From the NCBI RefSeq assembly GCF_021391675.1, contig NZ_CP090095.1, positions 1,183,501-1,247,500 of the forward strand: 64,000 nucleotides of DNA. The letters are read 5' to 3'. Below the pieces are notes generated by a model. The model made no database searches, had not been told where the DNA came from, and saw only the letters and a list, made by a program, of their open reading frames with translations. Of the stretch, positions 1-64,000 are shown in pieces; position 1 is the stretch's first letter; each line of letters begins with the position of its first letter. The position numbers and the translations under genes are program-made. The stretch is from Neorhizobium galegae (lineage in GTDB: Bacteria > Pseudomonadota > Alphaproteobacteria > Rhizobiales > Rhizobiaceae).

Positions 1-3
1 ATC

Positions 4-288
4 TCATTCGGGGAGGCGGGTGTCTTTGTCGCGCGCATCCATATGCGCATTGATGCGCCGACGGACTTCGCTGATCGGAATTGCCTTGGAAGGATCATGC
101 GCCGTGACGGTCGGCATGACCTCATCCCGCAGCCAGCCCTCTATTCCCGCATCATGGTCTGCCAGATACCGCAATCCTTCGGCGATGACCTCGCTCTCGT
201 CGGCAAATTCGCCCGAAGCGACCTTCTTTTCGACGAGTTCGGCCATCTCTTCCGGGATGGAAACGGTAATGGATCGGTTCGGGCGCAT
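4..288 (-). CDS. ParD-like ribbon-helix-helix antitoxin
   Basis: A 94-residue protein with the ParD/CopG pattern: an N-terminal strand (SITVSIPEEM) followed by two helices (to about residue 45, SEVIAEGLRYLADH), then a charged tail that in this family wraps around the toxin. ParD proteins neutralise ParE toxins and repress their own operon; that role is inferred from the family. The gene reads leftward and its stop codon is four bases from the window edge, so the expected parE toxin would lie just outside and cannot be checked. The ATG is preceded by a modest purine stretch. The family call is fairly safe; a functional pair is not shown. Confidence 0.8.
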   Translation of the reverse strand: MRPNRSITVSIPEEMAELVEKKVASGEFADESEVIAEGLRYLADHDAGIEGWLRDEVMPTVTAHDPSKAIPISEVRRRINAHMDARDKDTRLPE

Positions 289-420
289 CGGTTGGTTCCT
301 GTTCGCGGGTAAGCTTATCAGATCGCGGGGCGGGGCGCCATTTCAGTACCAAACTTCGCCAGACCATTCCCGGCACAGTGCTGCAAGAAACTCAATGCCG
401 AGTGATCCAGCTATTTCTCC

Positions 421-1167
421 TCACACAAGCCGGACCGCCGCGGTGCCGATGATGATCATCGAGACGGCGATCATCAGGGGTTTGACCGGCAGGTAGCGGA
501 CGATGAAGGCGCCGATCGGCGCCGCCAGGATGCCGCCGAGGATGAGGCCGAGGGCGGAGGAGAGTTCCGACCAGCCGAGCGCGACGATGAAAGTCGCCGA
601 GATCATGGTGGTAACGGCGAATTCGGTCAGGTTCGTGGAGCCGATCACCTTTTTCGGGTCGTGACCGCGGCCGAGCAGCGAACTGGTGACGATCGGCCCC
701 CATCCGCCGCCGCCCATCGCATCGAGCAGCCCGCCCGCACCGCCGACATAGGGCACGATCCAGTCGCGCACGTCGCGCGGAAATTTCGGACGGAAGGCCT
801 TGTAGAGAATGAACAGGCCGACGGCGATCAGATAGGCGGAGACGAAGGGTTCGATCGCCTTGCCGTCGATATTCGACAGGACATAGGCGCCGATCGCCCC
901 GCCGACCATGCCGGCCGGTGCAAGCCTTGCCACCAGCCGCCAGTCGACATTGCGGTTGTAGAGATGCGAAGCGCCCGAGGCGGCGGTGGTGAAACACTCG
1001 GTCACGTGGGTCATGGCGCTTGCCGCCGCGGGCGCCACGCCGACGGCAAGCAGGCTGGTCGTCGTCAGCACCCCGAAAGCCATGCCGAGCGCCCCGTCGA
1101 TGATCTGTGCGAAGAAGCCTATGGCAACGAAGATCAGGAATTCGGACGTCACGAAGTCGAGCGACAT
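421..1167 (-). CDS. TauE/SafE family sulfite/organosulfonate exporter-like permease
   Basis: A 248-residue inner-membrane protein with about seven to eight hydrophobic segments spread over its whole length, and the paired TauE/SafE repeats (N-terminal GFFAQIIDGALGMAFG, second half GAGGLLDAMGGGGWGPIV). Members export small anions such as sulfite, sulfoacetate or other organosulfonates, but substrates vary and nothing nearby fixes this one. A strong Shine-Dalgarno (GAGGAGG) sits eight bases before the ATG. It appears to be a single-gene unit. Confidence 0.9.
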   Translation of the reverse strand: MSLDFVTSEFLIFVAIGFFAQIIDGALGMAFGVLTTTSLLAVGVAPAAASAMTHVTECFTTAASGASHLYNRNVDWRLVARLAPAGMVGGAIGAYVLSNIDGKAIEPFVSAYLIAVGLFILYKAFRPKFPRDVRDWIVPYVGGAGGLLDAMGGGGWGPIVTSSLLGRGHDPKKVIGSTNLTEFAVTTMISATFIVALGWSELSSALGLILGGILAAPIGAFIVRYLPVKPLMIAVSMIIIGTAAVRLV

Positions 1168-1390
1168 GCAGCCTCCTCTTTGCCGCGGCGTTCGCTTTCA
1201 ATTCGCAGGCGCGAAGAAAGGTTCCCGTTTTACCACCGGGCAAACCAGAGGATTTCCCCTCAGTCATTCGAAAAAAACGGAACGGCCTCCGGCGGTTGGG
1301 TGCAGCGTTGTATCAACCCGACGAGGGATCGCATCCTCTTTGGACCTGCACCTGATGCCGGCGGAGAAGGCGGACGGACATGGCCGCGAA

Positions 1391-1714
1391 CTATTTCCCC
1401 GCCTTCACCGTCAGCTTGTCGGCGGAGATTTCTCCGCCGATCTCGGCCTTGCGGGTTTTCTTGTCGAAGGCGCAGAGGGTGCTGATCGTCACCTTGGCGC
1501 CCACCGCTTTGCCGGAGACGACGGCAAGCCCGTAGCTCTGGCTGCCGAAGGGATCGACGAGAGCCTTGCCGTTCTCGATCAGCCCCTTGGCGGCGGTCAC
1601 GCAGGCCTTGGCGACCTCGGACTGGAAACCGGACCATGCGTCGTCCGAGGAGGCGTGCGCGGCAGGGACGCTGGATGTGAGGAGGGCTGCTGCGAGAGCA
1701 AAAGTGGTCTTCAT
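1391..1714 (-). CDS. small exported protein of unknown function
   Basis: A 107-residue protein with a clear signal peptide (MKTTFALAAALLTSSVPAAHA, cleavage after AHA near residue 21) and a short mature part containing two cysteines (KACVTAAK and TLCAFDKK) that could form a disulfide in the periplasm. No known domain is recognised. It is transcribed divergently from sodB with a spacer of about 190 bases, and nothing suggests an operon. A real gene is supported by the signal peptide and rhizobial codon use. Confidence 0.7.
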   Translation of the reverse strand: MKTTFALAAALLTSSVPAAHASSDDAWSGFQSEVAKACVTAAKGLIENGKALVDPFGSQSYGLAVVSGKAVGAKVTISTLCAFDKKTRKAEIGGEISADKLTVKAGK

Positions 1715-1853
1715 CGAACGGCTCCGAATCGTGATCTGGCCCGTTTCTTGTATCCGGAAATTTCAGCAAGTTCTTCACCCGATCGGCTTGATTTTTGGCA
1801 AGTTCACCGTTGCCTCTTGGCCCCTCCGCTCCTATGTTCCCGCACGACGCTAT

Positions 1854-1879
1854 ACCCAGGTATCTGCCGAACCCAGGTA
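1854..1879 (+). promoter_or_regulatory. direct repeat in the sodB leader/promoter
   Basis: The nonamer ACCCAGGTA occurs at 1854-1862 and again at 1871-1879, a 17-base period, about 25-50 bases before the sodB ATG. A TATACC that could serve as a -10 overlaps the first copy. It may be a regulator site or chance; no named factor is assigned. Confidence 0.3.
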
Positions 1880-1902
1880 GCTATCGAACAAGGAGTAGAC
1901 CA

Positions 1903-2505
1903 ATGGCCTTCGAACTTCCCGAACTCCCCTACGACTACGAAGCTCTTTCGCCCTTCATGTCGAAAGAGACGCTCGAATTCCACCACGACAAGCACCACAA
2001 GGCTTATGTCGATAACGGCAACAAGCTCGCTGCCGAAGCCGGCATGGCCGATCTGTCGCTCGAGGAAGTCGTCAAGAAGTCCTTCGGCACCAACCAGGGC
2101 CTCTTCAACAACGCCGCCCAGCACTACAACCACGTCCACTTCTGGAAGTGGATGAAGAAGGGCGGCGGCGGCACCAAGCTGCCGGGCAAGCTCGAAGCAG
2201 CAGTCGCCTCCGATCTCGGCGGCTACGACAAGTTCAAGGCCGACCTGATCGCCGCCGGCACGACCCAGTTCGGCTCCGGCTGGGCCTGGGTTTCTGTGAA
2301 GGACGGCAAGCTCGTCATCTCCAAGACCCCGAACGGCGAGAACCCGCTGGTTCACGGTGCGGAGCCGATCCTCGGCGTCGACGTGTGGGAACATTCCTAT
2401 TACATCGACTACCGCAACGCGCGCCCGAAATACCTCGAAGCCTTCGTCGACAGCCTGATCAACTGGGACTACGTCCTCGAGCGCTACGAAGCCGCCACGA
2501 AGTAA
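1903..2505 (+). CDS. sodB: superoxide dismutase, Fe type
   Basis: A 200-residue iron/manganese-family superoxide dismutase that disproportionates superoxide to peroxide and oxygen in the cytoplasm. The four metal ligands are visible: His27 (EFHHDKHH), His77 (QHYNHVHFW), Asp160 and His164 (DVWEHSYY). Gln73 in the N-terminal AAQHYNH block is the outer-sphere Gln typical of Fe-type enzymes; Mn enzymes have Gly-Gly there. The ATG at 1903 was chosen over an upstream in-frame extension because AGGAG lies seven bases before it and the protein then starts like its family. It appears monocistronic, ending at a strong terminator. Confidence 0.97.
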   Translation: MAFELPELPYDYEALSPFMSKETLEFHHDKHHKAYVDNGNKLAAEAGMADLSLEEVVKKSFGTNQGLFNNAAQHYNHVHFWKWMKKGGGGTKLPGKLEAAVASDLGGYDKFKADLIAAGTTQFGSGWAWVSVKDGKLVISKTPNGENPLVHGAEPILGVDVWEHSYYIDYRNARPKYLEAFVDSLINWDYVLERYEAATK

Positions 2506-2522
2506 TCCGGCCAACCGCCGTC

Positions 2523-2545
2523 ATCCTCGGGTTTAACCCGAGGAT
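2523..2545. repeat. short intergenic palindrome
   Basis: A perfect palindrome with 11-base arms (ATCCTCGGGTT and its complement) around a single central base, just after sodB. This hairpin motif is common between genes in Rhizobiales and other alphaproteobacteria. It lies immediately before the sodB terminator and may add transcript stability. Confidence 0.75.
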
Positions 2546-2547
2546 CC

Positions 2548-2584
2548 CACCCGGTGTCGCAAGGCGCCGGGTGTTTTTGTTTTT
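2548..2584 (+). terminator. rho-independent terminator of sodB
   Basis: CACCCGG pairs with CCGGGTG across a 12-base loop, followed directly by TTTTTGTTTTTG. It is placed about 45 bases after the sodB stop. Confidence 0.85.
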
Positions 2585-2625
2585 GAACTCGGTCATCGGG
2601 ACGGAAGGCAGAAGGGAAGCAGGTT

Positions 2626-2997
2626 ATGAACGAGCAACCGATAGAGATGGTCATGGCAGAGCTCGCGGCCTGCGAGCCGATCTTCCATCGTCGCGAATTC
2701 GGCACCAGCCGCGAGGCGCTGGAAGCCATGACCGATGAAGCCTTCTGGGAAATCGGCGCCAGCGGCAAAGTCTACCGACGCGAATTCGTCATCGCCAACC
2801 TTCTCGAACGGTACCGCGAGCCGGAGCCTCACGACTGGCCCTGCCGGGATTTCACCATCAGCCGCCTCGCCGACGATCTCTATCATCTGTCGTATGTTCT
2901 GGAGGAGCCCGACCGCCTCAGCCGGCGCTCCACGTTCTGGAGGAGAACTGCAACCGGCTGGAAGATCGTCTTTCATCAGGGAACGGTGATTGCTTGA
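2626..2997 (+). CDS. DUF4440/NTF2-like protein
   Basis: A 123-residue soluble protein with the small cone-shaped NTF2-like layout: a helical N-terminus (ELAACEPIFHRREFG) then a strand-rich C-terminus (RLADDLYHLSYVLEE, RRSTFWRRTATGWKIVFHQGT). The closing GWKIVFHQGT resembles the DUF4440 signature. Members include unnamed ligand-binding or isomerase-like proteins, so no reaction is assigned. A moderate ribosome site (GGGAAGCAGG) precedes the ATG. It is convergent with the membrane-protein gene that follows. Confidence 0.75.
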   Translation: MNEQPIEMVMAELAACEPIFHRREFGTSREALEAMTDEAFWEIGASGKVYRREFVIANLLERYREPEPHDWPCRDFTISRLADDLYHLSYVLEEPDRLSRRSTFWRRTATGWKIVFHQGTVIA

Positions 2998-3010
2998 ATG
3001 GGCGTCTGCT

Positions 3011-3502
3011 TCAGGCCCTCCGCGTTTTATCCGGCGACCTTGCAAACCCGCCGGCGAGCGCGAGCCAGAGGATGACGAACAGCGGCATCGGCAGGAGCGA
3101 CCGCATCGCCAGCCAGAGGTCTGTCGGCAGGATAGGGGCGGTGATGATCCCGATGATCACGATGAAAGCCGCGCCGCCGGAAAGCGCCCGGTAAGCTCGC
3201 CGCCATTGACCGCCGGAAAGCGGCGATCCTGCCTCGATGAGCAGGGTTCCCGCCATCCCCCGGTTCAGGGCAAGCAGCAGGAAGAGAATGGCGGCTGGCA
3301 CGAAGGTCAGCGAAAGCCGCGCCTTGACGGCAAGATCCGACGGTTCGGGCACCGCATGCGCCAGATGGGCCAGGCCATAGGTGACAGCGGCGTTGATGTT
3401 CAGGACGAGCATGGAGCGCCAGAACAGCGCCCAGAGGGTGCGAAAGAAAGTGGCCAATAGATCCCATTCCACGTTTTTAGGCATGCTGCCGACGGATACC
3501 AT
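3011..3502 (-). CDS. multi-pass membrane protein, unknown function
   Basis: A 163-residue protein with four likely membrane segments (around residues 20-45, 68-84, 105-127 and 135-153), short loops and a basic C-terminus (ARSPDKTRRA). No family is recognised. The start is uncertain: ATG at 3502 gives the longest frame, while Met7 (3484) is equally plausible; neither has a good ribosome site. It is divergent from the metallophosphoesterase gene. Confidence 0.6.
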   Translation of the reverse strand: MVSVGSMPKNVEWDLLATFFRTLWALFWRSMLVLNINAAVTYGLAHLAHAVPEPSDLAVKARLSLTFVPAAILFLLLALNRGMAGTLLIEAGSPLSGGQWRRAYRALSGGAAFIVIIGIITAPILPTDLWLAMRSLLPMPLFVILWLALAGGFARSPDKTRRA

Positions 3503-3666
3503 GTGATGTCACAAAAGCATGATTTTGTTGCAATTACTGCAGCGCCTTGGATCTCCGACCGAGATTGATGCGTTATTGCGAAACAGCGCATTATCTTCGC
3601 AATATACCGCTGCCGCCGCTCCGGCCATGTCACACGCCTGTCACAACCACCGACTACCTCCGCGAA

Positions 3667-4509
3667 ATGCCCCACGAAAAGCCTCTTCTCCGCTTCGGCG
3701 TGATCGCCGATCCGCAATATGCCGACCTGCCGCCATGGCTGGAGATGGACCGTTATTACGCCAACAGCCTCGACAAGCTGCGCCAGGCGATCGGCGTGCT
3801 GAACGGCGAGGATCTCTCCTTCGTGGTGACGCTCGGCGATCTCATCGACCGCGGCTGGGAGAGCTACGATCCGGTGCTTGCCGTCTATCAAGACCTGCGC
3901 CACGAAAGCTTTCTGATGCCGGGCAATCACGATTTCTTCGTCGCGCCGGCGCAGCTCGGCGATGTCCACAAACGGCTCGGCATGCCGGCCGCCTGGCACG
4001 ATTTCGCCCGCGGCGGCTTTCGCTTCGTGGTGATCGACGGCAACGAGATCAGCCTGTTTTCCACCCCGGAAGGCCATCCGCGCCACACTTTGGCGCAGCA
4101 GCGGCTGGAAACATTGCTGGCCGAGGGCGCGGTCAACGCCAAGGAATGGAACGGCGGCATCGGCGACGAGCAGTTCGGCTGGCTGGAGGCGGTGCTGGAG
4201 CGTGCCACGGTAGCGGACGAGAAGGTCGTGGTCATGGGCCACTATCCGCTCTACCCCGAAAACGAGCACAATCTCTGGGGTTGCGAGCGGCTGACCGATC
4301 TGTTCGCCCGCTCCGGCAATGTGATCGCCTATCTGAACGGCCACAACCACGTCGGCAATCTCGGCCGTACCGAAAACACCTGGTACGTCAACTTCAAGGG
4401 CATGGTCGATACGCAGGCGGAGAACACCTTTGCCGTCGTCGAGATCTTCGCCGACCGCATCGAGATCGTCGGCCACGGCCGTGAGGAAAGCCGCACTCTC
4501 GCTCTTTAA
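3667..4509 (+). CDS. metallophosphoesterase (calcineurin-like; ADP-ribose/CDP-alcohol diphosphatase type)
   Basis: A 280-residue phosphodiesterase-fold enzyme with all binuclear-metal motifs in order: GVIADPQYAD (D-x-[HQ] type), TLGDLIDRG (GD-x2-D), MPGNHDFF (GNHD), VMGHYPLY (GH) and NGHNHVG (GHxH). The Gln in DPQ and the overall order resemble Mn-dependent ADP-ribose/CDP-alcohol diphosphatases such as ADPRM, but substrate cannot be read from sequence. The in-frame extension back to 3547 has non-family character, so ATG 3667 (MPHEKPLLRFGVIAD) is preferred. It is convergent with the ThuA gene, 12 bases away. Confidence 0.88.
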   Translation: MPHEKPLLRFGVIADPQYADLPPWLEMDRYYANSLDKLRQAIGVLNGEDLSFVVTLGDLIDRGWESYDPVLAVYQDLRHESFLMPGNHDFFVAPAQLGDVHKRLGMPAAWHDFARGGFRFVVIDGNEISLFSTPEGHPRHTLAQQRLETLLAEGAVNAKEWNGGIGDEQFGWLEAVLERATVADEKVVVMGHYPLYPENEHNLWGCERLTDLFARSGNVIAYLNGHNHVGNLGRTENTWYVNFKGMVDTQAENTFAVVEIFADRIEIVGHGREESRTLAL

Positions 4510-4521
4510 GGCCGGAGAGGC

Positions 4522-5166
4522 TCAGCCGCGCGCGGCCCAGGAAAGCCCGCGCCGCAGGATGCTGCGCATATGCGGATGCCCGAATTCGGCCGCCACATGG
4601 CCGAGCGCCGAATAGAAGATCCGTCCCTTGCCAAAATGGCGCTTGAAGACGACGGGCATCGTCACATTGCGCACCGCCTCGTCATATTCGCCTGAAAAGG
4701 TGGTCGTCGCGAGGATTTCGACCGAGGGGTCGTAATGCAGGTAATACTGCTCCGACCGGTAGTCGAAATCCGCAATACCCCGCATCACCGGGTCGTCGGG
4801 GCGAGTGACGTTGACGCGGTAGTCGATGATGTTGCCGGGATGCGCCACCCAGGTGACACCGGCGAGATAACGGAAGGCAGCACTCTCCTTGAAGGAGGTC
4901 GCAAGCGACCCGTGGTGGCCGCCAAGCCCGAGCCCGCCACGCACCGCCTCGACAAGCGCATTGGCATGCACCTTCTCCAGCTTTTCGCCGGTAATGATCG
5001 GCACCAGCAGGTCGGCAGCGGCGATGGTCTGGGAGCCGAAGATGCCGAGATCGTCCGTAATCTCGACCGAAAACCCGTCCTCGCGAAGGATATCGCCGGT
5101 AATCCCTGCGCATTGCTCCGGCTCATGGATCTTCAATCCGCCCCAGATGATGATTGCCTTGCGCAT
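4522..5166 (-). CDS. ThuA-like domain protein
   Basis: A 214-residue protein of the ThuA family, which has a glutamine-amidotransferase-like fold. Visible family features are the N-terminal AIIIWGGLKIHEPEQ, the GLGLGGHHGS segment near residue 80 and the C-terminal GKGRIFYSALGH (about residue 190). ThuA was first described in rhizobial trehalose catabolism, but many paralogues act elsewhere and no trehalose genes lie nearby. A good ribosome site (GGGAGTGGG) supports the ATG at 5166. It is probably monocistronic. Confidence 0.88.
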   Translation of the reverse strand: MRKAIIIWGGLKIHEPEQCAGITGDILREDGFSVEITDDLGIFGSQTIAAADLLVPIITGEKLEKVHANALVEAVRGGLGLGGHHGSLATSFKESAAFRYLAGVTWVAHPGNIIDYRVNVTRPDDPVMRGIADFDYRSEQYYLHYDPSVEILATTTFSGEYDEAVRNVTMPVVFKRHFGKGRIFYSALGHVAAEFGHPHMRSILRRGLSWAARG

Positions 5167-5262
5167 TCACCCACTCCCATGCCCTGTTGATTCCTGACGA
5201 TGCGCGCGCACCATAGGGACAAAGCCGCGGGCTGTCAGGCGGAGGCTTCTTGTCTCGGCCGG

Positions 5263-5952
5263 TCACATCGGCGGGCTGGTCCAGCCCTGAACCCAGAGCG
5301 ACCGCAGCTTTTCGCCTTCGCCGCGAAAGAAGCCATCCGCCAGTTCGCAATGCTCCACCCGGTCGGCGCGGAAATTGCGGATCGCCTGCCTGAGCTCGCA
5401 CCAGGCGACGATATTGGCTGTCTGCGAATAATAGATCAGCGCCACCGGCCGGATCGTCCGTTCCGTGGCGCGGGCCTGTTCGTCGCGATAGTCGAGCGCC
5501 AGCTTCTGTTCGTCGCGGATCGCCCGGCGCACCATGGCAAGGTCCAGCGCGTCCGGCACCGGTGCCACCGAGCCCCAGGCATGCAGCGCATTGGCGGAAA
5601 ACGTGCCGGCAAGCGGCGCCGGCACCACGGCGGCGATCTTGCGGTTGACCTGCTTGGCCGCCTGCCGCAGCTCCGTATCCCCGGTCCGTTCCAGCAGCGC
5701 CAGGGCGAGCACGATCGCCTCCGTCTCCTCGATCGACAGCATCAGCGGCGGCAACGTGAAGCCGGGGCGCAGGATATAGCCGATGCCCCGCCCGCCCTCG
5801 ATCGGCACCCGCATCGCCTGAAGCGCCGCGATATCGCGGTAGATCGAACGCACCGTCACTTCCAGCTGCACGGCGATTTCCGCGGCCGTCACCGGCTTCC
5901 TGGCGAGCCGGAGGATCTGGATGATCTCGAACAGGCGCGAGGCCTTGCGCAT
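5263..5952 (-). CDS. YafY-type transcriptional regulator (HTH + WYL domain)
   Basis: A regulator of 229 residues with an N-terminal winged helix (RLFEIIQILRLARKPVTAAEIA, then SIYRDIAAL at about 40-50) and a C-terminal WYL ligand-sensing domain (about residues 130-225, DYRDEQARATERTIRPVALIYYSQ and CELRQAIRNFRADR). The family start MRKASRLFEIIQ points to the ATG at 5952 rather than the frame start 21 bases upstream. It is divergent from a LysE exporter, and a palindrome in the shared spacer is the probable operator, so the exporter is its likely target. Confidence 0.9.
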   Translation of the reverse strand: MRKASRLFEIIQILRLARKPVTAAEIAVQLEVTVRSIYRDIAALQAMRVPIEGGRGIGYILRPGFTLPPLMLSIEETEAIVLALALLERTGDTELRQAAKQVNRKIAAVVPAPLAGTFSANALHAWGSVAPVPDALDLAMVRRAIRDEQKLALDYRDEQARATERTIRPVALIYYSQTANIVAWCELRQAIRNFRADRVEHCELADGFFRGEGEKLRSLWVQGWTSPPM

Positions 5953-5983
5953 GCCGGTTTTCCTTGGGCCCAAACCATCCCTA

Positions 5984-6003
5984 CTGACAACACGCTGTCA
6001 GTT
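5984..6003. promoter_or_regulatory. probable YafY operator
   Basis: ACTGACA and TGTCAGT form 7-base inverted arms around a 6-base spacer, 32 bases upstream of the regulator ATG and 85 bases before the exporter ATG. Position and symmetry fit an autoregulated divergent operator. Confidence 0.6.
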
Positions 6004-6087
6004 GGGCTGCCGTATAGGACCGCATATCCGGTTGAAAAACAAGGCTTCGGCACTCGAAGCCGATTATGCGAGGCTCAGGAAACTGAC

Positions 6088-6720
6088 ATGACTTACACCG
6101 AAAATCTCTGGCTCTTCTTCACCCTCCTCTTCGGCATCATCGTTGTGCCGGGCATGGACATGATCTTCGTGCTCGCCAATTCGCTGACCCGGGGGCGCAC
6201 TGCGGGGCTTGCCGCCACCGCCGGCATCATTGCCGGCGGGCTGGTGCACTCGCTTTATGGCGCGGTCGGCGTCGGGCTGCTCGCAAGCCTGATGCCGGTT
6301 CTGTTCAAGCCGCTGCTGATCGCCGGCGCGCTCTACATGGCCTGGATCGGCGTCAGCCTGATCCGCAGTTCGATCACCGTCGATCATGTCGGCCCGGCGG
6401 ACACGCGGTCGAACTGGGAAGCGTTCCGGCGCGGCGCGGTGACCTGCCTCATCAATCCCAAGGCCTATCTGTTCATGCTTGCCGTCTATCCGCAGTTCCT
6501 GCGGCCGGATTTCGGGCCGCTTGCCCCGCAGGCGACAATCATGGCGGCGATGACGGCCGCGACCCAGTTCGCGATCTATGGCGGCCTCGCCGCCGCCGCC
6601 GGCCACGCGCGACAATTCCTGGTCGGCAACGGCAGCGCGACGATCTGGGTCGGGCGGATCGCCGGCCTGCTGCTGCTTGCCGTTTCCATGCTGACGCTCC
6701 GGGAGGGGCTGACGGCCTGA
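6088..6720 (+). CDS. LysE/RhtB family exporter
   Basis: A 210-residue inner-membrane exporter with six predicted membrane segments and the LysE/RhtB hallmarks: an N-terminal PGMDMIFVLANSLTRGRTAGLAA segment (consensus PGPxxxxV...G...G), ALYMAWIGVSLIR in the third helix, and LINPKAYLFMLAVYPQF (NPK motif) in the middle. Members export amino acids or small metabolites. The start at 6088 follows CAGGAAACTGAC; the longer in-frame region upstream lacks family similarity. It is likely controlled by the divergent WYL regulator. Confidence 0.9.
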   Translation: MTYTENLWLFFTLLFGIIVVPGMDMIFVLANSLTRGRTAGLAATAGIIAGGLVHSLYGAVGVGLLASLMPVLFKPLLIAGALYMAWIGVSLIRSSITVDHVGPADTRSNWEAFRRGAVTCLINPKAYLFMLAVYPQFLRPDFGPLAPQATIMAAMTAATQFAIYGGLAAAAGHARQFLVGNGSATIWVGRIAGLLLLAVSMLTLREGLTA

Positions 6721-6899
6721 AGGACGGGTCGAGCAGTCTCGGTGAGACATATCTCCTTCACATTCCGTGCCTGCCCGGCAACAGGCGGAGCGCTCGCGGC
6801 GTCATGACAGAAACGTTACTTTTTTCAAACGCATAAGCCGGCAATCATGATCCTCGCAAAACTGCGCCGGCGTGACCGGCTCGATGAGGAGAGGAATGG

Positions 6900-7340
6900 A
6901 TGAAGTTTAAACTGATTGCCGCCGCCGCGACCGTACTCTGTCTTGGCTTTACGGCCGTAACCGCGCAGGAAACCCCGATTGCCAAGCGCCAGGCGCTGAT
7001 GAAGGGTATCGGCGGCGCAGCCGGCGCCCTCGGCGGCATCGCCAAGGGCGAAAAGCCCTATGACCAGGCTGTGGTCCGCACGGCGCTGACCACGATCAGC
7101 ACCAATATCAAGGCCTTCCCGGATCAGTTCCCGGCAGGCTCCGAGACCGGCGACAAGACCAAGGCCGCACCGGCCATCTGGGAAAAGAACGCCGAATTCC
7201 GGGCGAACGCCCAGAAGCTCGGATCCGACGCGGAGACTATTCTGGCTTCGATGCCGGCAGACCAGGCCGCCGTCGGCAAGGCCCTGCAGACGCTCGGTGG
7301 CAACTGCAATACCTGCCATCAGAACTTCCGCCTGAAGTGA
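6900..7340 (+). CDS. cytochrome c' / c-556 family protein
   Basis: A 146-residue periplasmic haem protein: signal peptide (MKFKLIAAAATVLCLGFTAVTAQ, cleavage near residue 22), a four-helix-bundle body, and a single CNTCH haem-attachment motif near the C-terminus (about residues 137-141), as in cytochromes c' and c-556. Members bind NO or act as electron carriers. A GAGGAGAGG ribosome site directly precedes the ATG. It is followed 86 bases later by a di-haem cytochrome on the same strand, so the two may be co-transcribed. Confidence 0.92.
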   Translation: MKFKLIAAAATVLCLGFTAVTAQETPIAKRQALMKGIGGAAGALGGIAKGEKPYDQAVVRTALTTISTNIKAFPDQFPAGSETGDKTKAAPAIWEKNAEFRANAQKLGSDAETILASMPADQAAVGKALQTLGGNCNTCHQNFRLK

Positions 7341-7363
7341 GTGCGGTCCGGTTTTAGGATCTG

Positions 7364-7393
7364 AGGACGGCTGCAGCTTGCTGCGGCCGTCCT
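7364..7393 (+). other. intergenic hairpin between the two cytochrome genes
   Basis: AGGACGGC pairs with GCCGTCCT, with a partial inner GCAG/CTGC stem. No U-run follows, so it is more likely a stability or attenuation hairpin than a full terminator between the two cytochrome genes. Confidence 0.4.
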
Positions 7394-7426
7394 TGCATTG
7401 CAGGGTGACGCCGGAGGAGGAAGGCG

Positions 7427-8341
7427 ATGGCATCGATATGGTCCAAAATCCTGGCGGCGGGCGTCGTGGTGATCGCCGCGGGTGCTGCCACGGCCTGGGC
7501 GCTGACCAAGCCCGATCCCCATCCCGATTCCCATTGGGCGGGCCTCGGCGCGCCGGATCTTGCCAAGGGCGAGCAGCTCTTCTGGGCCGGCGGCTGTTCG
7601 AGCTGTCATGCCGCGACCGGCGCCACCGGCGATGCCCTGAAGGTTCTGTCCGGCGGCAGGGCGCTGCCGAGCCCGTTCGGCACCTTCCATATTCCCAACA
7701 TCTCGCCCGATCCGAACGCCGGCATCGGCAACTGGACCTTGGCGCAGTTCGGCAATGCCACCACCCGCGGGGTCGGGCCGGACGGCGAGCACCTCTTCCC
7801 GTCCTTCCCCTACGGCTCCTATTCGCGGCTCTCGGCCAAGGACATCAACGATCTCTTCGGTTACCTGAAGACCCTGCCGGCGAGCACCAATGTCGCGCCG
7901 CCGCACGAGCTGCCGTTCCCCTTTAATATCCGGCTGGCGGTCGGCGGCTGGAAATTCCTCTATTTCAGCGACCAGCCGCGGGTGGAGCTTGCCTCCGCCG
8001 ACGACAAGGTCAAGCGCGGCCAGTTCCTGGTCGAAGGCCCCGGCCATTGCGGCGAATGCCACACGCCGCGTGACGCGACGGGCGGTTTTCTCACCGACCG
8101 CTGGCTTGCGGGCGGCCCGAACCCGGAAGGCAAGGGCACCATCCCCAACATCACGCCGGGCTCGAAGGATATCGGCTCGTGGAGCGAGAGTGACATTGCC
8201 GGTTATCTCGAAACCGGTTTCACCCCGGATTTCGACACGGTCGGTGGCTCGATGGTCGAGGTGCAGCAGAATATCGCGCATCTGCCGAAAAGCGATCTTG
8301 AGGCAATCGCGGCTTATTTGAAGGCCGTGCCGTCGCGCTAG
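7427..8341 (+). CDS. membrane-anchored di-haem cytochrome c
   Basis: A 304-residue protein with an uncleaved-looking N-terminal helix (about residues 8-26) and two cytochrome c domains, each with a haem motif: CSSCH at residues 57-61 and CGECH around 205. The layout matches the membrane-bound cytochrome subunits of periplasmic dehydrogenases such as alcohol or gluconate dehydrogenase, but with two rather than three haems and no dehydrogenase gene beside it. It probably passes electrons to the respiratory chain. The ATG follows GGAGGAGGAAGGCG, a strong ribosome site. Confidence 0.9.
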   Translation: MASIWSKILAAGVVVIAAGAATAWALTKPDPHPDSHWAGLGAPDLAKGEQLFWAGGCSSCHAATGATGDALKVLSGGRALPSPFGTFHIPNISPDPNAGIGNWTLAQFGNATTRGVGPDGEHLFPSFPYGSYSRLSAKDINDLFGYLKTLPASTNVAPPHELPFPFNIRLAVGGWKFLYFSDQPRVELASADDKVKRGQFLVEGPGHCGECHTPRDATGGFLTDRWLAGGPNPEGKGTIPNITPGSKDIGSWSESDIAGYLETGFTPDFDTVGGSMVEVQQNIAHLPKSDLEAIAAYLKAVPSR

Positions 8342-8361
8342 GTGGATCTGGGGGGCGAGCC

Positions 8362-8553
8362 ATGAACCTACGGGAATACAAGGGCCAATCCGCGGTCATC
8401 GAATTCGATGCCGAAGACGAAATCTTCGTCGGCCATATCGCTGGCATTGCAGATCTTATCGGCTTCCATGCGAATACTCTCGCCGAAGCCGAGACCGCCT
8501 TCCACGAGGCGGTCGACGATTACCTCGAAATCCTGGCCAAGGCCGCCGGATAG
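8362..8553 (+). CDS. HicB-like antitoxin fragment, orphan
   Basis: A 63-residue protein matching the N-terminal partial-RNase-H-like domain of HicB antitoxins (YKGQSAVIEFDAEDEIFVGHIAGIAD, then LAEAETAFHEAVDDYLE). Full HicB proteins carry a C-terminal ribbon-helix-helix or HTH DNA-binding domain, which is absent; the stop follows straight after the conserved core. No HicA toxin lies on either side. It starts 20 bases after the di-haem cytochrome stop with a G-rich ribosome site, so it may ride on that transcript. It could be a truncated relic or a stand-alone one-domain form. Confidence 0.7.
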   Translation: MNLREYKGQSAVIEFDAEDEIFVGHIAGIADLIGFHANTLAEAETAFHEAVDDYLEILAKAAG

Positions 8554-8569
8554 GCCTCGGCCGCGGCTA

Positions 8570-9058
8570 TCAAGCAAGCGCCTGCGTATAGCGCATGCCG
8601 GTGACCGGGCGCGGCTTGAAATCCATCTGTTCATAGAAGCGGTGGGCGGCGAAATTGCCGGTGGCGGCGCTGACCGAAAGATAGCCGCAGCCGGCGCTCC
8701 TGGCGATCTCGCGGGCGCGCGATACCAGGTGCTGGCCGATGCCGTGGCCGCGATGGCCGTCGCGCACGAAGAGATGGTGCAGGTCCATGCCGCGCGTGCC
8801 TTCCTGCGCCCGGTAGACCGGTACGAGAATGGCGTAGCCGATCAGATCCGAGCCGGTATCGGCGACAAGCGCGCTGATCCACGGCATCTCGCCGAACAGG
8901 TCGCGCTCGAGCTTTTCAGGGGTGATGCCGGCGGGATCGTTGTGATGCGCGGCAAGCAGCGCGATCATCTCGTTGAGTTCCGGCAGGTCGCGCGATTTCG
9001 CGCTGCGGATCGTCACGACCGACGGGCGGGGCAGGGTAATATCGGTATCTTCAGTCAT
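8570..9058 (-). CDS. GNAT family N-acetyltransferase, probably attenuation-controlled
   Basis: A 162-residue acetyltransferase transferring acetyl from acetyl-CoA to an unknown amine. GNAT motif A is clear at LHHLFVRDGHRGHGIGQHLVSRA (Q/RxxGxG/A-type GHRGHGIG), followed by a motif B-like ATGNFAAHRFYEQMDF. The second ATG (9058) is chosen because AAGGA lies eight bases ahead of it; the first ATG, nine bases upstream, would touch its ribosome site. Upstream lie a consensus promoter, a leader peptide with consecutive Tyr-Phe-Trp codons and a terminator with a competing antiterminator, so expression is predicted to respond to charged aromatic tRNAs. Its substrate may therefore relate to aromatic amino acids; this is inference. 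Confidence 0.9.
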   Translation of the reverse strand: MTEDTDITLPRPSVVTIRSAKSRDLPELNEMIALLAAHHNDPAGITPEKLERDLFGEMPWISALVADTGSDLIGYAILVPVYRAQEGTRGMDLHHLFVRDGHRGHGIGQHLVSRAREIARSAGCGYLSVSAATGNFAAHRFYEQMDFKPRPVTGMRYTQALA

Positions 9059-9102
9059 TTCCGGCATCCTTTTTCGGTCTTCTCGCCGTCAGGTGCCGTT
9101 TG

Positions 9103-9159
9103 AAACAACAAAGCCGCCTGACGGCGGCTTGTTGACATGGTGATCTGTCGAGCCGCCCT
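9103..9159 (-). promoter_or_regulatory. transcription attenuator (antiterminator/terminator) upstream of the GNAT gene
   Basis: Read on the minus strand, GGGCGGCT (9158-9151) lies two bases after the leader peptide stop, and AAGCCGCC (9130-9123) follows about 20 bases later. The second element can pair either with the first (antiterminator) or with GGCGGCTT (9118-9111) across a GTCA loop (terminator), after which TGTTGTTT follows. A ribosome finishing the leader would cover GGGCGGCT and favour termination; one stalled at the Tyr-Phe-Trp codons would leave it free. This is the layout of classical amino-acid attenuation. Confidence 0.75.
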
Positions 9160-9213
9160 TTAAAGGAAGGCCCAAAAATACGAGCAGGCGATGGTTGTGC
9201 GCGCGTTGATCAT
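9160..9213 (-). CDS. aromatic leader peptide (MINARTTIACSYFWAFL)
   Basis: A 17-codon open frame, too short for usual gene finding, whose codons 12-14 are Tyr-Phe-Trp and codon 16 is Phe; four of the last six residues are aromatic. Its ATG lies at or within a base or two of the transcription start predicted from the promoter, so translation would start at the very 5' end of the RNA, as known for the rhizobial trp leader. It ends two bases before the antiterminator arm. Its peptide sequence differs from that trp leader. The function proposed is sensing aromatic aminoacyl-tRNA supply for the downstream GNAT gene. Confidence 0.7.
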   Translation of the reverse strand: MINARTTIACSYFWAFL

Positions 9214-9219
9214 GGCGCC

Positions 9220-9248
9220 TAGATGCTCCCGATCTCAAATCTTGTCAA
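9220..9248 (-). promoter_or_regulatory. consensus sigma-70-type promoter for the leader/GNAT unit
   Basis: On the minus strand TTGACA (9248-9243) is followed by exactly 17 bases and CATCTA (9225-9220). The predicted start, about seven bases on, coincides with the A of the leader ATG. The -35 box overlaps the end of the preceding iminopeptidase gene. Confidence 0.7.
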
Positions 9249-10249
9249 GCACCATCCGCGAAACCGTTGGCCGCCGCCACGATCGCCTCCGCCATGCCCC
9301 GGTCACCGGTTGAATGACCGGCATTTTCGATCATCACCGGCTCGCTTCCCGGCCAGGCTTTTGCGAGGGCAAATGCGGTCGCCGGCGGCCCCTGCAGGTC
9401 GAACCGGCCCTGGATCAGCACGCCCGGTATCCCGGCAAGCTTGTGGGCTTGGCGCAAAAGCTGGCTATCCTCCAGCCAGGCACGGTTCTCGAAATAATGG
9501 ACGCAGAGCCGCGCCCGGGCGAGCACGAAAGCCGGATCCTGCCAGCGGAGCGGCAGCCCGGCCTGCGGTTCCGCGGAGATCGAGCCGGCCTCCCAATGAT
9601 GCCAGTCGAAGGCGGCCTTGTGGCGCACAGCCAGGTCGGTATCGTTGAGCAGCGCATGATAGGCGGAGACGGGATGGCGGTCGCGCAAGGGCTCCGGAAT
9701 GGCGGCGACGAAATTTTCGAAGGCCTCCGGCAGGAAGATCGACAGGCCGTTATAAAGCCAGTCGATTTCGGCCCAGCGCGTCGTGGTGACGCCGGCAAGG
9801 ATGATCGCCCGAACCTGGCCGGGAAAGGCCTGGGCATAGACAAGCGCCAGCGTAGCGCCCCAAGAGGAGCCGAATACCAGCCAGCTTTCCACGCCAAGTC
9901 GCTGCCGCAAAGCCTCGATATCGCCGATCAGGTGCTGCGTCGTATTATCAGCAAGTTTGTTGCCGAAATCGCCGGCATTCGGCGTGCTTTTGCCGCAGCC
10001 GCGCTGGTCGAACTGGACGATGCGCCACACCGCAGGATCGAAATGCCGCCGGGCGCTGTCCGACATGCCGGACCCCGGCCCGCCATGCAGCAACAGCACC
10101 GGCTTGCCGGCCGGATTGCCGGAAAGGGCAAAGAATATCCGGTTGCCGTCGGGCCTGTCGAGGAAGCCGGTCTGGTATGGGGCGAGGACGGGGAAGAGGG
10201 TGGGATCGGTTAACGCATTTTCCGTCATCTGCATGCCCTTTGTTTGCAT
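9245..10249 (-). CDS. pip: proline iminopeptidase family alpha/beta hydrolase
   Basis: A 334-residue serine peptidase of family S33 that removes N-terminal proline from peptides. The oxyanion-hole motif LLHGGPGSG and the following FDQRGCGKS are visible near residues 52-85, the nucleophile elbow is GSSWGA (about 127), and the acid and base are in GRFDLQGP and ENAGHS near the C-terminus. The preferred ATG (MQTKGMQMTEN) has GCGAGG before it; a GTG two codons upstream and an ATG eight codons in are alternatives. It seems to be its own unit, with the promoter of the leader/GNAT unit embedded in its 3' end. Confidence 0.9.
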   Translation of the reverse strand: MQTKGMQMTENALTDPTLFPVLAPYQTGFLDRPDGNRIFFALSGNPAGKPVLLLHGGPGSGMSDSARRHFDPAVWRIVQFDQRGCGKSTPNAGDFGNKLADNTTQHLIGDIEALRQRLGVESWLVFGSSWGATLALVYAQAFPGQVRAIILAGVTTTRWAEIDWLYNGLSIFLPEAFENFVAAIPEPLRDRHPVSAYHALLNDTDLAVRHKAAFDWHHWEAGSISAEPQAGLPLRWQDPAFVLARARLCVHYFENRAWLEDSQLLRQAHKLAGIPGVLIQGRFDLQGPPATAFALAKAWPGSEPVMIENAGHSTGDRGMAEAIVAAANGFADGA

Positions 10250-10348
10250 ATTCACCTCGCCCGTTCAATGCTCGGTTCCGAGCGGCGCCTTCCTCCTTGC
10301 CGATTGCTCGTGATGGGGTATATTACATCAGACATCACGGGGCCGCCG

Positions 10349-10642
10349 ATGGCGAAAGCGACACTGGTTCAGAGGACGCGTAGCTATCTGCGGGAAGGCG
10401 TGTTCGTTGAAGTCGTGGTCTGGCATGTGCCGGCTTCGCTACGCGGAAGTGCTCATGAATTCAAGTACAGCATGGCGCTGGTGGCCGGAGGCGAGTGCGT
10501 GTTGCGATATGACAACCAAGCCGGAAAAGGCGATCACAGGCATTTCGGTACGCTGGAGACGGCCTATTTTTTCAAAGATATCGACCAGCTTCTGGCCGAT
10601 TTCACTGCCGACGTGAGAGGATGGCTGCGTGACAACGCTTAA
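10349..10642 (+). CDS. tumE: TumE-like toxin of a type II toxin-antitoxin pair (DUF6516)
   Basis: A 97-residue protein resembling the TumE family: FVEVVVWHVPASLRGSAHEFKY, then CVLRYDNQAGKGDHRHFG and a C-terminal DIDQLLADFTADV helix. The central YDNxxGKGDHRH block is the conserved part of the family, members of which are paired with a small HTH antitoxin, as here. The ATG at 10349 (MAKATLVQ) matches the usual family start; an ATG 36 bases upstream is also possible. Its end overlaps the partner by 14 bases, indicating coupled translation. Toxicity is inferred from the family. Confidence 0.8.
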   Translation: MAKATLVQRTRSYLREGVFVEVVVWHVPASLRGSAHEFKYSMALVAGGECVLRYDNQAGKGDHRHFGTLETAYFFKDIDQLLADFTADVRGWLRDNA

Positions 10643-10991
10643 GGTGAAGATCGAAACGCTCGAACAGTCCATGGCGTCGGTTTCTGAAGCCTTCAAGGCA
10701 TCCAAAGTCGGTGAGCACAGGCCCGCGACGAGTGTATTGTCCTTCCCTTCCTGGGAGATGCTTCATCGTGTTCTGGCGCCGAAACGGCTCGAAATCGTGC
10801 AGGCGATGACGGGGCAGGGGCCTTTGAGCATTCGAGAGGTCGCCCGCAGGGTCGACCGGGATTTCAAGGGTGTGCACAGCGATGTGGACATGTTGCTTGT
10901 CAGCGGCGTGATCGACAAGGCCGAGGGCGGCGGCATCGTCTTCCCCTATGATCGCATCCACCTGGAGTTCGATATCGAGGCCGCCGCCTGA
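10629..10991 (+). CDS. tumA: TumA-like HTH antitoxin
   Basis: A 120-residue DNA-binding protein with a winged helix in its second half: FPSWEMLHRVLAPKRLEIVQAM, then GPLSIREVARRVDRDFKGVHSDVDMLLVSGVI. This matches the HTH proteins that accompany TumE/DUF6516 toxins. It starts at a GTG inside the toxin gene (14-base overlap), so toxin precedes antitoxin, the reverse of most type II loci. It probably neutralises the toxin and represses the operon. It is convergent with the merR gene 19 bases away. Confidence 0.8.
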   Translation: MTTLKVKIETLEQSMASVSEAFKASKVGEHRPATSVLSFPSWEMLHRVLAPKRLEIVQAMTGQGPLSIREVARRVDRDFKGVHSDVDMLLVSGVIDKAEGGGIVFPYDRIHLEFDIEAAA

Positions 10992-11010
10992 GGCAAGCCG
11001 TCAGACGCCC

Positions 11011-11424
11011 TCAATGCTCCCCCTCGCACAGCCCGTGATCCGACAGCGCCCGGATCACATAACAATCCTCGATCGAATGGCCGTCGCAGTGTGAGATGAT
11101 CCGTTCGAGTTCGTGTTCCAGCTTCTTCAGTTTTTCGATCTTTTCACGAACGGCGATCAGATGATCGGCGGCGATCCTGTCGGCGTTGACGCAAGGCTGG
11201 TCCGGGTGCTGGCTGAGCGCGATCAGTTCGCGGATCGCCGGGATATCGAGGCCGAGGTCGCGGGCATGGCGGATGAAAGCGAGCCGCTCGAGGTCGTGCC
11301 GCTCATAACGCCGCTGGTTGCCCTCCGAACGCTCGGCCGCTTCGATAAGGCCCATCTGCTCGTAGTAGCGGATGGTCGGCACCTTGACGCCGGTGCGCTT
11401 GGAAAGATCGCCGATCGACAGCAT
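11011..11424 (-). CDS. MerR family metal-responsive regulator (ZntR/CadR-PbrR class)
   Basis: A 137-residue regulator with a MerR winged helix (LSIGDLSKRTGVKVPTIRYYEQMGLI, residues 2-27), a dimerisation coiled coil (about 82-110) and metal-site cysteines: Cys78 at the start of the coil, then Cys113, Cys121 and Cys133 with nearby His residues (SHCDG, EDCYV, GLCEGEH). This cysteine pattern fits the zinc/cadmium/lead class rather than copper-type CueR, but the metal is not certain. It is divergent from a promoter with the 19-base spacer that MerR proteins activate, driving a tiny membrane protein. Confidence 0.88.
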   Translation of the reverse strand: MLSIGDLSKRTGVKVPTIRYYEQMGLIEAAERSEGNQRRYERHDLERLAFIRHARDLGLDIPAIRELIALSQHPDQPCVNADRIAADHLIAVREKIEKLKKLEHELERIISHCDGHSIEDCYVIRALSDHGLCEGEH

Positions 11425-11439
11425 GGTCGAAAATTCCTC

Positions 11440-11470
11440 TTGTAGCTCTAGTCACTAGAGGAATTATCTA
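11440..11470 (+). promoter_or_regulatory. MerR-type promoter with 19-base spacer and dyad operator
   Basis: TTGTAG (11440-11445) and TATCTA (11465-11470) are separated by exactly 19 bases, two more than normal, as in MerR-activated promoters. The spacer holds the perfect dyad CTCTAG-TCA-CTAGAG (11446-11460). It points toward the small gene at 11526 and overlaps the merR 5' region. Confidence 0.8.
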
Positions 11471-11525
11471 GTCAGTTACCGGTGCGAAGACAAGCCGGCC
11501 GGAGGAAACAAAGGAAGGTGACGCC

Positions 11526-11768
11526 ATGAACGGATGCTGCAGCCATTGCCACGCCAGGGTCGATGGGGTCTTGCGAGATATGGGCCGGCTTTTCTGGGCT
11601 CTGGTCGCCACGGTCGCCGGCATGTGGCTGGTCCTGGCGATGGAAATGCTGCGGCGGTCGCGGACGCAGCGGGGGCACGAGCGGCATGCGGACGAGGAAC
11701 TGTCCACGATGATCACCGGCAAAATGTCGGCTATCGCCCCTCATGCAAACGGCTGCGGTCCTGATTGA
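11526..11768 (+). CDS. small Cys/His-rich single-span membrane protein, predicted MerR target
   Basis: An 80-residue protein with a metal-ligand cluster at the N-terminus (MNGCCSHCHARV), one membrane helix (about residues 22-43, FWALVATVAGMWLVLAMEML) and a polar tail ending in HANGCGPD. Its ribosome site is AAGGAAGG, seven bases before the ATG. It is the only gene after the 19-base-spacer promoter; the next gene is on the other strand, so the MerR regulator seems to control this protein alone. It may bind or buffer a metal at the inner membrane. No family is recognised. Confidence 0.65.
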   Translation: MNGCCSHCHARVDGVLRDMGRLFWALVATVAGMWLVLAMEMLRRSRTQRGHERHADEELSTMITGKMSAIAPHANGCGPD

Positions 11769-11811
11769 CAGGGCCGCAGCCGCGCGATGGCTTCCTGGAC
11801 TCGCAGGACCC

Positions 11812-12360
11812 TTACAGGGAGAACAGCGGATCGTCCTTGGTACCGTCCTGCAGATGCTGTTTCTGCGCGTTGCCCTGTGCCAGGGCCGCCGGGTTGCCGC
11901 CCATGTCCATCGCCGCTTCCTGTTTCTGGCCGTTGACGCCCATCGCTTCGAGGATCGCCTTGCGGATATCCGCCTCGATCGCCTCGCGGTCTTCCGCCGA
12001 CATGGTCTTGAGATCGTCTTCGGTAAGATTCTTGTCCTCGAGATACTGTTCGCGGATGCGCTCGGCGAAGGTCTTCTTGGCGAGATCCATGAACTCGTCC
12101 TCGTATCTGGTCGAGGGGGCCTCGCCGAGCCAGGTGTCGCCGGCGTCCTGATCGACCTCGACGCCCTGGCTTTCCATCGTCCAGAGGCTTTCTGCCAGCT
12201 TTGCGCCGAACACCGTATCGCTGCCGGTCATGCCGCCCGATACGGATTGCCGCGGCGCCGCGTAGTCGTTGCCGCCCGAAGCATTCTTGTCGCCGCCGTT
12301 CTTGCCAAGGATACCATAAAGAGATGCGTAATATGGGTTGGTGCTGCCAATCGTCGTCAT
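11812..12360 (-). CDS. hypothetical protein, paralogue of the gene at 13787-14062
   Basis: A 182-residue soluble, acidic protein with no recognised domain. A central segment (TGSDTVFGAKLAESLWTMES) and a later RYEDEFMDLA align with TGSSTLLSSSLANALWVMEI and RYQEFAEF in the 91-residue protein on the other side of dmeRF, so the two are related. The C-terminal half has predicted helices rich in Glu/Lys (LAKKTFAERIREQYLEDK) and a Gln/Asn-rich end. The ATG at 12360 follows GAGGAGAGTCGCG; the longer frame runs across the dmeR promoter and is not used. Confidence 0.75.
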   Translation of the reverse strand: MTTIGSTNPYYASLYGILGKNGGDKNASGGNDYAAPRQSVSGGMTGSDTVFGAKLAESLWTMESQGVEVDQDAGDTWLGEAPSTRYEDEFMDLAKKTFAERIREQYLEDKNLTEDDLKTMSAEDREAIEADIRKAILEAMGVNGQKQEAAMDMGGNPAALAQGNAQKQHLQDGTKDDPLFSL

Positions 12361-12451
12361 CGCGACTCTCCTCGTGTGAGACCACCAGCGGCTTAGGTTC
12401 CGAAACCTGCACGGAGCTTTCGGATTTTGACTTGTGTAGGCCGCGCATAGG

Positions 12452-12474
12452 AATATAGGGTACCCCCCTATATT
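12452..12474. promoter_or_regulatory. probable DmeR operator
   Basis: AATATAGGG and CCCTATATT are 9-base inverted arms around TACCC, giving a C-rich core flanked by AT arms like the sites of RcnR/CsoR-family regulators. It ends 15 bases before the preferred dmeR start, so repression would block the promoter or start region. Confidence 0.6.
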
Positions 12475-12488
12475 ACATGGAGATGCTC

Positions 12489-12761
12489 GTGGCGCATACC
12501 ATTCGAGAAAAGGCAAAGCTTCTGGCGCGGGTGCGACGGCTGAAGGGGCAGATGGAGGCGGTCGAGCGGGCGTTGGAAGCCGAGGCGCCCTGCGGCGAGG
12601 TGCTGCAATTGCTCGCCTCGATCCGTGGCGCGCTTTCCGGGCTCACCGGTGAAGTCATGGAGGATCATCTGCGCGAGCATGTCCTTCATGCCGATGACGA
12701 GAAACAGAGAGCGCAGGCGGTCGACGAATTCGCCGAGGCGCTCCGCACCTATATCCGCTGA
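12489..12761 (+). CDS. dmeR: DmeR, CsoR/RcnR-family metal-sensing repressor
   Basis: A 90-residue all-helical repressor: HTIREKAKLLARVRRLKGQMEAVERALE, then CGEVLQLLASIRGALSGL and HLREHVL. The N-terminal His, the Cys at about residue 35 and the His at about 60 are the ligand positions of the RcnR/FrmR/DmeR group, which sense nickel, cobalt or formaldehyde. The next gene is the efflux pump DmeF, so nickel/cobalt sensing is likely. The family start MAHTIREK points to the GTG at 12489 with GGAG six bases ahead; an ATG at 12477 would add four residues. The pump starts 20 bases later. Confidence 0.88.
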   Translation: MAHTIREKAKLLARVRRLKGQMEAVERALEAEAPCGEVLQLLASIRGALSGLTGEVMEDHLREHVLHADDEKQRAQAVDEFAEALRTYIR

Positions 12762-12781
12762 TCGAGATGAAGGAGAAGGCC

Positions 12782-13777
12782 ATGCCCCATTCCATCGAGG
12801 AACTGAAGCACGAGCACGTGTTTCTGGGCGCCGACCATGAGCGCAACGAACGCAAGGTCTGGCTGGTAATCGCGCTGACGGCGACGATGATGGTGGCGGA
12901 AATCGTCGCCGGCTCGATCTTCGGCTCGATGGCGCTGACCGCCGACGGCTGGCACATGTCCACTCATGCAGGCGCAATGCTGATTGCTGCACTTGCCTAT
13001 CTCTATGCCCGCCGCCAGGCTCGCAATCCGCGCTACACGTTCGGCACCGGCAAGCTCGGCGATCTCGCCGGCTTCGCCAGCGCCATCGTGCTCGCCCTGA
13101 TCGCGCTGCTGATCGCCTGGGAGAGTTTTGTCCGCCTCGCCAACCCGGTGGCGATCGATTTCGATCAGGCGATTCTCGTTGCGGCAGTGGGTCTGGCCGT
13201 CAATCTGCTCAGCGCCTGGCTGCTCCGGGAGGATCACCACCATTCTCATGGTGGCGGCCATGCCGATCACGGCAGTCATGCCCATGACGGTGGCCATCAT
13301 CACGGGCACCACGGTCATCACGGCGCCCATGCGCATGGGGCTGCTGCCAAGGACCACAATCTGCGCGCCGCCTACCTGCATGTCCTCGCCGATGCGCTGA
13401 CCTCGGTCCTGGCGATTGTCGCGCTCATTCTCGGCCGGTCCTATGGCTGGGCCTGGCTGGATCCGGCCATGGGCGTGGTCGGCGGCCTGGTGATCGCCCG
13501 CTGGTCCTGGGGACTGATCCGCGTGACTGCGACGGTGCTTCTGGACGCGCAGCCGGATGACGAGGAACTGGCGGGCAAAATCCGCCGGAGCGTCGAAACG
13601 GAGGAGGACAGGATTTCGGACCTGCACGTCTGGCAGGTGGGGCCGGGGCACCATGCGGCGATCGTCGCGCTGGTCACGCCAAAACCCCAGGCGCCGTCCT
13701 TCTACAAGGATAAGCTCCGGGGTATCCGGGATCTGTCGCATGTGACGGTGGAAGTCACGCCGGCTGGAACGGCGTAG
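12782..13777 (+). CDS. dmeF: DmeF, cation diffusion facilitator (Co/Ni efflux)
   Basis: A 331-residue proton-coupled metal exporter of the inner membrane with six membrane segments. Metal-site residues are visible in helix II (LTADGWHMSTHAG) and helix V (YLHVLADALTSVL). Between segments IV and V lies a His-rich loop (about residues 151-187, over fifteen histidines). A cytoplasmic domain follows (DLHVWQVGPGHHAAIVAL). With DmeR upstream this matches the rhizobial DmeRF nickel/cobalt system. The ATG at 12782 has AAGGAG before it; an ATG 15 bases upstream is less likely. Confidence 0.93.
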   Translation: MPHSIEELKHEHVFLGADHERNERKVWLVIALTATMMVAEIVAGSIFGSMALTADGWHMSTHAGAMLIAALAYLYARRQARNPRYTFGTGKLGDLAGFASAIVLALIALLIAWESFVRLANPVAIDFDQAILVAAVGLAVNLLSAWLLREDHHHSHGGGHADHGSHAHDGGHHHGHHGHHGAHAHGAAAKDHNLRAAYLHVLADALTSVLAIVALILGRSYGWAWLDPAMGVVGGLVIARWSWGLIRVTATVLLDAQPDDEELAGKIRRSVETEEDRISDLHVWQVGPGHHAAIVALVTPKPQAPSFYKDKLRGIRDLSHVTVEVTPAGTA

Positions 13778-13786
13778 TCGGACTTA

Positions 13787-14062
13787 TCAGAATTCGGCGA
13801 ATTCCTGGTAGCGGCCTTCAACCCAGTCCTTCCGAACGCCTCGGACCTGCATGTCGACGTTTGCAGAGCCAGCATCGTCGATTTCCATGACCCACAGCGC
13901 GTTGGCAAGCGAAGACGACAGCAGCGTGCTGCTTCCCGTCAAGGCGCTCGGAGAACGCTGGGCAGCGACAGCTTCGCGCTGGGGCGCTTCTTCGACTTTC
14001 CGGTCCATCTCTTGTGCCCGGTTGGGATAATAATAGCCGTTGAGGCCGCTATCGATCTTCAT
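13787..14062 (-). CDS. hypothetical protein, shorter paralogue of the gene at 11812-12360
   Basis: A 91-residue soluble protein with a Tyr-rich start (GLNGYYYPNRAQ) and a central SSLANALWVMEIDD that aligns with the 182-residue protein left of dmeRF; its end, RYQEFAEF, corresponds to the middle of that protein, so it lacks the long C-terminal part. No function is known. It is convergent with dmeF, nine bases after the pump stop. It could be a complete small form or a truncated copy. Confidence 0.65.
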   Translation of the reverse strand: MKIDSGLNGYYYPNRAQEMDRKVEEAPQREAVAAQRSPSALTGSSTLLSSSLANALWVMEIDDAGSANVDMQVRGVRKDWVEGRYQEFAEF

Positions 14063-14197
14063 GGCGAAACGCCCGTGTTCAGAATGGTTAACAAATAGTT
14101 AACGCACGAAGCTTGCGCGAGGCTTGCGTCCGAGGCTTCGGATTGACGGCAGGGGCTTGACAAAAATAGGCCAATGCAAGGGTGTTCGGTGCGTTCC

Positions 14198-14737
14198 TTA
14201 TCCGTTCCGATTGCCGAGAAACGCGTCGAATATCGCCTGTGTGAGCCGCTGGTTCTGCCGATACCACGTGTCTTGCGTGTAGAAGACCGGTTCGGCGGGG
14301 TCCCAGCCGCTGAGGGTAAAATCGCTCTGGCGGGAGAAGAAGGCGACGAACGCCTCCTCGCTTGCCCAGGTGGCGATGGCCGGTCCCGGATGAAAGCCGT
14401 CCTGGATGTCGCAGAGAATGACGCCGGCTTGCGCGCGGATCAGGCCGTGGCCGCAGAAGTCGCGGTGGAATTCGTGGATCAGCCCTTCGCCGATCTTGGC
14501 CTGCTGCAGCTTTTCCCACACAAGGCGCATCCGCTCGGCCCCGAGCGCCTTGTGCGAAAGCCTGTCGCGCACCTCCGCCCGCCGCCGGTCCATCTCTTCC
14601 TCGGTCGCATTGATCAAAGGGTAGGGCGGCCAGGTAGGCTGCCTGGCCTTGCGCTGTCGCCAGACGGACCAGCCGGCCACGCCCAATATAGAGATGATCA
14701 CGGCATAGCAGACGATCGGAATGATGATACCCGCCAT
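14198..14737 (-). CDS. membrane-anchored hypothetical protein
   Basis: A 179-residue protein with one N-terminal membrane helix (about residues 3-25, IIIPIVCYAVIISILGVAGW) and a cytoplasmic or periplasmic domain rich in aromatic residues (YPLINATEEEMDRRR, EFHRDFCGHGLI, DTWYRQNQRLTQAIFDAF). No family is recognised. It follows the DUF1697 gene by seven bases on the same strand and is probably translated from the same message. The start is an ATG directly after GAGCGG. Confidence 0.7.
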   Translation of the reverse strand: MAGIIIPIVCYAVIISILGVAGWSVWRQRKARQPTWPPYPLINATEEEMDRRRAEVRDRLSHKALGAERMRLVWEKLQQAKIGEGLIHEFHRDFCGHGLIRAQAGVILCDIQDGFHPGPAIATWASEEAFVAFFSRQSDFTLSGWDPAEPVFYTQDTWYRQNQRLTQAIFDAFLGNRNG

Positions 14738-14744
14738 CGGCCGC

Positions 14745-15260
14745 TCAGCCTTCCAGGACGCGAGCCATTTCGGCGAGCTTGCGCACGGTGTTGAGATTGC
14801 GCGACGTGCCCGTTTTCAGCGCCGGCAGCTTCAGCTTCGATTTGCCCGAGCCGATCGGATAGTGGACATAGATCTCGCGCCCGGCGACGACTGCCTCTTC
14901 GCCATCCGGCGCCACCATTTTGTCGAGCGCATCCTTCGGGGCCTTTTCGGGCAGGAAATGCACGAGCAGAAAATTCGGCTTGGCCTCGGGGAAGGGCGCG
15001 TTTTCGACGATCGCCTCCAGTTCCCCAGTCGAGCGCACCATCACGCCCGGCTTCTTGCCGAATTTCTGTCCGAGAACGTCGTCCAGCTTACCGGCAACCT
15101 TGGCCTCCGCCTCGTCGGACCGGAACAGCACATTGCCGCTCTGGATGTAGGTTTTCACGTCGGTGAACCCGAGCCCTTCGCAGATGGACTTCAGTTCAGT
15201 CATCTGGAGCGCCGTGCCGGCGACGTTCACTGCGCGAAGCAGTGCCACGTAGACTGTCAT
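14745..15260 (-). CDS. DUF1697 protein
   Basis: A 171-residue protein with the DUF1697 signature: MTVYVALLRAVNVAGT at the start, then FTDVKTYIQSGNVLFRS near residue 35 and the C-terminal KLPALKTGTSRNLNTVRKLAEM. The family is widespread and functionally uncharacterised. It is followed by the membrane-anchored gene in a likely two-gene unit. GATAAGGA sits directly before the ATG. Confidence 0.92.
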   Translation of the reverse strand: MTVYVALLRAVNVAGTALQMTELKSICEGLGFTDVKTYIQSGNVLFRSDEAEAKVAGKLDDVLGQKFGKKPGVMVRSTGELEAIVENAPFPEAKPNFLLVHFLPEKAPKDALDKMVAPDGEEAVVAGREIYVHYPIGSGKSKLKLPALKTGTSRNLNTVRKLAEMARVLEG

Positions 15261-15346
15261 TCCTTATCTCCCAAAGGCCAGCCCATCTTATGTTCCGGTG
15301 TTGCCGGGCGTGCTTTAAAGGACGGCACACCCTCCTTGGCAGGCCC

Positions 15347-17455
15347 TCACATCTTCCCAGCCACCTTGATCGCAAACGCATATTCGAACGCGATCTCCTC
15401 CAGCCGTTGGAAGCGTCCCGACTTGCCGCCATGGCCGGCCGCCATGTTGGTCTTCAAGAGGATCGGCGCGGTGCCGGTCGAGAATTCGCGCACCTTGGCG
15501 ACCCACTTGGTCGGTTCCCAATAGGTGACGCGCGGGTCGGTCAGGCCGGAAATGGCAAGGATCGGCGGATAGGGTTTCGCCTCGACATTGTCGTAGGGCG
15601 AGTAGGCGGCGATCCACTGGTATTCTTCGAGGCTTTCGATCGGGTTGCCCCATTCCGGCCATTCCGGCGGAGTGAGCGGCAGCGTGTCGTCGAGCATGGT
15701 GTTCAAGACATCGACGAAGGGTACGGCAGCGATGATGCCGGCGAATTTTTCCGGCGCCATGTTGGCGATGCCGCCCATCAGCATGCCGCCCGCCGAACCT
15801 CCCTCGGCGATGATGTTCTCGTAGGAGGTGAAGCCTTGGCTCACCAGGTGGTCGGCGGCGGCGATGAAGTCCTTGAAGGTGTTTTCCTTGAATTCCATCT
15901 TGCCGTTTTCGTACCAGGCAAACCCCTTGTCCTTGCCGCCGCGGATATGGGCGATGGCATAAACGAAGCCGCGATCGGCGAGCGACAGGTTGTTGGTCGA
16001 GAACCCGGCGGGAATGGTAATGCCGTAGGCGCCGTAGCCGTAAAGCAGGCAGGGCGCCGAACCGTCGAGCGGCGTATCTTTCCGGTAGAGAAGCGAGACC
16101 GGCACCAGTTCGCCGTCATGCGCCGGCGCCATCACCCGGCGGGTGACGTAGTCGTCCGGATTGTGGCCCGACGGCACTTCCTGGGTCTTCAGGAGCACCC
16201 GCTCGCGGGTCGTCATGTCGTAGTCGTAAAGCTGGCTCGGCGTCGTCATCGACGAATAGGAGAAGCGGATGACGTCGCTATCGTATTCGGCGGCACCCTG
16301 CAGGCCGAGCGAATAGGCCTCTTCGGCAAACGCGATTGCATGTTCCTCGCCGGTCTGCCGGTCGCGGATGATGATCTGCGGCAGCCCGTCCTTGCGCTGC
16401 AGCCACAGCAGATAACGGGCGAACGCCATGTGGCTGATGATCAGCCGGCCGGGCTCGTGCGGCACGACCTCGGTCCAGTTTTCTTTGCCCGGCGCCGTCA
16501 CCGGCGTCTGCATGATTTTGAAGTCCTTGGCATCGCCGTCATTGGTGAGGATGTAGAAGACGTCGCCGCCTTCGGTCATCGAATATTCGATGCCTTCCTC
16601 GCGTTCGGCAACCAGTGCCGGCTCGGCGGTCAGGTCCTTGGTCGACAGCAGCCGGTATTCCGACGTCTCGTGGTCGTGGATGTCGATATAGATGAAGTCG
16701 TCGAGCAGCGAGCCGCCGACGCCCATGAAGAAGCCCGGATCCTCTTCCTCGTAGACCAGCCGGTCTTCCGATTGCGGCTGGCCGACGACGTGGTGGAAGA
16801 CTTTCGAGGGCCGGTGGTTCTCGTCCTGCAGCGTATAGAAGAAGCTCCGGCCGTCAGGCGCCCAGACCCCGCCGCCGCCGGTATTCTCGACCACGTCGGC
16901 CAGATCCGCGCCGGTCGCAAGATCGCGGATGCGCAGGGTGAAATATTCCGAACCCTTGTCGTCGTAACCCCAGATGCCGCGGGAATGGTCTGTCGTGTGG
17001 TCGATGCCCGAAAGGCGGAAATAATCCTTGCCCACCGCTTCCTTGTCGCCGTCGAGCAGGAGGCGTTTTTCGCCGCCGTCACGCGGGGTACGAAAATAGT
17101 GCGGCTGTTCGCCGCCGGTTACGAACAGCGTGCCGTAGGCGAACGGCCCGTCCTTCATCGGCACGGAGCTGTCGTCTTCCTTGATGCGGCCGCGCATTTC
17201 GGCAAACAGCTTTTTCTGCAGCTCGGCCGTGTCGCCCATGGCCGCTTCCATATAGGCGTTCTCGGCCTCCAGATGTTTGCGGATTTCCGGATCGAGGAGC
17301 GACGGATCCTTGAACATCGCCTGCCAGTTGTCGGCCCGGAACCAGGCATAGTCGTCCGTGCGGGTAATGCCGTGGCGGGTGTCGGAGACCGGCTTCCTGG
17401 ACGCAACAGGTGCGGCGGGAAGATTGGCGAAAGGCGATGGGCGGGAGGTGGCCAA
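15347..17455 (-). CDS. ptrB: oligopeptidase B (protease II)
   Basis: A 702-residue cytoplasmic serine peptidase of family S9A that cleaves short peptides after Arg and Lys. It has the N-terminal segment RHGITRTDDYAWFRADNW, a seven-bladed propeller (about 80-410) and a C-terminal alpha/beta hydrolase domain. The catalytic Ser is in GGSAGGMLMG, the Asp in LTDPRVTYWEPTKW and the His in AGHGGKSGRF at the end. Length and order match the family. It stands alone, with about 85 bases to the DUF1697 gene upstream of its direction. Confidence 0.96.
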   Translation of the reverse strand: MATSRPSPFANLPAAPVASRKPVSDTRHGITRTDDYAWFRADNWQAMFKDPSLLDPEIRKHLEAENAYMEAAMGDTAELQKKLFAEMRGRIKEDDSSVPMKDGPFAYGTLFVTGGEQPHYFRTPRDGGEKRLLLDGDKEAVGKDYFRLSGIDHTTDHSRGIWGYDDKGSEYFTLRIRDLATGADLADVVENTGGGGVWAPDGRSFFYTLQDENHRPSKVFHHVVGQPQSEDRLVYEEEDPGFFMGVGGSLLDDFIYIDIHDHETSEYRLLSTKDLTAEPALVAEREEGIEYSMTEGGDVFYILTNDGDAKDFKIMQTPVTAPGKENWTEVVPHEPGRLIISHMAFARYLLWLQRKDGLPQIIIRDRQTGEEHAIAFAEEAYSLGLQGAAEYDSDVIRFSYSSMTTPSQLYDYDMTTRERVLLKTQEVPSGHNPDDYVTRRVMAPAHDGELVPVSLLYRKDTPLDGSAPCLLYGYGAYGITIPAGFSTNNLSLADRGFVYAIAHIRGGKDKGFAWYENGKMEFKENTFKDFIAAADHLVSQGFTSYENIIAEGGSAGGMLMGGIANMAPEKFAGIIAAVPFVDVLNTMLDDTLPLTPPEWPEWGNPIESLEEYQWIAAYSPYDNVEAKPYPPILAISGLTDPRVTYWEPTKWVAKVREFSTGTAPILLKTNMAAGHGGKSGRFQRLEEIAFEYAFAIKVAGKM

Positions 17456-17536
17456 GGAAGCACTCCGGTTGTGATGCGAGGAGTGCCAGAGATAGGGGGC
17501 GCTTAGGCGCTAGGCAAGCGGGGAAGGGTGGCGCGC

Positions 17537-17653
17537 TTACTTCTTCTTACGATGCAGAGTGGCGTCACGCTCGTTCTGCCAGTAGACGAAGACCCCTATA
17601 AGCAGCACGCCGGCAAGGGGAGAAAAAAGAAGGAAGACATCACCCGCGCTCAT
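17537..17653 (-). CDS. tiny single-span membrane protein (38 residues)
   Basis: A 38-codon gene whose ATG overlaps the stop of the preceding 83-residue gene as ATGA, the classic arrangement for coupled translation. It encodes one membrane helix (about residues 5-24, DVFLLFSPLAGVLLIGVFVYW) and a charged tail ending in HRKKK. With HicB and the two-span protein upstream it forms a compact three-gene unit. No family is recognised; small hydrophobic proteins with basic tails can be toxins or subunits of membrane complexes, but neither is shown. Confidence 0.6.
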   Translation of the reverse strand: MSAGDVFLLFSPLAGVLLIGVFVYWQNERDATLHRKKK

Positions 17654-17901
17654 CTATCCAGTCCTTTTAGCAATTGTGTTGCGAGCAAATGTAAGGTGAG
17701 CCCGATTGCAAAGCAAATGACCATCCAGAAAGCAATCCAAGGGATATCGAGGTTTGCGGCTGGCAGTTCGAGAGTAACGCGCGTTACCGGCGTGAACACG
17801 CCGACCAGGATGACGCCGATCCCGATATTGTTCAGGAATGTCGCGCGCAGTTTGATCTGTTCCTTCCTCGCATCAGAAGACAGCCGGATTTCTTCGCTCA
17901 T
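17650..17901 (-). CDS. small two-span membrane protein
   Basis: An 83-residue protein: a charged N-terminus (SEEIRLSSDARKEQIKLRATF), a first membrane segment (about 23-40, NNIGIGVILVGVFTPVTRV) and a second (about 53-76, IPWIAFWMVICFAIGLTLHLLA). It starts eight bases after the HicB stop and its own stop overlaps the next gene by ATGA. Function is unknown; linkage to HicB suggests the unit may be a membrane-acting module, which is inference. Confidence 0.7.
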   Translation of the reverse strand: MSEEIRLSSDARKEQIKLRATFLNNIGIGVILVGVFTPVTRVTLELPAANLDIPWIAFWMVICFAIGLTLHLLATQLLKGLDR

Positions 17902-17909
17902 GATGAGGC

Positions 17910-18125
17910 TTAACCGAGTGTGGTCGAGGGCGGCGGAACGTCGCGTCCCATGTCTTGCGCAGTTTCGATCCAGCTTGCTATCGCGTCACCCACATTGGAA
18001 ATGGCTTCCTGCGGCGTCTCGCCGTCGCTCATGCAGCCCGGAAGACCGGGAACGGTCGCCAGGAAACCGCCGCCATCTTCTGGAAGGAGCGGCGAGACGA
18101 GAACCGGGTAGGGTAGTTTGGTCAT
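17910..18125 (-). CDS. HicB-family protein without HicA
   Basis: A 71-residue protein matching the HicB core: YPVLVSPLLPEDGGGFLATVPGLPGCMSDGETPQEAI and a final helix (VGDAIASWIETAQ). HicB normally neutralises HicA, a small mRNA interferase encoded directly upstream, but the 107 bases upstream hold no hicA. There is no C-terminal DNA-binding domain. It is followed closely by two small membrane-protein genes, which take the place a toxin would have. Confidence 0.85.
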   Translation of the reverse strand: MTKLPYPVLVSPLLPEDGGGFLATVPGLPGCMSDGETPQEAISNVGDAIASWIETAQDMGRDVPPPSTTLG

Positions 18126-18232
18126 TGTTCACCCCTCAATCACATCATCCTATTTCCCGTTCTGGTAGGTGGTCAATTGCGTAACCGTCTCATAGTTTCC
18201 GCCCGTCCGAGTCATATTGGATAGGAAATGAC

Positions 18233-18625
18233 ATGATAAAAACCTGGTCACTCGCCGCGCTGGCCCTTCTTTCCGCCCTGCCGGCCCATGCGCTGGATGC
18301 CCGAATCGTCCGGCAACTCGACGCGCTCGCTCCGGATGAGCGGCGTGAGCAGCGCTGCGATATCGAGGCGATGGATCGCATCAAACAGGACAACAAGGGC
18401 GAGTTCAAACCGGACAAGGTGATTGCCTACACGTTTGGCGATCCGATCGAGGCCGGCAACGCCATCCGCGCACCGGGCGCTGTTTTCCGCAGCGCCGGCG
18501 ACTGGTACCGGCTCAAATACAAGTGCGAGACCGGCGACAAGGGTCTGGAAGTGATGTCCTTCGACTACAAGATCGGTTCGAAAGTCCCGCGCGAAGAGTG
18601 GGAAAAGTATTACCTCTACGATTGA
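18233..18625 (+). CDS. DUF930 exported protein
   Basis: A 130-residue protein with a signal peptide (MIKTWSLAALALLSALPAHA, cleavage after residue 20) and the DUF930 body: LDALAPDERREQRCDIEAMDRI, then FKPDKVIAYTFGDP, GDWYRLKYKCETG and a final VPREEWEKYYLYD. Two cysteines probably pair in the periplasm. The family is common in Rhizobiales and uncharacterised. AGGAAATGAC precedes the ATG. It is convergent with the AI-2E-type transporter, two bases apart. Confidence 0.88.
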   Translation: MIKTWSLAALALLSALPAHALDARIVRQLDALAPDERREQRCDIEAMDRIKQDNKGEFKPDKVIAYTFGDPIEAGNAIRAPGAVFRSAGDWYRLKYKCETGDKGLEVMSFDYKIGSKVPREEWEKYYLYD

Positions 18626-18627
18626 GG

Positions 18628-19791
18628 TCATCCCGGCAGGTTCGGCACGGTCTTCTTGTCGGGGAAGAGTTCGTTCAGCACGGTCATCATGATCAGCGAG
18701 ATCGGTAGCGCCAGCATGGCGCCGACCGCGCCCCACATCCAGGTCCAGAACAGGATGGCGATGAAGACGATGAAGGGATTGATCTCCCATTGCCGGCCCA
18801 TGATCGCCGGGAAGATCAGGTTCTCCATGGCAAGGTGAACCGTGAAGAAGATGATCGCTGGAATGAGGCCGAGCAGCAGGGCGTCATGGGTGAGAATGCC
18901 GGCAATCGCCACCGAGATCGTCATCAGCGTGATGCCGAGGAAGGGGATGAAACTCGAGACGAAGGCGAACAGGCCCCAGAGCACCGGCATGGAAAGCCCA
19001 CCGAAATAGGCAATCAGCGTCATCACCAACCCAAGCCCCAGATAGAGCAGGCTGGCCGTCGCGAAATAATAGCCGAGTACCTCGTCGATCGAGTTGAGCA
19101 CCCGGATTGCCATCAGCCTCTGCCGGCGTGTCGGAAAGGCGAGGATGATGGTGCGCCGCAACCGCACCCGGCCGTAGAGAAACAGCAGGAGAGCGGCAAA
19201 GAAGATCATCCCCTGGATGATCGCCGGCGTCAGGTTAGCGGTGACGATGCCGAGAATATTGCCGGAATTTTCGATCAGCGACTGCATCGACATCGGCCCC
19301 GTCTCGAAGGTCGCAGGCGAGACGTTGATCCAATGCTGGCTTTCGAGGAAGGGCCTGATGCGGTTGATGGTCCGCTCGATGAAACTCGGGCCTTCCTGCA
19401 GCAGCGTCGCGACCGGTTCGGCGAGCGAATTGGCGATCAGGAACAGGACCGCGAAGACGAGTGTCGACAGGATGAGGGCGATGCCGAAGCGCGGCACGCC
19501 GGCCCTGCTCAGCCGATCCGCGACGAGCCCGAGGATCAGTCCGACGACGACGGCGAGCGTGACCGGGATCAGGATCAGCGACATGTAGTGGACCAGCGCG
19601 AAGAACACGATCGCGAAAATGCCGATCACCGCCCAAGCCATCGCAACATCGAGAGCCTCGCGTCCGAGCGTCAGGTTCTCGGTCGATTCGATATCCTCGG
19701 GACGCAACGCCGTTTCCCCTCGGGGCTGCGCGGCGAGGCCGATCGGATGTCTTTTCGGCTTGCTGCCGTTGCGCGCGCTCATGATCGCCAT
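18628..19791 (-). CDS. AI-2E/PerM family transporter
   Basis: A 387-residue inner-membrane protein with about eight membrane segments and a central extracytoplasmic helical stretch (about 140-200), the layout of the AI-2E exporter-like (DUF20/PerM) family. The late motif GGLSMPVLWGLFAFVSSFIPFLG followed by NPFIVFIAILFWTWMWGAVGAMLALP is characteristic. Members have been linked to autoinducer release or sodium/proton exchange, but this one's substrate is unknown. The N-terminal 60 residues are polar and variable, so the start (19791 or Met4) is uncertain. Confidence 0.9.
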   Translation of the reverse strand: MAIMSARNGSKPKRHPIGLAAQPRGETALRPEDIESTENLTLGREALDVAMAWAVIGIFAIVFFALVHYMSLILIPVTLAVVVGLILGLVADRLSRAGVPRFGIALILSTLVFAVLFLIANSLAEPVATLLQEGPSFIERTINRIRPFLESQHWINVSPATFETGPMSMQSLIENSGNILGIVTANLTPAIIQGMIFFAALLLFLYGRVRLRRTIILAFPTRRQRLMAIRVLNSIDEVLGYYFATASLLYLGLGLVMTLIAYFGGLSMPVLWGLFAFVSSFIPFLGITLMTISVAIAGILTHDALLLGLIPAIIFFTVHLAMENLIFPAIMGRQWEINPFIVFIAILFWTWMWGAVGAMLALPISLIMMTVLNELFPDKKTVPNLPG

Positions 19792-19827
19792 ATGTCCAGA
19801 GGTCCCCGTGATGCCTCTTAACGCAAA

Positions 19828-19855
19828 AGCGGCGCTCCGGTTCCGGGGCGCCGCT
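19828..19855 (-). terminator. terminator after the VOC dioxygenase-like gene
   Basis: On the minus strand AGCGGCGC pairs with GCGCCGCT, followed by TTTGCGTT. It sits 27 bases beyond the stop of the gene at 19882. Confidence 0.65.
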
Positions 19856-19881
19856 GGTCCGCAAAACGGGGCGGATCAGGC

Positions 19882-20745
19882 TCAGGCGGCGAGCGTCAGG
19901 CCGATGCCCCAGGGATCTTTGAGCGACCAGCCTTCGGCTGTCCTCGTCGTGGCGATCTCCTGGGTGTCGAGCGCAGTCAGCGCCCTGTCGAGCGCCGCCT
20001 TGTCGTTGAACCGGACCGTGTAGTCCGAAAGCCCGGTCATGTTGCCTTCGCGGGCCTGCGCGCCGCGGCTGTTCCAGATATTGGCGGCGATATGGTGGTG
20101 GTAGTCGCCGGTCGCAAAGAAGCTGGCGCCGGGATACCGCGCCATGATCTTCAGGCCCAGCACGTCGCGATAGAAGGCGTCTGCCTGCGGGATGTCGCCG
20201 ACCTGCAGATGGATGTGGCCGACGGCCGTGCCATCCGCCATGCCGTCAAACGCCTGCTTGGGAGCGCTGTTGTAGAGTTCCTGCAGGTTCAGGCGCTCGG
20301 TCGCCATGGCGATCGTGCCGTCCGGCTGATGGGTCCATTCCTGCGGGGTTCGGTCGCGGTAGATCTCGATACCGTTGCCCTCGGGGTCGGACAGATAGAT
20401 CGCTTCGCTGACGAGGTGGTCTGATGCACCCTCCAGCCGGATATTGTTGTGGGTGGAATGTGCCAGCCAGTGGGCAAGCTCCTGCCGGTTCGGCACCAGG
20501 AAAGCGGTGTGGAACAGGCCGGCGGCATTGCGCGGCGCACGGGCGACGTTTTTGCCGGTCGTCAGCGTCAGCAGCGGTTGGCCGCCGACGCCCAGCACCT
20601 CACCGCTCGGGCTCTTTTCGAGAACCTTCAGGCCGATAATGTTCTGGTAGAAGCCGGAGACCAGGGCCAGGTCGCTGACGACCAGATGCGCGCCGCGGAC
20701 ATGGGCCGGGCGGGTCAGGGCGAAGGGTTGCGTGACGTCGGACAT
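19882..20745 (-). CDS. VOC family protein, catechol-2,3-dioxygenase-like
   Basis: A 287-residue protein with two tandem glyoxalase/dioxygenase (VOC) units. The first contains HVRGAHLVVSDLALVSGFYQNIIGL and GLFHTAFLVPN; the second contains VGHIHLQVGDIPQADAFYRDVLGL, YHHHIAANIW and a late glutamate-bearing segment. His and Glu at these positions bind a divalent metal. CatE-like proteins of this build cleave catechols, but the substrate is not certain. Met23 of the long frame is the better start (AAAGGATTT before it). It ends at a clear terminator. Confidence 0.85.
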   Translation of the reverse strand: MSDVTQPFALTRPAHVRGAHLVVSDLALVSGFYQNIIGLKVLEKSPSGEVLGVGGQPLLTLTTGKNVARAPRNAAGLFHTAFLVPNRQELAHWLAHSTHNNIRLEGASDHLVSEAIYLSDPEGNGIEIYRDRTPQEWTHQPDGTIAMATERLNLQELYNSAPKQAFDGMADGTAVGHIHLQVGDIPQADAFYRDVLGLKIMARYPGASFFATGDYHHHIAANIWNSRGAQAREGNMTGLSDYTVRFNDKAALDRALTALDTQEIATTRTAEGWSLKDPWGIGLTLAA

Positions 20746-20872
20746 ATCGAAATCCTTTCTGCGTCGGGCGGATCGAAACGCCCTGTTGCAACCTATATGG
20801 CCCATGTCCATCGTTCACGACAGGGCGTAAACTGATGATGGATCGTCTCCAAATTGTGGACAATAGACGGGT

Positions 20873-20886
20873 TTGACCTCGGTCAA
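20873..20886 (+). promoter_or_regulatory. FNR/FixK-type box
   Basis: TTGACCTCGGTCAA matches the FNR/FixK consensus TTGA-N6-TCAA. Its centre (20879.5) is about 42 bases ahead of the start predicted from TACGAT (20910-20915), the class II activation distance. It lies 67 bases before the universal stress gene. Confidence 0.7.
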
Positions 20887-20952
20887 GGCCGGTTCAGACC
20901 AGGTGCAGCTACGATAGACCGAAAGACGTGAAGGAGATCGAAAGGAGATCGC

Positions 20953-21363
20953 ATGTACAAGAAGATCATCGTCGCAGTGGATGTCTCCGCTCTGGAAAAG
21001 GGCGAGCGCATCCTGCTCACCGCAGCGAACCTGCTCGACAAGGACGGCACCATCCTGATCGTCAACGTGGTCGAGGACATGCCCGCTTATCTCGTCTCCG
21101 AACTGACCGTCGATCTGACCGTCGCAGCCCGTCAGGATGCCGAGCGGCAGCTCGTCGAGCTTCGCCGGAAGGCCGGCATCGAAGCCGATATCGAGATCCG
21201 CCAGGGCGCGCCGGCGCGCGAAATCCTGGCCGCTTCGGCGGATCAGGACGCCGACCTGATCATCGTCGCCTCGCATATCCCGGACCTGTCGAACTACCTG
21301 ATCGGTGCCACCGCCGACCGCGTCGTGCGCCACGCCACGTGCTCGGTCCTCGTCGACCGCTGA
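20953..21363 (+). CDS. universal stress protein (UspA family)
   Basis: A 136-residue single-domain Usp: MYKKIIVAVDVSALEKGERIL, a middle ADIEIRQGAPAREILAAS and the closing DADLIIVASHIPDLSNYLIGATADRVVRHATCSVLVDR. The usual ATP-binding Gly-x2-Gly-x9-Gly-Ser/Thr pattern is only partly kept (LIGATAD), so nucleotide binding is uncertain. An FNR/FixK box upstream suggests induction at low oxygen. It leads a compact unit with the DksA-like gene 14 bases later. Confidence 0.93.
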   Translation: MYKKIIVAVDVSALEKGERILLTAANLLDKDGTILIVNVVEDMPAYLVSELTVDLTVAARQDAERQLVELRRKAGIEADIEIRQGAPAREILAASADQDADLIIVASHIPDLSNYLIGATADRVVRHATCSVLVDR

Positions 21364-21377
21364 GAAGGAACGGACCC

Positions 21378-21710
21378 ATGGATACGACAAGATATGGACA
21401 TATTCTGAGGGCGAGAAAGGCGGAGCTGGAAAGCCGCCTGAACCGCATCGAACAGGATTTCGTCACGCCCCGCAATCCTGACGACGACGACCGTGCCGTC
21501 GAGCGCAACAATGACGAGGTGCTGGAAGAGCTCGGCGAAACCGGCGAACGGGAGCTTGCGGCGATCGACGCGGCACTTCACCGCATCGCCGCCGGCACGT
21601 TCGGCGTCTGCGCCAGATGCGGTCAGCCGATTGCCGAGCAGCGCCTGGATGCCGTACCGCACACGCCCCTTTGCCAGACCTGCGCCGGCGAGGTGTCGGG
21701 CGAAGTTTAA
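21378..21710 (+). CDS. TraR/DksA family zinc-finger protein
   Basis: A 110-residue protein with an N-terminal coiled coil (RARKAELESRLNRIEQDF, then EVLEELGETGERELAAIDAALHRI) and a C4 zinc finger (CARCGQPIAEQRL...CQTC) near the C-terminus. DksA relatives reach into RNA polymerase's secondary channel and alter transcription with ppGpp; short TraR-type forms act alone. The tip residues typical of DksA (Asp-Ala) cannot be confidently placed. It is tightly linked to the stress-protein gene upstream and is likely co-induced. Confidence 0.9.
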   Translation: MDTTRYGHILRARKAELESRLNRIEQDFVTPRNPDDDDRAVERNNDEVLEELGETGERELAAIDAALHRIAAGTFGVCARCGQPIAEQRLDAVPHTPLCQTCAGEVSGEV

Positions 21711-21796
21711 CGCAGGAAACGGAATGTGAATCCTCCCTCTCTTGCCTTCCGCAGTGGTCATGCTCATTCTTAAGATCGAGGCAGGCGGAAGGTCGG

Positions 21797-22462
21797 ATGA
21801 ACGAGTTTTTCAATTTCGGACGGAAGTACGATTTTCACGAGATCGTCGCGGATGGCATCATCCACGGCATCGGCATCGTGTTTGCACTGGTTGGGGCCAC
21901 CGCCCTGATCTTCTATGCGACCGTCTGGTCGAGCCATGGCGAGATCGCCGCCGCCTGGATCTACGGCCTTGGCCTGATCATCTGCCTGTCGATCTCGTTT
22001 ACCTACAATATCTGGCCTCACTCGCGCACCAAATGGGTGCTGCGGCGGCTCGACCATTCGGCGATCTTCATCCTGATCGCCGCGACCTATACGCCGTTCC
22101 TGCAGCGCGGTGCGCACGACCCGTGGATATTCGCCATGCTTCTGGCGATCTGGGCGACCGCCATTTTCGGCATCACGCTGAAATGCCTGTTTCCCGGCCG
22201 TTTCGACAAGCTGACGATCCTGCTCTATCTCGCCATGGGCTGGAGCGGCGTGATGGTGGCGGGGCCGATCTCGCAATATCTCCCGGCCGTCACCGTCTGG
22301 CTGATCGTCATCGGCGGCTTCATCTATTCGCTGGGGGTGATCTTCCACGTCTGGGAGCGGCTGCGGTTCCAGAACGCCATCTGGCACGGGTTCGTCGTCG
22401 CCGCCGCCGCCGTCCACTACGGCGCGGTGATGACCTGCTTCAGCCTCTCCGGCGGTTCTTGA
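21797..22462 (+). CDS. hemolysin III / PAQR family membrane protein
   Basis: A 221-residue protein with seven membrane segments and the PAQR metal-site pattern: FHEIVADGIIHGIG early, LRRLDHSAIFILIAATYTPF in the middle and a late WHGFVVAAAAVHYGAV, giving His, Asp and His residues. Despite the name, bacterial members are inner-membrane proteins, possibly hydrolases, and hemolysis is not implied. It starts 86 bases after the DksA-like gene and may be the end of that operon. Confidence 0.92.
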   Translation: MNEFFNFGRKYDFHEIVADGIIHGIGIVFALVGATALIFYATVWSSHGEIAAAWIYGLGLIICLSISFTYNIWPHSRTKWVLRRLDHSAIFILIAATYTPFLQRGAHDPWIFAMLLAIWATAIFGITLKCLFPGRFDKLTILLYLAMGWSGVMVAGPISQYLPAVTVWLIVIGGFIYSLGVIFHVWERLRFQNAIWHGFVVAAAAVHYGAVMTCFSLSGGS

Positions 22463-22673
22463 TCCGAGGTTCGGTTTGTTGCGGCAGTCGACCGGCTTCA
22501 GGCTCGCGACTCCGCCATGCTATCGGCCAAGCCAGGACTGTCGGCAAATGCCGGGCTCTGTCCTCCCGCATCGATTCCAACGAAGTTGTCAAAGGAGAAG
22601 GCCAACAAATCTGGACTCGCTATTCGATCGTCTGATATAGTGGACGAAAGAATATCATGATGGACACCATTCG

Positions 22674-23177
22674 ATGACCGAACCCCTCATCCGCGACGCC
22701 ACCGAAACCGATCTCTCCACTGTCACGGAGATCTACAACGACGCGGTCGCCAACACGACGGCGATCTGGAACGAAGTCCTGGTCGATCTCCAGAACCGCA
22801 AGGAGTGGTTCTCCGCCCGCAAGGCGCGCGGCTTCCCGGTTCTGGTCGCGGAGGTCGGCGGCAAGGTCGCCGGTTACGCTTCCTACGGCGACTGGCGCGC
22901 CTTCGACGGTTTCCGCCACACGGTCGAGCATTCCGTCTACGTGCACCGCGATTTCCGCGGCGCCGGCATCGGCCGGCTGCTGATGCGGGAACTGGTCGCT
23001 CGCGCCGCCTCGGGCGGCATCCACGTCATGGTCGCCTGCATCGAGGCCGGAAATACCGCCTCGATCGGCCTGCACGAGAAGCTGGGCTTCCGCACCGCCG
23101 GCACCTTTTCCGAAGTCGGCACCAAGTTCGGCCGTTGGCTGGATCTGACCTGCATGGAGTTGAAGGTTACGGGGTGA
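22674..23177 (+). CDS. GNAT acetyltransferase, phosphinothricin acetyltransferase-like
   Basis: A 167-residue GNAT protein with the PAT/MnaT-like profile: IRDATETDLSTVTEIYNDAVANTTAIWNE, a middle VAGYASYGDWRAFDGFRHTVEHSVYV, the acetyl-CoA loop RGAGIGRLLMREL and the end CIEAGNTASIGLHEKLGF. Members acetylate phosphinothricin, methionine sulfoximine/sulfone or other free amino acids. About 210 bases upstream are non-coding; a TGGACT/TATAGT pair at 22612-22641 could be its promoter. It appears monocistronic. Confidence 0.9.
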   Translation: MTEPLIRDATETDLSTVTEIYNDAVANTTAIWNEVLVDLQNRKEWFSARKARGFPVLVAEVGGKVAGYASYGDWRAFDGFRHTVEHSVYVHRDFRGAGIGRLLMRELVARAASGGIHVMVACIEAGNTASIGLHEKLGFRTAGTFSEVGTKFGRWLDLTCMELKVTG

Positions 23178-23209
23178 GATGGCGCGGGGCTGCTTTTTTA
23201 ATAGACTGA

Positions 23210-23842
23210 CTAACTCCGCTGCAGCGCCAGATGCGCGCCGAGACCGACCAGCAGCGCCCCTCCGGCCCGCTGCATCAGCCTTTGCGCTCCGCTCGAGCGC
23301 TTCAGCCGGGTAATGACAGCGCCGGCGAGGAAGACGCAGACGATATCGGCGGACGAGAACATCAGGTTGACGATCGTCCCGAGGATCACGAACTGCAGCC
23401 AGATGGGGAAGGCGGCCGATGCGTCGATGAACTGCGGCAGGAAGGCGAGGAAGAAGATTGCCGTCTTCGGGTTCAGCACTTCCACCGTGATGCTTTCGAA
23501 AAACGCCCGCCGACCGGATTTCTGGGCGATCTCCGGAAGTTCGACATCGCCCGCCGCCTTGGCGCGGAACAGCGAGATGCCGAGCCAAACGAGATAGGCC
23601 GCGCCCGCCAGCTTCACCGCCAGATAGAGCATCGGCACCGCATGGAACAGCACCGAAAGCCCGGCGGCTGCGGCAAACACATGCGCATAACCGCCGATAT
23701 GGATGCCGAGCGAGGCCATCAGCCCCGACCACCGTCCGCGCGCCAGCGTCTGGGCAGCGGCATAAAGCATGGCCGGCCCGGGTATATAGGCGAACACCGC
23801 AGTGGTGGCGAGAAAGGCGAGAAACAGCTCGGTCGAGGGCAT
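23210..23842 (-). CDS. LysE/RhtB family exporter
   Basis: A 210-residue six-span exporter: FAYIPGPAMLYAAAQTLARGRWSGLMASLGIHIGGY, AAYLVWLGISLFRAK, then EVLNPKTAIFFLAFLPQFI (NPK motif). Members export amino acids or derivatives, and the substrate is unknown. Met19 of the longer frame is the start that fits the family. It is convergent with the GNAT gene and divergent from the next transporter. Confidence 0.9.
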   Translation of the reverse strand: MPSTELFLAFLATTAVFAYIPGPAMLYAAAQTLARGRWSGLMASLGIHIGGYAHVFAAAAGLSVLFHAVPMLYLAVKLAGAAYLVWLGISLFRAKAAGDVELPEIAQKSGRRAFFESITVEVLNPKTAIFFLAFLPQFIDASAAFPIWLQFVILGTIVNLMFSSADIVCVFLAGAVITRLKRSSGAQRLMQRAGGALLVGLGAHLALQRS

Positions 23843-24019
23843 ATCGTGTTCCTTGAATGAGTCCGCATCATTGCAACAGGCGGTGCCCGCCCGCAAGTGC
23901 GCTCAGCCGCTGCCGTTCGAGCAGCGCAGCTTGAGAACACTTCGATCCGCACCGAAGCATCCGCCCTGCGTCCTGACCTAGAACACCCGCATCGAAATGC
24001 GAACAGGCCAGGCGAGATC

Positions 24020-24922
24020 ATGCCGAACACACCGAATATGACCAAAGAACTGGCGCTGCTATTGGCGCTCTCCACGCTCTGGGGCGCCTCCTATACGTTC
24101 ATCAAGATCGGCGTCGAAACCATCCCGCCGGTGACCCTGATTGCGCTGAGAACCCTGATCGCCGGGGCGGTGCTGCTCGCCGTCATCCGCTGGCGCGGCC
24201 TGAAACTGCCGCGCGGCGGGGCCATCTGGGCGCGCTTCCTGTTCCAGGCCTGCCTGAACAGCGCCGTTCCCTTCACGCTGATTGCCTGGGCGGAACAATC
24301 GACCGAGGCCGGGCTTGCTGCCATCCTCAATTCCACCACGCCGATCTTCGCCTTCCTGATCACGGCGCTGGTCACCCGCCATGAGCCGGTGACGGGTCGA
24401 AAACTGTTCGGCGTCGGCGCGGGGCTTGTCGGCATCTGCCTTGTCATCGGCGTGCAGGCGCTCTCGGGCCTGGGGGAGGGACTTGTACCTCAGTTGGCGA
24501 TCGTGCTGGCGACGGTGTGTTATGCCGGTGCGGCAATCTTCGGCAGGAACTTCAAGGGTCTCGATCCGATCATGCCGGCGGCGGGCTCGCTCGTCTGCGG
24601 CGCCGCGCTGCTGGTCCCGGCAAGCCTGATCCTCGACAAGCCCTGGACGCTTGCGCCCTCCCTGGAATCGATCCTCGCGCTGGTCGCGCTCTCAGTCTTC
24701 TCCACGGCGCTCGCCTTCGTCATCTATTTCCGGCTGATGCAGACGCTCGGTTCGGTCGGCGCGACGTCGCAGGCCTATCTGCGGGTGCCCGTCGGGGTGG
24801 CGATCGGCGTCGTCTTTCTCGGCGAAAGCCTGCATGCGAGCGCTTGGATAGGCCTGATCTGCGTCGTCGCAGGAGTTGCCGCCATGACCTTGCCGGCACG
24901 TCGAAAGCTCGCTTCCGTGTGA
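24020..24922 (+). CDS. EamA/DMT family transporter
   Basis: A 300-residue drug/metabolite transporter with ten membrane segments in two EamA repeats (residues about 12-145 and 155-290). The first repeat starts LLALSTLWGASYTFIKIGVETIPPVTLIALR and the second ends in SQAYLRVPVGVAIGVVFLGE, both typical. Substrate unknown. It is convergent with the MarR regulator. ATG 24020 is preferred, with Met7 an alternative. Confidence 0.9.
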   Translation: MPNTPNMTKELALLLALSTLWGASYTFIKIGVETIPPVTLIALRTLIAGAVLLAVIRWRGLKLPRGGAIWARFLFQACLNSAVPFTLIAWAEQSTEAGLAAILNSTTPIFAFLITALVTRHEPVTGRKLFGVGAGLVGICLVIGVQALSGLGEGLVPQLAIVLATVCYAGAAIFGRNFKGLDPIMPAAGSLVCGAALLVPASLILDKPWTLAPSLESILALVALSVFSTALAFVIYFRLMQTLGSVGATSQAYLRVPVGVAIGVVFLGESLHASAWIGLICVVAGVAAMTLPARRKLASV

Positions 24923-24934
24923 GCCCGCCTTCCG

Positions 24935-25480
24935 TCAATCCTCCGTCGGCTCCGGTGGTCCCTGTCGTGAAAGATGGGCCTCGACAGCGAGATTCAGTTC
25001 CCGCAGCAGGTCGGCAAGCTGTGCCTTCTTCTCCGGATCGAAATCCGCGATCGCCTCCGCCTCGCTTGCCATGTCCCGCCGGAATGCGGCCTCCGCTCTG
25101 CCGATGCCTTCGTCCGTCAGCTGCACCGCAAGGCTTCGACCGTCTCTGTCGGACGGGACGCGCTTGATCAGTCCGGCTTTTTCCAGCCGGCCGAGCCGGT
25201 GGGTGAGACTGCCGGAGGCGATCATCAGCGATCGGTAGAGTTCCGTCGGCGTCAGCCGATGGGGCGGCCCGGAGCGCAGCAGCGTGCCCACGACATCGAA
25301 CTCCCCGCGGTCCAGCTGGAACGATGCGAATGTCGCCTCGATCGACGGCGTGACCAGCCGCGACAGGCGGTAGATGCGGCCGAGAATCTCCATCGGCCCC
25401 GTGTCGAGATCCGGCAATTGTTTGGCCCACTGGGCCCGCGCCCGGTCGATGTGATCCTGCGTTTTTTGCTCTCGCGCCAT
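24935..25480 (-). CDS. MarR family repressor
   Basis: A 181-residue winged-helix regulator: helix pair RLVTPSIEATFASFQLDRGEFDVVGTLLRSG, recognition helix in LTPTELYRSLMIASGSLTHRLGRLEKAGLIKR, and the wing DGRSLAVQLTDEG. MarR proteins are ligand-released repressors of neighbouring transporter genes. The spacer to the divergent EamA gene holds two copies of a 16-base palindrome, the obvious operators. The ATG at 25480 follows CGGAGAATCGGA; the longer frame would overlap those operators. Confidence 0.92.
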   Translation of the reverse strand: MAREQKTQDHIDRARAQWAKQLPDLDTGPMEILGRIYRLSRLVTPSIEATFASFQLDRGEFDVVGTLLRSGPPHRLTPTELYRSLMIASGSLTHRLGRLEKAGLIKRVPSDRDGRSLAVQLTDEGIGRAEAAFRRDMASEAEAIADFDPEKKAQLADLLRELNLAVEAHLSRQGPPEPTED

Positions 25481-25505
25481 TCCGATTCTCCGTCTCGATA
25501 AAACT

Positions 25506-25552
25506 ATCTTGACATGAAGATAAATCGGGCGCAAATATCTTCACATGAAGAT
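25506..25552. promoter_or_regulatory. twin MarR operators
   Basis: ATCTTCACATGAAGAT (25537-25552) is a perfect palindrome and ATCTTGACATGAAGAT (25506-25521) a near copy. The centres are 31 bases apart, three helical turns, so both face the same side of the DNA. They sit between marR and the divergent transporter gene. Confidence 0.8.
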
Positions 25553-25572
25553 AAATAGGTGAGGAAACGACC

Positions 25573-26535
25573 ATGCCTTCGATCGCCGCAAGGAAGCCTT
25601 TTGAAATTCCGCTGATCGTGCTGATGCTTGCCTGTTCCTTCCTGTGGGGAGGCGCCTTCATTCTGCTGAAGCTGGCGGGCACCGCGCTCTCTCCGCTCGC
25701 CCTGACGGCGGTGAGAGGGCTGATGGGCGGCAGCCTGATCGCCATATGGATGGTCGTCTCCGGCCACAACATTCTCCCGCGCGGACGGGAAATGCGCGAC
25801 TGGATCGTCCTCGGTTTCCTGCAGGGCGTCGTGCCGAACAGCCTGACGGCCTACGCGCTGACGGAAATCTCGGCGGGCCTGACATCGATGATCCAGGCCT
25901 CCACGCCGCTCGTCGTCGCGGTTCTGGCGCAGGCGCTGTTTGCCAGCGAACGGCTGACGCCGAAAGTGGCGCTCGGGCTTGCGACCGGCTTCGGCGGCAT
26001 GGTCCTGCTGATCGGCCCGGCAGCGCTCGGTGCCGACAATGTCAGCCTTCGCGGCGTCGGCGCCGTGGCCATCGTCGCGGTCAGCTATGCGCTCGGCAAT
26101 CTTTATGTGCGCGGTATTCCAGGTGCTCAGCCGGTCCGGCTGGCGCTGGGACAGCAGCTGTTTTCCGGCCTGCCGACCTTCGCGGTGATGATCTATCTCG
26201 GCGGTCTTTCGGCCTTCTCTCCGGCACTCGACAACCTGCCGCTGCTTGTCGTCCTCGGCGTGTTCGGAACGGCCCTGCCGATCGTTCTCTACATGAACAT
26301 CCTCAAGAAGGCAGGTCCGACCATCGGTTCGATGAACGGCTATTTCCTGCCGCCCTGGGCGATCGTCCTCGGTTTTGTCCTGCTGGGTGAACCTGTCAGC
26401 CTGAGAGAGATCATCGCCACCGCGATCGTGCTTGCCGGTGTCGCGATCGTGTCGCTGAAGACGGAAATTCTGTTGATCGCCTGCCGCAGGCTGGTCGCTG
26501 CCCTTCGGCCGCGGTGCAGCGGCAAGATCACCTGA
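25573..26535 (+). CDS. EamA/DMT family transporter, probable MarR target
   Basis: A 320-residue ten-span transporter with two EamA domains: VLMLACSFLWGGAFILLKLAGTALSPLALTAVRG at the start and GPTIGSMNGYFLPPWAIVLGFVLLGEPVS in the second repeat. It starts 20 bases beyond the operator palindromes and is divergent from marR, so it is the likely regulated gene. The substrate is unknown. The basic C-terminus (RRLVAALRPRCSGK) is cytoplasmic. It is convergent with tetR, with a shared hairpin between. Confidence 0.9.
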   Translation: MPSIAARKPFEIPLIVLMLACSFLWGGAFILLKLAGTALSPLALTAVRGLMGGSLIAIWMVVSGHNILPRGREMRDWIVLGFLQGVVPNSLTAYALTEISAGLTSMIQASTPLVVAVLAQALFASERLTPKVALGLATGFGGMVLLIGPAALGADNVSLRGVGAVAIVAVSYALGNLYVRGIPGAQPVRLALGQQLFSGLPTFAVMIYLGGLSAFSPALDNLPLLVVLGVFGTALPIVLYMNILKKAGPTIGSMNGYFLPPWAIVLGFVLLGEPVSLREIIATAIVLAGVAIVSLKTEILLIACRRLVAALRPRCSGKIT

Positions 26536-26561
26536 ACGGGGAGCCTGAACCGGACGGTTAC

Positions 26562-26587
26562 GAAAGGCCAGGTAGTCCGGGCCTTTC
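26562..26587. terminator. bidirectional hairpin between convergent genes
   Basis: GAAAGGCC pairs with GGCCTTTC across a 10-base loop. It lies between the stops of the transporter (26535) and the TetR gene (26588). Confidence 0.55.
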
Positions 26588-27154
26588 CTATCGTCCGGGC
26601 AGTACCGCTGCCACGAACTCTTCCAGGCTCCTGCGCACATGCGCATCGATCGGCCCCGCGGGATTGAATCCCCACCAGAGAAGGCAGCCCTGCCACTGCG
26701 AGGCCATCAGCATGCCGATATTGTCAGGCGTGCCCGGCGTCGCCGCAAAACAGGCGGTGATCGCGGCGGACAGAACCTCGCCCCAGGCAAAGCCCCGGGC
26801 GCGCAGGCGAGGATCGCGAAAATCCTCGCGCAGCATCAGCAGGCCTTCGGCGTAAGCCTCGATGCCGCCATAGTCTCCGGAAAGCGTAACGAGAATGTCC
26901 ACGGCACCTTGAGGCGTCTTCGGCGCGGCGGTGATCGCCGCTTCCGTCTTGGCATCCAGATCGTCCCAGGCAAACAGCAGCGCGGCGCGGGCAAGTTCTT
27001 CCTTGTTCTTGAAGCGCTGCACCAGCGTCGAGCCGGAAAGGCCGCAGGCCGTCGCGAGCGAGGCGAAGGTCAGCGCCTCCGGGCCTTTTGCGTGCATCAC
27101 CTTCAGCGCCGCCGCCAGTACGTCCCTGTCCGGCATGGTTTTTGGTCGCGCCAT
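26588..27154 (-). CDS. TetR family repressor
   Basis: A 188-residue regulator with the N-terminal TetR helix-turn-helix (VLAAALKVMHAKGPEALTFASLATACGLSGSTLVQRFKNKEELARAAL, residues about 12-60) and a divergent helical ligand domain. It is divergent from an SDR oxidoreductase gene, with AT-rich palindromes in the spacer that fit its operator. The start at 27154 (MARPKTMPDRD) was chosen because the longer frame runs through the promoter region and into the next gene. Confidence 0.92.
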   Translation of the reverse strand: MARPKTMPDRDVLAAALKVMHAKGPEALTFASLATACGLSGSTLVQRFKNKEELARAALLFAWDDLDAKTEAAITAAPKTPQGAVDILVTLSGDYGGIEAYAEGLLMLREDFRDPRLRARGFAWGEVLSAAITACFAATPGTPDNIGMLMASQWQGCLLWWGFNPAGPIDAHVRRSLEEFVAAVLPGR

Positions 27155-27168
27155 CTTGCCTCTCGAAT

Positions 27169-27190
27169 TATAAACGAATAAACGTTTATA
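27169..27190. promoter_or_regulatory. probable TetR operator
   Basis: TATAAACG and CGTTTATA form 8-base inverted arms with a 6-base spacer; within them ATAAACGTTTAT (27178-27189) is itself a perfect palindrome, and ATAAACG is directly repeated. It lies 15 bases upstream of the tetR start and 60 bases before the oxidoreductase gene. Confidence 0.7.
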
Positions 27191-27250
27191 TATTGCCTCG
27201 ATTTGGAAAGCCAGTTCTAACCATACGGAACCGGAAGGGAAGGAGCCGTC

Positions 27251-28177
27251 ATGTCGCACGTGTACAAAAAGCCGCTGGAGGGAAAAATCGCGCTGGTGGC
27301 AGGCGCCACGCGGGGCGCCGGGCGGGGTATCGCCGTCGAGCTCGGGGCAGCCGGCGCCACGGTTTATGTCACCGGCCGAACGACTCGGGAAAAACAGTCG
27401 GAATACCTGCGACCGGAGACGATCGAGGACACTGCCGACCTGGTGACGCAAGCCGGCGGCACGGGGATTGCGGTCCCCCTCGATCATCTCGTCCCGGAGG
27501 ATGTTGCAGCGCTCGTCGAGCGCATCCGCAAGGAGCAGGGGAGGCTCGATATCCTCGTCAACGACATCTGGGGCGGCGAACATCTGTTCGAATGGGACAA
27601 GCCGGTCTGGGAGCACAATCTGGAAAAGGGCCTGCGCATGCTGCGGCTGGCGATCGACACCCATCTGATCACCGCCCATCACGCGCTGAAGCTGATGATC
27701 GAAAAGCCGGGCGGCCTGCTGGTCGAGGTCACCGACGGCACCGCCGAATACAATGCCGAACACTACCGCCTCTCGCCCTTCTACGACCTCGCTAAAACCG
27801 CGGCAACGCGCATGGCCTGGGCGCATGGCAAGGATCTCGAAAAGCTCAGCAGCACCTCGGTCTCGATCACGCCGGGCTGGCTGCGCTCCGAAATGATGCT
27901 GGATATCTATCGGGTGACCGAGGAGAACTGGCGGGATGCGCTCGTCGCCCAGCCGCATTTCTGCATTTCCGAAACCCCGCGCTTCATCGGCCGGGCGGTG
28001 GCAGCGCTTGCCGCCGATCCGGACCGGGCGCGCTGGAACGGCCAGTCGCTGTCGAGCGGCGGCCTTGCCAAGGTCTATGAATTCGATGATGTCGACGGCT
28101 CGCGGCCGGATTGCTGGCGCTACATGCAAGAGGTTCAGGAGCCCGGCAAGCCGGCCGACGCCACCGGTTATCGCTGA
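27251..28177 (+). CDS. short-chain dehydrogenase/reductase
   Basis: A 308-residue NAD(P)-dependent oxidoreductase. The cofactor loop is GATRGAGRGIAVELG (TGxxxGxG form), followed by RLDILVNDIWGG (NNxG region) and the catalytic Tyr and Lys in SPFYDLAKTAATRMAWA; the usual preceding Ser is replaced within a VTDGTAEYN stretch. The insert EHLFEWDKPVWEHNLEKGL and the final WRYMQEVQEPGKPA place it in the long SDR group of unknown substrate. It is divergent from the TetR regulator and probably controlled by it. AAGGAG precedes the ATG. Confidence 0.88.
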   Translation: MSHVYKKPLEGKIALVAGATRGAGRGIAVELGAAGATVYVTGRTTREKQSEYLRPETIEDTADLVTQAGGTGIAVPLDHLVPEDVAALVERIRKEQGRLDILVNDIWGGEHLFEWDKPVWEHNLEKGLRMLRLAIDTHLITAHHALKLMIEKPGGLLVEVTDGTAEYNAEHYRLSPFYDLAKTAATRMAWAHGKDLEKLSSTSVSITPGWLRSEMMLDIYRVTEENWRDALVAQPHFCISETPRFIGRAVAALAADPDRARWNGQSLSSGGLAKVYEFDDVDGSRPDCWRYMQEVQEPGKPADATGYR

Positions 28178-28819
28178 TCAGCCGCCCATCGCCGCTCTCC
28201 CGATCGCCGCCTTTCCGACCACTAGTCGCTCGGCCTCGTCGCGCAGGTCGAGCGTGATCAGGGTGCCGTCGCGGATGCCGCGTTTCAGCACATCCTTCCG
28301 CTCCGGCTCGACCCGGATCTCTTGCCTGTCGAACAGCACCCGCAGCCGGCTGCGCGACAGCGGCAGTTCCGCCGCCAGCAGCCGGTCGAGCCGCAGGCCG
28401 GTCGGGTAGGGCAGGGCGAGTGTGATCGCGATCCGCCGCCAATCCGCATCGTGGCGCAGCACCGCCTTGCGCATGTCGATGTCGTCGCTTTCCTCGATGC
28501 GTCCGGCCTTGGCCCTCAGCGCCAGCGCGTCGAATTCGATGCGGGCCACGAAGTCCGGCATGCTCGCCTGCATCGCGTCGAGCATGGCAGGATCGATCGC
28601 CCGGATGGTCTGCCGCTCGAAGATCGGCCGGTTCCAGGTGCCGTCGCAGGCGATGCATCTGTAGATGAGCCAGGCATCGAGCCGCTTGCCGTTGGCGTTG
28701 AGGCGGATGCGGCCGCTGGAACGGAACGGTTGAGGACCGCCGCAGCCGCTGCAGCCAAGGATCGGCCGGGGTGGAGTTTTGGGTGTCGCTGTCCATTCGA
28801 GATGGAGGATATTGCACAT
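28178..28819 (-). CDS. DUF1062 protein
   Basis: A 213-residue protein matching DUF1062: an N-terminal zinc-ribbon-like part with paired cysteines (GCSGCGG and YRCIACDGTWNRPIFE), then a mixed region and a C-terminal segment (LRLDRLLAAELPLSRSRLRVLFDRQEIRV) that resembles an S4 RNA-binding motif. The combination suggests a nucleic-acid role, though the family is uncharacterised. Its stop abuts that of the convergent SDR gene. Confidence 0.88.
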   Translation of the reverse strand: MCNILHLEWTATPKTPPRPILGCSGCGGPQPFRSSGRIRLNANGKRLDAWLIYRCIACDGTWNRPIFERQTIRAIDPAMLDAMQASMPDFVARIEFDALALRAKAGRIEESDDIDMRKAVLRHDADWRRIAITLALPYPTGLRLDRLLAAELPLSRSRLRVLFDRQEIRVEPERKDVLKRGIRDGTLITLDLRDEAERLVVGKAAIGRAAMGG

Positions 28820-29234
28820 GCCGTTTTGATCTTCCGGTCAGGAAGTTCATGCGGGAAACGGCACTCAAGAAGCCCTCTTGGGGCGCACACGGTGTGGCGA
28901 AGGTCCGGACTGTGGGAAGGGAGCGTCGGAGGCAGGGCAGCGGAGGCCGCACTGGCACGATCAATGCCAAACCGGTCTCAAGCCGCCACCCCGATGAACA
29001 GTGTTCCCACGCGGGCAAGCGTCATCGCTCTTCCACACATGGGAGGGTGAACCTGTCGAGACCGGGGATTACTTAGGCAAACTGAACCTCAAAGGCCGAC
29101 GCTCTTCGACTGAAAGGCATAAACGTGCGAAAATCGAAGTCAAGAATTTTTGGACGTCGCGCCGCGGCCGTTGTGACCTATATGCCGTCCTGACCTATAT
29201 GAAGCGTCACCAGTCGTTCAGCGAGGATCGAACC
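28820..29234 (+). promoter_or_regulatory. 415-base gap with a likely promoter for the cupin gene
   Basis: No convincing gene is seen in this gap. Near its end TGACCTATATG occurs twice (29174-29184 and 29191-29201, period 17). TTGTGA (29171-29176) and CTATAT (29195-29200) could serve as -35 and -10 with an 18-base spacer, so the repeat overlaps the promoter and may bind a regulator. Confidence 0.4.
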
Positions 29235-29642
29235 ATGGACATCAAGCGCAGCGGATCGCAGCCTTCGAAGGCACCGCCACAATATTTCACCGGCACCGTC
29301 CGGCTCGATCCGATCGTCGAGGCGCCGGAGCCGGCCCGGGTCCGCGCCCTTTCGGTCACCTTCGAGCCGGGTGCGCGCACCGACTGGCACACCCACCCGC
29401 TCGGCCAGACGCTGCTCGTCACGGCCGGCGCGGGTCTCGCCCAGGTCTGGGGCGAGCCGGTCCGGGCCATCCGGCCCGGCGACGTGATCTGGTTCCCGCC
29501 CGGCGAAAAACATTGGCACGGCGCATCCCCGACCACCGCCATGACCCATATCGCCATCCAGGAAGCGCTGAACGGCAGCACGGCGGAATGGCTGGGCGCG
29601 GTGACGGACGATCAATATGCAGGCGAGGTCGCGAAAGACTGA
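29235..29642 (+). CDS. cupin-domain protein
   Basis: A 135-residue single cupin: the first motif is [20 protein letters not shown], the second [17 protein letters not shown], giving the usual two to three His and one further metal ligand. Small cupins of this kind often accompany carboxymuconolactone-decarboxylase or aldo/keto reductase genes, none of which is present here. The reaction is unknown. It is convergent with the GFA gene, three bases apart. Confidence 0.9.
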
Positions 29643-29645
29643 GCC

Positions 29646-30062
29646 CTATTCGACGAGCCGGATGTCCGCGTCCGGTTCGTACCAGCCATGGCGCCGACGC
29701 GACCAGAAGATTGCCGCCGGCGGCGCGAAATCCGGCTCGCCGAAACAGCCGACCGAGACGACGATCCCATTCTCCAGCACCTCCGCCTCCATATAGACGA
29801 GCGTGCCGCAATTCGGGCAGAAGACCTGGTCCATCCACCGGCCCTCGTCGGTGATCCGCCGGAACTGGCGCCGCTCGCCTCCGTCGGCGACGATCGCCTG
29901 CTTGCGATAACGGGCCCGATAGGAAAACGCCGATCCTGTCGCCTTCTGGCATTCGAGGCAGGCACAGGCATAGACCCGCTCCGGCGCGCCCGCGAGGGTG
30001 AGCCGGAAGTTGCCGCAGGAACAGGCGGCGGTGCGGGTGACGGGAACTTCAACGCCGGTCAT
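29646..30062 (-). CDS. GFA/CENP-V family zinc protein
   Basis: A 138-residue protein with the zinc-binding cysteine pairs of the GFA family: CSCGNF, CACLECQKATG and CPNCGT. The type enzyme binds the glutathione-formaldehyde adduct, but most paralogues have unknown thiol or aldehyde roles. Its ATG overlaps the stop of the short remnant frame at 30059-30181 (ATGA), so it was once, or still is, the second gene of that transcript. Confidence 0.92.
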   Translation of the reverse strand: MTGVEVPVTRTAACSCGNFRLTLAGAPERVYACACLECQKATGSAFSYRARYRKQAIVADGGERRQFRRITDEGRWMDQVFCPNCGTLVYMEAEVLENGIVVSVGCFGEPDFAPPAAIFWSRRRHGWYEPDADIRLVE

Positions 30063-30181
30063 GACCTCACCATGGGCCGCGCCAGCATCGCGAAATCGTC
30101 GTCGTCATGGCCGTTTTTCGCCAGGGTGCGAACGAGGGCTGCTGCCATCCGGCCCGCGCCGAAAAATCCTGTTGTGGTCAT
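30059..30181 (-). pseudogene. remnant of an NAD(P)-binding oxidoreductase
   Basis: A 40-codon frame that begins like a 6-phosphogluconate-dehydrogenase-type Rossmann protein (MTTTGFFGAGRMAAALVRTL, G-x-G-x2-x3 glycine pattern) and then jumps to what looks like the C-terminus of such an enzyme (GHDDDDFAMLARPM). A large in-frame internal deletion would explain this. It stands divergent from a broken HxlR regulator, the usual neighbour of such oxidoreductases. The stop overlaps the GFA start. Confidence 0.55.
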
Positions 30182-30290
30182 CGAGTTGAACTCCGATATG
30201 TGAGATGCCATTTGATACCGCTGCGGATCGGCGCGGGTAAATTACGCACCTTCGGGTAAGCGGTTACTCTGCGGTTAGGGGAGAACGGGA

Positions 30291-30659
30291 ATGAAACGCC
30301 TGCCGGACGACGATTGCGGTTTTGCGAGCGCCCTCAATGTGATCGGGGGAAAATGGAAGACCGATATCCTCTGGGAGATCAACGTCGAGCCCCGCCGCTT
30401 CGGCGAGTTGAAGCGCATCCTCTTAGGGATCAGCGAGAAGATGCTCGCCTAGCAGCTTCGCGAGATGGAGGCCGACGATCTCATCCGCCGCGAGGTATTT
30501 CCGGGCAAGGTGCAGCGGGTCGAATATTCCGCCACCGAGTTCGGCCGCAGCCTCAACCACGCCGTGACGGTGATGGCGGACTGGGGCAAGGCCTATGAAA
30601 TCCGCATGGCGGAAAAGGCCGAACAGGAGCGTCTTCCCGTTCTTGCTATGAGGGCCTGA
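30291..30659 (+). pseudogene. HxlR family regulator with an in-frame amber stop
   Basis: The frame from ATG 30291 encodes a recognisable HxlR regulator: CGFASALNVIGGKWKTDILWEI, RRFGELKRILLGISEKMLA, then a TAG at 30450-30452, after which QLREMEADDLIRREVFPGKVQRVEYSATEFG continues in frame to 30659. In relatives the interrupted place is normally Gln (MLAQQLREME-like), so a single C-to-T change of CAG to TAG explains the break. The split falls inside the winged helix, so no working repressor is expected unless the stop is read through. Confidence 0.85.
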
Positions 30660-30749
30660 GGCTCGAAAAGGTTTCGCGCGTCATTGAACGGAAACGTCTG
30701 GCGCGCAAAGATGGGCCATGATTCCGAACCGGAACCAGAAGGAGCCGCC

Positions 30750-31616
30750 ATGTCAGACGTCACCCGCATCTCCAACCAGTACCTGACCGTCGACATCTCC
30801 TCGCTCGGCTCCGAGATGCAGGCGCTGACAGCGGCTGACGGCCGCTCGTTTCTCTGGAATGGCGATGCCGCCTTCTGGAACGGCCGCTCGCCGGTTCTGT
30901 TTCCAATGGTCGGCAAGGCGCCGGAAAACCGGATCAGCGTCGATGGCAAGTCTTACGAGATGGGCCAGCACGGTTTCGCCCGCCGCAGCGAGTTTACGCT
31001 CGCCTCGTCGAGCGGGACCATATGCCGCTACGAACTCGCCGCATCCGACGCGACACGCGCCGTCTATCCGTTCGACTTCCTGCTGGCGGTCGAACATGCG
31101 CTGGATGGCCGGACGCTGACGGTCGCGGCCGAAGTCGAAAACCGCGACGCCCGGGCGATGCCCTTCGGCCTCGGTTTCCACCCGGCCTTCGTCTGGCCGA
31201 TCCCGGGTGCGGTGGGAGCCCACACCATTACCCTCGACAACGGCGCCGAACCGGCTTTGACGCGGCTGGAAAGCGGGCTGGTCAAGCCGGAAAAGCTGCC
31301 GTCGCCCTTCGAGGCCGGCAGCCTGACGCTCGACCATGCGATGTTCGAGGCGGATGCGATGATCTTTCCGGAGGGCGCGGGCGAGGGGCTGACCTATGCC
31401 GCCGAGGGCGGCCCCGCCCTCAAATTCTCCTTCGAGAACCTGCCGAACCTGGCGCTCTGGCAGAAACCCGGCGCTCCCTTCATCTGCATCGAGCCCTGGC
31501 ACGGCACCGCGGCAGAACTCGGCGGCTCGGACGATATCGCCAGGCGCCCCTACGGCGTGGTTCTTCAGCCAGGCGAAAAGGCCCGCTTCGCGTTCACGGT
31601 GGAACTGCCGGTCTAG
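30750..31616 (+). CDS. aldose 1-epimerase family protein (LacX-like)
   Basis: A 288-residue mutarotase-fold protein: ISNQYLTVDISSLGSEMQALT at the start, MGQHGFARRSEFTL (His-Gly-Phe-Ala-Arg, substrate pocket), PFGLGFHPAFVWP (catalytic His) and FICIEPWHGTA (catalytic Glu near residue 245). The family interconverts anomers of sugars or phosphosugars. AGGAGCC precedes ATG 30750. It appears to be a single-gene unit. Confidence 0.92.
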   Translation: MSDVTRISNQYLTVDISSLGSEMQALTAADGRSFLWNGDAAFWNGRSPVLFPMVGKAPENRISVDGKSYEMGQHGFARRSEFTLASSSGTICRYELAASDATRAVYPFDFLLAVEHALDGRTLTVAAEVENRDARAMPFGLGFHPAFVWPIPGAVGAHTITLDNGAEPALTRLESGLVKPEKLPSPFEAGSLTLDHAMFEADAMIFPEGAGEGLTYAAEGGPALKFSFENLPNLALWQKPGAPFICIEPWHGTAAELGGSDDIARRPYGVVLQPGEKARFAFTVELPV

Positions 31617-31764
31617 CGCACGGAGCCCTCCCGGCTTCCCGCCGCCCCGCATTCGGTTTATGAATGCCGCAGGCATTCCTGGGTGCTGCTGCCGGGGATC
31701 ATCGTCTACGACAAGGACCTGGCCTGACCTCAGGCGGTTCCGCGAGTGCTGTTGGAGGGAGACC

Positions 31765-32151
31765 ATGGCCGCGTCGCTTCGCATAAACCACCTGTCCATC
31801 ATGGTTCGCGATCTTACCCGCAGCGCCGACTTCTACCACCGGGTCCTGCGCCTGCCGGAAATCGAGTGCAAGGCCCGCAAGCCGAACATCCGCTGGTTCG
31901 GCATCGGCGACGGCCAGTCCATCCACCTGATCGAAGGCGATTTCGGCGATACCTACGTCACCATGTCGACCCATCTCTGCATCGCCGTGACCGACCTCGA
32001 CGGCACGGTCGCCCATATCGCCGGCACCGGCACCAGATACAGCGATCTGGCGAGAAACGAGGGCAAGATCCATATCCGCCGTGACGGCGTGCGGTCGATC
32101 TACCTGCAGGATCCGGACGGCTACTGGCTCGAGATCAGCGACGATTATTGA
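31765..32151 (+). CDS. VOC (glyoxalase/bleomycin resistance) family protein
   Basis: A 128-residue single VOC unit: LRINHLSIMVRDLTRSADFYHRVLRLPE (metal His at the start), a middle NIRWFGIGDGQSIHLIEGD, and SIYLQDPDGYWLEISDDY with the metal Glu near the end. Dimers of such units act as glyoxalases, thiol transferases or antibiotic-binding proteins; which applies is unknown. TTGGAGGGAGACC is a strong ribosome site. A hairpin follows that can terminate both this gene and msrB. Confidence 0.9.
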   Translation: MAASLRINHLSIMVRDLTRSADFYHRVLRLPEIECKARKPNIRWFGIGDGQSIHLIEGDFGDTYVTMSTHLCIAVTDLDGTVAHIAGTGTRYSDLARNEGKIHIRRDGVRSIYLQDPDGYWLEISDDY

Positions 32152-32162
32152 GAATTGGAAAT

Positions 32163-32187
32163 AAGCGCCGGCGGATCACCGGCGCTT
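32163..32187. terminator. bidirectional terminator between VOC gene and msrB
   Basis: AAGCGCCGG pairs with CCGGCGCTT across seven bases, followed on the plus strand by CGGGTGTTTT. It lies between two convergent genes. Confidence 0.75.
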
Positions 32188-32200
32188 CGGGTGTTTTGCT

Positions 32201-32611
32201 TTACTTCATTGCCTCGAAGTCCATCGCGTGGCCGTTGATGCAGTAGCGCAGCCCGGTCGGCGGTGGGCCGTCCGGAAAAACGTGGCCGAGATGGCCGCCG
32301 CAATTGCTGCAGCGGACTTCGGTGCGCACCATGCCGTGCGAAACGTCGCGGATTTCGGTGATCGCCTCCGGATTCACCGCTTCGAAATAGCTCGGCCAGC
32401 CGCAGCCGGAATCGAACTTGGTGTCGGAGACGAACAGCGGCTCGTGGCAGGCGGCGCAGCTGTAGAGACCCTTTTCATGACTGTTCCAGAAGGGCCCGGT
32501 AAAGGCGCGTTCGGTGCCGGCCTGGCGCAGGATGCGGTACTGTTCGGGCGTCAACAGCTCGCGCCATTCCGCATCGGTCTTCTGGACTTTCGGGGTGATG
32601 ACATCGGACAT
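32201..32611 (-). CDS. msrB: peptide methionine (R)-S-oxide reductase
   Basis: A 136-residue enzyme that reduces the R-isomer of methionine sulfoxide in proteins. Two zinc CxxC pairs (CAACHEP and CSNCGGH) and the catalytic Cys in [11 protein letters not shown] are present, with substrate residues in [11 protein letters not shown] and THE-type [12 protein letters not shown]. The ATG at 32611 gives the family start [20 protein letters not shown], after AAGGAACC. It is likely an oxidative-stress gene with its own promoter in the 220 bases before the IS element. Confidence 0.96.
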
Positions 32612-32844
32612 CGCAAGGTTCCTTTCGTTTCCCCATAGATAGGCATTGAGGCCGCGAAGGAAAAGTCCGCGATTGGAGAGCGGATGCCGGCATGGCCGCT
32701 TCCAGTCGAAGCGGACTTCCGAGCCTATCGAGCGGGATTGAACAAATCGGAAAACGTTTGTCCGCAAATCGCGCAAAGCAGTCAGCGCAGCAAGGCCGCC
32801 GAGCTAGGCGCGGGATTCCGGCTGGCGACTAAAGCGTGTCGCGT

Positions 32845-33432
32845 TTAATCTGCCTCGTATCCTGCGGCTTTGAAGTAGTTTCTGCATTCTGTGACGGAGA
32901 AGAGATTGCAGATTTCGCCGAGGGCTTGCGTGATGGCATCGAAGCTGCGGGCAGCCCGCTTTCGCAGCAGCGTCTTGAGTTTTGAGAAGGCCATCTCTAT
33001 GGGATTGAGGTCGGGACTATAGGGCGGCAGAAACAGCAGCCAGGCTCCCTTTGCCCTGACCAGTTCTTCGGCCCGTTCGCTCTTATGAAAGGCGACATTG
33101 TCGAGAATGACGACGTCTCCAGGCGACAGGTTCGGCGCGAGTTGGGTCTCTATCCACGCCTCGAAGATGCGGGCGTTCATCGGCCTGTCAACGATCCAGG
33201 GGGCAACCATGCCATGGGATCGCAGCCCGGCGATGAAGGTTTGGGATTTCCACGAACCGAAGGGTGAATGCGTTCGATAGCGCTGCCCTCGCGCAGACCA
33301 TCCCGACCGCTTCGTCAGCTTTGTGTTCGTCGATGTCTCGTCGATAAAAACCAGCCGGGCCAATCCTTTGTTGAAGAAAGGCTTGCGCCGTGCGGTCCAC
33401 AGTTCACGCGCCCGCGCGATCTCCGGGCGCAA
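32845..33432 (-). CDS. IS630 transposase, catalytic part (frame B)
   Basis: A 195-residue frame with the DDE catalytic core: LARLVFIDETS (first Asp), GDVVILDNVAFHKS (second Asp) and LPPYSPDLNPIEMAFSKLKTLL (Glu). It overlaps the upstream frame around a run of eight adenines (minus strand, complement of 33453-33460), where a ribosome shift would join the two into a full transposase of about 310 residues. Programmed frameshifting is known for some IS630 members; here it is inferred. The element may still be active as nothing is visibly broken. Confidence 0.9.
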   Translation of the reverse strand: MRPEIARARELWTARRKPFFNKGLARLVFIDETSTNTKLTKRSGWSARGQRYRTHSPFGSWKSQTFIAGLRSHGMVAPWIVDRPMNARIFEAWIETQLAPNLSPGDVVILDNVAFHKSERAEELVRAKGAWLLFLPPYSPDLNPIEMAFSKLKTLLRKRAARSFDAITQALGEICNLFSVTECRNYFKAAGYEAD

Positions 33433-33796
33433 CTGCTCGGCGGCCTGCAGGCTTTTTTTTATGGCTCAACCCAAGCCGATGCAGAAGCCGTCCGACACTG
33501 GAGCGATGGACGATGACGCCACGTCCGCAAAGTTCCACGCAAAGCTCGTCCAGCGTCAGTTCGCCATTCTGTGCCAGCCGCTCTCCAACCCACGCGTGCT
33601 GTGCCGAAAGCTTACCGCCGCCAAGGTGCCCCTGCCGGCGCGGCGAAAGCGAACCTGTCTCGCGCTTCAGGATCACCAGATCGTTCACGAAACGCGGCGA
33701 CACCCGAAAATGCCGGGCGGCCTCCCGATGCCCATGGCCTTCTTCCACTAACGCTACGACACGCTCACGCAACGCAATCGGATGTGACTTGCCCAT
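33404..33796 (-). CDS. IS630 transposase, DNA-binding part (frame A)
   Basis: A 130-residue frame with the N-terminal helix-turn-helix of the IS630 transposase (IALRERVVALVEEGHGHREAARHFRVSPRFVNDLVILK) and a second HTH region (LTLDELCVELCGRGVIVHRSSVGRLLHRLG). Near its end the codons run into the A8 tract (LSHKKKP), after which the frame departs from the transposase; a shift there would give LSHKKS leading into frame B. It starts at an ATG 79 bases inside the right end of the element. Confidence 0.9.
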   Translation of the reverse strand: MGKSHPIALRERVVALVEEGHGHREAARHFRVSPRFVNDLVILKRETGSLSPRRQGHLGGGKLSAQHAWVGERLAQNGELTLDELCVELCGRGVIVHRSSVGRLLHRLGLSHKKKPAGRRAVAPGDRAGA

Positions 33797-33874
33797 GGCG
33801 ATCTCCCTTCACATCAAAGGGAATCACGGATGGACTGATTTGAGAACCATGAATCGCAAAAACAGCGACACGCT

Positions 33875-34255
33875 TTAGTGCCCCAGATTGTCGAGTTCTG
33901 GAAACGGGTAGTATTTGAGGCGGCTGTCCTGGCAACGGACATCATCGAGGGTGTAGCCGAGAATCTTTCCGTCGCGCATGGATACGCCGTAACGGGCGGG
34001 ATAATTATATTGCCGTCCAAAGCCGGAAACGCAGAAGGCGTAGATACTCTTCCCCGGATTGAGCAGGACGACGCTTGAAATCTGCGCGCCGTAGATGTCC
34101 CGGTCGCGGAAACCCATGCGACGGGCAGTTTTCAGCACCTCCCGCTTCACGGCATCCGTCGGCGGTGTCTGTGACGATGCGACGCTTTCCGGCACCGATG
34201 TCTGACAGCCCGTCAACAGCAACAAGCCGGCGAATGCCGCAATCAAAAATTTCAT
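33875..34255 (-). CDS. exported lipoprotein, stop codon supplied with the IS
   Basis: A 126-residue lipoprotein: a signal sequence with lipobox LLTGC (Cys at about residue 17), then a small domain (MGFRDRDIYGAQISSVVLLNPG, YAFCVSGFGRQYNYPARYGVSMRDG) with no recognised family. Its present stop TAA is formed by TA of the target site plus the first A of the IS. Without the element the same position would read TAG, so the protein is unchanged. Transcripts would now run into the transposase genes on the same strand. Confidence 0.85.
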   Translation of the reverse strand: MKFLIAAFAGLLLLTGCQTSVPESVASSQTPPTDAVKREVLKTARRMGFRDRDIYGAQISSVVLLNPGKSIYAFCVSGFGRQYNYPARYGVSMRDGKILGYTLDDVRCQDSRLKYYPFPELDNLGH

Positions 34256-34584
34256 GAACCACCCCATCATCTTCAGAAGACAGGGATAATACAGAACCGG
34301 ATCAAGCGGTCTACTCGCGCCAACATTGTGGCGCGAAACTCTCAGAGCGTGTGGACATGCTGCAACGTCGGCGACAACCTGTCCCTTTTGAATATAGGGC
34401 GGTGGGTCTGCTTCTGGCACTAAGCTGCCCCCACGCGTCCGTCGCCCCTGCCATCAAATTCCCGAAAAGTCGCGTTTCTGTGTGTTTCGTCCGGTTCTGC
34501 TTGAGGCGGTGCGACGTTTCCCATAGAAAATCACCTGCCTCCGAACGGTCGGGCGGTGTGGGGCTTCTGAAGCGTGGAGATGAC
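34256..34584. promoter_or_regulatory. divergent spacer with a near-palindrome upstream of mrpA
   Basis: A 329-base non-coding region between the lipoprotein and mrpA. CGCGCCA (34316-34322) and TGGCGCG (34329-34335) form an inverted repeat around six bases, a possible regulator site or hairpin. No promoter of consensus quality was identified for the mrp operon. Confidence 0.4.
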
Positions 34585-36930
34585 ATGGCTGCCAATGCGC
34601 CGGCGTTGACGTTCTTCGCACTCTTCCTTCCCTTCGTAGCTTCCGTTCTGGCCCCCTTCCTCACCCGCCTTTTGGGCGACCGGGCCGCCTTCGTCCTGGC
34701 GCTGGCACCGGCGCTCGCGTTTGCGCATTTCTGCACCTTCCTGCCCGAAATCGCCGCTGGCGAAGTGGTGACCGGCGGTTATGCCTGGGCGCCGAGCTTC
34801 AACCTCTCCTTCTCCTGGTTCCTCGACGGCCTGTCGCTCACCTTCGCGCTTCTCATCACCGGGATAGGCACCCTGATCGTCCTTTATTCCGGCGGCTACA
34901 TGAAGGGTCATGAGGGGCAGGGGCGCTTCATGGCCTTCATCATCGCCTTCATGGGCGCCATGCTCGGCCTCGTCGTCTCCGACAGCTTTCTGATGCTGTT
35001 CGTCTATTGGGAGCTGACCTCGATCACCTCCTTCCTGCTGATCGGCTTCGATCACGAGCGGGAGGCGGCGCGGCGTGCAGCACTTCAGGCGCTGGTGGTC
35101 ACCGGCGGCGGCGGGCTCTGCCTGCTCGCCGGCCTGGTCTTCCTCTGGAACATCACCGGCGTCACCCAGCTTTCGCTGCTCGTGCACCTGGGCGACGGGC
35201 TGCGCCAGAGCCCATTCTATCTCGCCACCCTTCTTCTGGTGCTTGCCGGCGCCTTCACCAAGTCGGCGCAGTTTCCGTTCCATTTCTGGCTGCCGAACGC
35301 GATGGAAGCCCCGACACCGGTCTCGGCCTACCTGCATTCGGCAACCATGGTGAAGGCCGGCGTCTATCTGCTGATGCGGCTGAACCCGGTTATGGGGGAT
35401 ACGCCCGCCTGGGTGATCCTGCTGCCCTTCTTCGGGGGTATCACGCTGATCGCCGGCAGCTTTCTCGCCGTCCGCCAGACGGACCTGAAGCTGATGCTCG
35501 CCTATACGACCATGGCCTCGCTCGGTCTCCTGGTCATGCTGACCGGCTTCGGCTCGGCCCATGCGGTCGAGGCGGCGGTGATTTATCTCGTCGCCCATTC
35601 GCTGTTCAAGGGCGCGCTGTTCATGGTTGCCGGCACGGTGGATCATGAGGCCGGTACCCGCGACGTCACGAAGCTCGGCGGCCTGCGCGCCGCCATGCCG
35701 GTCACCTTCGGCGCGGCGCTGCTGGCGGCGCTGTCGATGGGCGGCCTGCCGCTGTTCTTCGGCTTCCTCGCCAAGGAGGAGATCTATGCGGCACTCGCCG
35801 CCGGCAATCCGCGAGCGGTGTTTTTCACCGGCCTTGCCGTAATCGGCAATGCGCTGATGTTCGCGATCGCCTTTGCCGTGGCGCTGAAACCCTTCCTCGG
35901 TCCCCATGTCGAGACGCCGAAATATGCCCACGAAGGCCCGGTGACGCTCTGGCTGGGCCCGGTTGTTCTCTCGGTGCTCGGCTTGGCTGCCGCACTCTTT
36001 TCCGGCGCGGCGCATCGTTACATCTCCTCGCCGATGGCAAGCGCGATCACCGACCAGAAGATCGTCGTCGACATCTCGACCGTGCCGCATCTCGGTGTGC
36101 CGCTGCTTCTGTCGGTGGTCACCGTGTTGCTCGGCGCGCTCGCCTTCTGGCGGCTGACGGACCTGCGGGCCTTCATGGTGCGGGCGGTGGAAAGCCTCGG
36201 TCCCGGCCCGGACCGCGGTTTCGATCACATTGTCTCCGGCTTGGTGCGGTTTTCGGCTGCTGTCACCCGTCTCATTCAGCCCGGCCGGCTGGAGATCTAC
36301 GTCACCGCGACCTTCATCCTGCTGGCCGTGACACTGCTCGTCCCGCCTTTCGTGTTCGGGGAGCTGCCGGCAATGCCCGCCTGGCCGGAAGAGCTGCTGG
36401 TCCAGGAAGCGGCTTTCTTCGCAATCGCGGTGATCGGCCTTTTCGCCGTGCTGCGCGCAAATGACCGGCTGACGGCGATCGTCTCGCTCGGCATCCAGGG
36501 TTTTGCCGTCGCCGTCATCTTCCTTCTGTTCGGCGCGCCGGACCTGTCGTTCACCCAGTTCATGGTCGAGACCCTGTCGGTCGTCATCCTGGCGCTGGTG
36601 ATGACGCGGCTGCGGCTCTCGCCCCGGGATCACCGGCCTCTGGGACAGTCGCTCTTCGACGGGATGGTCGCGGTCGCCTGCGGCCTCGGCTTCACGCTGT
36701 TGCTTTTGAAATCGACGCAGGCACCGTTCGACACCGTGCTCACCGATTTCTTCAACACCTATTCCAAGACGGTCGCCCACGGCGCCAACGTCGTCAACGT
36801 CATCATCGTCGACTTCCGCGGCACGGATACGCTGGGCGAGATCGCGGTGGTGATGGTGACCGCGCTCGCGGTCCTGGCGCTGATCCGGGTGAGGGCGGGC
36901 AGACGCGCCGGATCGGAGGAGGGGCGATGA
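34585..36930 (+). CDS. mrpA: Mrp cation/proton antiporter subunit A
   Basis: A 781-residue polytopic protein related to respiratory complex I subunit NuoL. The proton-antiporter core is seen in LMLFVYWELTSITSFLLIGFDHE (the conserved Glu/Lys ion path) and FTKSAQFPFHFWLPNAMEAPTPVSAYLHSATMVKAGVYLL. The C-terminal region (about 600-770) carries the MbhD-like and MbhE-like additional helices, as in full-length MrpA. ATG 34585 with GTGGAGATGAC before it is chosen over a long upstream frame. It heads the seven-gene mrp operon exchanging Na+ or K+ for protons; relatives (Pha) are needed for potassium/pH tolerance and symbiosis in Ensifer. Confidence 0.95.
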   Translation: MAANAPALTFFALFLPFVASVLAPFLTRLLGDRAAFVLALAPALAFAHFCTFLPEIAAGEVVTGGYAWAPSFNLSFSWFLDGLSLTFALLITGIGTLIVLYSGGYMKGHEGQGRFMAFIIAFMGAMLGLVVSDSFLMLFVYWELTSITSFLLIGFDHEREAARRAALQALVVTGGGGLCLLAGLVFLWNITGVTQLSLLVHLGDGLRQSPFYLATLLLVLAGAFTKSAQFPFHFWLPNAMEAPTPVSAYLHSATMVKAGVYLLMRLNPVMGDTPAWVILLPFFGGITLIAGSFLAVRQTDLKLMLAYTTMASLGLLVMLTGFGSAHAVEAAVIYLVAHSLFKGALFMVAGTVDHEAGTRDVTKLGGLRAAMPVTFGAALLAALSMGGLPLFFGFLAKEEIYAALAAGNPRAVFFTGLAVIGNALMFAIAFAVALKPFLGPHVETPKYAHEGPVTLWLGPVVLSVLGLAAALFSGAAHRYISSPMASAITDQKIVVDISTVPHLGVPLLLSVVTVLLGALAFWRLTDLRAFMVRAVESLGPGPDRGFDHIVSGLVRFSAAVTRLIQPGRLEIYVTATFILLAVTLLVPPFVFGELPAMPAWPEELLVQEAAFFAIAVIGLFAVLRANDRLTAIVSLGIQGFAVAVIFLLFGAPDLSFTQFMVETLSVVILALVMTRLRLSPRDHRPLGQSLFDGMVAVACGLGFTLLLLKSTQAPFDTVLTDFFNTYSKTVAHGANVVNVIIVDFRGTDTLGEIAVVMVTALAVLALIRVRAGRRAGSEEGR

Positions 36931-36949
36931 GGCTCGTTATCGTGGCGCA

Positions 36950-37132
36950 CCCCCCTCTGCCCTGCCGGGCATCTCCCCCACAAGGGGGAGATCGGATCGC
37001 AGTGAGGCCTCGGCCTCCATCGAGCGTTGCGATCGGGGCTTCTCTTTTGGGGGGAGGTTGCGTAGAGGCAGGCCAGCGCGCCCAGCCGATCTCCCCACCC
37101 GTGGGGGAGATGCCCGGCAGGGCAGAGGGGGG
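36950..37132. repeat. paired RIME-like intergenic repeats in the mrp operon
   Basis: Copy A (36950-36995) contains CCCTGCCGGGCATCTCCCCC and ends in GGGGGAGATCGG; copy B (37085-37132) is nearly the same sequence in inverse orientation. Together they frame about 90 bases and could fold into one long stem. Such mosaics are typical of rhizobial intergenic space. They separate mrpA from mrpB, which usually abut. Confidence 0.8.
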
Positions 37133-37215
37133 CTGGCAGAGTTCTACCTGCGGAGGGAACGGACCTTGTTCAACCTCCAAGAAGTGGTGGCAACCAATGC
37201 ACGAGGTGCTCATCC

Positions 37216-37653
37216 ATGAACACTCTCATCCTGCGCACCGTCGCCCCCTCTCTGACCGCGTTGATGCTGCTGTTCTCCGTCTTTGTCCTGCTGCGCGGCC
37301 ACAACGAACCCGGCGGCGGGTTCATCGGCGGGTTGATCGCGGCCTCGGCGCTGGCGATCTACGGCATCGCCTTCGGTGTGCCTTCGGTACGCCGCGCGAT
37401 CCGGTTCCACCCGATGGCGATCGCCGGCTTCGGCCTGCTGCTCGCCACCCTTTCCGGGGTGCTGTCGATCTTCTTTGGCGTGCCGTTCATGACCGGGCTC
37501 TGGGTCTATCCCGTCGTCTTCGACGTCGAGTTGCCGCTCTCGACGGTGATGTCTTTCGATATCGGCGTCTATCTGGTCGTGGTCGGGGCGATCACCTCGA
37601 TCGCGCTTGCGCTCGAACAAGAGCCGGGCTCCGACGTGGAGGGGAAGGACTGA
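37216..37653 (+). CDS. mrpB: Mrp antiporter subunit B
   Basis: A 145-residue membrane protein with four spans, matching MnhB/Mrp[49 protein letters not shown], where [11 protein letters not shown] is the family signature, and [31 protein letters not shown]. It is required for the complex but has no catalytic motif known. It overlaps mrpC by three bases (TGATG). Confidence 0.95.
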
Positions 37654-38030
37654 TGGAAGCGCTGTTTTCGATCCTCATCGGCCTGTTCTTTGCGGGCGCC
37701 ATCTACCTCATCCTGTCGAAATCCACCGTGCGCATCCTGCTCGGCGTGGTGCTGCTCGGCAACGCGGTCAACCTGCTGCTCTTCACCGCCGGCCGGCTCA
37801 CCCGCGAAGTGCCGCCGATCATCCCGGCCGGCATGGACACGCTGTCGCCAGGCGCCGCCAATCCTCTGCCGCAGGCGCTGATCCTGACGGCGATCGTCAT
37901 CTCGTTTTCCTTCTTCGCCTTCCTCCTGGTGCTGACCTACCGCGCCTACCAGGAGCTCGGCACTGACGATACCGACGAGATGCGGCTCGCCGAACCGCGG
38001 AACGAGCAACTTCCGCCCATGGGGTATTGA
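37653..38030 (+). CDS. mrpC: Mrp antiporter subunit C
   Basis: A 125-residue three-span protein homologous to NuoK of complex I: LFSILIGLFFAGAIYLILSKSTVRILLGVVLLGNAVNLLLFTAG, then PLPQALILTAIVISFSFFAFLLVLTYRAY. The ALILTAIVI segment is strongly conserved. Start codon ATG overlaps the mrpB stop. After it the operon is broken by about 400 bases of repeats before mrpD. Confidence 0.95.
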   Translation: MEALFSILIGLFFAGAIYLILSKSTVRILLGVVLLGNAVNLLLFTAGRLTREVPPIIPAGMDTLSPGAANPLPQALILTAIVISFSFFAFLLVLTYRAYQELGTDDTDEMRLAEPRNEQLPPMGY

Positions 38031-38088
38031 GGGGATGGTGTTGCAGGTCGTCATGTTCTTTCCCGCCACCGGCTTCGGATGCCGCGGC

Positions 38089-38312
38089 ACCCCCCTCTGC
38101 CCTGCCGGGCATCTCCCCCCCAAGGGGGGAGATCGGCCAGCGGCGGGTTTCCCGCTTCCTATTTCTCCGCTTTCTGTTGAGCGATATGGGACGCCAGGGG
38201 GTGCAGCAGTCTTAACCCTCCCCCTTGTGGGGAGGGTGGCCGGCAGGCGGGAGGGGTTTTATTCACAGCGAAGACCCCTCCCCAACCCCTCCCCACAAGG
38301 GGGAGGGGCTCC
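38089..38312. repeat. RIME-like and GC-hairpin repeats between mrpC and mrpD
   Basis: 38089-38138 is a third copy of the element seen at 36950 (CCCTGCCGGGCATCTCCCCC). From 38215 to about 38312 a second repeat type appears: CCCTCCCCCTTGTGGGGAGG, then its inverse around ACAAGGGGGAGGGG. These can pair into hairpins. The whole spacer from 38031 to 38429 (399 bases) holds no gene. Confidence 0.8.
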
Positions 38313-38429
38313 ACGCACCGCCTCGCATCCCATATGGCATCGCCCTGCGCTCGCGGAGGACTCCAAGAGCGGGTCGGGGCAAATGGCTCGACTTGGGAAA
38401 GCCGACACCCCACCGGGAGGCATCCACTG

Positions 38430-39995
38430 ATGGCCTCTCCGTCCGTCGATCTCTCCGCAGCCCTGATCCTCGCCGCCCCGGCGCTTCCCGACTGGCTGGT
38501 CGTTCTCCCGGTCGCGCTGATGATCGGCCTCGGTGCCGTGCTGATGATGGTGCGCAAGTCCGTCCGCCTGCATGGCGGCATCGCGATTGCCGGGTTGGCG
38601 CTGCTTGTCCTCCTCGATGCCGCTCTGCTCTGGCGCGTCTCGGTCCATGGTCCGGTCACCATGGTGATGGGCCGCTGGCTGCCGCCCTTCGGGATCGCGT
38701 TCACCGCCGACCTTTTCGGCGCGGTCATGGCGCTCGCCGCGGCGATCGCAGCCCTTGCCGCCGGGATATTCGCGCTCGCCGATATCGACGCGAGCGGCCG
38801 GCGCTACGGCTTTTACCCGTTCCTGATGCTGCTGATGGCCGGCGTCACGGGCGCGTTCCTGACCGGCGACATCTTCAACCTCTATGTCTGGTTCGAGGTG
38901 CTGCTGATCTCGTCCTTCGGCCTCCTGATCCTCGGCTCGCAGCCGGAACAGATCGACGGCGCGCTGAAATACGCGGTCCTCAACCTGATCGGCACGACGC
39001 TGTTCCTGATCGCGGTCGGTTACCTCTATGCGATCTTCGGCACGCTCAACATGGCCGATATCGCCCGCAAGGCGGCAGGCCTGCGCGAGACCGCGCCGCT
39101 GACGACGCTGACGGCGCTGTTCATCCTGGCGTTCGCGATGAAGGCCGCCGCCTTTCCGGTGAATTTCTGGCTGCCGGCCTCCTATCACACGCCGCGCGTG
39201 GTCGTGTCGGCGCTGTTCGGCGGGCTGCTCACCAAGGTCGGCATCTATTCGCTGATCCGCGTCACGGTCATGCTCTTCCCCGTCGAGCGCGAGGCGTTGA
39301 GCCTGATCGTCGCCATCTCGGCGGCGCTCACCATGCTGGTCGGCGCGCTCGGCGCCCTGGCGCAGAACGATATCCGCCGGCTCGTCGGTTACGTGGTCAT
39401 CGCCGGCATCGGCAACATGATGGCGGGCGTCGCGATCGGCACGCCGGCGGCCGTCAGCGGCGCCATCCTCTATGCGCTGCATTCGGTGGTGACCATGACC
39501 GCGCTTTATCTGGTGGCGGGCGAAGCGGGTAGGCTCGGCGGCACCTGGGCGCTCTCCGGCCTCGGCGGGCTTTACCGGAAGGCGCCGTGGTTCTCCGGCG
39601 CCAGCTTCCTGCTGTTCCTCGCCGCCTCCGGCCTGCCGCCGCTCTCCGGCCTGTGGCCCAAGGTGGCGCTCCTGAAAGCTTCGCTCGATATCGGCGCCTG
39701 GTGGCTGGCCGCGGCGATCCTCCTTTCCGCCTTTCTGATCACGCTGGCGCTCGCCCGCGTCTTCCTGCTTGCCTTTTGGCGGCCGCAGCCCGACCCTGTT
39801 CCCGAGGCCGCCGCTCCGGCCGGCACGTCCGTCGACTGGCGTATCGCCCTGCCGCTCGGCTGCCTGACGGCGCTCGTCGTTCTTTTCGGCCTGCTGCCGG
39901 AACCGCTGCTCGATCTGGCCCAGAGGGCGGCGGAGGGGCTCGGCGAGCCGGCGGCCTATATCCAGTCGGTCTTCCCGGGAGGGACAGCGCGATGA
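38430..39995 (+). CDS. mrpD: Mrp antiporter subunit D
   Basis: A 521-residue, fourteen-span protein related to complex I subunits NuoM/NuoN. Conserved stretches: GDIFNLYVWFEVLLISSFGLLILG (proton-path Glu), FAMKAAAFPVNFWLPASYHTPRVVVSALFGGLLTKVGIYSLIR (conserved Lys residues) and ASGLPPLSGLWPKVALL. The second antiporter-like subunit of the complex. ATG 38430 follows GGGAGGCATCCACTG, overlapping repeat-derived sequence. It overlaps mrpE by four bases. Confidence 0.95.
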   Translation: MASPSVDLSAALILAAPALPDWLVVLPVALMIGLGAVLMMVRKSVRLHGGIAIAGLALLVLLDAALLWRVSVHGPVTMVMGRWLPPFGIAFTADLFGAVMALAAAIAALAAGIFALADIDASGRRYGFYPFLMLLMAGVTGAFLTGDIFNLYVWFEVLLISSFGLLILGSQPEQIDGALKYAVLNLIGTTLFLIAVGYLYAIFGTLNMADIARKAAGLRETAPLTTLTALFILAFAMKAAAFPVNFWLPASYHTPRVVVSALFGGLLTKVGIYSLIRVTVMLFPVEREALSLIVAISAALTMLVGALGALAQNDIRRLVGYVVIAGIGNMMAGVAIGTPAAVSGAILYALHSVVTMTALYLVAGEAGRLGGTWALSGLGGLYRKAPWFSGASFLLFLAASGLPPLSGLWPKVALLKASLDIGAWWLAAAILLSAFLITLALARVFLLAFWRPQPDPVPEAAAPAGTSVDWRIALPLGCLTALVVLFGLLPEPLLDLAQRAAEGLGEPAAYIQSVFPGGTAR

Positions 39996-40465
39996 TCACC
40001 TATATCCTGTCCCTGGTCTTTGCCGTTGTCTGGGTCGCGGTCACCGGTAGCGCCACGCTGCACAACCTGATCTTCGGTTTTGCGCTGTCGACGCTCGTGC
40101 TCTGGATCGTCCGCGACGAGATGGGTGCCCGCGGTTACTGGCGGCGGCTCGGCCGCATCCTGTCGCTGCTCGCGCTGTTCCTGAAGGAACTGGCGCTGTC
40201 GGCCTGGAAAGTGGCGGTGCTGGTGATGAGCCCGCGCATGGACCTGAAGCCCGGCATCTTCGCCTTTCCGCTGACCGTGACCCGCGATTTCGAGATCACC
40301 CTGCTTGCCAACCTCATCACGCTGACGCCCGGCACGCTGTCGGTCGACGTCTCCGAGGACCGCAAGACGCTGTTCGTCCACGCGATCGATTGTTCCGACA
40401 TCGAAGCCACGAAGCGGGATATCGCCAATGGCTTCGAGCGCAAGATCATGGAGGCGTTCCGATGA
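39992..40465 (+). CDS. mrpE: Mrp antiporter subunit E
   Basis: A 157-residue protein of the MnhE/MrpE family: two membrane spans at the start (YILSLVFAVVWVAVTG, NLIFGFALSTLVLWIV), a third after RRLGRILSLLALFLKELALSAWKVAVLVMSP, then a soluble end with LLANLITLTPGTLSVDVSEDRKTLFVHAID, the family hallmark. ATGA overlap with mrpD shows coupled translation, and it overlaps mrpF by four bases. Confidence 0.95.
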   Translation: MITYILSLVFAVVWVAVTGSATLHNLIFGFALSTLVLWIVRDEMGARGYWRRLGRILSLLALFLKELALSAWKVAVLVMSPRMDLKPGIFAFPLTVTRDFEITLLANLITLTPGTLSVDVSEDRKTLFVHAIDCSDIEATKRDIANGFERKIMEAFR

Positions 40466-40866
40466 CGACGGCTGAAATGATCATCTCCTATGCGGTCTGG
40501 CTGGCGCTCGTGGTGCTCTGTTTCTCCTTCCTGCTCACCGTCTGGCGGGTGATCAAGGGGCCGACGCTTGCCGACCGGGTCGTGGCGCTCGACATGCTGA
40601 CCGGCATCGTCATCGGCTTCATCGCGCTGATCGCCATCCGCACCGGCTTCACGCTCTATATCGATATCGCCATCTCGCTCGGCCTTGTCGGCTTCCTCGC
40701 GACCGTGGCTTTTGCGCGGTTCATCCTGTCGCGCGGGAACAGAGAGGCGCCGAAAGAAGACATGATGAAGACGTTCACGGCGTCGGTGCCCGAACCGCGG
40801 CGCAGATCCGCAGCAAGGCGCCCATCCGGCACCGGGCCGGCCGTCCGGCGGAAGGCGAAGAAATGA
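40462..40866 (+). CDS. mrpF: Mrp antiporter subunit F with a basic tail
   Basis: A 134-residue protein: three spans with the MrpF signature [59 protein letters not shown]. Typical MrpF proteins end soon after this; here about 40 further residues form a basic, Arg/Pro-rich cytoplasmic tail ([15 protein letters not shown]...RRKAKK). The tail overlaps the mrpG start by four bases. Confidence 0.94.
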
Positions 40867-41207
40867 TGGACATTCTATTGGCCGCGATAACCGCACTTCT
40901 GATCCTTGGCGGCGCCGGGTTCGCGCTGGTGGCGGCGATCGGCCTCAATCGTCTGCCGGACCTCTATACCCGCATGCACGCCGCCTCCAAGGCCGGCACG
41001 GTCGGCTCCGGGCTCCTGTTGCTTGCGGTCGGCGTCCATGCGGGCGACCTGCCGACTTTCGCAAGAGCGCTTGCAGGCTTCTTCTTCTTCGTGCTAACGG
41101 CGCCGATTTCGGCGCATCTACTCGCTATGGCAGCACACAAGGTTGGCTATCCACTTTGCGCTGAGTCCGTCCGGGATGAAATGAAGGATTACGATAAGCG
41201 AATATAA
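40863..41207 (+). CDS. mrpG: Mrp antiporter subunit G
   Basis: A 114-residue three-span protein: [54 protein letters not shown], where [22 protein letters not shown] is the MrpG signature, then [25 protein letters not shown]. It closes the mrp operon in the standard A-G order. No strong terminator is seen directly after it. Confidence 0.95.
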
Positions 41208-41641
41208 TCCTTTCTGGACCGAGTTATAATCCTGTTGCCGTTGAGCAAATGCCCATCTATTCATCAGTAAAGCTGATGTAGGAGCGATATAGGAGGCAGA
41301 AAGGCTGGTAATCGGCGAAATTCGCACTTGGAGAAGAAGCGAAGCAGTGGTACTTCATTGCAAGTAGAGTGCAGATGTTGTTCTAGATTAGGCGTTCCCT
41401 CGTCATTTTGGTGAGTCGACAAGTTCTTCGATGAGGAACGATAACGCCGTTCACACGCAAGGGAAGGTTTCAATCGAACGCAATATCCGGTGTGAACCGT
41501 TTTCTTTTCCGCATGAAGCTTAGGGGTAGGCTTCGGTCGCAAGACGGCGGGACGGCATAGGTTTTCTCCGGGAGACTCTACGAACGGGCAGGTGTCGCGG
41601 AGGTCGCGGGGCCAGCCAGTCACTTAAACAGGAGACAGGAA
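41208..41641 (+). promoter_or_regulatory. long non-coding region upstream of mucR with inverted repeats
   Basis: 434 bases without a convincing gene. GTTCACAC (41449-41456) and GTGTGAAC (41490-41497) can form a stem with a 33-base loop; further on GAAGCTTAGGGGTAGGCTTC can form a small hairpin close to the mucR start. MucR homologues repress their own genes through upstream sites, so this region probably holds the operator and a structured leader. Confidence 0.45.
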
Positions 41642-42073
41642 ATGACAGACGTCGCATTGGGCAAAAGCCCGGATCTGCTGGTAGAGCTGACCGCAGATAT
41701 TGTGGCCGCCTATGTGAGCAACCATGTGGTGCCGGTCAGCGATCTTTCGAACTTGATCGCGGACGTGCATTCGGCGTTGAGCAACACCTCTTCGCCTGCA
41801 CCAGTTGTCGTGGCCATCGAAAAGCCAAAGCCCCCGGTTCCGATTAAGAAATCGATCGAGGACGACTATCTCATCTGCCTGGAGGACGGGCAGAAGTTCA
41901 AGTCGCTGAAGCGGCATCTGATGACTCACTACAACATGACACCCGAAGAGTATCGCGAGAAGTGGGGCCTGCCGGCCGACTATCCGATGGTGGCGCCCGC
42001 TTATGCGGAAGCCCGCTCCAGGCTCGCCAAGGAAATGGGTCTCGGCCAGCGCCGCAAGCGCGGCAAGGTCTGA
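41642..42073 (+). CDS. mucR: MucR/Ros family zinc-finger regulator
   Basis: A 143-residue global regulator of exopolysaccharide, motility and virulence/symbiosis genes in Rhizobiales. The prokaryotic zinc finger is [24 protein letters not shown] with Cys79, Asp82, His92 and His96; the second Cys of Ros is replaced by Asp, as in MucR. The N-terminal part ([19 protein letters not shown], residues 11-30) is the oligomerisation region and the end [31 protein letters not shown] is invariant. AGGAGACAGGAA precedes the ATG. It ends at a strong terminator. Confidence 0.95.
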
Positions 42074-42184
42074 TCCCGGGGCGACGCCGACAAGGCAGGG
42101 AGGATTTGAGACCAGCCCGATGAGGACCGATCGCGACAGCGGCGGGTGGCTGGTTTTGGCATCGAAACAGAGATGCGGATAAAG

Positions 42185-42220
42185 AACCGGGCCGATCGAG
42201 TGCCCGGTTTTTCTTTTTCG
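42185..42220 (+). terminator. rho-independent terminator of mucR
   Basis: AACCGGGC pairs with GCCCGGTT across nine bases, followed by TTTCTTTTTC. It lies about 110 bases after the mucR stop. Confidence 0.85.
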
Positions 42221-42385
42221 AAACGGGCATCGCGGGGATGGGTAGAGGAAGAAATTCCCATTATCTTTCGAGAACTTGTGGAAAATATCAACAATTTCAG
42301 CTAATAATAGCGCGGAAGTGGTTTCCAGCGGCCCCGTTTTTGCTCTAGGGTGTATGAATTAATTCCTATTAATTGAGGAGTTGTC

Positions 42386-42817
42386 ATGCCTTTCGAGAGA
42401 TATTTCGAGCCCTCCGCCCCGTCTTCCTCCTTGCCGTTTTCCCCGCCTGTGCTGCTGGATACGGGCGGTTCGCCGCAGCTTCCCGCCAGCCTGCCGCTGA
42501 AGAGCGCCTGCCGCATCGTCCGTCAGATGGTCTGCGAACTGGTCCAGCTTTTCGGCGATAGGGTGATGCTGCGCCGCGACCGGCGCCGGCTTTCCTGCCA
42601 TGTGCGCCAGATCGCCATGTATGTCTGCCATGTGGCGCTCCAAATTTCGATGAGCGACATCGGCGAGGCTTTCGGCCGAGACCGCACCACCGTCGGCCAC
42701 GCCTGCCACGTGGTCGAGGATCGCCGCGACGATCTGGCCTTCGACGAGTTCGTCGCGGCCGTCGAGCGCATCGTCACCGCCGTTTTCGGCCTGTCGGAGG
42801 TAGCGGCCCATGACTGA
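42386..42817 (+). CDS. DnaA-domain-IV-like DNA-binding protein
   Basis: A 143-residue protein whose C-terminal half matches the DNA-binding domain IV of replication initiator DnaA: CHVRQIAMYVCHVALQISMSDIGEAFGRDRTTVGHACHVVED. In DnaA the same region reads with a DHTTV signature; here it is DRTTV. There is no ATPase domain, so it cannot act as an initiator by itself; it may compete for or read DnaA-box-like sites. GAGGAG precedes the ATG. It overlaps the DUF6456 gene by eight bases. Confidence 0.85.
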   Translation: MPFERYFEPSAPSSSLPFSPPVLLDTGGSPQLPASLPLKSACRIVRQMVCELVQLFGDRVMLRRDRRRLSCHVRQIAMYVCHVALQISMSDIGEAFGRDRTTVGHACHVVEDRRDDLAFDEFVAAVERIVTAVFGLSEVAAHD

Positions 42818-43637
42818 GGCAATCCGGAAACCCGTGATGGACAAGGCCGCGGACCCGGCCCGCAGGCGGCACCTCCTGCGGCTGATCCGCCAGCTCGCCC
42901 GCGGCGACTGCACGATCGCGGCGGGTGAGGCGGGCGAGATCCGGCTCATCGGGGCGGAGGAACGGGCCTATCCCGAGGCGGTGATCGCGCAGGCCCGTTC
43001 GCTCGGACTGGCGCAGCTTAGCGACGGAAGGATTGCCGCAAGTGCGGCGGCGTCCAGCTTCCTGCGCCGTGCGCTGGTGACGGGCGAGGAGGTGTTCGTC
43101 GAGCAGCATGGCGAGATCGTCATGACATCGGTCGAGATCGACGGCGCCCGCCAGCCCGTGCGCCGGAACCTTGCGGAATCACCGCTCGGCGTGATCGCAC
43201 GGATGAAGGACCGCGACGGAAAACCCTTTTTGCCGGCCGAAGCCTTGGAAGCGGGCGAGCGGCTGCTCACCGATTTCACCCGTGGCCAACTCCAGCCTCG
43301 CGTCACCGCCTCCTGGGAGCCGCGGCTCGCCACCCGCGCCAAGGGCACCGCCGGCGGCCAGGCCGACATTGCCGACAGCGCGATATCGGCCCGCAACCGT
43401 TTTTCGAGGGCGGTGGAGGCGATGGGGCCGGAACTTTCCGGCGTCGCGGTGGATGTCTGCTGCTTTGCGAAGGGTCTTGAGACGGTGGAACGCGAACGCC
43501 AATGGCCGGCCCGCTCGGCCAAACTCATGCTGCGCACCGCGCTGCTCGCACTCGCCCGCCATTATGCGCCGCCGGCTCCGGCAAAACGCCGCCAGAACCA
43601 TCACTGGGGGACCGAGGATTACCGGCCGGTGCTGTGA
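42810..43637 (+). CDS. DUF6456 protein
   Basis: A 275-residue protein: an N-terminal winged-helix-like part (HLLRLIRQLARGDCTI...LGLAQLSDGRIAA), a middle ESPLGVIARMKDRDGKPFLPAEALEAGERLLTDF and a conserved helical end (FSRAVEAMGPELSGVAVDVCCFAKGLETVERERQWPARSAKLMLRTALLALARHY) that defines DUF6456. Such proteins are common in Rhizobiales and probably bind DNA; no target is known. It is translationally coupled to the DnaA-like gene, which suggests they work together. Confidence 0.88.
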   Translation: MTEAIRKPVMDKAADPARRRHLLRLIRQLARGDCTIAAGEAGEIRLIGAEERAYPEAVIAQARSLGLAQLSDGRIAASAAASSFLRRALVTGEEVFVEQHGEIVMTSVEIDGARQPVRRNLAESPLGVIARMKDRDGKPFLPAEALEAGERLLTDFTRGQLQPRVTASWEPRLATRAKGTAGGQADIADSAISARNRFSRAVEAMGPELSGVAVDVCCFAKGLETVERERQWPARSAKLMLRTALLALARHYAPPAPAKRRQNHHWGTEDYRPVL

Positions 43638-43766
43638 CGGAGACTTGTCGTGGTTGCGTGGCAAATGCCCGATTGGAGAAGCGGTCATCCACTTCGCTTG
43701 CCAAATCTAATCATTTGTAGCAGTCTGCTAGGCAATCTCGATCTTCTTCGCAGCGCGGTGCCGTGA

Positions 43767-43970
43767 ATGATCTACAATCGCGCGATGGAGTTTCACTGGG
43801 ACGACGAACAAAAGGTCGGCATCCTCCTGTGGAAAGGCCGGGCGTTCAAGATTGAGGGCTACATCGATCCTTTCAACGCCCGGAGGCGTGCCGAGGCGAT
43901 GGCAGCGCAACGAGGTTGGAAAAAGCCTCCCGACAAAATCCACAAAAAGGTTTCGAGGCAAACCGGGTGA
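43767..43970 (+). CDS. small hypothetical protein, doubtful
   Basis: A 67-residue frame with a weakly BrnT-like start (MEFHWDDEQK) and a basic end (GWKKPPDKIHKKVSRQTG). The rest (LLWKGRAFKIEGYIDPFNARRRAEAMAAQ) does not follow the BrnT toxin pattern, so it may be a mosaic of gene fragments. No good ribosome site is seen; ATG 43785 is an alternative. It lies in a gene-poor pocket with lower GC and other orphans. Confidence 0.35.
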   Translation: MIYNRAMEFHWDDEQKVGILLWKGRAFKIEGYIDPFNARRRAEAMAAQRGWKKPPDKIHKKVSRQTG

Positions 43971-44061
43971 CGGGGTCGAATGATCGCTGTTGGCGCGTTC
44001 CTGCCGAGGCGGCTGTCGGCCCCTTTCGGCCATCGTTCACTGTGGCAAGCCAAATAGAACC

Positions 44062-44601
44062 ATGGTGGCTCCGTCGAAGAAAACGCATAGCGAGATCAGC
44101 CCAATCCGCATAAACATATTGAGGTTCAGTATTCGCACAAAAGTAATTACCTTATTGATCGTCTTGCTTAGCGCCGCTTCCGCACCAGCGGGACCCGACC
44201 AAGTACAGAAAGACAAACAGTGCGACCTTTTGGGCGACATCGCCGAACATGCGATGAAATCTCGCCAGAAGCGAATGCTCCTCGCCGACGCCTTGAAGGC
44301 TCACCAACGGGCGGCATCGACTGATTTTGCCAAGATACTGGACCGCCTTACTTTGCGTGCATACGCGGTCCCGGCTTTCCTGACACCGGAGTTACAGCAA
44401 CGAGCTATCGCGGAATTTCGGGACATGACCCTATTTGAATGCGTCAAAGCCGATGACGGTACATTGGTTCAGCAGGATGACCTGGACAGGATCGACAACT
44501 TGGTGGGAGAGAAAGGTCGCTCCGCGTTCATCCACGAAGCTGTAACGAAATTGCTGGATGCTACCGAGCACCAAGTGGAAGCTGATCGCAATACCAAATA
44601 A
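44062..44601 (+). CDS. hypothetical protein with signal-like start and RHH-like end
   Basis: A 179-residue frame in AT-richer DNA. The N-terminal third has a hydrophobic stretch (about residues 26-42, VITLLIVLLSAASAPAGP) that looks like an export signal, then a helical part with two cysteines (KQCDLLGDIAEHA and LFECVKADD). The last 45 residues (DDLDRIDNLVGEKGRSAFIHEAVTKLLD) strongly resemble a ribbon-helix-helix antitoxin, which should be cytoplasmic. A chimera of an exported protein and an antitoxin fragment is the likeliest reading; the start is uncertain. Confidence 0.5.
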   Translation: MVAPSKKTHSEISPIRINILRFSIRTKVITLLIVLLSAASAPAGPDQVQKDKQCDLLGDIAEHAMKSRQKRMLLADALKAHQRAASTDFAKILDRLTLRAYAVPAFLTPELQQRAIAEFRDMTLFECVKADDGTLVQQDDLDRIDNLVGEKGRSAFIHEAVTKLLDATEHQVEADRNTK

Positions 44602-44849
44602 AATGGCCCGTCATTCCCAATCGCTGGCTCGTCTGCTTCCGGCGCGAAGTTGCCGTAAGCCATCGTCATCAATGGTGGCATTGGCGACCGAATTCCGCAG
44701 CTATGCCACACCCCATGATCCTCCCTTTTTGCACAGGAAGCCATGTCGCACCGGTGTAAAGCGGTTAAGGAGGGCGAGACGTTGCCGCGAGTTTCCCCTT
44801 GCGTAGAGGGTGGCTGGCGGGCCGGGACGCTGGTCTGAACGGCTGTCCC

Positions 44850-45272
44850 CTAGGCCGCAGCCCTGATCCTTGCCTCTTCCCGGATGCGCTTGACCATCGA
44901 ACGCAGCCCGTTGGCGCGCTGGGACGACAGGTGCTCGACCAGGCCGATGCGGTCGAAGATTTCGATAGCGTCCGTGGCGGCGATCTGGGAGGCGGTCCTG
45001 CCGGAATAGACGGCGAGCACGATGGCGACGAGGCCGCGCACGATATGGGCGTCCGAATCGCCCTCGAAGGTCATCACCGGATCGGCGCTGCCGTCCCCGA
45101 GATGGCTGACCAGCCAAACCTGGCTCGCGCAGCCCTGCACCTTGTTGTCTGCGGTCTTCTTGTCGTCGGAAAGGTCCGGCAGCGCCTTGCCGAGTTCGAT
45201 CACGTAACGGTAGCGGTCTTCCCACTCGTCGAGGTATTCGAAATCTTCGATGATCTGCTCGAGGCTGGCCAT
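44850..45272 (-). CDS. sufE: SufE family sulfur-transfer protein
   Basis: A 140-residue protein that accepts persulfide sulfur from cysteine desulfurase SufS for Fe-S cluster building. The catalytic Cys lies in KVQGCASQVWLVSHLG (about residue 48), and the family segments IEDFEYLDEWEDRYRYVIELGKALP and RLGLVEHLSSQRANGLRSMVKRIR-like end (IGLVEHLSSQRANGLRSM) are intact. No other suf gene is adjacent, as often for the stand-alone SufE of Rhizobiales. Confidence 0.95.
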   Translation of the reverse strand: MASLEQIIEDFEYLDEWEDRYRYVIELGKALPDLSDDKKTADNKVQGCASQVWLVSHLGDGSADPVMTFEGDSDAHIVRGLVAIVLAVYSGRTASQIAATDAIEIFDRIGLVEHLSSQRANGLRSMVKRIREEARIRAAA

Positions 45273-45335
45273 AAGCGCTCCGGTTCTTCTATCCGCTCCA
45301 TATAGGCACTGCAGGCCCGGATAAAAGCAAAAAAA

Positions 45336-45363
45336 ACGCCGTGAGGGGTAATCCTCACGGCGT
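45336..45363 (-). terminator. terminator after the DUF5330 gene
   Basis: ACGCCGTGAGG pairs with CCTCACGGCGT (11 base pairs, 6-base loop). On the minus strand seven further T follow, so it ends the leftward DUF5330 transcript, 140 bases past its stop. Confidence 0.85.
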
Positions 45364-45502
45364 CAGCAAATGCTGAATGACAGGGCAGGCAGATCAGGCA
45401 CCGGGAACCGTGGCATTGAGAGCCCGGTGCAAGCTTTGAAAATCGGTTTCGGATGAGACGTCCGGTATCAGGTCGATTTGGCGCGCCGACTGGTGCGCGG
45501 GA

Positions 45503-45994
45503 TTAGTGGGTCGGCCGTTTCTGCGGGACCGGCACGGTGCCGGTGAAGATCGTATCGGCGCCGGTAGCGGCTGCCGTTTCGGCCTGTCTGGCCGGGAACG
45601 GGGTCGGTTCCGGATCAGCGAGCACCGCGGTCTCCTTGCCCTTGTCGCCGAACTGCTTGTCGAGCAGCTCGAAGGCGACCTGGGCGCCCTGCCTGGCCCT
45701 CGTGCCGAGCGCCGAGAAGGTCTCGGCACCCTTTTCACAGACCTCAGGCTTTTCGGTGCAGATGGCGCTCACATATTGATAGGCTTCGGTCGCAGCCGAA
45801 AATGCGTTGCTGACCTGCAGGGGCGAAAGCCCGTCGGTCTCGGTCGCCGGCTTGCTGCTGAAGTAGGAGAGCACTACCAGCACCGCCGCGAACCACATAC
45901 TTCCCTTGATGAGAAACCACATCGTTCTATCCACCTGTTTTTCCCGCTCCTGGGTCTTGAAGCGAGCCGCCGGATCTGTGCCGGTCTTGAACAT
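45503..45994 (-). CDS. DUF5330 membrane-anchored protein
   Basis: A 163-residue protein with one membrane helix (about residues 25-45, MWFLIKGSMWFAAVLVVLSYF) and a periplasmic part including VSNAFSAATEAYQYVSAICTEKPEVCEKGAETFSALG with two Cys, and a proline-rich end (VPVPQKRPTH). This is the DUF5330 layout seen in Rhizobiales. ATG 45994 (MFKTGTDPAARFK) is chosen over a frame start 57 bases upstream. It is divergent from the kinase gene. Confidence 0.82.
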   Translation of the reverse strand: MFKTGTDPAARFKTQEREKQVDRTMWFLIKGSMWFAAVLVVLSYFSSKPATETDGLSPLQVSNAFSAATEAYQYVSAICTEKPEVCEKGAETFSALGTRARQGAQVAFELLDKQFGDKGKETAVLADPEPTPFPARQAETAAATGADTIFTGTVPVPQKRPTH

Positions 45995-46424
45995 GGTTGT
46001 ACCGCCGGGAAGCAAATATGGCTTTGACGGGATCGTTCGGTTTTTCGGCAAATTTGCCTAAAATGCGAAATATCGGCATTTGCAGCGTCTTTGTCGCGAA
46101 CTTGAATCGAATTTTAGCGATCGATGTTAAGCATAATTGCGGCGCTCCGCCCGAAACCCCGGGCTTTGTCGGGGGGCGGTTTGCCACAAAGGTTAACGCA
46201 TTGGGAAAAATCGAAGCAAATCCGCCGCTTACGTCGTGTTAACCACAAGCTCAGAAGGCTTGGCCCTTCTGTCCCAAAGCCGGATTTTGGCCCATTGCGG
46301 GACCTCCGGCACCCCCTGCTTTTATCCTTTCCTTAAGCCACGGGGGCATATTGTCGGCTTCGATAAACGAGTCTGTGCAGGGTTTTGCGTGCGCGTATTG
46401 AGTAACATTGCCGGAAAGGCGGTC
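45995..46424. other. 430-base divergent spacer ahead of the histidine kinase
   Basis: No gene is evident. Two GTTAAC-containing stretches (near 46192 and 46238) resemble half-sites of the CtrA motif TTAA-N7-TTAA but no full match was found. An in-frame extension of the kinase reaches back into this region without family character. Confidence 0.35.
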
Positions 46425-47895
<1,471 letters not shown>

Positions 47896-47924
<29 letters not shown>

Positions 47925-48834
47925 CAGGAAAAAACCTGTCAAGCAACCGGGCATTCTGTCGAACCTGCTGCTGGCGGGAGCGCGGGCTGCCGCGCGCCGG
48001 CCGAAGGCCCTGTTCGGCTGCGCTGCCTTCGGCATCGTCTTCTCATTCGTCGCCGCCAATGCGCTCTGGTACCAGCCGGGCGGCCATCCATCCCCGTTCC
48101 TCGCTACCCGCGATTCCAAGAACCCGAACCAGATCGCTGGTTATCGCCCGGCAAGGCGCACCGCACCCGCCGATGTCACGACCTTCCGCATCGAGCGCGC
48201 CGATCCGAGCGTCGTAGCTCCGCCTCCGGCCGCAGCACCCACGGCCGCGCCCGCGCAGACGGCCGTGCCCTCTGCGCCCGTGCCGGCCGCCCCTTCCGTC
48301 GTCGCCCCGATCCCGCGCCCCCAGCCGCAGCAGGCGGCCGCCCAGCCGGCAACGCCCCATGAGGTGCTGCCCGCGACGCCGAAGCCGGCCGAGACGGCAA
48401 GGGCAACCCCTGCCGCACCGACAAGGCCTGTTCAATCCGCCGCCCTGCCGCCGAAGCCCGTTTCTCCGGTCCGCCCGACCGAAGGTGCCAATGCGCGTGG
48501 CGAAGATCCCGTGGCCGCCGCAATCCGCGCCTCCGAGCGCAAGCCGGCGATGACGCCGCCCGCCAATATCCCGAACGCCGCCTCGAGTTCCGGTCGGCCC
48601 GCGGCCACGCCCGTCTCCCAGAAGCCGAACGCACCCGTCCAGCCGAGCGACCTCGTGCTGCAGATTCAGCGCGGCCTGTCGAATATCGCCTATGCGGATG
48701 TCGGGGTGGACGGTGTCGCCGGCGCCCAGACCAAGGCCGCCATCCGCCGCTTCCAGCGCCACTACCGCCTGCCGGAAACCGGGGAGCCCGACGAGCTGGT
48801 GCTGAAGAAGCTGAAGTCGATCGGCGCGCTGTAG
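47896..48834 (+). CDS. peptidoglycan-binding domain protein, membrane anchored
   Basis: A 312-residue protein: basic N-terminus, one membrane helix (about residues 38-56, ALFGCAAFGIVFSFVAANALW), a long Pro/Ala-rich linker (about 100-250) that can cross the periplasm, and a C-terminal PG_binding_1 domain (LVLQIQRGLSNIAYADVGVDGVAGAQTKAAIRRFQRHYRLPETGEPDELVLKKL). It starts inside the kinase gene (29-base overlap), so the two are coupled and may jointly monitor the cell wall. Confidence 0.9.
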
Positions 48835-49015
48835 GCGCCGTCGCTCCCAATCTCCCGAATGTTCGATGTTTCCAGCGGCGAGGGCCACCCGCGACCGCTT
48901 TTGGCCGCCACTACGTTTTTCCCCCGACCTTGAATTGATGCGAAGTCAACGACATGATCGTGACGACAATTACGGAGACCTGCCAGAGGGAAGCTGGCTT
49001 CGAGAAGGGGCGCGC

Positions 49016-49444
49016 ATGACCGATTTGAAAGGCAAGGCACTTCCAACGAGCCGAGTGACATTTCTCGCGTTCCTGTTGGCTTGGGCTGCGTTATGGTCGG
49101 CTTGGCTCTCCGTTACGATCACCCGTTCATACATCCATTACGGCGACGTGATTTTCGGTGCCACGATGTGGCTCCTTCCGCTCTTCGTTGTGCCGTTGAT
49201 CCTTGGACTTCCTGTCATCGCCACGCTTGGGCTAGAGAGATTTGGCGTCCTTCATGGGGTAGCCTCCACGACAATCGTCGGTGGCTGTATCAGTGCTTTG
49301 CAAGCTCTTCTCGTGTTGCAGGCTTATGGCAACGATGCAGTGTTTATGGACTACAGCAGGCTGCTAATCGTTAGCAGTAACTTTATCCCCGGCGTTGTGT
49401 GGGGAATTATTTACTCTTGGCTAGCCAGGCGAAGCCGAAAATAG
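49016..49444 (+). CDS. four-span membrane protein of unknown function
   Basis: A 142-residue protein with four hydrophobic segments (about residues 14-32, 43-66, 74-98 and 112-134) and a short basic tail (LARRSRK). No family is recognised. It lies in DNA with visibly lower GC and less biased codon use than the neighbours, suggesting recent arrival. The ATG at 49016 is preceded by GAAGGGGCGCGC; the longer frame lacks character. Confidence 0.55.
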   Translation: MTDLKGKALPTSRVTFLAFLLAWAALWSAWLSVTITRSYIHYGDVIFGATMWLLPLFVVPLILGLPVIATLGLERFGVLHGVASTTIVGGCISALQALLVLQAYGNDAVFMDYSRLLIVSSNFIPGVVWGIIYSWLARRSRK

Positions 49445-49681
49445 CCCTTGCCTTATCAACTCGAAAGCAGGCAGACGACACGTCCGCTTGTGGCGCAATT
49501 GTTGCCCTAGCATCTGGGCCGTGATGCTGGTTGCCGCTGGTGTGCTTCTGTGCCGCATCTTCGAACGCGGACGCGATGTTCCAATCTATCGTCGCACATT
49601 GACGAGGGCATTTTTCACCACAATAAGGTCAAGCCGAAAAAATGTGGCAAGCGTCAGCCAAACAACAACAGGAGTGAAATA

Positions 49682-49918
49682 GTGAGCGAACCGACCGTAG
49701 CAGATGCAACAAACCACATTTATGAATCGCTCCAAGCGAACAACGCCGACATCGACGTGCATATCGCGGTACTCAAGGCGGGGATGGCCCGAACGGGTTT
49801 GAAAGAAGCCGTATTCGACCCGGCCAGGCTCGTGCAGAACAACCGTTCTGGCAGGAAGCTAATGCAGGCCTACTTTCGGCAGCGCGGCGTGACGGTGAAA
49901 TTCTCGGCTTTTTCGTGA
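49682..49918 (+). CDS. small hypothetical protein
   Basis: A 78-residue protein starting at GTG 49682, with AGGAG nine bases ahead. It is helical (THNHIYESLQANNADIDVHIAVLKAGMA-like start, then RKLMQAYFRQRGVTVKFSAF) with no recognised domain. It sits in the same lower-GC pocket as the membrane protein before it. The good ribosome site is the best support that it is real. Confidence 0.5.
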   Translation: MSEPTVADATNHIYESLQANNADIDVHIAVLKAGMARTGLKEAVFDPARLVQNNRSGRKLMQAYFRQRGVTVKFSAFS

Positions 49919-50063
49919 AGCCTTCTTATGAGGTATGATGCCGAACCGTTGCTTAAGCATAGGCCAGGCACCAGCCGGGGGCGCGAACCGGCGGCATTTG
50001 CTGCCGAATGCCGGACATATGCCGCCTCTTTTGCCGAGTTCTCAAGGGAGCGGATGGCACGTC

Positions 50064-50091
50064 CCCTCTCCCTGTCGGAACGGGGAGAGGG
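50064..50091. repeat. intergenic hairpin repeat
   Basis: CCCTCTCCC and GGGGAGAGGG face each other around TGTCGGAAC, a short palindromic repeat of a type scattered between rhizobial genes. It has no U-run. Confidence 0.6.
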
Positions 50092-50113
50092 CTAGAGTTG
50101 CCGGAAATCGCCT

Positions 50114-50281
50114 TTAGAAAACGGCGAGATATTTCAGCAGCGAAATGATGCCGATGATGATGATGATGATCTGCGCGATCTGTTTTGCCCGGCCGTCGAT
50201 CGGCAGGCGCGCGACGAGATAGAGAACCAGGACGATCACCAGGAAGGTGATCAGAATGCTGATCAATGCGGAAGTAGCCAA
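50114..50281 (-). CDS. Thivi_2564-type small membrane protein, TTG start
   Basis: A 55-residue protein with two membrane helices: LISILITFLVIVLVLYLVARLPIDGRAKQIAQIIIIIIGIISLLKYLAVF. The central LPIDGRAKQIAQ is the signature of the Thivi_2564 family of unknown function. It begins at a TTG with GGAG eight bases upstream; no ATG or GTG is available, and the family match supports this start. It is too short and unusually started to be found easily. Confidence 0.75.
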   Translation of the reverse strand: MATSALISILITFLVIVLVLYLVARLPIDGRAKQIAQIIIIIIGIISLLKYLAVF

Positions 50282-50405
50282 GCCCCAAACTCCTTTTCAT
50301 GACAGTGCCGTGCGGCACCGATGTGTAAATATGGTGCATTCGGGGAAAGGAAAGGGCGCGGCAGCGCGATTTTCCGTTTCTTCTCAGTGACTTCCATGGG
50401 CGGGC

Positions 50406-50741
50406 TCAGGCCGTTTCGGCACCGAGTTCGAAAGCCCAGTGGATGAGGCGGTCCTTCAGCGTCCGGTCGCGCAGATAGCCGGTCAGCTCCTCGTCGATTT
50501 CCTCCAGCCGCTCGATCGCGAAATCCTCCGGCCGGTTGGCGTTCCAGACTGTCTGCAGGCTCCGGCTTACATGGCTGCCGTGCTGGAGCGTGAACCAGAC
50601 GCGGTTCTGGATCTTGTCGAGATCGCCCGCGCGGCCGACCCATGTCCGCCCGGTGGGAACAAGCCGGATGGCATAGATGCCGGCCGGAGCCTTGCGTTCC
50701 TTGTAGGCGGAGATCGCCGCTTTCCTGTCGATGATGTTCAT
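50406..50741 (-). CDS. GIY-YIG nuclease family protein
   Basis: A 111-residue protein with a GIY-YIG-like core: GIYAIRLVPTGRTWVGRAGDLDKIQNRVWFTLQHGSH, with GIY intact and YIG replaced by WVG, followed by the Arg of RVW and a later Glu (DFAIERLEEID). This short rhizobial form has unknown substrate; active-site changes make nuclease activity uncertain. GGAAGGCAAGGAC precedes the ATG. Divergent from the DUF1491 gene. Confidence 0.85.
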   Translation of the reverse strand: MNIIDRKAAISAYKERKAPAGIYAIRLVPTGRTWVGRAGDLDKIQNRVWFTLQHGSHVSRSLQTVWNANRPEDFAIERLEEIDEELTGYLRDRTLKDRLIHWAFELGAETA

Positions 50742-50771
50742 GTCCTTGCCTTCCTTGGTGAAGGTTCGGCT

Positions 50772-50824
50772 AATATCACCCGGGTAATATTATGGCAATA
50801 GTTGTATCCGGGTAAAATTGTGGC
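50772..50824. promoter_or_regulatory. palindrome and 28-base-spaced repeat between GIY-YIG and DUF1491 genes
   Basis: AATATCACCC and GGGTAATATT (50772-50791) form a 20-base palindrome with one mismatch. CCGGGTAATATTATGGC (50780-50796) recurs as CCGGGTAAAATTGTGGC (50808-50824). The spacer is the shared promoter region of two divergent genes, so it may be an operator for a regulator encoded elsewhere. Confidence 0.5.
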
Positions 50825-50867
50825 GAGGCAAGTTTGCGCCCGGCCCCGAAGCGCCGTAAGACGGGCG

Positions 50868-51212
50868 ATGCGCCTGAAATCCGAAATCATTGTCTCCGCC
50901 ATGATCCGCCGCGTCTTCGCGCTCGGCGGTTTTGCTGCCGTCGAAAAAAAGGGTGCGGAGGCGGCGGGCGCCATCTTCATCCGCCAGCGTTTTCGCGACG
51001 GGCTGGAAACGCTTTATGCGCCGGCGCCGCAGAATTTCTTCGGCGACGAGGACGATGGCGGGCGCAAATTCGAGGTGAGGGCGGAACGCTCCGAGCCGGA
51101 AGCCATCCGCGAGATGTTGTCGCGCGAAATGCGCTTCGATCCGGACCTCTGGCTGCTGGAACTGGAGATCGACGACGTCGCCGATCTCTTCGAGGTGGTG
51201 AAGCCGGCCTGA
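50868..51212 (+). CDS. DUF1491 protein
   Basis: A 114-residue protein: MRLKSEIIVSAMIRRVFALGGFAAVEKKGAEAAGAIFIRQRFRDGLETLYAPAPQ, then FEVRAERSEPEAIREMLSREMRFDPDLWLLELE. The start MRLKSxIxVSAxxRR is the family start, so ATG 50868 is chosen over a longer frame. The family is restricted to alphaproteobacteria and uncharacterised. It is convergent with the DUF2336 gene, four bases apart. Confidence 0.92.
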   Translation: MRLKSEIIVSAMIRRVFALGGFAAVEKKGAEAAGAIFIRQRFRDGLETLYAPAPQNFFGDEDDGGRKFEVRAERSEPEAIREMLSREMRFDPDLWLLELEIDDVADLFEVVKPA

Positions 51213-51216
51213 GCGG

Positions 51217-52218
51217 TCAGCGCACCCGGTAAAGGCCGTTGAGCGGCTTGCGGGCGCTGGCGGTGGTGCGGATTACCCGCGGCTGGCGGCTGTCTTCTGC
51301 ACGGTTGTCGGCGAACATCGGCTGATGCTGCTGTTCCGGATAGGTGTAGCTGTCGGCGCGGCGCCAGGCCTCGACGCGTTTGCCGCATTCGTCCTCGTCG
51401 AGCGCATCCCAGAGCGCGGCGGCGCGTGTCACGCCGTCCTGTTCCGCACCCAGATGGTCGTAGAGCCGCTGCAGGATGAACAGCGCATCCTCCGTTTCCA
51501 TCGCCAGGCCCTTCAGCGTCGCCGCGAGCTGCTGGCCGGAAATGTCGAGCATGATCCGCTCCGAAAGCCAGTGGCTGGCGGAAAGCGTGTCGGCAAGCAC
51601 GGTTGCAAACAGCCCGGTCTCGCGGTTTCGGGCGAAGCGGACGAGCAGCGCCTCCTGGATCGGCGATAGATTGCGCAAGCCCAGCCGGTCTGCGGCGGGC
51701 CGGTCGACATGGCCGGCAAGCGCCTTGATGCGGTTGCGCAGGAGTTCGTCGCGGGTGTTGCGCTCGGCCTCGTCGACCATTTCCGGCGTCGGCCTGCGCG
51801 GCAGGAGCGCCTCGAGGTTTTCGGGGGCATCGCTGCGCTTGGTGCGGTCGTGGCGAAGCCCGACCAGCGCGTCGATCACCGTTGGCGAGAGCGCCTCGCG
51901 GCGGACGATGGCGCGGGCATGCGCTTCCCCTTGCGTGCGGGCAATCGCGATCAGCGCATCGTCGGAAAGGCAGGTCGAGGAGGTGAGGAACGGGGCTGCA
52001 ACCGCGATCGGCTGGCTGGCGATGAAGAAGGCGACGGCCGGCGGCACGGTCTTGCATTGCGAGAGCGCTGCGACCGCATCGCGGCGGGCCTCTTCCGACG
52101 ATGCGGAAAACAGGGGGGCGAAGAGCTCGGCGAACTGTCGAAGCTCCGACCGCGAAGGGTACGGAAGACTTTCGAAGCTCGTCACCGTGGCCATCAGCAC
52201 CACATCCTTCTTACGCAT
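51217..52218 (-). CDS. DUF2336 protein
   Basis: A 333-residue all-helical protein built of HEAT-like repeats (ELRQFAELFAPLFSASSEEARRDAVAALSQ, PPAVAFFIASQPIAVAAPFLTS, LSPTVIDALVGL), matching DUF2336. Members occur across alphaproteobacteria and their role is unknown. The start is uncertain: ATG 52218 (MRKKDVVLMATVTSFE) has AAAGG ahead; ATG 52194 and a TTG at 52275 are alternatives. The 3' end has polar repeats (SYTYPEQQHQPMF). Confidence 0.85.
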   Translation of the reverse strand: MRKKDVVLMATVTSFESLPYPSRSELRQFAELFAPLFSASSEEARRDAVAALSQCKTVPPAVAFFIASQPIAVAAPFLTSSTCLSDDALIAIARTQGEAHARAIVRREALSPTVIDALVGLRHDRTKRSDAPENLEALLPRRPTPEMVDEAERNTRDELLRNRIKALAGHVDRPAADRLGLRNLSPIQEALLVRFARNRETGLFATVLADTLSASHWLSERIMLDISGQQLAATLKGLAMETEDALFILQRLYDHLGAEQDGVTRAAALWDALDEDECGKRVEAWRRADSYTYPEQQHQPMFADNRAEDSRQPRVIRTTASARKPLNGLYRVR

Positions 52219-52915
52219 GGCCTGGGGCCTTTCAAGGTCTCGAAACTCATTCGTCACTGGCAAACTCGCAATCAACGCAAAACAAATCCGGAGTGCCGAA
52301 CGCCGATCAGGTGTGCCGGAAAAGCTCGCCTGGCGTTCTCATCGTACCTTGCCTGGGAAACTCCCGGTGGCGCGCCGTCCGCTCACGCAGCTGTGAGAAC
52401 ATCTGCAGAATGGGGTCGCCTTGGTTTAACCGGATGCTAACTCTTGGAGGGTTAACGGTCTGTGAAAATGGTTCGTTTCGATACGCCGGTAATTTCTTGC
52501 AGTGTCGCTGTTTCTGCCAAAAATTGCAGGTCCGACCGACGCCTGCGAAGGCTGTGAACCAAACCGGCGCTTCTGCGTTTTGGGGTCGGACAACAGACAT
52601 GCACCGGTAGCAAGTGCTATATTAGCAGTAAGATATTGTTAACGGTGGTCTGGCTGAATCCAGGGGTAACCGGCGCGTATTTGCCGCGTTTCAAATGCCG
52701 GATGGCCCCGCGTCCCTGGGACCTTCCCGATAACGGCCGGTTCAGGCGGAACCGGCCGTTTATGTCGAAATGTCGTTGCGCTTTCGAACAAGGCGCACAG
52801 GCGAGAAAGGCGCGGATGCCCGGACTTCTGTCTCGGGAAGCGTCAGGCCCTTGGAGAGGGCAGGGTGAGATCGGTCCGTCTTCATCCGTCTCGAATTCCT
52901 TAAACGGAGACGAGC
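52219..52915. other. 700-base region without a recognised gene
   Basis: Holds the 5' side of the DUF2336 gene and the leader of the small gene at 52916. TTAA-CCGGATG-CTAA (52426-52440) is one base off the CtrA consensus. AACGGCCGGTTC and GAACCGGCCGTT (52732-52760) form a 12-base-pair hairpin with a 5-base loop and no U-run. No RNA gene was recognised, though a small RNA ending at this hairpin is possible. Confidence 0.4.
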
Positions 52916-53092
52916 ATGGCAGAGATCGTAGTATTGAACAGATGGCGCAGCGACAATCAGCGCCGGCCGCAGATCCGGATCGGCGAAAGCGAGAACGCCG
53001 GGCAGCTTCTGCTGTTCACCGGCGTGCGATACGAACGTTTCGAGGATTTTGGCGACCGCAAGGCTGAAAACCACGCGGTGCGTGCCGAATAG
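52916..53092 (+). CDS. 58-residue conserved-looking small protein
   Basis: A short gene starting at ATG 52916 (ACGGAGACGAGC ahead): MAEIVVLNRWRSDNQRRPQI, then a middle GQLLLFTGVRYERFED and a charged end. No domain is recognised, but codon use, ribosome site and compact hydrophobic core support a real soluble protein. It is convergent with the DUF1254 gene 15 bases on. It stands alone after a 700-base gap. Confidence 0.6.
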   Translation: MAEIVVLNRWRSDNQRRPQIRIGESENAGQLLLFTGVRYERFEDFGDRKAENHAVRAE

Positions 53093-53107
53093 TCGCGAAA
53101 TAGGACA

Positions 53108-53800
53108 TCAGAACCGGCTTCGGGAGCGCCATTCGAAGGGTGCGCAGGTCGCCTGGTTCAGGAATTGCGACACGATACCCGCAAAGCTCGGTTGCGGGAC
53201 GAGACTTCTCAAGACCACATATCCCTCCTCCGCCCGTGCTTCCACCAGGATCGACTGCGAAACCGCCTGCGGCAGCGCCTTGCGCAATGCCGTCAGCTGC
53301 ATCGGTGACGCGATCACCACATCCAGCACGCCGCCGGCCGACGTCCGGTCATTGATGCTGAACACCTCGTTGGACGACTGGTCGTAGACGCCGAGCGACC
53401 AGAAGGGCACGCCGCCATTGGCGGCCGTCAGCCTCACCGGCCCCTCCGAGATATCGAAGGCACAGACCGTCGCATCGACGAACGGATCGTCCTTGGAAAG
53501 CCCGGCGCGATCCGGCTTTTCCCTTAAGCGGTAGAAGCGATAGATCTCGCCTTCCGCCAGCACCCGCGTATAGGCGTCGCGCTCGCTGAAATCGGGCAGC
53601 GCCAGCACGATGATCAGGTGCAGCAGCGCCGCACCGACGAGCCCGGTGATCACCGCCAGCAGAACCTTCAGCGCAAAACCCCGGGAACCGGCCGCCTGGG
53701 ACGCGAACCCCCTGGACCCCAACCCCAAACCTCTCACGCGCAGACGTCTAAACCCCAGGCGTCTAAATCGCGGACTTCCGAACCCAAGGCTTCTAGACAT
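53108..53800 (-). CDS. DUF1254 membrane protein with a repeat-derived N-terminal extension
   Basis: A 230-residue protein: a membrane helix (about residues 45-68, VLLAVITGLVGAALLHLIIVLAL) and a periplasmic domain (RDAYTRVLAEGEIYRFYRLRE, DPFVDATVCAFDISEGPVRLTA, GGVPFWSLGVYDQSSNEVFSIND) of the DUF1254 type. The first 40 residues (RRLGFRRLRVRGLGLGSRGF-like) are Arg/Gly/Leu repeats absent from relatives, encoded by short tandem-like DNA. The start overlaps the end of the DUF1214 frame by eight bases, as is usual for this pair. Confidence 0.8.
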   Translation of the reverse strand: MSRSLGFGSPRFRRLGFRRLRVRGLGLGSRGFASQAAGSRGFALKVLLAVITGLVGAALLHLIIVLALPDFSERDAYTRVLAEGEIYRFYRLREKPDRAGLSKDDPFVDATVCAFDISEGPVRLTAANGGVPFWSLGVYDQSSNEVFSINDRTSAGGVLDVVIASPMQLTALRKALPQAVSQSILVEARAEEGYVVLRSLVPQPSFAGIVSQFLNQATCAPFEWRSRSRF

Positions 53801-54387
53801 TGCCGCACCCGGTCTTCTCGATGCGCGGCATGGTGAGGTCGATCAGGCCGGAACTGCCGGCCGTCGGCGTGTCGAACAGCGTCAGCGTCAGCCGGAACAC
53901 GCCGGGCGTCGAAACCGCCAGCCAGTTGCCGGGCTTGGCGGTTGCGGAAATCGCGATGTCGAAACCGCCGTCGCTGCTGCTGTTGCGCAGCACGATGCGG
54001 GAATTGAGCGCAGTCGGCAGATCCGATTGCGCCGAGGGCGGGGCAGCGCCGGGGGCTGCGGCAAACAGCGTCCAGAAACGCGCCGGCGGCGTATGGCCGG
54101 TGAGGCGATAGGAGCAGTTTCCGGTCAGCCGCTCCCCGGCCTGGTCGACCCGAAGCGATGAAGGTGAGGCCTTCGGCGCTCGCGTAGATGAGCTTGCCGG
54201 CACTGGCCCGGTGCGATTTCGCGTAAGGGTCCGCCTGCGCGGTCTGCGCGTCAGGAAAGGCTTCCCACGAGCCGAGCTTGATCGCGCCGAAACCGATCGT
54301 GGCATCCAGTGCCACGAGAGTGGACCATATCCCGCCGCCGAAGGCGATGGTGAGCGCGATCGCGATGAGGAAGGGAACACGGAACAC
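53793..54387 (-). pseudogene. DUF1214 protein gene with a frameshift
   Basis: From a GTG at 54387 the frame reads FRVPFLIAIALTIAFGGGIWSTLVALDATIGFGAIKLGSWEAF and AEGLTFIAS, then breaks. The family sequence continues in the next frame as VDQAGERLTGNCSYRLTGHTPPARFWTLFAA to RIEKTGCGNV at 53793. Removing one G from the GGG at 54149-54151 (plus strand CCC) restores a continuous protein of about 197 residues. The rest is intact, so this is a recent mutation or a sequencing error. DUF1214 and DUF1254 are normally partners. Confidence 0.8.
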
Positions 54388-54762
54388 GGGTTTGCTTTGG
54401 CCCTCGGACAGCTGTGCCAGAGGGTTAGCATTGATTCCAGTGCGAAGGAATGGGTGGGCTGTGTCTTTCCGGCACGCTCGCCTCATGGCTTCTGGCGCGG
54501 AGCGATTCGCTCCCCGTGTATCCTCGGAGAATCGTGGGCCGCCCTTCCTCCTATCCCCGCTGATCGACGGCGAGAAGCCCGCTGCCTGTGCCGGGATCGG
54601 TCATCCAGGACCCCTTGCGTGCCATTCCCACACAGGCTCGATCTTAGGGTTAACCCTTTGATAAGGTTGTTTCGAGCGGTTTCTGTGACTAAAAACGGCC
54701 TGTACCTTGCCCGGCTCATTCCTTGGCTACCGTGTCTGCGACGACGTTCCGGAGCAGAGACG
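54388..54762. other. 375-base divergent spacer, nothing recognised
   Basis: The region separates the DUF1214 gene from the next rightward gene. No repeat, strong promoter or small gene could be supported. Confidence 0.4.
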
Positions 54763-55242
54763 ATGAGAACATGGATGATGGCGAGCGGTGCATTGATAGC
54801 CGTGGCTGCTGGATTTTCGGGTGCCTATTACCACCTGAAGCCGGTGCCGGGGCCTTCGACCCCGAAGGACATTTCCCTCGACTTCATGACGCTGACCGAA
54901 AGTCAGCCGACGGAGGCGCGCCGCGCCATCGTCGAGGGTATCGAGATCTGCCTTCCCCAGCCGGCGCGGGAGGGCTGGACGAGCCCGCCGGTCAAGAATC
55001 TCGCGGTCGACAGCTATATCCGCTTTTTCGACCTGATGGGGCAGGAGGTGGGGCAGGCCGAGCGCAGTGCGGAATTCCGTGCCTGGCTTTCGCAGGCAGG
55101 CGGCGGCCTGTCGGAGCGGGACCGGATCGCCTTCGGCAAGCTGACTGAGGGCGGCCTGCACGAAGGCGTGACCGCGCTCTGCGTCGCCGCGACCGTGCGC
55201 GGCAAACTCGGAAGCCAGGGGTTCAGGGGTTTCTGGAACTGA
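54763..55242 (+). CDS. hypothetical exported protein
   Basis: A 159-residue protein with an N-terminal hydrophobic segment (about residues 5-23, MMASGALIAVAAGFSGAYY) that is a signal or anchor, and a helical domain with two cysteines (EICLPQPA and TALCVAAT) and SYIRFFDLMGQEVGQAERSAEFRAWLSQ. No family is recognised. ATG 54763 follows GGAGCAGAGACG. Its 3' end overlaps the convergent penicillin-binding protein gene by 20 bases. Confidence 0.75.
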   Translation: MRTWMMASGALIAVAAGFSGAYYHLKPVPGPSTPKDISLDFMTLTESQPTEARRAIVEGIEICLPQPAREGWTSPPVKNLAVDSYIRFFDLMGQEVGQAERSAEFRAWLSQAGGGLSERDRIAFGKLTEGGLHEGVTALCVAATVRGKLGSQGFRGFWN

Positions 55243-57436
55243 CGGCCGTTGCCTCGGCGAGCGATCCCGTCGCTGTCTTGTCGGCCACCTTGGCGGTGGC
55301 AGGCCCGAGCCGGCCCGCCTCTTTCAGCTTTCCGGCGATCTGCCGCAGCAGGCGGGTGGATTCGGCCGACAGGGAACGCGGGCGGATGAGCGCCTGCAAT
55401 CCGGTATCGATGGTGCCGTCCTTCTTCTTGGCGACGGCATTGCCCTTGTGGTCGCCGGTCGGCAGCGGATTGTCGATGCCGGGAATGGCACGCAGCTCGA
55501 TGCCCTGGTGGGCATAGTCCATCACCGTCTTGAAGGTCGCGGCCGGCAGCGAACCGCCCGTCATGTTGTCCATCGAGGTGAAGTCGTCGTTGCCGAACCA
55601 GACCGCGGTCGTGTAATTGCCGGTAAACCCGATGAACCAGGCGTCGCGATAGCTCTGCGAGGTGCCGGTCTTGCCCGCCGTGACGATGCCGCCGTCGAGC
55701 GCCGCCCTGCGGGCCGTGCCGATCACCGGGATCTGCGTCAGGATGCGGTTCATCGACGATGTCGCCTGCTCGGAGAGCACGCGCTTGGCCGGCCGTTCGT
55801 CGCGGTTGAAGTCGTAGAGCACGTCGCCGCCGTAGCCGAGAACCTGCTCGATGCCGTGGCGGCGCGATTCCATGCCGCCGGCCGGCATCACGGCATAACC
55901 CGTCGCCTGGTCGAGCACCGTCATTTCCGAAGTGCCGAGCGGGATGGTCTTGTCCTTCCTGAGCGGCGTTTCGACACCGAAGGCCTTGGCGGTCTTCACG
56001 ATCACGTCGGTGCCCAGATAGTCCTTGGCGAGCCTGACCGGCACGGTGTTGAGCGACTGCGCCATCGCCGACAGCAGCGTCACCTTGCCCTTGTAGGAAC
56101 GCGCGTAGTTCTGTGGCGACCAGCCGTTCCAGGTGATCGGCGCGTCTGAAATCGTCGATTCCGGCTTGAAGCCGTTCTCCATCGCCGCCGAATAGGTATA
56201 GAGTTTGAAGGACGAACCCGGCTGGCGCAGCGCCTTGGCGGCGCGATTGAACTGGCTTTCGCCGTAGTCGCGGCCGCCGACCATGGCGCGCACAGGCCCG
56301 CCGTTCTCGATCATCACGAGGGCGCCCTGCTTGACCTTGAAGCTCTCGCCATATTCGCGAAGGCTCGATTCCACCGCCGATTCCGAGGCCTGCTGCAGGC
56401 CCATGTCGATCGTCGTGCGCACCACGACCGAATGTTCGTGGAACTTGCCGGCCGAGGCCAGCCGCTGCACTTCGTCGAAGGCCCAGTCGAGGAAATAGTC
56501 CGGAGCCTTGACGTCGGCGCGGTCGACGACGGTCGCCGGGCTGCGGCGGGCGGCGATCACCTGGCCTTCGGTCATCAGCCCGCTTTGCACGAGGTTGGAA
56601 AGCACTTCGTTGGCGCGGGCGCGGGCAGCCGGAAGGTTGACATGCGGCGCATATTTGGCCGGCGCCTTGAACAGGCCGGCGAGCATGGCGCTTTCGGCAA
56701 GGTTCACTTCCGTGATGTTCTTGCCGAAATAGAACTGTGCCGCCGCCGCCGCCCCGAACGTGCCGCCGCCCATATAGGCGCGGTCGAGATAGAGCGACAG
56801 GATCTCCTTCTTGGAGAGGTTGGCTTCCAGCCACAACGACAGGAAGGCTTCCTTGATCTTGCGTTCGATCGACCGTTCGTTGGTGAGGAACAGGTTCTTG
56901 GCAAGCTGCTGGGTGAGCGTCGAGCCGCCCTGCACGACGCCGCCGGCCTTGGCGTTTTCGCTCATGGCGCGGGCAAGGCCGAAGAAGTCGATGCCGAAAT
57001 GGTCGAAGAAGCGCCGGTCCTCGGTCGCCAGCACCGCCTTGATCAGGTGGTCCGGCAATTCGTCGATCGGCACGGAGTCTTCGTGGATGATGCCGCGATG
57101 GCCGATGACGCCGCCATAGCGGTCGAGGAAGGTGACGGCGAAATCGCCGCGGTTGCGCCAGTCCTCGTGGGTTTCCTCGAAAGCGGGCTGGGCGAGCGCC
57201 AGGAGCACCACGAAACCCGCGGTGCCCAAGGTCATGGCCTCGCCGGCAAGTTCGAAGCCGATGCGTTTCCAGCCGCGCACGCGAAAACGGCGGAAGAAGA
57301 TGGTGATCTCCTCCCAGATTTCGCCAAGCCGGAAACCGAGATTCCAGACGGTGGAATCGATCCACGAATCGATGCGCAGCAGCAGGTGGCGCTTGCCGCG
57401 CGGCCGGTCGCCCGATGACTTTGGCTCGTCCTGCAC
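55223..57436 (-). CDS. class A penicillin-binding protein (PBP1A-type)
   Basis: A 737-residue bifunctional enzyme that polymerises and cross-links peptidoglycan: a membrane helix (about residues 63-82), a glycosyltransferase domain (LATEDRRFFDHFGIDFFGLARA with catalytic Glu, GGSTLTQQLAKNLFL, NEILSLYLDRAYMGGG-like) and a transpeptidase domain with PGSSFKLY (SxxK Ser), SLN in AQSLNTVP and KTGTS. The GTG at 57436 (VQDEPKSSGD) has GGGCGGGGA before it; a TTG at 57496 is an alternative start. It probably is its own transcription unit. Confidence 0.93.
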   Translation of the reverse strand: MQDEPKSSGDRPRGKRHLLLRIDSWIDSTVWNLGFRLGEIWEEITIFFRRFRVRGWKRIGFELAGEAMTLGTAGFVVLLALAQPAFEETHEDWRNRGDFAVTFLDRYGGVIGHRGIIHEDSVPIDELPDHLIKAVLATEDRRFFDHFGIDFFGLARAMSENAKAGGVVQGGSTLTQQLAKNLFLTNERSIERKIKEAFLSLWLEANLSKKEILSLYLDRAYMGGGTFGAAAAAQFYFGKNITEVNLAESAMLAGLFKAPAKYAPHVNLPAARARANEVLSNLVQSGLMTEGQVIAARRSPATVVDRADVKAPDYFLDWAFDEVQRLASAGKFHEHSVVVRTTIDMGLQQASESAVESSLREYGESFKVKQGALVMIENGGPVRAMVGGRDYGESQFNRAAKALRQPGSSFKLYTYSAAMENGFKPESTISDAPITWNGWSPQNYARSYKGKVTLLSAMAQSLNTVPVRLAKDYLGTDVIVKTAKAFGVETPLRKDKTIPLGTSEMTVLDQATGYAVMPAGGMESRRHGIEQVLGYGGDVLYDFNRDERPAKRVLSEQATSSMNRILTQIPVIGTARRAALDGGIVTAGKTGTSQSYRDAWFIGFTGNYTTAVWFGNDDFTSMDNMTGGSLPAATFKTVMDYAHQGIELRAIPGIDNPLPTGDHKGNAVAKKKDGTIDTGLQALIRPRSLSAESTRLLRQIAGKLKEAGRLGPATAKVADKTATGSLAEATAVSSRNP

Positions 57437-57622
57437 CTTCGGAATTCCCCGCCCTTTCGATGAGATGTGCTTGACGCGGTCCCCTGGAGGGATCAAGAGC
57501 TCTAGCCTCTCACCGTTAATCAGCTTTAGCTGACAAATGGTTGATGCGCGATATCAAAATCGCAACAGGTAAAATGCAGATATCGGGATTTGTTCCGCTC
57601 TGCCGCAAATGTGATACCCACG

Positions 57623-58084
57623 ATGACCGACGAACCTTTCTGGAAAACCAAGCGGCTCGACCAGCTGACCCAAAATGAATGGGAAAGCCTGTGCGACGGT
57701 TGCGGCCTCTGTTGTCTCAACAAGCTCGAGGACTGGGATTCCGGCGACGTCGTCTTCACCTCCGTCGCCTGCCGCCTGCTCGACGGGGAGAGCTGTCGCT
57801 GCAAGGATTACCAGCACCGCCAGGCGACCGTGCCGGACTGCATCCAGCTCACCCCGACGACGGTCGAAGAGATCGCCTGGCTGCCGCCGACCTGCGGTTA
57901 TCGCCTCGTCCGCGACGGCGAGGACCTCTACTGGTGGCATCCGCTGGTCTCGGGCGATCCGGACACCGTGCACCAGGCCGGCATCTCCGCCCGCGGCCGC
58001 ACGGTCAGCGAAAACGAGGTCGATGTGGAAGATTTCGAGGACTACGTGGTCGACTGGCCGCTGACGGTGGGCGAGGAACGCTAG
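57623..58084 (+). CDS. YcgN/YkgJ cysteine-cluster protein (UPF0260)
   Basis: A 153-residue protein with the UPF0260 pattern: [35 protein letters not shown], then [21 protein letters not shown] and a final [22 protein letters not shown]. The eight-cysteine cluster probably binds zinc or an Fe-S centre; the role is unknown. ATG 57623 (MTDEPFWKT) matches the family start. It is divergent from the PBP gene and convergent with the oxidoreductase. Confidence 0.93.
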
Positions 58085-58099
58085 TCTAGGGGCGCGGCG

Positions 58100-59101
58100 T
58101 CACTTCACTGCGACGACGACCTTCCCCTTCGCGCGACCCGTTTCGACATAGTCCAGCGCCTCGTTGGTCTGCTCGAACGGGAAGACCCGGTCCATCACCG
58201 GGCGGATGCGACCTGCCTCGATCAGCGAGGTGATCTGTGCGAGCTGGCCGCCATTCGCCGTCATGAAGAGGAACGAATAGCCGACCTTCCGGCGTCCCGC
58301 TTTTCTCCTGATGCCGAAGCTCAGCAGGCGCATGGCCTGTTGAAGCAGCCAGCCGGAGCCGTTCTGCCGGGCGAAATCCGGATCGGGCGGGCCGGAAATC
58401 GAGATCAGCTTGCCGCCCGGCTTCAATACATTCAAGGATTTCTCCAGTGTATCCTTGCCCAGGCTGTTCAGCACGACGTCGTAGCCCTGCAGCACCTTCT
58501 CGAAGTCGTCTTTCTTGTAATCGACGACGACGTCCGCCCCGAGACTTTTCGCAAGGGCGACGTTGGCCGTGCTCGTGGTCGTCGCCACATAGGCCCCGAG
58601 ATGCTTGGCGAGCTGGATCGCGACGGTGCCGACGCCGCCCGAGCCGGCATGGATCAGCACCTTCTGCCCCTTCTTCAGGTTGGCCCGCTCGACGAGGACC
58701 TGCCATGCCGTCAGGGCGACCAGCGGAATGGATGCGGCCTCCACCATGGTGAGATTGCCGGGTTTTCTCGCCACATCGGCCTCGTCCATGGCGATATATT
58801 CGGCAAACGTGCCGATGCGATCCTGGGCCGGACGTGCATAGACCTCGTCCCCCGGCTTGAACTTCCGGACATTCGCCCCAACCCGGACGACGACCCCCGC
58901 TACGTCATTGCCCAGCACCAGCGGAAGGCGATAGGGCAGGATAAGCTTGAATTCTCCGTCCCTGATCTTGTTGTCCAAGGCGTTCACGCCGGCCGCATGA
59001 ACCTCCACCATGACGTCGTTGTCGCGCAATGCCGGCTCGGGTATTTCGCGGAGCCGCAGGGCGCCGCCTTTGCGATAGCGATCGATCAGGAATGATTTCA
59101 T
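58100..59101 (-). CDS. NADP-dependent medium-chain oxidoreductase (quinone-reductase type)
   Basis: A 333-residue MDR-family enzyme without the zinc ligands of alcohol dehydrogenases: GNDVAGVVVRVGANVRKFKPGDEVYAR in the GroES-like part and the Rossmann segment KKGQKVLIHAGSGGVGTVAIQLAKHLGAYVATTTS (GxGxxG-like). These enzymes reduce quinones or enones. It follows the SDR gene by 47 bases on the same strand, so both are likely under the divergent HxlR regulator. Confidence 0.92.
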   Translation of the reverse strand: MKSFLIDRYRKGGALRLREIPEPALRDNDVMVEVHAAGVNALDNKIRDGEFKLILPYRLPLVLGNDVAGVVVRVGANVRKFKPGDEVYARPAQDRIGTFAEYIAMDEADVARKPGNLTMVEAASIPLVALTAWQVLVERANLKKGQKVLIHAGSGGVGTVAIQLAKHLGAYVATTTSTANVALAKSLGADVVVDYKKDDFEKVLQGYDVVLNSLGKDTLEKSLNVLKPGGKLISISGPPDPDFARQNGSGWLLQQAMRLLSFGIRRKAGRRKVGYSFLFMTANGGQLAQITSLIEAGRIRPVMDRVFPFEQTNEALDYVETGRAKGKVVVAVK

Positions 59102-59148
59102 CGGACTGACTTCCGTTTCCGTGGTGGCCGGCGGGGCTGCGATAATGC

Positions 59149-59964
59149 TCAGGCGGGAAGCCCGTTGAACTTCCGAAGGTTCTTGTCGACGATGGTTTCG
59201 GGCAGGAAGCGACGTATGAAGCGGACCTGTCCTGCCATTTTTCCGGCGGTGTAGCGCCGTTTCGGCAATGCCGCATTGGCGGCCTTTACGATGGCTTCGG
59301 CGACCACTTCCGGTGCATCTCCCTTCGCGACGGATTCGCGCATCAGCCGCTCCGCGTCGCCGCGAACCGTATCATAGACGGAAAGCGGGCGGTCCGCGCG
59401 CGTCAGGTTCTCCTCGAAGGCGGTGCGGGTTAAGCCGGGCTCGACAAGCACGATGCGGATGCCTTGGGTCCGCACTTCATGGTCGAGGGACTCCGAATAC
59501 CCTTCGACGGCGTGCTTGGTCGCTGCATAAAGGGCGTTGAAGGGAGCCGGGATCAGCCCGAGTATCGAACTCAGGTTGACGATGCGGCCCCGCTGCTGGC
59601 CCCTCATCACGGGCAGGACGGCATTTGTCATCCGGATGATGCCGAACACGTTCACCTCGAACAGGGCCTTCGCCTGTTCCGTGGTGGATTCCTCGGCGCC
59701 GCCAAGCAGCCCGATCCCGGCATTGTTGACGAGAAGGTCGATCCGCCCTGCGCGGCGCAGAACCTCGTCAACGACACGTTCGACGGATGCATCGTCGGTC
59801 ACGTCGCAGACCAGCATCGTCACCCCGTCCACCGTGTCGGGCATCGGCTTTCGGCTGGTGCCGAAGACAAGATAGCCATCCCGCCGCAGCGCCTGTGCCG
59901 TCACCAGTCCTATGCCTGAGGACGCACCCGTAACCAGGGCGACGCCACGTTTTTTCTTGCTCAT
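59149..59964 (-). CDS. short-chain dehydrogenase/reductase
   Basis: A 271-residue classical SDR: ALVTGASSGIGLVTAQALRRDGY (TGxxxGIG), DLLVNNAGIGLLGG (NNAG), the Ser in IVNLSSILGL, and YAATKHAVEGYSESL (catalytic YxxxK), then LVEPGLTRTAF. The substrate is unknown. ATG 59964 (MSKKKRGVALV) is preferred, with Met at 59979 possible. It is first in a two-gene unit with the quinone-reductase-type enzyme. Confidence 0.92.
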   Translation of the reverse strand: MSKKKRGVALVTGASSGIGLVTAQALRRDGYLVFGTSRKPMPDTVDGVTMLVCDVTDDASVERVVDEVLRRAGRIDLLVNNAGIGLLGGAEESTTEQAKALFEVNVFGIIRMTNAVLPVMRGQQRGRIVNLSSILGLIPAPFNALYAATKHAVEGYSESLDHEVRTQGIRIVLVEPGLTRTAFEENLTRADRPLSVYDTVRGDAERLMRESVAKGDAPEVVAEAIVKAANAALPKRRYTAGKMAGQVRFIRRFLPETIVDKNLRKFNGLPA

Positions 59965-60006
59965 CGGTTTCTCTTTCATTTTGTGATGGAACATCGTCGA
60001 GCAATC

Positions 60007-60041
60007 AGTTACTATCAAATCCGTATTAAGTCACTACTAAA
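60007..60041. promoter_or_regulatory. direct repeat in the HxlR/SDR divergent promoter
   Basis: AGTTACTATCAAA (60007-60019) and AGTCACTACTAAA (60029-60041) are similar with a 22-base period, about two helical turns. They lie in the shared spacer 12-46 bases upstream of the HxlR start, a probable HxlR binding region. Confidence 0.55.
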
Positions 60042-60052
60042 AAGATATCGAC

Positions 60053-60484
60053 ATGAAGAATCTTTCCAGCCAGCCCTGCCTGATCGCCCGGAGCCTGGCG
60101 CTTGTGGGGGACGCGTGGAGCATGCTGATCATGCGCGACGCCCATGCGGGGCTGACCCGCTTCGACGAGTTTCGCAAGAGCCTCGGCATTGCGCCGACCA
60201 TGCTGACGGGACGGCTTTCAGGCCTGACGGAGGAGGGGCTTTTGGAGAAACGCCGCTATTCCGACCGTCCGCCAAGGGACGAATATGTACTGACGGATGC
60301 CGGCCGCGACTTTCTGCCGGTTCTGTTTGCGCTCGGCGCATGGGGACGCAAGCATCGCGGCGGAGGCGAGGTGACCCGGTTCTTCGACGCCGAAACCGGA
60401 ACGGAGATCGATCCCGTCACCATCGACCGCGCCACCGGCGCTCCGATCGGAACGCGTCCTATCCGGATCGCCCTACCCGAATGA
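60053..60484 (+). CDS. HxlR family regulator
   Basis: A 143-residue winged-helix regulator: CLIARSLALVGDAWSMLIMRDAHAGLTRFDEFRKSLGIAPTMLTGRLSGLTEEGLLEKRRYSDRPPRDEYVLTDAGRDFLPVLFALGAWG. HxlR proteins sense aldehydes, quinones or other reactive electrophiles and usually control adjacent oxidoreductases; here the divergent SDR and MDR genes are the likely targets. Its C-terminal tail (FFDAETGTEIDPVTIDR) is longer than the minimal family form. It is intact, unlike the HxlR gene at 30.3 kb. Confidence 0.93.
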   Translation: MKNLSSQPCLIARSLALVGDAWSMLIMRDAHAGLTRFDEFRKSLGIAPTMLTGRLSGLTEEGLLEKRRYSDRPPRDEYVLTDAGRDFLPVLFALGAWGRKHRGGGEVTRFFDAETGTEIDPVTIDRATGAPIGTRPIRIALPE

Positions 60485-60747
60485 ACCGCAACCCCGGTTG
60501 AAAGCCGGCCCTGCATCCTGTTGCCGGCGACGCGCGATGCCGGATCGACAGGCCTTGGGGCTAAACCGGCGAGCGAGGAACGTGCGGGAAGCCCCTCGAA
60601 GCATGGGTTTATTACTTGTCAATGACATAAGTTAATATGGGCCACCCGAGTTTTTCAGGTAATTCTACCAGTATGCCCGGGCGTGCGGAAACGCTAAGAC
60701 TACGGTGACAGTCAAGATTCATTCCGAATTCATTCGATGGCACCTAG

Positions 60748-61860
60748 ATGAATGCAGAAGGCACGCTGGCAGACCGCCTCTATGAGGCAGCTCTGGTTCC
60801 CGAGCTTTGGACGGAAACTTGTGAGAGGATAGCATTGGAGGCGGGGTCCAGCACCGCCTCGATCTTCACCATCGACGGCAGCGGCAATCATCGTTACGTC
60901 ACCACTCCCAATATCGCCGATGCCTTTGCCGAGTTCGTCAAGAGCGACACCCGGCTGGGCAATGTTCGCCCCATTCGAGCCATGGAGCGTTCGCCCTTTT
61001 CGTTTGTCCGCGTGACCGATCTCCTGAGCGCGGAGGAATTTGCCAATGATGCGATCCAACGCGACATCATCGAGCCGCACGGCATGCAATGGGAGGCGGG
61101 CTGGGCCTTCCAGGAGCCGACCGGGCACGTCATCGTCATTACCTTGATGCGCGCCAAGGGCCTGACGCATTTCTCCGACGAACAGCTGGCGCGCCTCGAT
61201 CTCTTGAAGCCGGATCTCGCCCGGGCTGCCTATATGGCGTCGCGGCTCGCCTTTTCCGAGGCGCGTTCGATGACCGAGACGCTGTCGTTGCTCGGATTGC
61301 CGGCGGCGGTCATCGGTGACAGCGGCCGGGCAATTGCAATGAATCCGGAAATGGAGGACTTGAGCCCGCGCATCCGCACCGGTGCCGGCGACCGGCTGCT
61401 GCTTGAGGGGTCGGGCGCCAACGCGTTGCTGGAGGAGGCGATCGAGCACTACAAGGCGCAGGCTTCGCCGGCCGTGCAGTCCCTGCCGATGGCGGGACGC
61501 GCCGGCGTGCCACCGCTGATCCTGCATCTTCTGCCGGTCCGCCGCGCCGCCCGCGACATCTTCTCCCGTTCGATGGCGGTGCTCGCCGTCACCCAGGTGG
61601 GGCAGGTCGGCCCGCCGGACATGCGGGTGCTCTGCGGCCTCTTCGACCTCACCCCTGCCGAAGCCCGCGTGGCGCGCGGCATCGCCATGGCCCAGACGCC
61701 GGAAATGGCCGCCGCCGCGCTCGGCATATCGCTCGAAACCGCCCGCTCGCACCTGAAGAAGATCATGCTGAAAACCGGCACCACCCGCCAGGCGGAACTG
61801 GTGCTGCTGCTTTCGGGGCTGAATGCGCCGAGCTTCGGCGGTGGCGCAAGAGAGGATTAG
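60748..61860 (+). CDS. LuxR-type helix-turn-helix regulator
   Basis: A 370-residue protein with an N-terminal sensor-like region (LADRLYEAALVPELWTETCERIALEAG; about residues 5-190 of mixed PAS/GAF character) and a C-terminal LuxR/GerE-like HTH (LTPAEARVARGIAMAQTPEMAAAALGISLETARSHLKKIMLKTGTTRQAELVLLLS). Common in Rhizobiales; the ligand is unknown. No strong link with a neighbouring gene is seen. A non-coding stretch of 260 bases precedes it. Confidence 0.88.
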   Translation: MNAEGTLADRLYEAALVPELWTETCERIALEAGSSTASIFTIDGSGNHRYVTTPNIADAFAEFVKSDTRLGNVRPIRAMERSPFSFVRVTDLLSAEEFANDAIQRDIIEPHGMQWEAGWAFQEPTGHVIVITLMRAKGLTHFSDEQLARLDLLKPDLARAAYMASRLAFSEARSMTETLSLLGLPAAVIGDSGRAIAMNPEMEDLSPRIRTGAGDRLLLEGSGANALLEEAIEHYKAQASPAVQSLPMAGRAGVPPLILHLLPVRRAARDIFSRSMAVLAVTQVGQVGPPDMRVLCGLFDLTPAEARVARGIAMAQTPEMAAAALGISLETARSHLKKIMLKTGTTRQAELVLLLSGLNAPSFGGGARED

Positions 61861-62028
61861 GACCGGTCTTCCGGTCGTCCGCCTTTCCCGGAAAAAGCGG
61901 TGTGAATTCCGTCTCCGGCGTCGGCAGCCTGAACTGTCGATCTCTTCCCAGGCTTATGTTTTGCCCCCTTGGACCCAGGGGCATTGGGCTATCTTCGATA
62001 TACCGCCCGAGAATTGCAGATATACCCC

Positions 62029-62059
62029 TTGACCTTCCCATGATGGGAAGCTCCACATG
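62029..62059 (+). promoter_or_regulatory. CueR-type copper-responsive promoter
   Basis: TTGACC (62029-62034) is followed by the perfect palindrome TTCCCATGATGGGAA (62035-62049) and, 19 bases after the -35, CACATG (62054-62059). The 19-base spacer with a dyad fits a MerR/CueR (HmrR) site, though the -10 is poor. The copper ATPase ATG is 24 bases on. Confidence 0.65.
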
Positions 62060-62083
62060 GGGCGGGAAAGCGAGGTCCGTCCC

Positions 62084-64000
62084 ATGAACCAGACCGTCAA
62101 ACCGATCCGCAAAGCCGAGCCCTTCACCGTTCCTGTCGAGGGCATGACCTGCGCTTCCTGCGTGCGCCGTGTCGAAAATGCGGCTGCGAAAGTGCCGGGC
62201 GTCGAGAAAAGCGCGGTCAACTTCGCGACCAAGAAGCTGACGGTGGAATCGGCCGAGGGCTTCTTGCCGGAGGATCTCGAAAAGGCGATCCGGAAGGTCG
62301 GTTACGAGATTCCGCCGGGCGCCATGGACCATGCAATGCGCGAGGCGGGAATGCTGCCGCCGGTCGCCGAGGCTGCGCATGCGGGACACGCGCATCACCA
62401 CAGCCATTCCGGGCCGCAAAGCCACGAGCACATGGATCACGCCGCCATGGGGCATGACCAGTCGGGCCATGCCGGCGGGCATGACCATATGCATATGCAC
62501 CAGGGCGAGGAGGGCGTGCTGAAGCGCGACCTGGTGATCGCCTTCGTGCTGACCCTGCCGCTGTTCGTGCTGGAGATGGCGGGCCACGTCTACGATCCGT
62601 TCCACCACTGGCTGATGGGCGTGATCGAGACGCAAAACCTTTATTATGTCTATTTCGCGCTGGCGACGGTGGTTGTCTTCGGCCCGGGCTTCCGATTCCT
62701 GAAGCTCGGCCTGCCGGCACTCGTGCGCGGCGCGCCGGAGATGAATTCGCTGGTCGCGGTCGGGGTGCTGGCGGCCTATGGTTATTCGCTGGTGACGACA
62801 TTTGCCCCGGACCTGCTGCCGGAGAGCGCCCGCTTCGTCTATTACGAAGCCGCCACCGTGATCGTCACGCTGATCCTGTTCGGCCGGCTGCTCGAGGCCC
62901 GCGCCACCGGCCGCACCGGCGAGGCGATCGAGAAGCTGAGCCGGCTGCAGGCCAAGACCGCCCGCGTCGAACGCGACGGCAAGCTTCTGGACATCCCCGC
63001 CGAACAGGTGGTCGCCGGGGACGTGCTGGTGATCCGGCCGGGCGAGCGTATCCCGGTCGACGGCACGGTGATCGACGGCTCCTCGAATGTCGACGAATCG
63101 ATGATCTCGGGCGAGCCGCTGCCGGTCGAAAAGGCGGCCGGCGCGACCGTGGTCGGCGGCACGATCAACAAGACCGGCGCCTTCCGTTTCCGGGCCGACA
63201 AGGTCGGCCGCGATACCATGCTGGCCCAGATCATCCGCATGGTTGAGCAGGCGCAAGGCTCCAAACTGCCGATCCAGGGGCTGGTCGACCGGGTGACCGC
63301 CTGGTTCGTGCCGGCGGTGATCTTGGCTGCCGCGCTGACTTTCGCGGTGTGGTTCTTCGTCGGCCCCGAGCCGGCGCTCGCCCATGCGCTGGTCAATGCG
63401 GTCGCCGTGCTGATCATCGCCTGCCCCTGCGCCATGGGGCTTGCCGTGCCCACCTCGATCGTCGTCGGCGGCGGTCGCGCGGCCGAACTCGGCGTGCTGT
63501 TCCGCAAGGGCGAGGCGCTGCAGGAGCTGCGCAATGTCCAGCTGGTCGTGGTCGACAAGACCGGCACCGTCACCAAGGGCCGGCCGGAGCTGACCGATCT
63601 GGTGGCGGCGCAAGGTTTTGCCGGGGACGAGGTGCTGGCGCTCGTCGCCAGCGTCGAGGCGCAGTCGGAACACCCGATCGCCGAGGCGATCGTCAAGGCG
63701 GCCGAGGCCAAGGGGCTGACTGTGCCGAAGGCGGAACGCTTCGCGTCGGTGACCGGCTACGGCATCGAGGCGGAGGCGGACGGCCGCAGGATCTCGGTCG
63801 GCGCCGACCGGTTCATGGAAAAGCTGGGGCTTTCGGTCGAAACCTTTGCGGAAGCCGCCGCCCGGCTTGGCGACGAGGGCAAGTCACCGCTTTATGCCGC
63901 CGTCGACGGCAAGCTGGCCGCCGTGATCGCGGTTGCCGATCCGCTGAAACCCTCGAGCCGCGACGCGATCAAGGCGCTACAGGCGATGGGCATCGAAACG
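62084..64000 (+). CDS. copA: copper-transporting P1B-type ATPase, cut by the window edge
   Basis: At least 639 residues are visible; the C-terminus is outside the window. Features in order: a heavy-metal-associated domain ([17 protein letters not shown], residues 19-35), a His/Met-rich linker (about 95-145, with many His and MHMH), the membrane helices, the phosphatase-like motif of the actuator domain ([14 protein letters not shown]), the ion-site CPC in [13 protein letters not shown], the phosphorylation site DKTGTVTKG and the HP motif in SEHPIAEAI. It exports Cu(I). ATG 62084 follows GGGAAAGCGAGG; the CueR-type promoter is just upstream. Confidence 0.96.

Follow-up and report, generated by a model that had tools for sequence, protein, structure and literature searches.

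The window (the whole 64,000-nucleotide stretch of DNA analysed here) comes from a 6.05 Mb genome close to Neorhizobium galegae. On its minus strand, the prolyl aminopeptidase gene pip is followed by a promoter, a short leader ORF, a series of alternative RNA stems and a gene for a GNAT-superfamily acetyltransferase (Table 1), with the pip stop codon overlapping the -35 box of the leader promoter. Convergent with the GNAT gene and 3' of it lies a small plus-strand gene (window 8362-8553), whose 63 aa product has no Pfam match and which we take, by eye, to be HicB-like. Two cytochrome c-type genes (cytochrome c' and class I cytochrome c; window 6900-8341, plus strand) are also convergent to the GNAT gene.

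The original prediction had proposed that a TTGACA-N17-CATCTA promoter is aimed at the leader ATG, and direct reading bears this out: six bases separate the -10 region from the ATG (9213-9211), i.e., too few for a ribosome-binding site. The spacing recurs in relatives, where a TTGAC lies 34-39 nt 5' of the leader ATG in 109/109 distinct loci, and the leader mRNA is predicted from this promoter spacing to be leaderless. Codons 12-14 of the leader are Tyr-Phe-Trp, as originally read, while two details of the earlier annotation had to be corrected. One base, rather than two, lies between the leader stop codon and GGGCGGCT, and the GNAT start at 9067 is less likely than the ATG at 9058, which has AAGGA 8 nt upstream. 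Many orthologues start at the corresponding ATG (MTED... or MPED...; here MTEDTD...), which is why we placed the start at 9058; the start at 9067 is disfavoured because its ATG overlaps the Shine-Dalgarno AAGGA itself.

Table 1. Features of the leader region and adjacent genes, in window coordinates.
Feature	Position	Strand	Remarks
Promoter	9220..9248	-	TTGACA (-35) 9248-9243, 17-nt spacer, CATCTA (-10) 9225-9220; start predicted at or next to leader ATG
Leader-peptide ORF MINARTTIACSYFWAFL, predicted leaderless	9160..9213	-	ATG 9213-9211; codons 9213-9163; stop TAA 9162-9160; conserved
Tyr-Phe-Trp codons (codons 12-14 of leader ORF)	9180-9172	-	direct reading
Hairpin 1:2 (GGGCC.UCCU / AGGG.GGCUC), predicted	9150..9173	-	spans Trp codon through stop codon; folding and arm permutation
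Segment 2, GGGCGGCT	9151..9158	-	putative antiterminator 5' arm; 9157-9151 pair with 9129-9123
Segment 3, AAGCCGCC	9123..9130	-	arm common to antiterminator and terminator
Segment 4, GGCGGCTT (9118-9111), with interrupted U-tract TGTTGTTT (9110-9103)	9103..9118	-	predicted intrinsic terminator 3' arm
P5 5' arm, GCCGTCAGG	9117..9125	-	second half of segment 3, terminator loop and start of segment 4
P5 3' arm, CCTGACGGC	9085..9093	-	3' of terminator
Putative anti-Shine-Dalgarno CGGCACCT (P6 5' arm)	9091..9098	-	CCT common to P6 and P5
Shine-Dalgarno region AAGGATGCCG (P6 3' arm)	9062..9071	-	folds and arm permutation
GNAT acetyltransferase, 162 aa, putative regulated gene	8570..9058	-	PF00583; AlphaFold; orthologues
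Prolyl aminopeptidase (pip), upstream gene	9245..10255	-	TIGR01249, 304.9 bits (cut-off 259.75); neighbour only

Conservation of the leader and its aromatic codons

Within the window alone, an aromatic triplet is found in 2 of the 230 ATG-started ORFs of 12-20 codons, the leader being one of the two, and the single-sequence fold of the leader (z -1.87, with 11 of 200 shuffles folding equally well) is weak evidence. The case is carried instead by conservation across the genus and the family. When the leader was used as a DNA query, 64 of 150 genomes matched, and in 61 of them the match was this leader ahead of the GNAT gene: 57 genomes of the same genus (G000-G056) and one each from four other genera of the family, with GNAT adjoining the leader in 61/61 loci. 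The other matches among the 64 look like terminators behind a tRNA (L062, L064) or are short (L063). The weaker matches L062-L066 were examined individually, and G031:C50 and G065:C4 were left out. Two of them, L065:988-1135 and L066 (genomes G037 and G031), were set aside as GNAT leaders since each is a different attenuator, in which a leader of the same type (MIKTVLIAAIYYATSP) and a terminator (GCCGCCGTCAGGCGGC) stand before an extra copy of tyrS, with P5-like and SD-like pairing by eye. Neither of these tyrS frames is intact, since one carries an in-frame stop and the other a frameshift. No such leader was seen by eye at the housekeeping tyrS of the source genome.

A search with the GNAT protein at E <= 1e-20 was positive in 55 of 247 family genomes (23/109 genera). 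All 55 have the GCGG / GCCGCC arms and a leader in which two or more aromatic codons, Tyr among them, follow one another; counted by locus, the short leader and arms lie upstream in 115/115 loci at this threshold. From a collection of named genomes, the best 80 of 227 relatives were kept, and a Tyr-Phe-Trp leader stands ahead of GNAT in 80/80 of these, which are near relatives (GNAT 78-98% identical; Neorhizobium, Rhizobium, Ciceribacter, Shinella, Pseudorhizobium and others) and partly the same genomes as the set of 55. Relatives that keep the GNAT gene but lose the leader codons or stems, which the original prediction had named as evidence against it, were thus not found inside the family (55/55 and 80/80), and outside the family the association weakens. 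There, L072 has a related GNAT behind a leader with only Tyr-His (SYH; MNLVQNHLNSYHRRLN), L239 has one behind a shortened leader ending in a single Tyr (RY-stop; MINALKIARY), and L244 has a leader with VYF (MTDLTHIAAVYFTSAI). Searches of the order and class gave up to 53 distant GNAT loci (L073-L096 and L239-L267), and among those scanned such a leader was found only at L239 and L244; L240 and L266, flagged by a word filter, were set aside, L266 being without such stems. The short leaders before the distant GNATs of L244, L239 and L072 suggest that the association of leader and GNAT may predate the family.

This degree of conservation rules out a chance ORF. Assignment of the leader to the upstream gene can likewise be ruled out, because the upstream neighbours vary while leader and GNAT stay together: pip in the window is replaced elsewhere by MerR-type C-termini (by eye) or by phospholipase-D-like, S9 peptidase, beta-lactamase-like or BKACE genes. 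Ten neighbour frames were scanned, and no common partner appeared, a weak result because some of these are mechanical frames and 6/10 have no Pfam match. Comparison of the sequences confirms that the leader, its competing stems and the GNAT gene form a real and strongly conserved arrangement.

After removal of duplicates from the 115 loci, 109 distinct loci with 78 distinct leader peptides remained. Of these peptides, 71 have YFW as their aromatic run, four have WYF, one YF and one WFYY, so that 77/78 have a run of two or more; the remaining peptide has none. The Trp codon has moved in MITRPTHIAWYFTLLP, MIRTANIARWYFTLLP and MITTATRARWYFTLHS, and the order is rearranged in MIKRLPTLCWFYYANLP, from which it follows that codon content, not base sequence, is what persists. 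Tyr is the sole aromatic residue of the set that is present in all leaders, including those distant loci that have one, and its constancy across these few outgroups suggests that tyrosyl-tRNA may be the core signal.

Competing stems and the predicted attenuator

The stems were assessed on alignment A1, for which 55 of the 56 representatives were used (L072 was left out here and from the tests of hairpin 1:2). In it, the predicted terminator 3:4 is paired in 98.6% of cells, with 5/8 pairs never varying, and the predicted antiterminator 2:3 is paired in 90.9%, with an invariant core. The two are mutually exclusive, since both use the GCCGCC arm. Swapping the arms of 2:3 among sequences gave a value for the true partners that barely beats permutation (own -14.71 versus permuted -14.20, sd 0.13, minimum -14.67), and both this and the scarcity of co-variation follow from the invariant core. 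Like the other permutation tests below (1:2, P5 and P6), this one does not remove shared ancestry.

The stop codon lies within hairpin 1:2, which starts from the final aromatic codon. On the MAFFT alignment it is 73.7% paired, the shorter leaders being out of register, and a per-sequence test was used instead. All 50 distinct regions (50/50) have z < -1 versus mononucleotide shuffles (mean z -3.3), and the true arms (own -14.68 versus permuted -12.28 kcal/mol, sd 0.29) beat all of 2000 permutations. Where the last codon changes from Leu to Arg, the base after the stop codon changes with it (CTT-TAA-A to CGG-TAA-C) and the pair is kept. Across the representatives this pair is UA in 15, GC in nine, UG in seven, unpaired in four and gapped in 20. 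The alignment of relatives for which the original prediction had called thus shows conserved aromatic codons and compensatory changes in 1:2, as well as in the P5 helix described below, and little such change in 2:3 and 3:4.

These observations on the leader tail also bear on a reading in which the conserved tail (SYFWAFL and similar) would act as an arrest peptide, stalling the ribosome together with a small molecule, in the manner of antibiotic-inducible resistance leaders, and not because charged tRNA is short. High conservation of the tail within the genus, a target enzyme that fits a drug response and the precedent of Bacillus subtilis yxjB (PMC6851288) speak for it. An arrest motif would not readily tolerate the shifts in order (WYF, WFYY, YF) with other flanking residues, however, and the nucleotides of the tail must also build hairpin 1:2, and we regard an arrest peptide as improbable.

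We modelled folding in 105 sequences, leaving out L072 and the loci without a called Shine-Dalgarno (L022, L025, L031). With a ribosome at the stop codon, the terminator reached 0.80 and the antiterminator 0.00; with no ribosome the values were 0.80 and 0.01, and with a stalled ribosome the means were 0.50 and 0.28. For the window's own leader, unforced and with the ribosome stalled, the terminator stays at 0.79 and the antiterminator at 0.02. As the terminator is favoured at equilibrium in the window sequence, the switch would have to rest on the order of folding during transcription. In the classical model of attenuation, 2:3 forms before segment 4 is made. The U-tract of the terminator is interrupted in the window, which also speaks against the attenuator model.

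The competing stems of the original prediction hold up in this comparison: 2:3 and 3:4 are paired across the family. Judged from sequence and folding, the set of predicted stems 1:2, 2:3 and 3:4 is the architecture of a classical ribosome-mediated attenuator. In the Escherichia coli pheA, pheST and trp attenuators, a ribosome stalled at specific codons tips the choice from 3:4 to 2:3. In the proposed mechanism, the sensor would be the 16-17-codon leaderless leader peptide, with Tyr constant and usually accompanied by Phe and Trp. During fast translation, a ribosome at the stop codon would cover segment 2, 3:4 would form and transcription would end; if no ribosome has loaded, hairpin 1:2 would hold segment 2 and 3:4 would still form. 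A ribosome stalled at Tyr-Phe-Trp would instead block 1:2, so that 2:3 could form and RNA polymerase would read through. The original prediction had proposed that a shortage of aromatic aminoacyl-tRNA switches on the acetyltransferase, and the codons and stems found throughout the family support this proposal for the predicted switch. From this comparison of codons and stems, we think it very likely that GNAT is controlled by the aromatic codons of the leader, which would sense when charged aromatic tRNA is scarce; the GNAT-carrying rhizobia examined here probably switch the enzyme on when such tRNA runs short.

Predicted pairing downstream of the terminator

A second tier of pairing, additional to 1:2, 2:3 and 3:4 and absent from the original prediction, consists of a helix, P5, and a stem that sequesters the Shine-Dalgarno, P6. 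In P5, CCTGACGGC is complementary to GCCGTCAGG, a stretch made up of terminator arm, loop and arm. It is paired in 94.7% of cells among the 55 representatives, with 4/9 pairs changed on both sides (24 cells), and pairing drops to 20-51% when the partner is slid out of place. The true arms (own -17.73 versus permuted -15.41, sd 0.17) beat all of 2000 permutations, and co-varying examples include GCCATCAGG/CCTGATGGC, GCCGCAAGG/CCTTGCGGC and GCCTTCGG/CCGAAGGC. In P6, CGGCACCT, which overlaps P5, is able to form a bulged helix with the GNAT Shine-Dalgarno region AGGATGCCG; at other loci the corresponding arms read GCGTCCT/AGGACGC, GCATCCT/AGGATGC, ACTTTCCC/GGGAAAGT or CGTCCC/GGGACG. Over 88 distinct pairs from 106/109 loci (L022, L025 and L031 having no called Shine-Dalgarno), the arms of P6 gave -12.36 kcal/mol with their own partners versus -9.97 when permuted (sd 0.19; best of 2000 permutations -10.76). 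Because P5 and P6 share bases, they exclude each other in part.

Folds were forced in 104 of the 105 sequences of the folding model. With the antiterminator imposed, P5 reached 0.69 and the Shine-Dalgarno was unpaired at 0.51; with the terminator imposed, the values were 0.00 and 0.31. Between the two states the Shine-Dalgarno opens by more than 0.1 in 62/104 sequences; 40 others show a difference of no more than 0.1, and two show closing beyond 0.1. Readthrough RNA with 2:3 formed would have a free terminator loop, whose downstream pairing (P5) would engage part of the anti-Shine-Dalgarno and so withdraw it from the GNAT ribosome-binding site. Where 3:4 has formed and the RNA nonetheless escapes termination, P6 would keep that site closed. 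One could also suppose that 1:2, 2:3 and 3:4 alone govern expression, at the level of transcription, the downstream helices just stabilising the RNA or lending modest structure to the ribosome-binding site. The three stems do suffice to explain control, the 40 sequences with little change at the Shine-Dalgarno agree with this, and the trpE(G) leader likewise has a P5-like pairing, in which co-variation is not significant. The P5 and P6 of the GNAT leaders, however, co-vary, share bases and partly exclude each other, which makes control by transcription only rather unlikely. We favour, at somewhat better than even confidence, a coupled transcription-translation attenuator of which P5 and P6 would be the second tier. 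Such extra co-varying helices suggest that the position of one ribosome could be relayed along the RNA to both termination and the start of translation.

A coupled system of this kind is known from B. subtilis yxjB, where leader-peptide stalling, a terminator and a Shine-Dalgarno hairpin control transcription and translation together (PMC6851288). The predicted P6 corresponds to the hairpin that, in a yxjB-type attenuator, sequesters the Shine-Dalgarno 3' of the terminator. In the accessible text of that report, the ribosomes are stalled by tylosin, the leader ORF is led by a Shine-Dalgarno and no overlapping antiterminator is identified, whereas the GNAT leader is predicted to be leaderless, has a putative antiterminator and would respond to codon starvation.

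The trpE(G) attenuator is a relative within the same genome. There, the best other full-length match to covariance model R1 of the GNAT leader is the trpE(G) leader, at E 0.023. That leader matches RcsR1 (RF02552) at 79.9 bits (gathering 60), and we take RcsR1 and rnTrpL to be one RNA. Searched against Rfam at E up to 1, window 7000-11000 with the GNAT leader matched no family, RF02552 included. The two attenuators share a short leader ORF with sensing codons and a GCCGCC/GGCGGC-type terminator; two or three Trp codons and the trpE target belong to trpE(G), and the co-varying P5 and the Shine-Dalgarno-sequestering P6 are shown only for the GNAT leader. At the trpE(G) attenuator of the source genome (MNIANWWPARSTRP; G000, L147:1526-1622, minus strand; RcsR1), the terminator loop can pair 3' of the terminator, as it can in relatives. 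Arm swapping for this P5-like pairing, with 29/30 trpE loci parsed, gave -16.57 for own versus -16.33 for permuted partners (sd 0.31, 23 distinct), which is not significant, and we therefore do not claim that rhizobial attenuators in general have a P5.

In Sinorhizobium, the trpE(G) attenuator is described as the leaderless source of rnTrpL and peTrpL (PMC7298713, PMC10117765), and in S. meliloti both the attenuator sRNA and the 14-aa peptide that it encodes are reported to act in trans (PMC7298713). By this precedent, the main product at the GNAT locus could be a terminated leader RNA or peptide acting in trans, with GNAT a passenger. We consider this very improbable, given that leader and arms lie upstream of GNAT in every one of the 115 loci and that the extra stems aim at GNAT's own ribosome-binding site. 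The attenuator model does itself predict that model rhizobia make a small RNA by termination in this leader.

The acetyltransferase and its possible use

Biosynthetic and synthetase genes are known to carry amino-acid attenuators, as E. coli pheA, pheST and trp do. The surprise at this locus is that the target of an aromatic attenuator would be an acetyltransferase, usually behind three different aromatic codons in succession, unlike those E. coli systems. Among the literature matches listed, judged by titles and abstract openings and with subscription literature mostly outside coverage, none described an attenuator before a rhizobial acetyltransferase. That all carriers examined in the family keep an attenuator on a solitary acetyltransferase gene implies that the enzyme would be needed more as aromatic tRNA is starved of its amino acids, and this offers a way into the study of a GNAT that is otherwise anonymous.

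The protein, 98% identical to records from N. galegae and N. vignae, belongs to the GNAT superfamily (PF00583, Acetyltransf_1, 58.8 bits with a cut-off of 20.7, on the 9067 start), and its AlphaFold model has a pLDDT of 89.5. Its fold is that of the SSAT / thialysine N-acetyltransferase family (2bei, 2b3v, 2fe7), at 24-28% identity. In a profile alignment with 2bei, the Glu-Asp of SSAT2 (LEDIYV) is replaced by His-His or His-Gln (LHHLFV, LHQIFV); L022 was left out of protein alignment A3. The rhizobial GNAT thus has the fold of the SSAT/thialysine acetyltransferases without their Glu-Asp pair, which we presume to have a role in those enzymes.

A place for GNAT in ordinary aromatic or polyamine metabolism, rather than in detoxification, has in our view less than even odds. 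The replacement of the SSAT2 Glu-Asp argues against it, and acetylating an aromatic amino acid while it is scarce would make little sense. As the likeliest use we tentatively suggest that the enzyme N-acetylates a compound that lowers the charging of Tyr-, Phe- or Trp-tRNA, such as an amino-acid analogue or a synthetase inhibitor, so that the damage would induce its own remedy. The acetyltransferases MccE and RimL inactivate aminoacyl-adenylate antibiotics (PMC3817062); they relieve synthetase inhibition, as proposed here for GNAT, the likeness being a functional analogy only. In full, the idea would be a self-correcting defence of rhizobia: an analogue or inhibitor from soil or plant would leave Tyr-, Phe- or Trp-tRNA uncharged and thereby induce a detoxifying acetyltransferase, through a relay of exclusive helices (1:2, 2:3, 3:4, loop:5 and 5:SD) setting both termination and translation initiation. 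Taken as a whole, this chain is speculative, and we would sooner doubt than expect it. Among the 120 homologues listed of 306 matches, every name given is either acetyltransferase or GNAT, in one case with 'Sortase-like acyltransferase' as well, and the rest are nameless.
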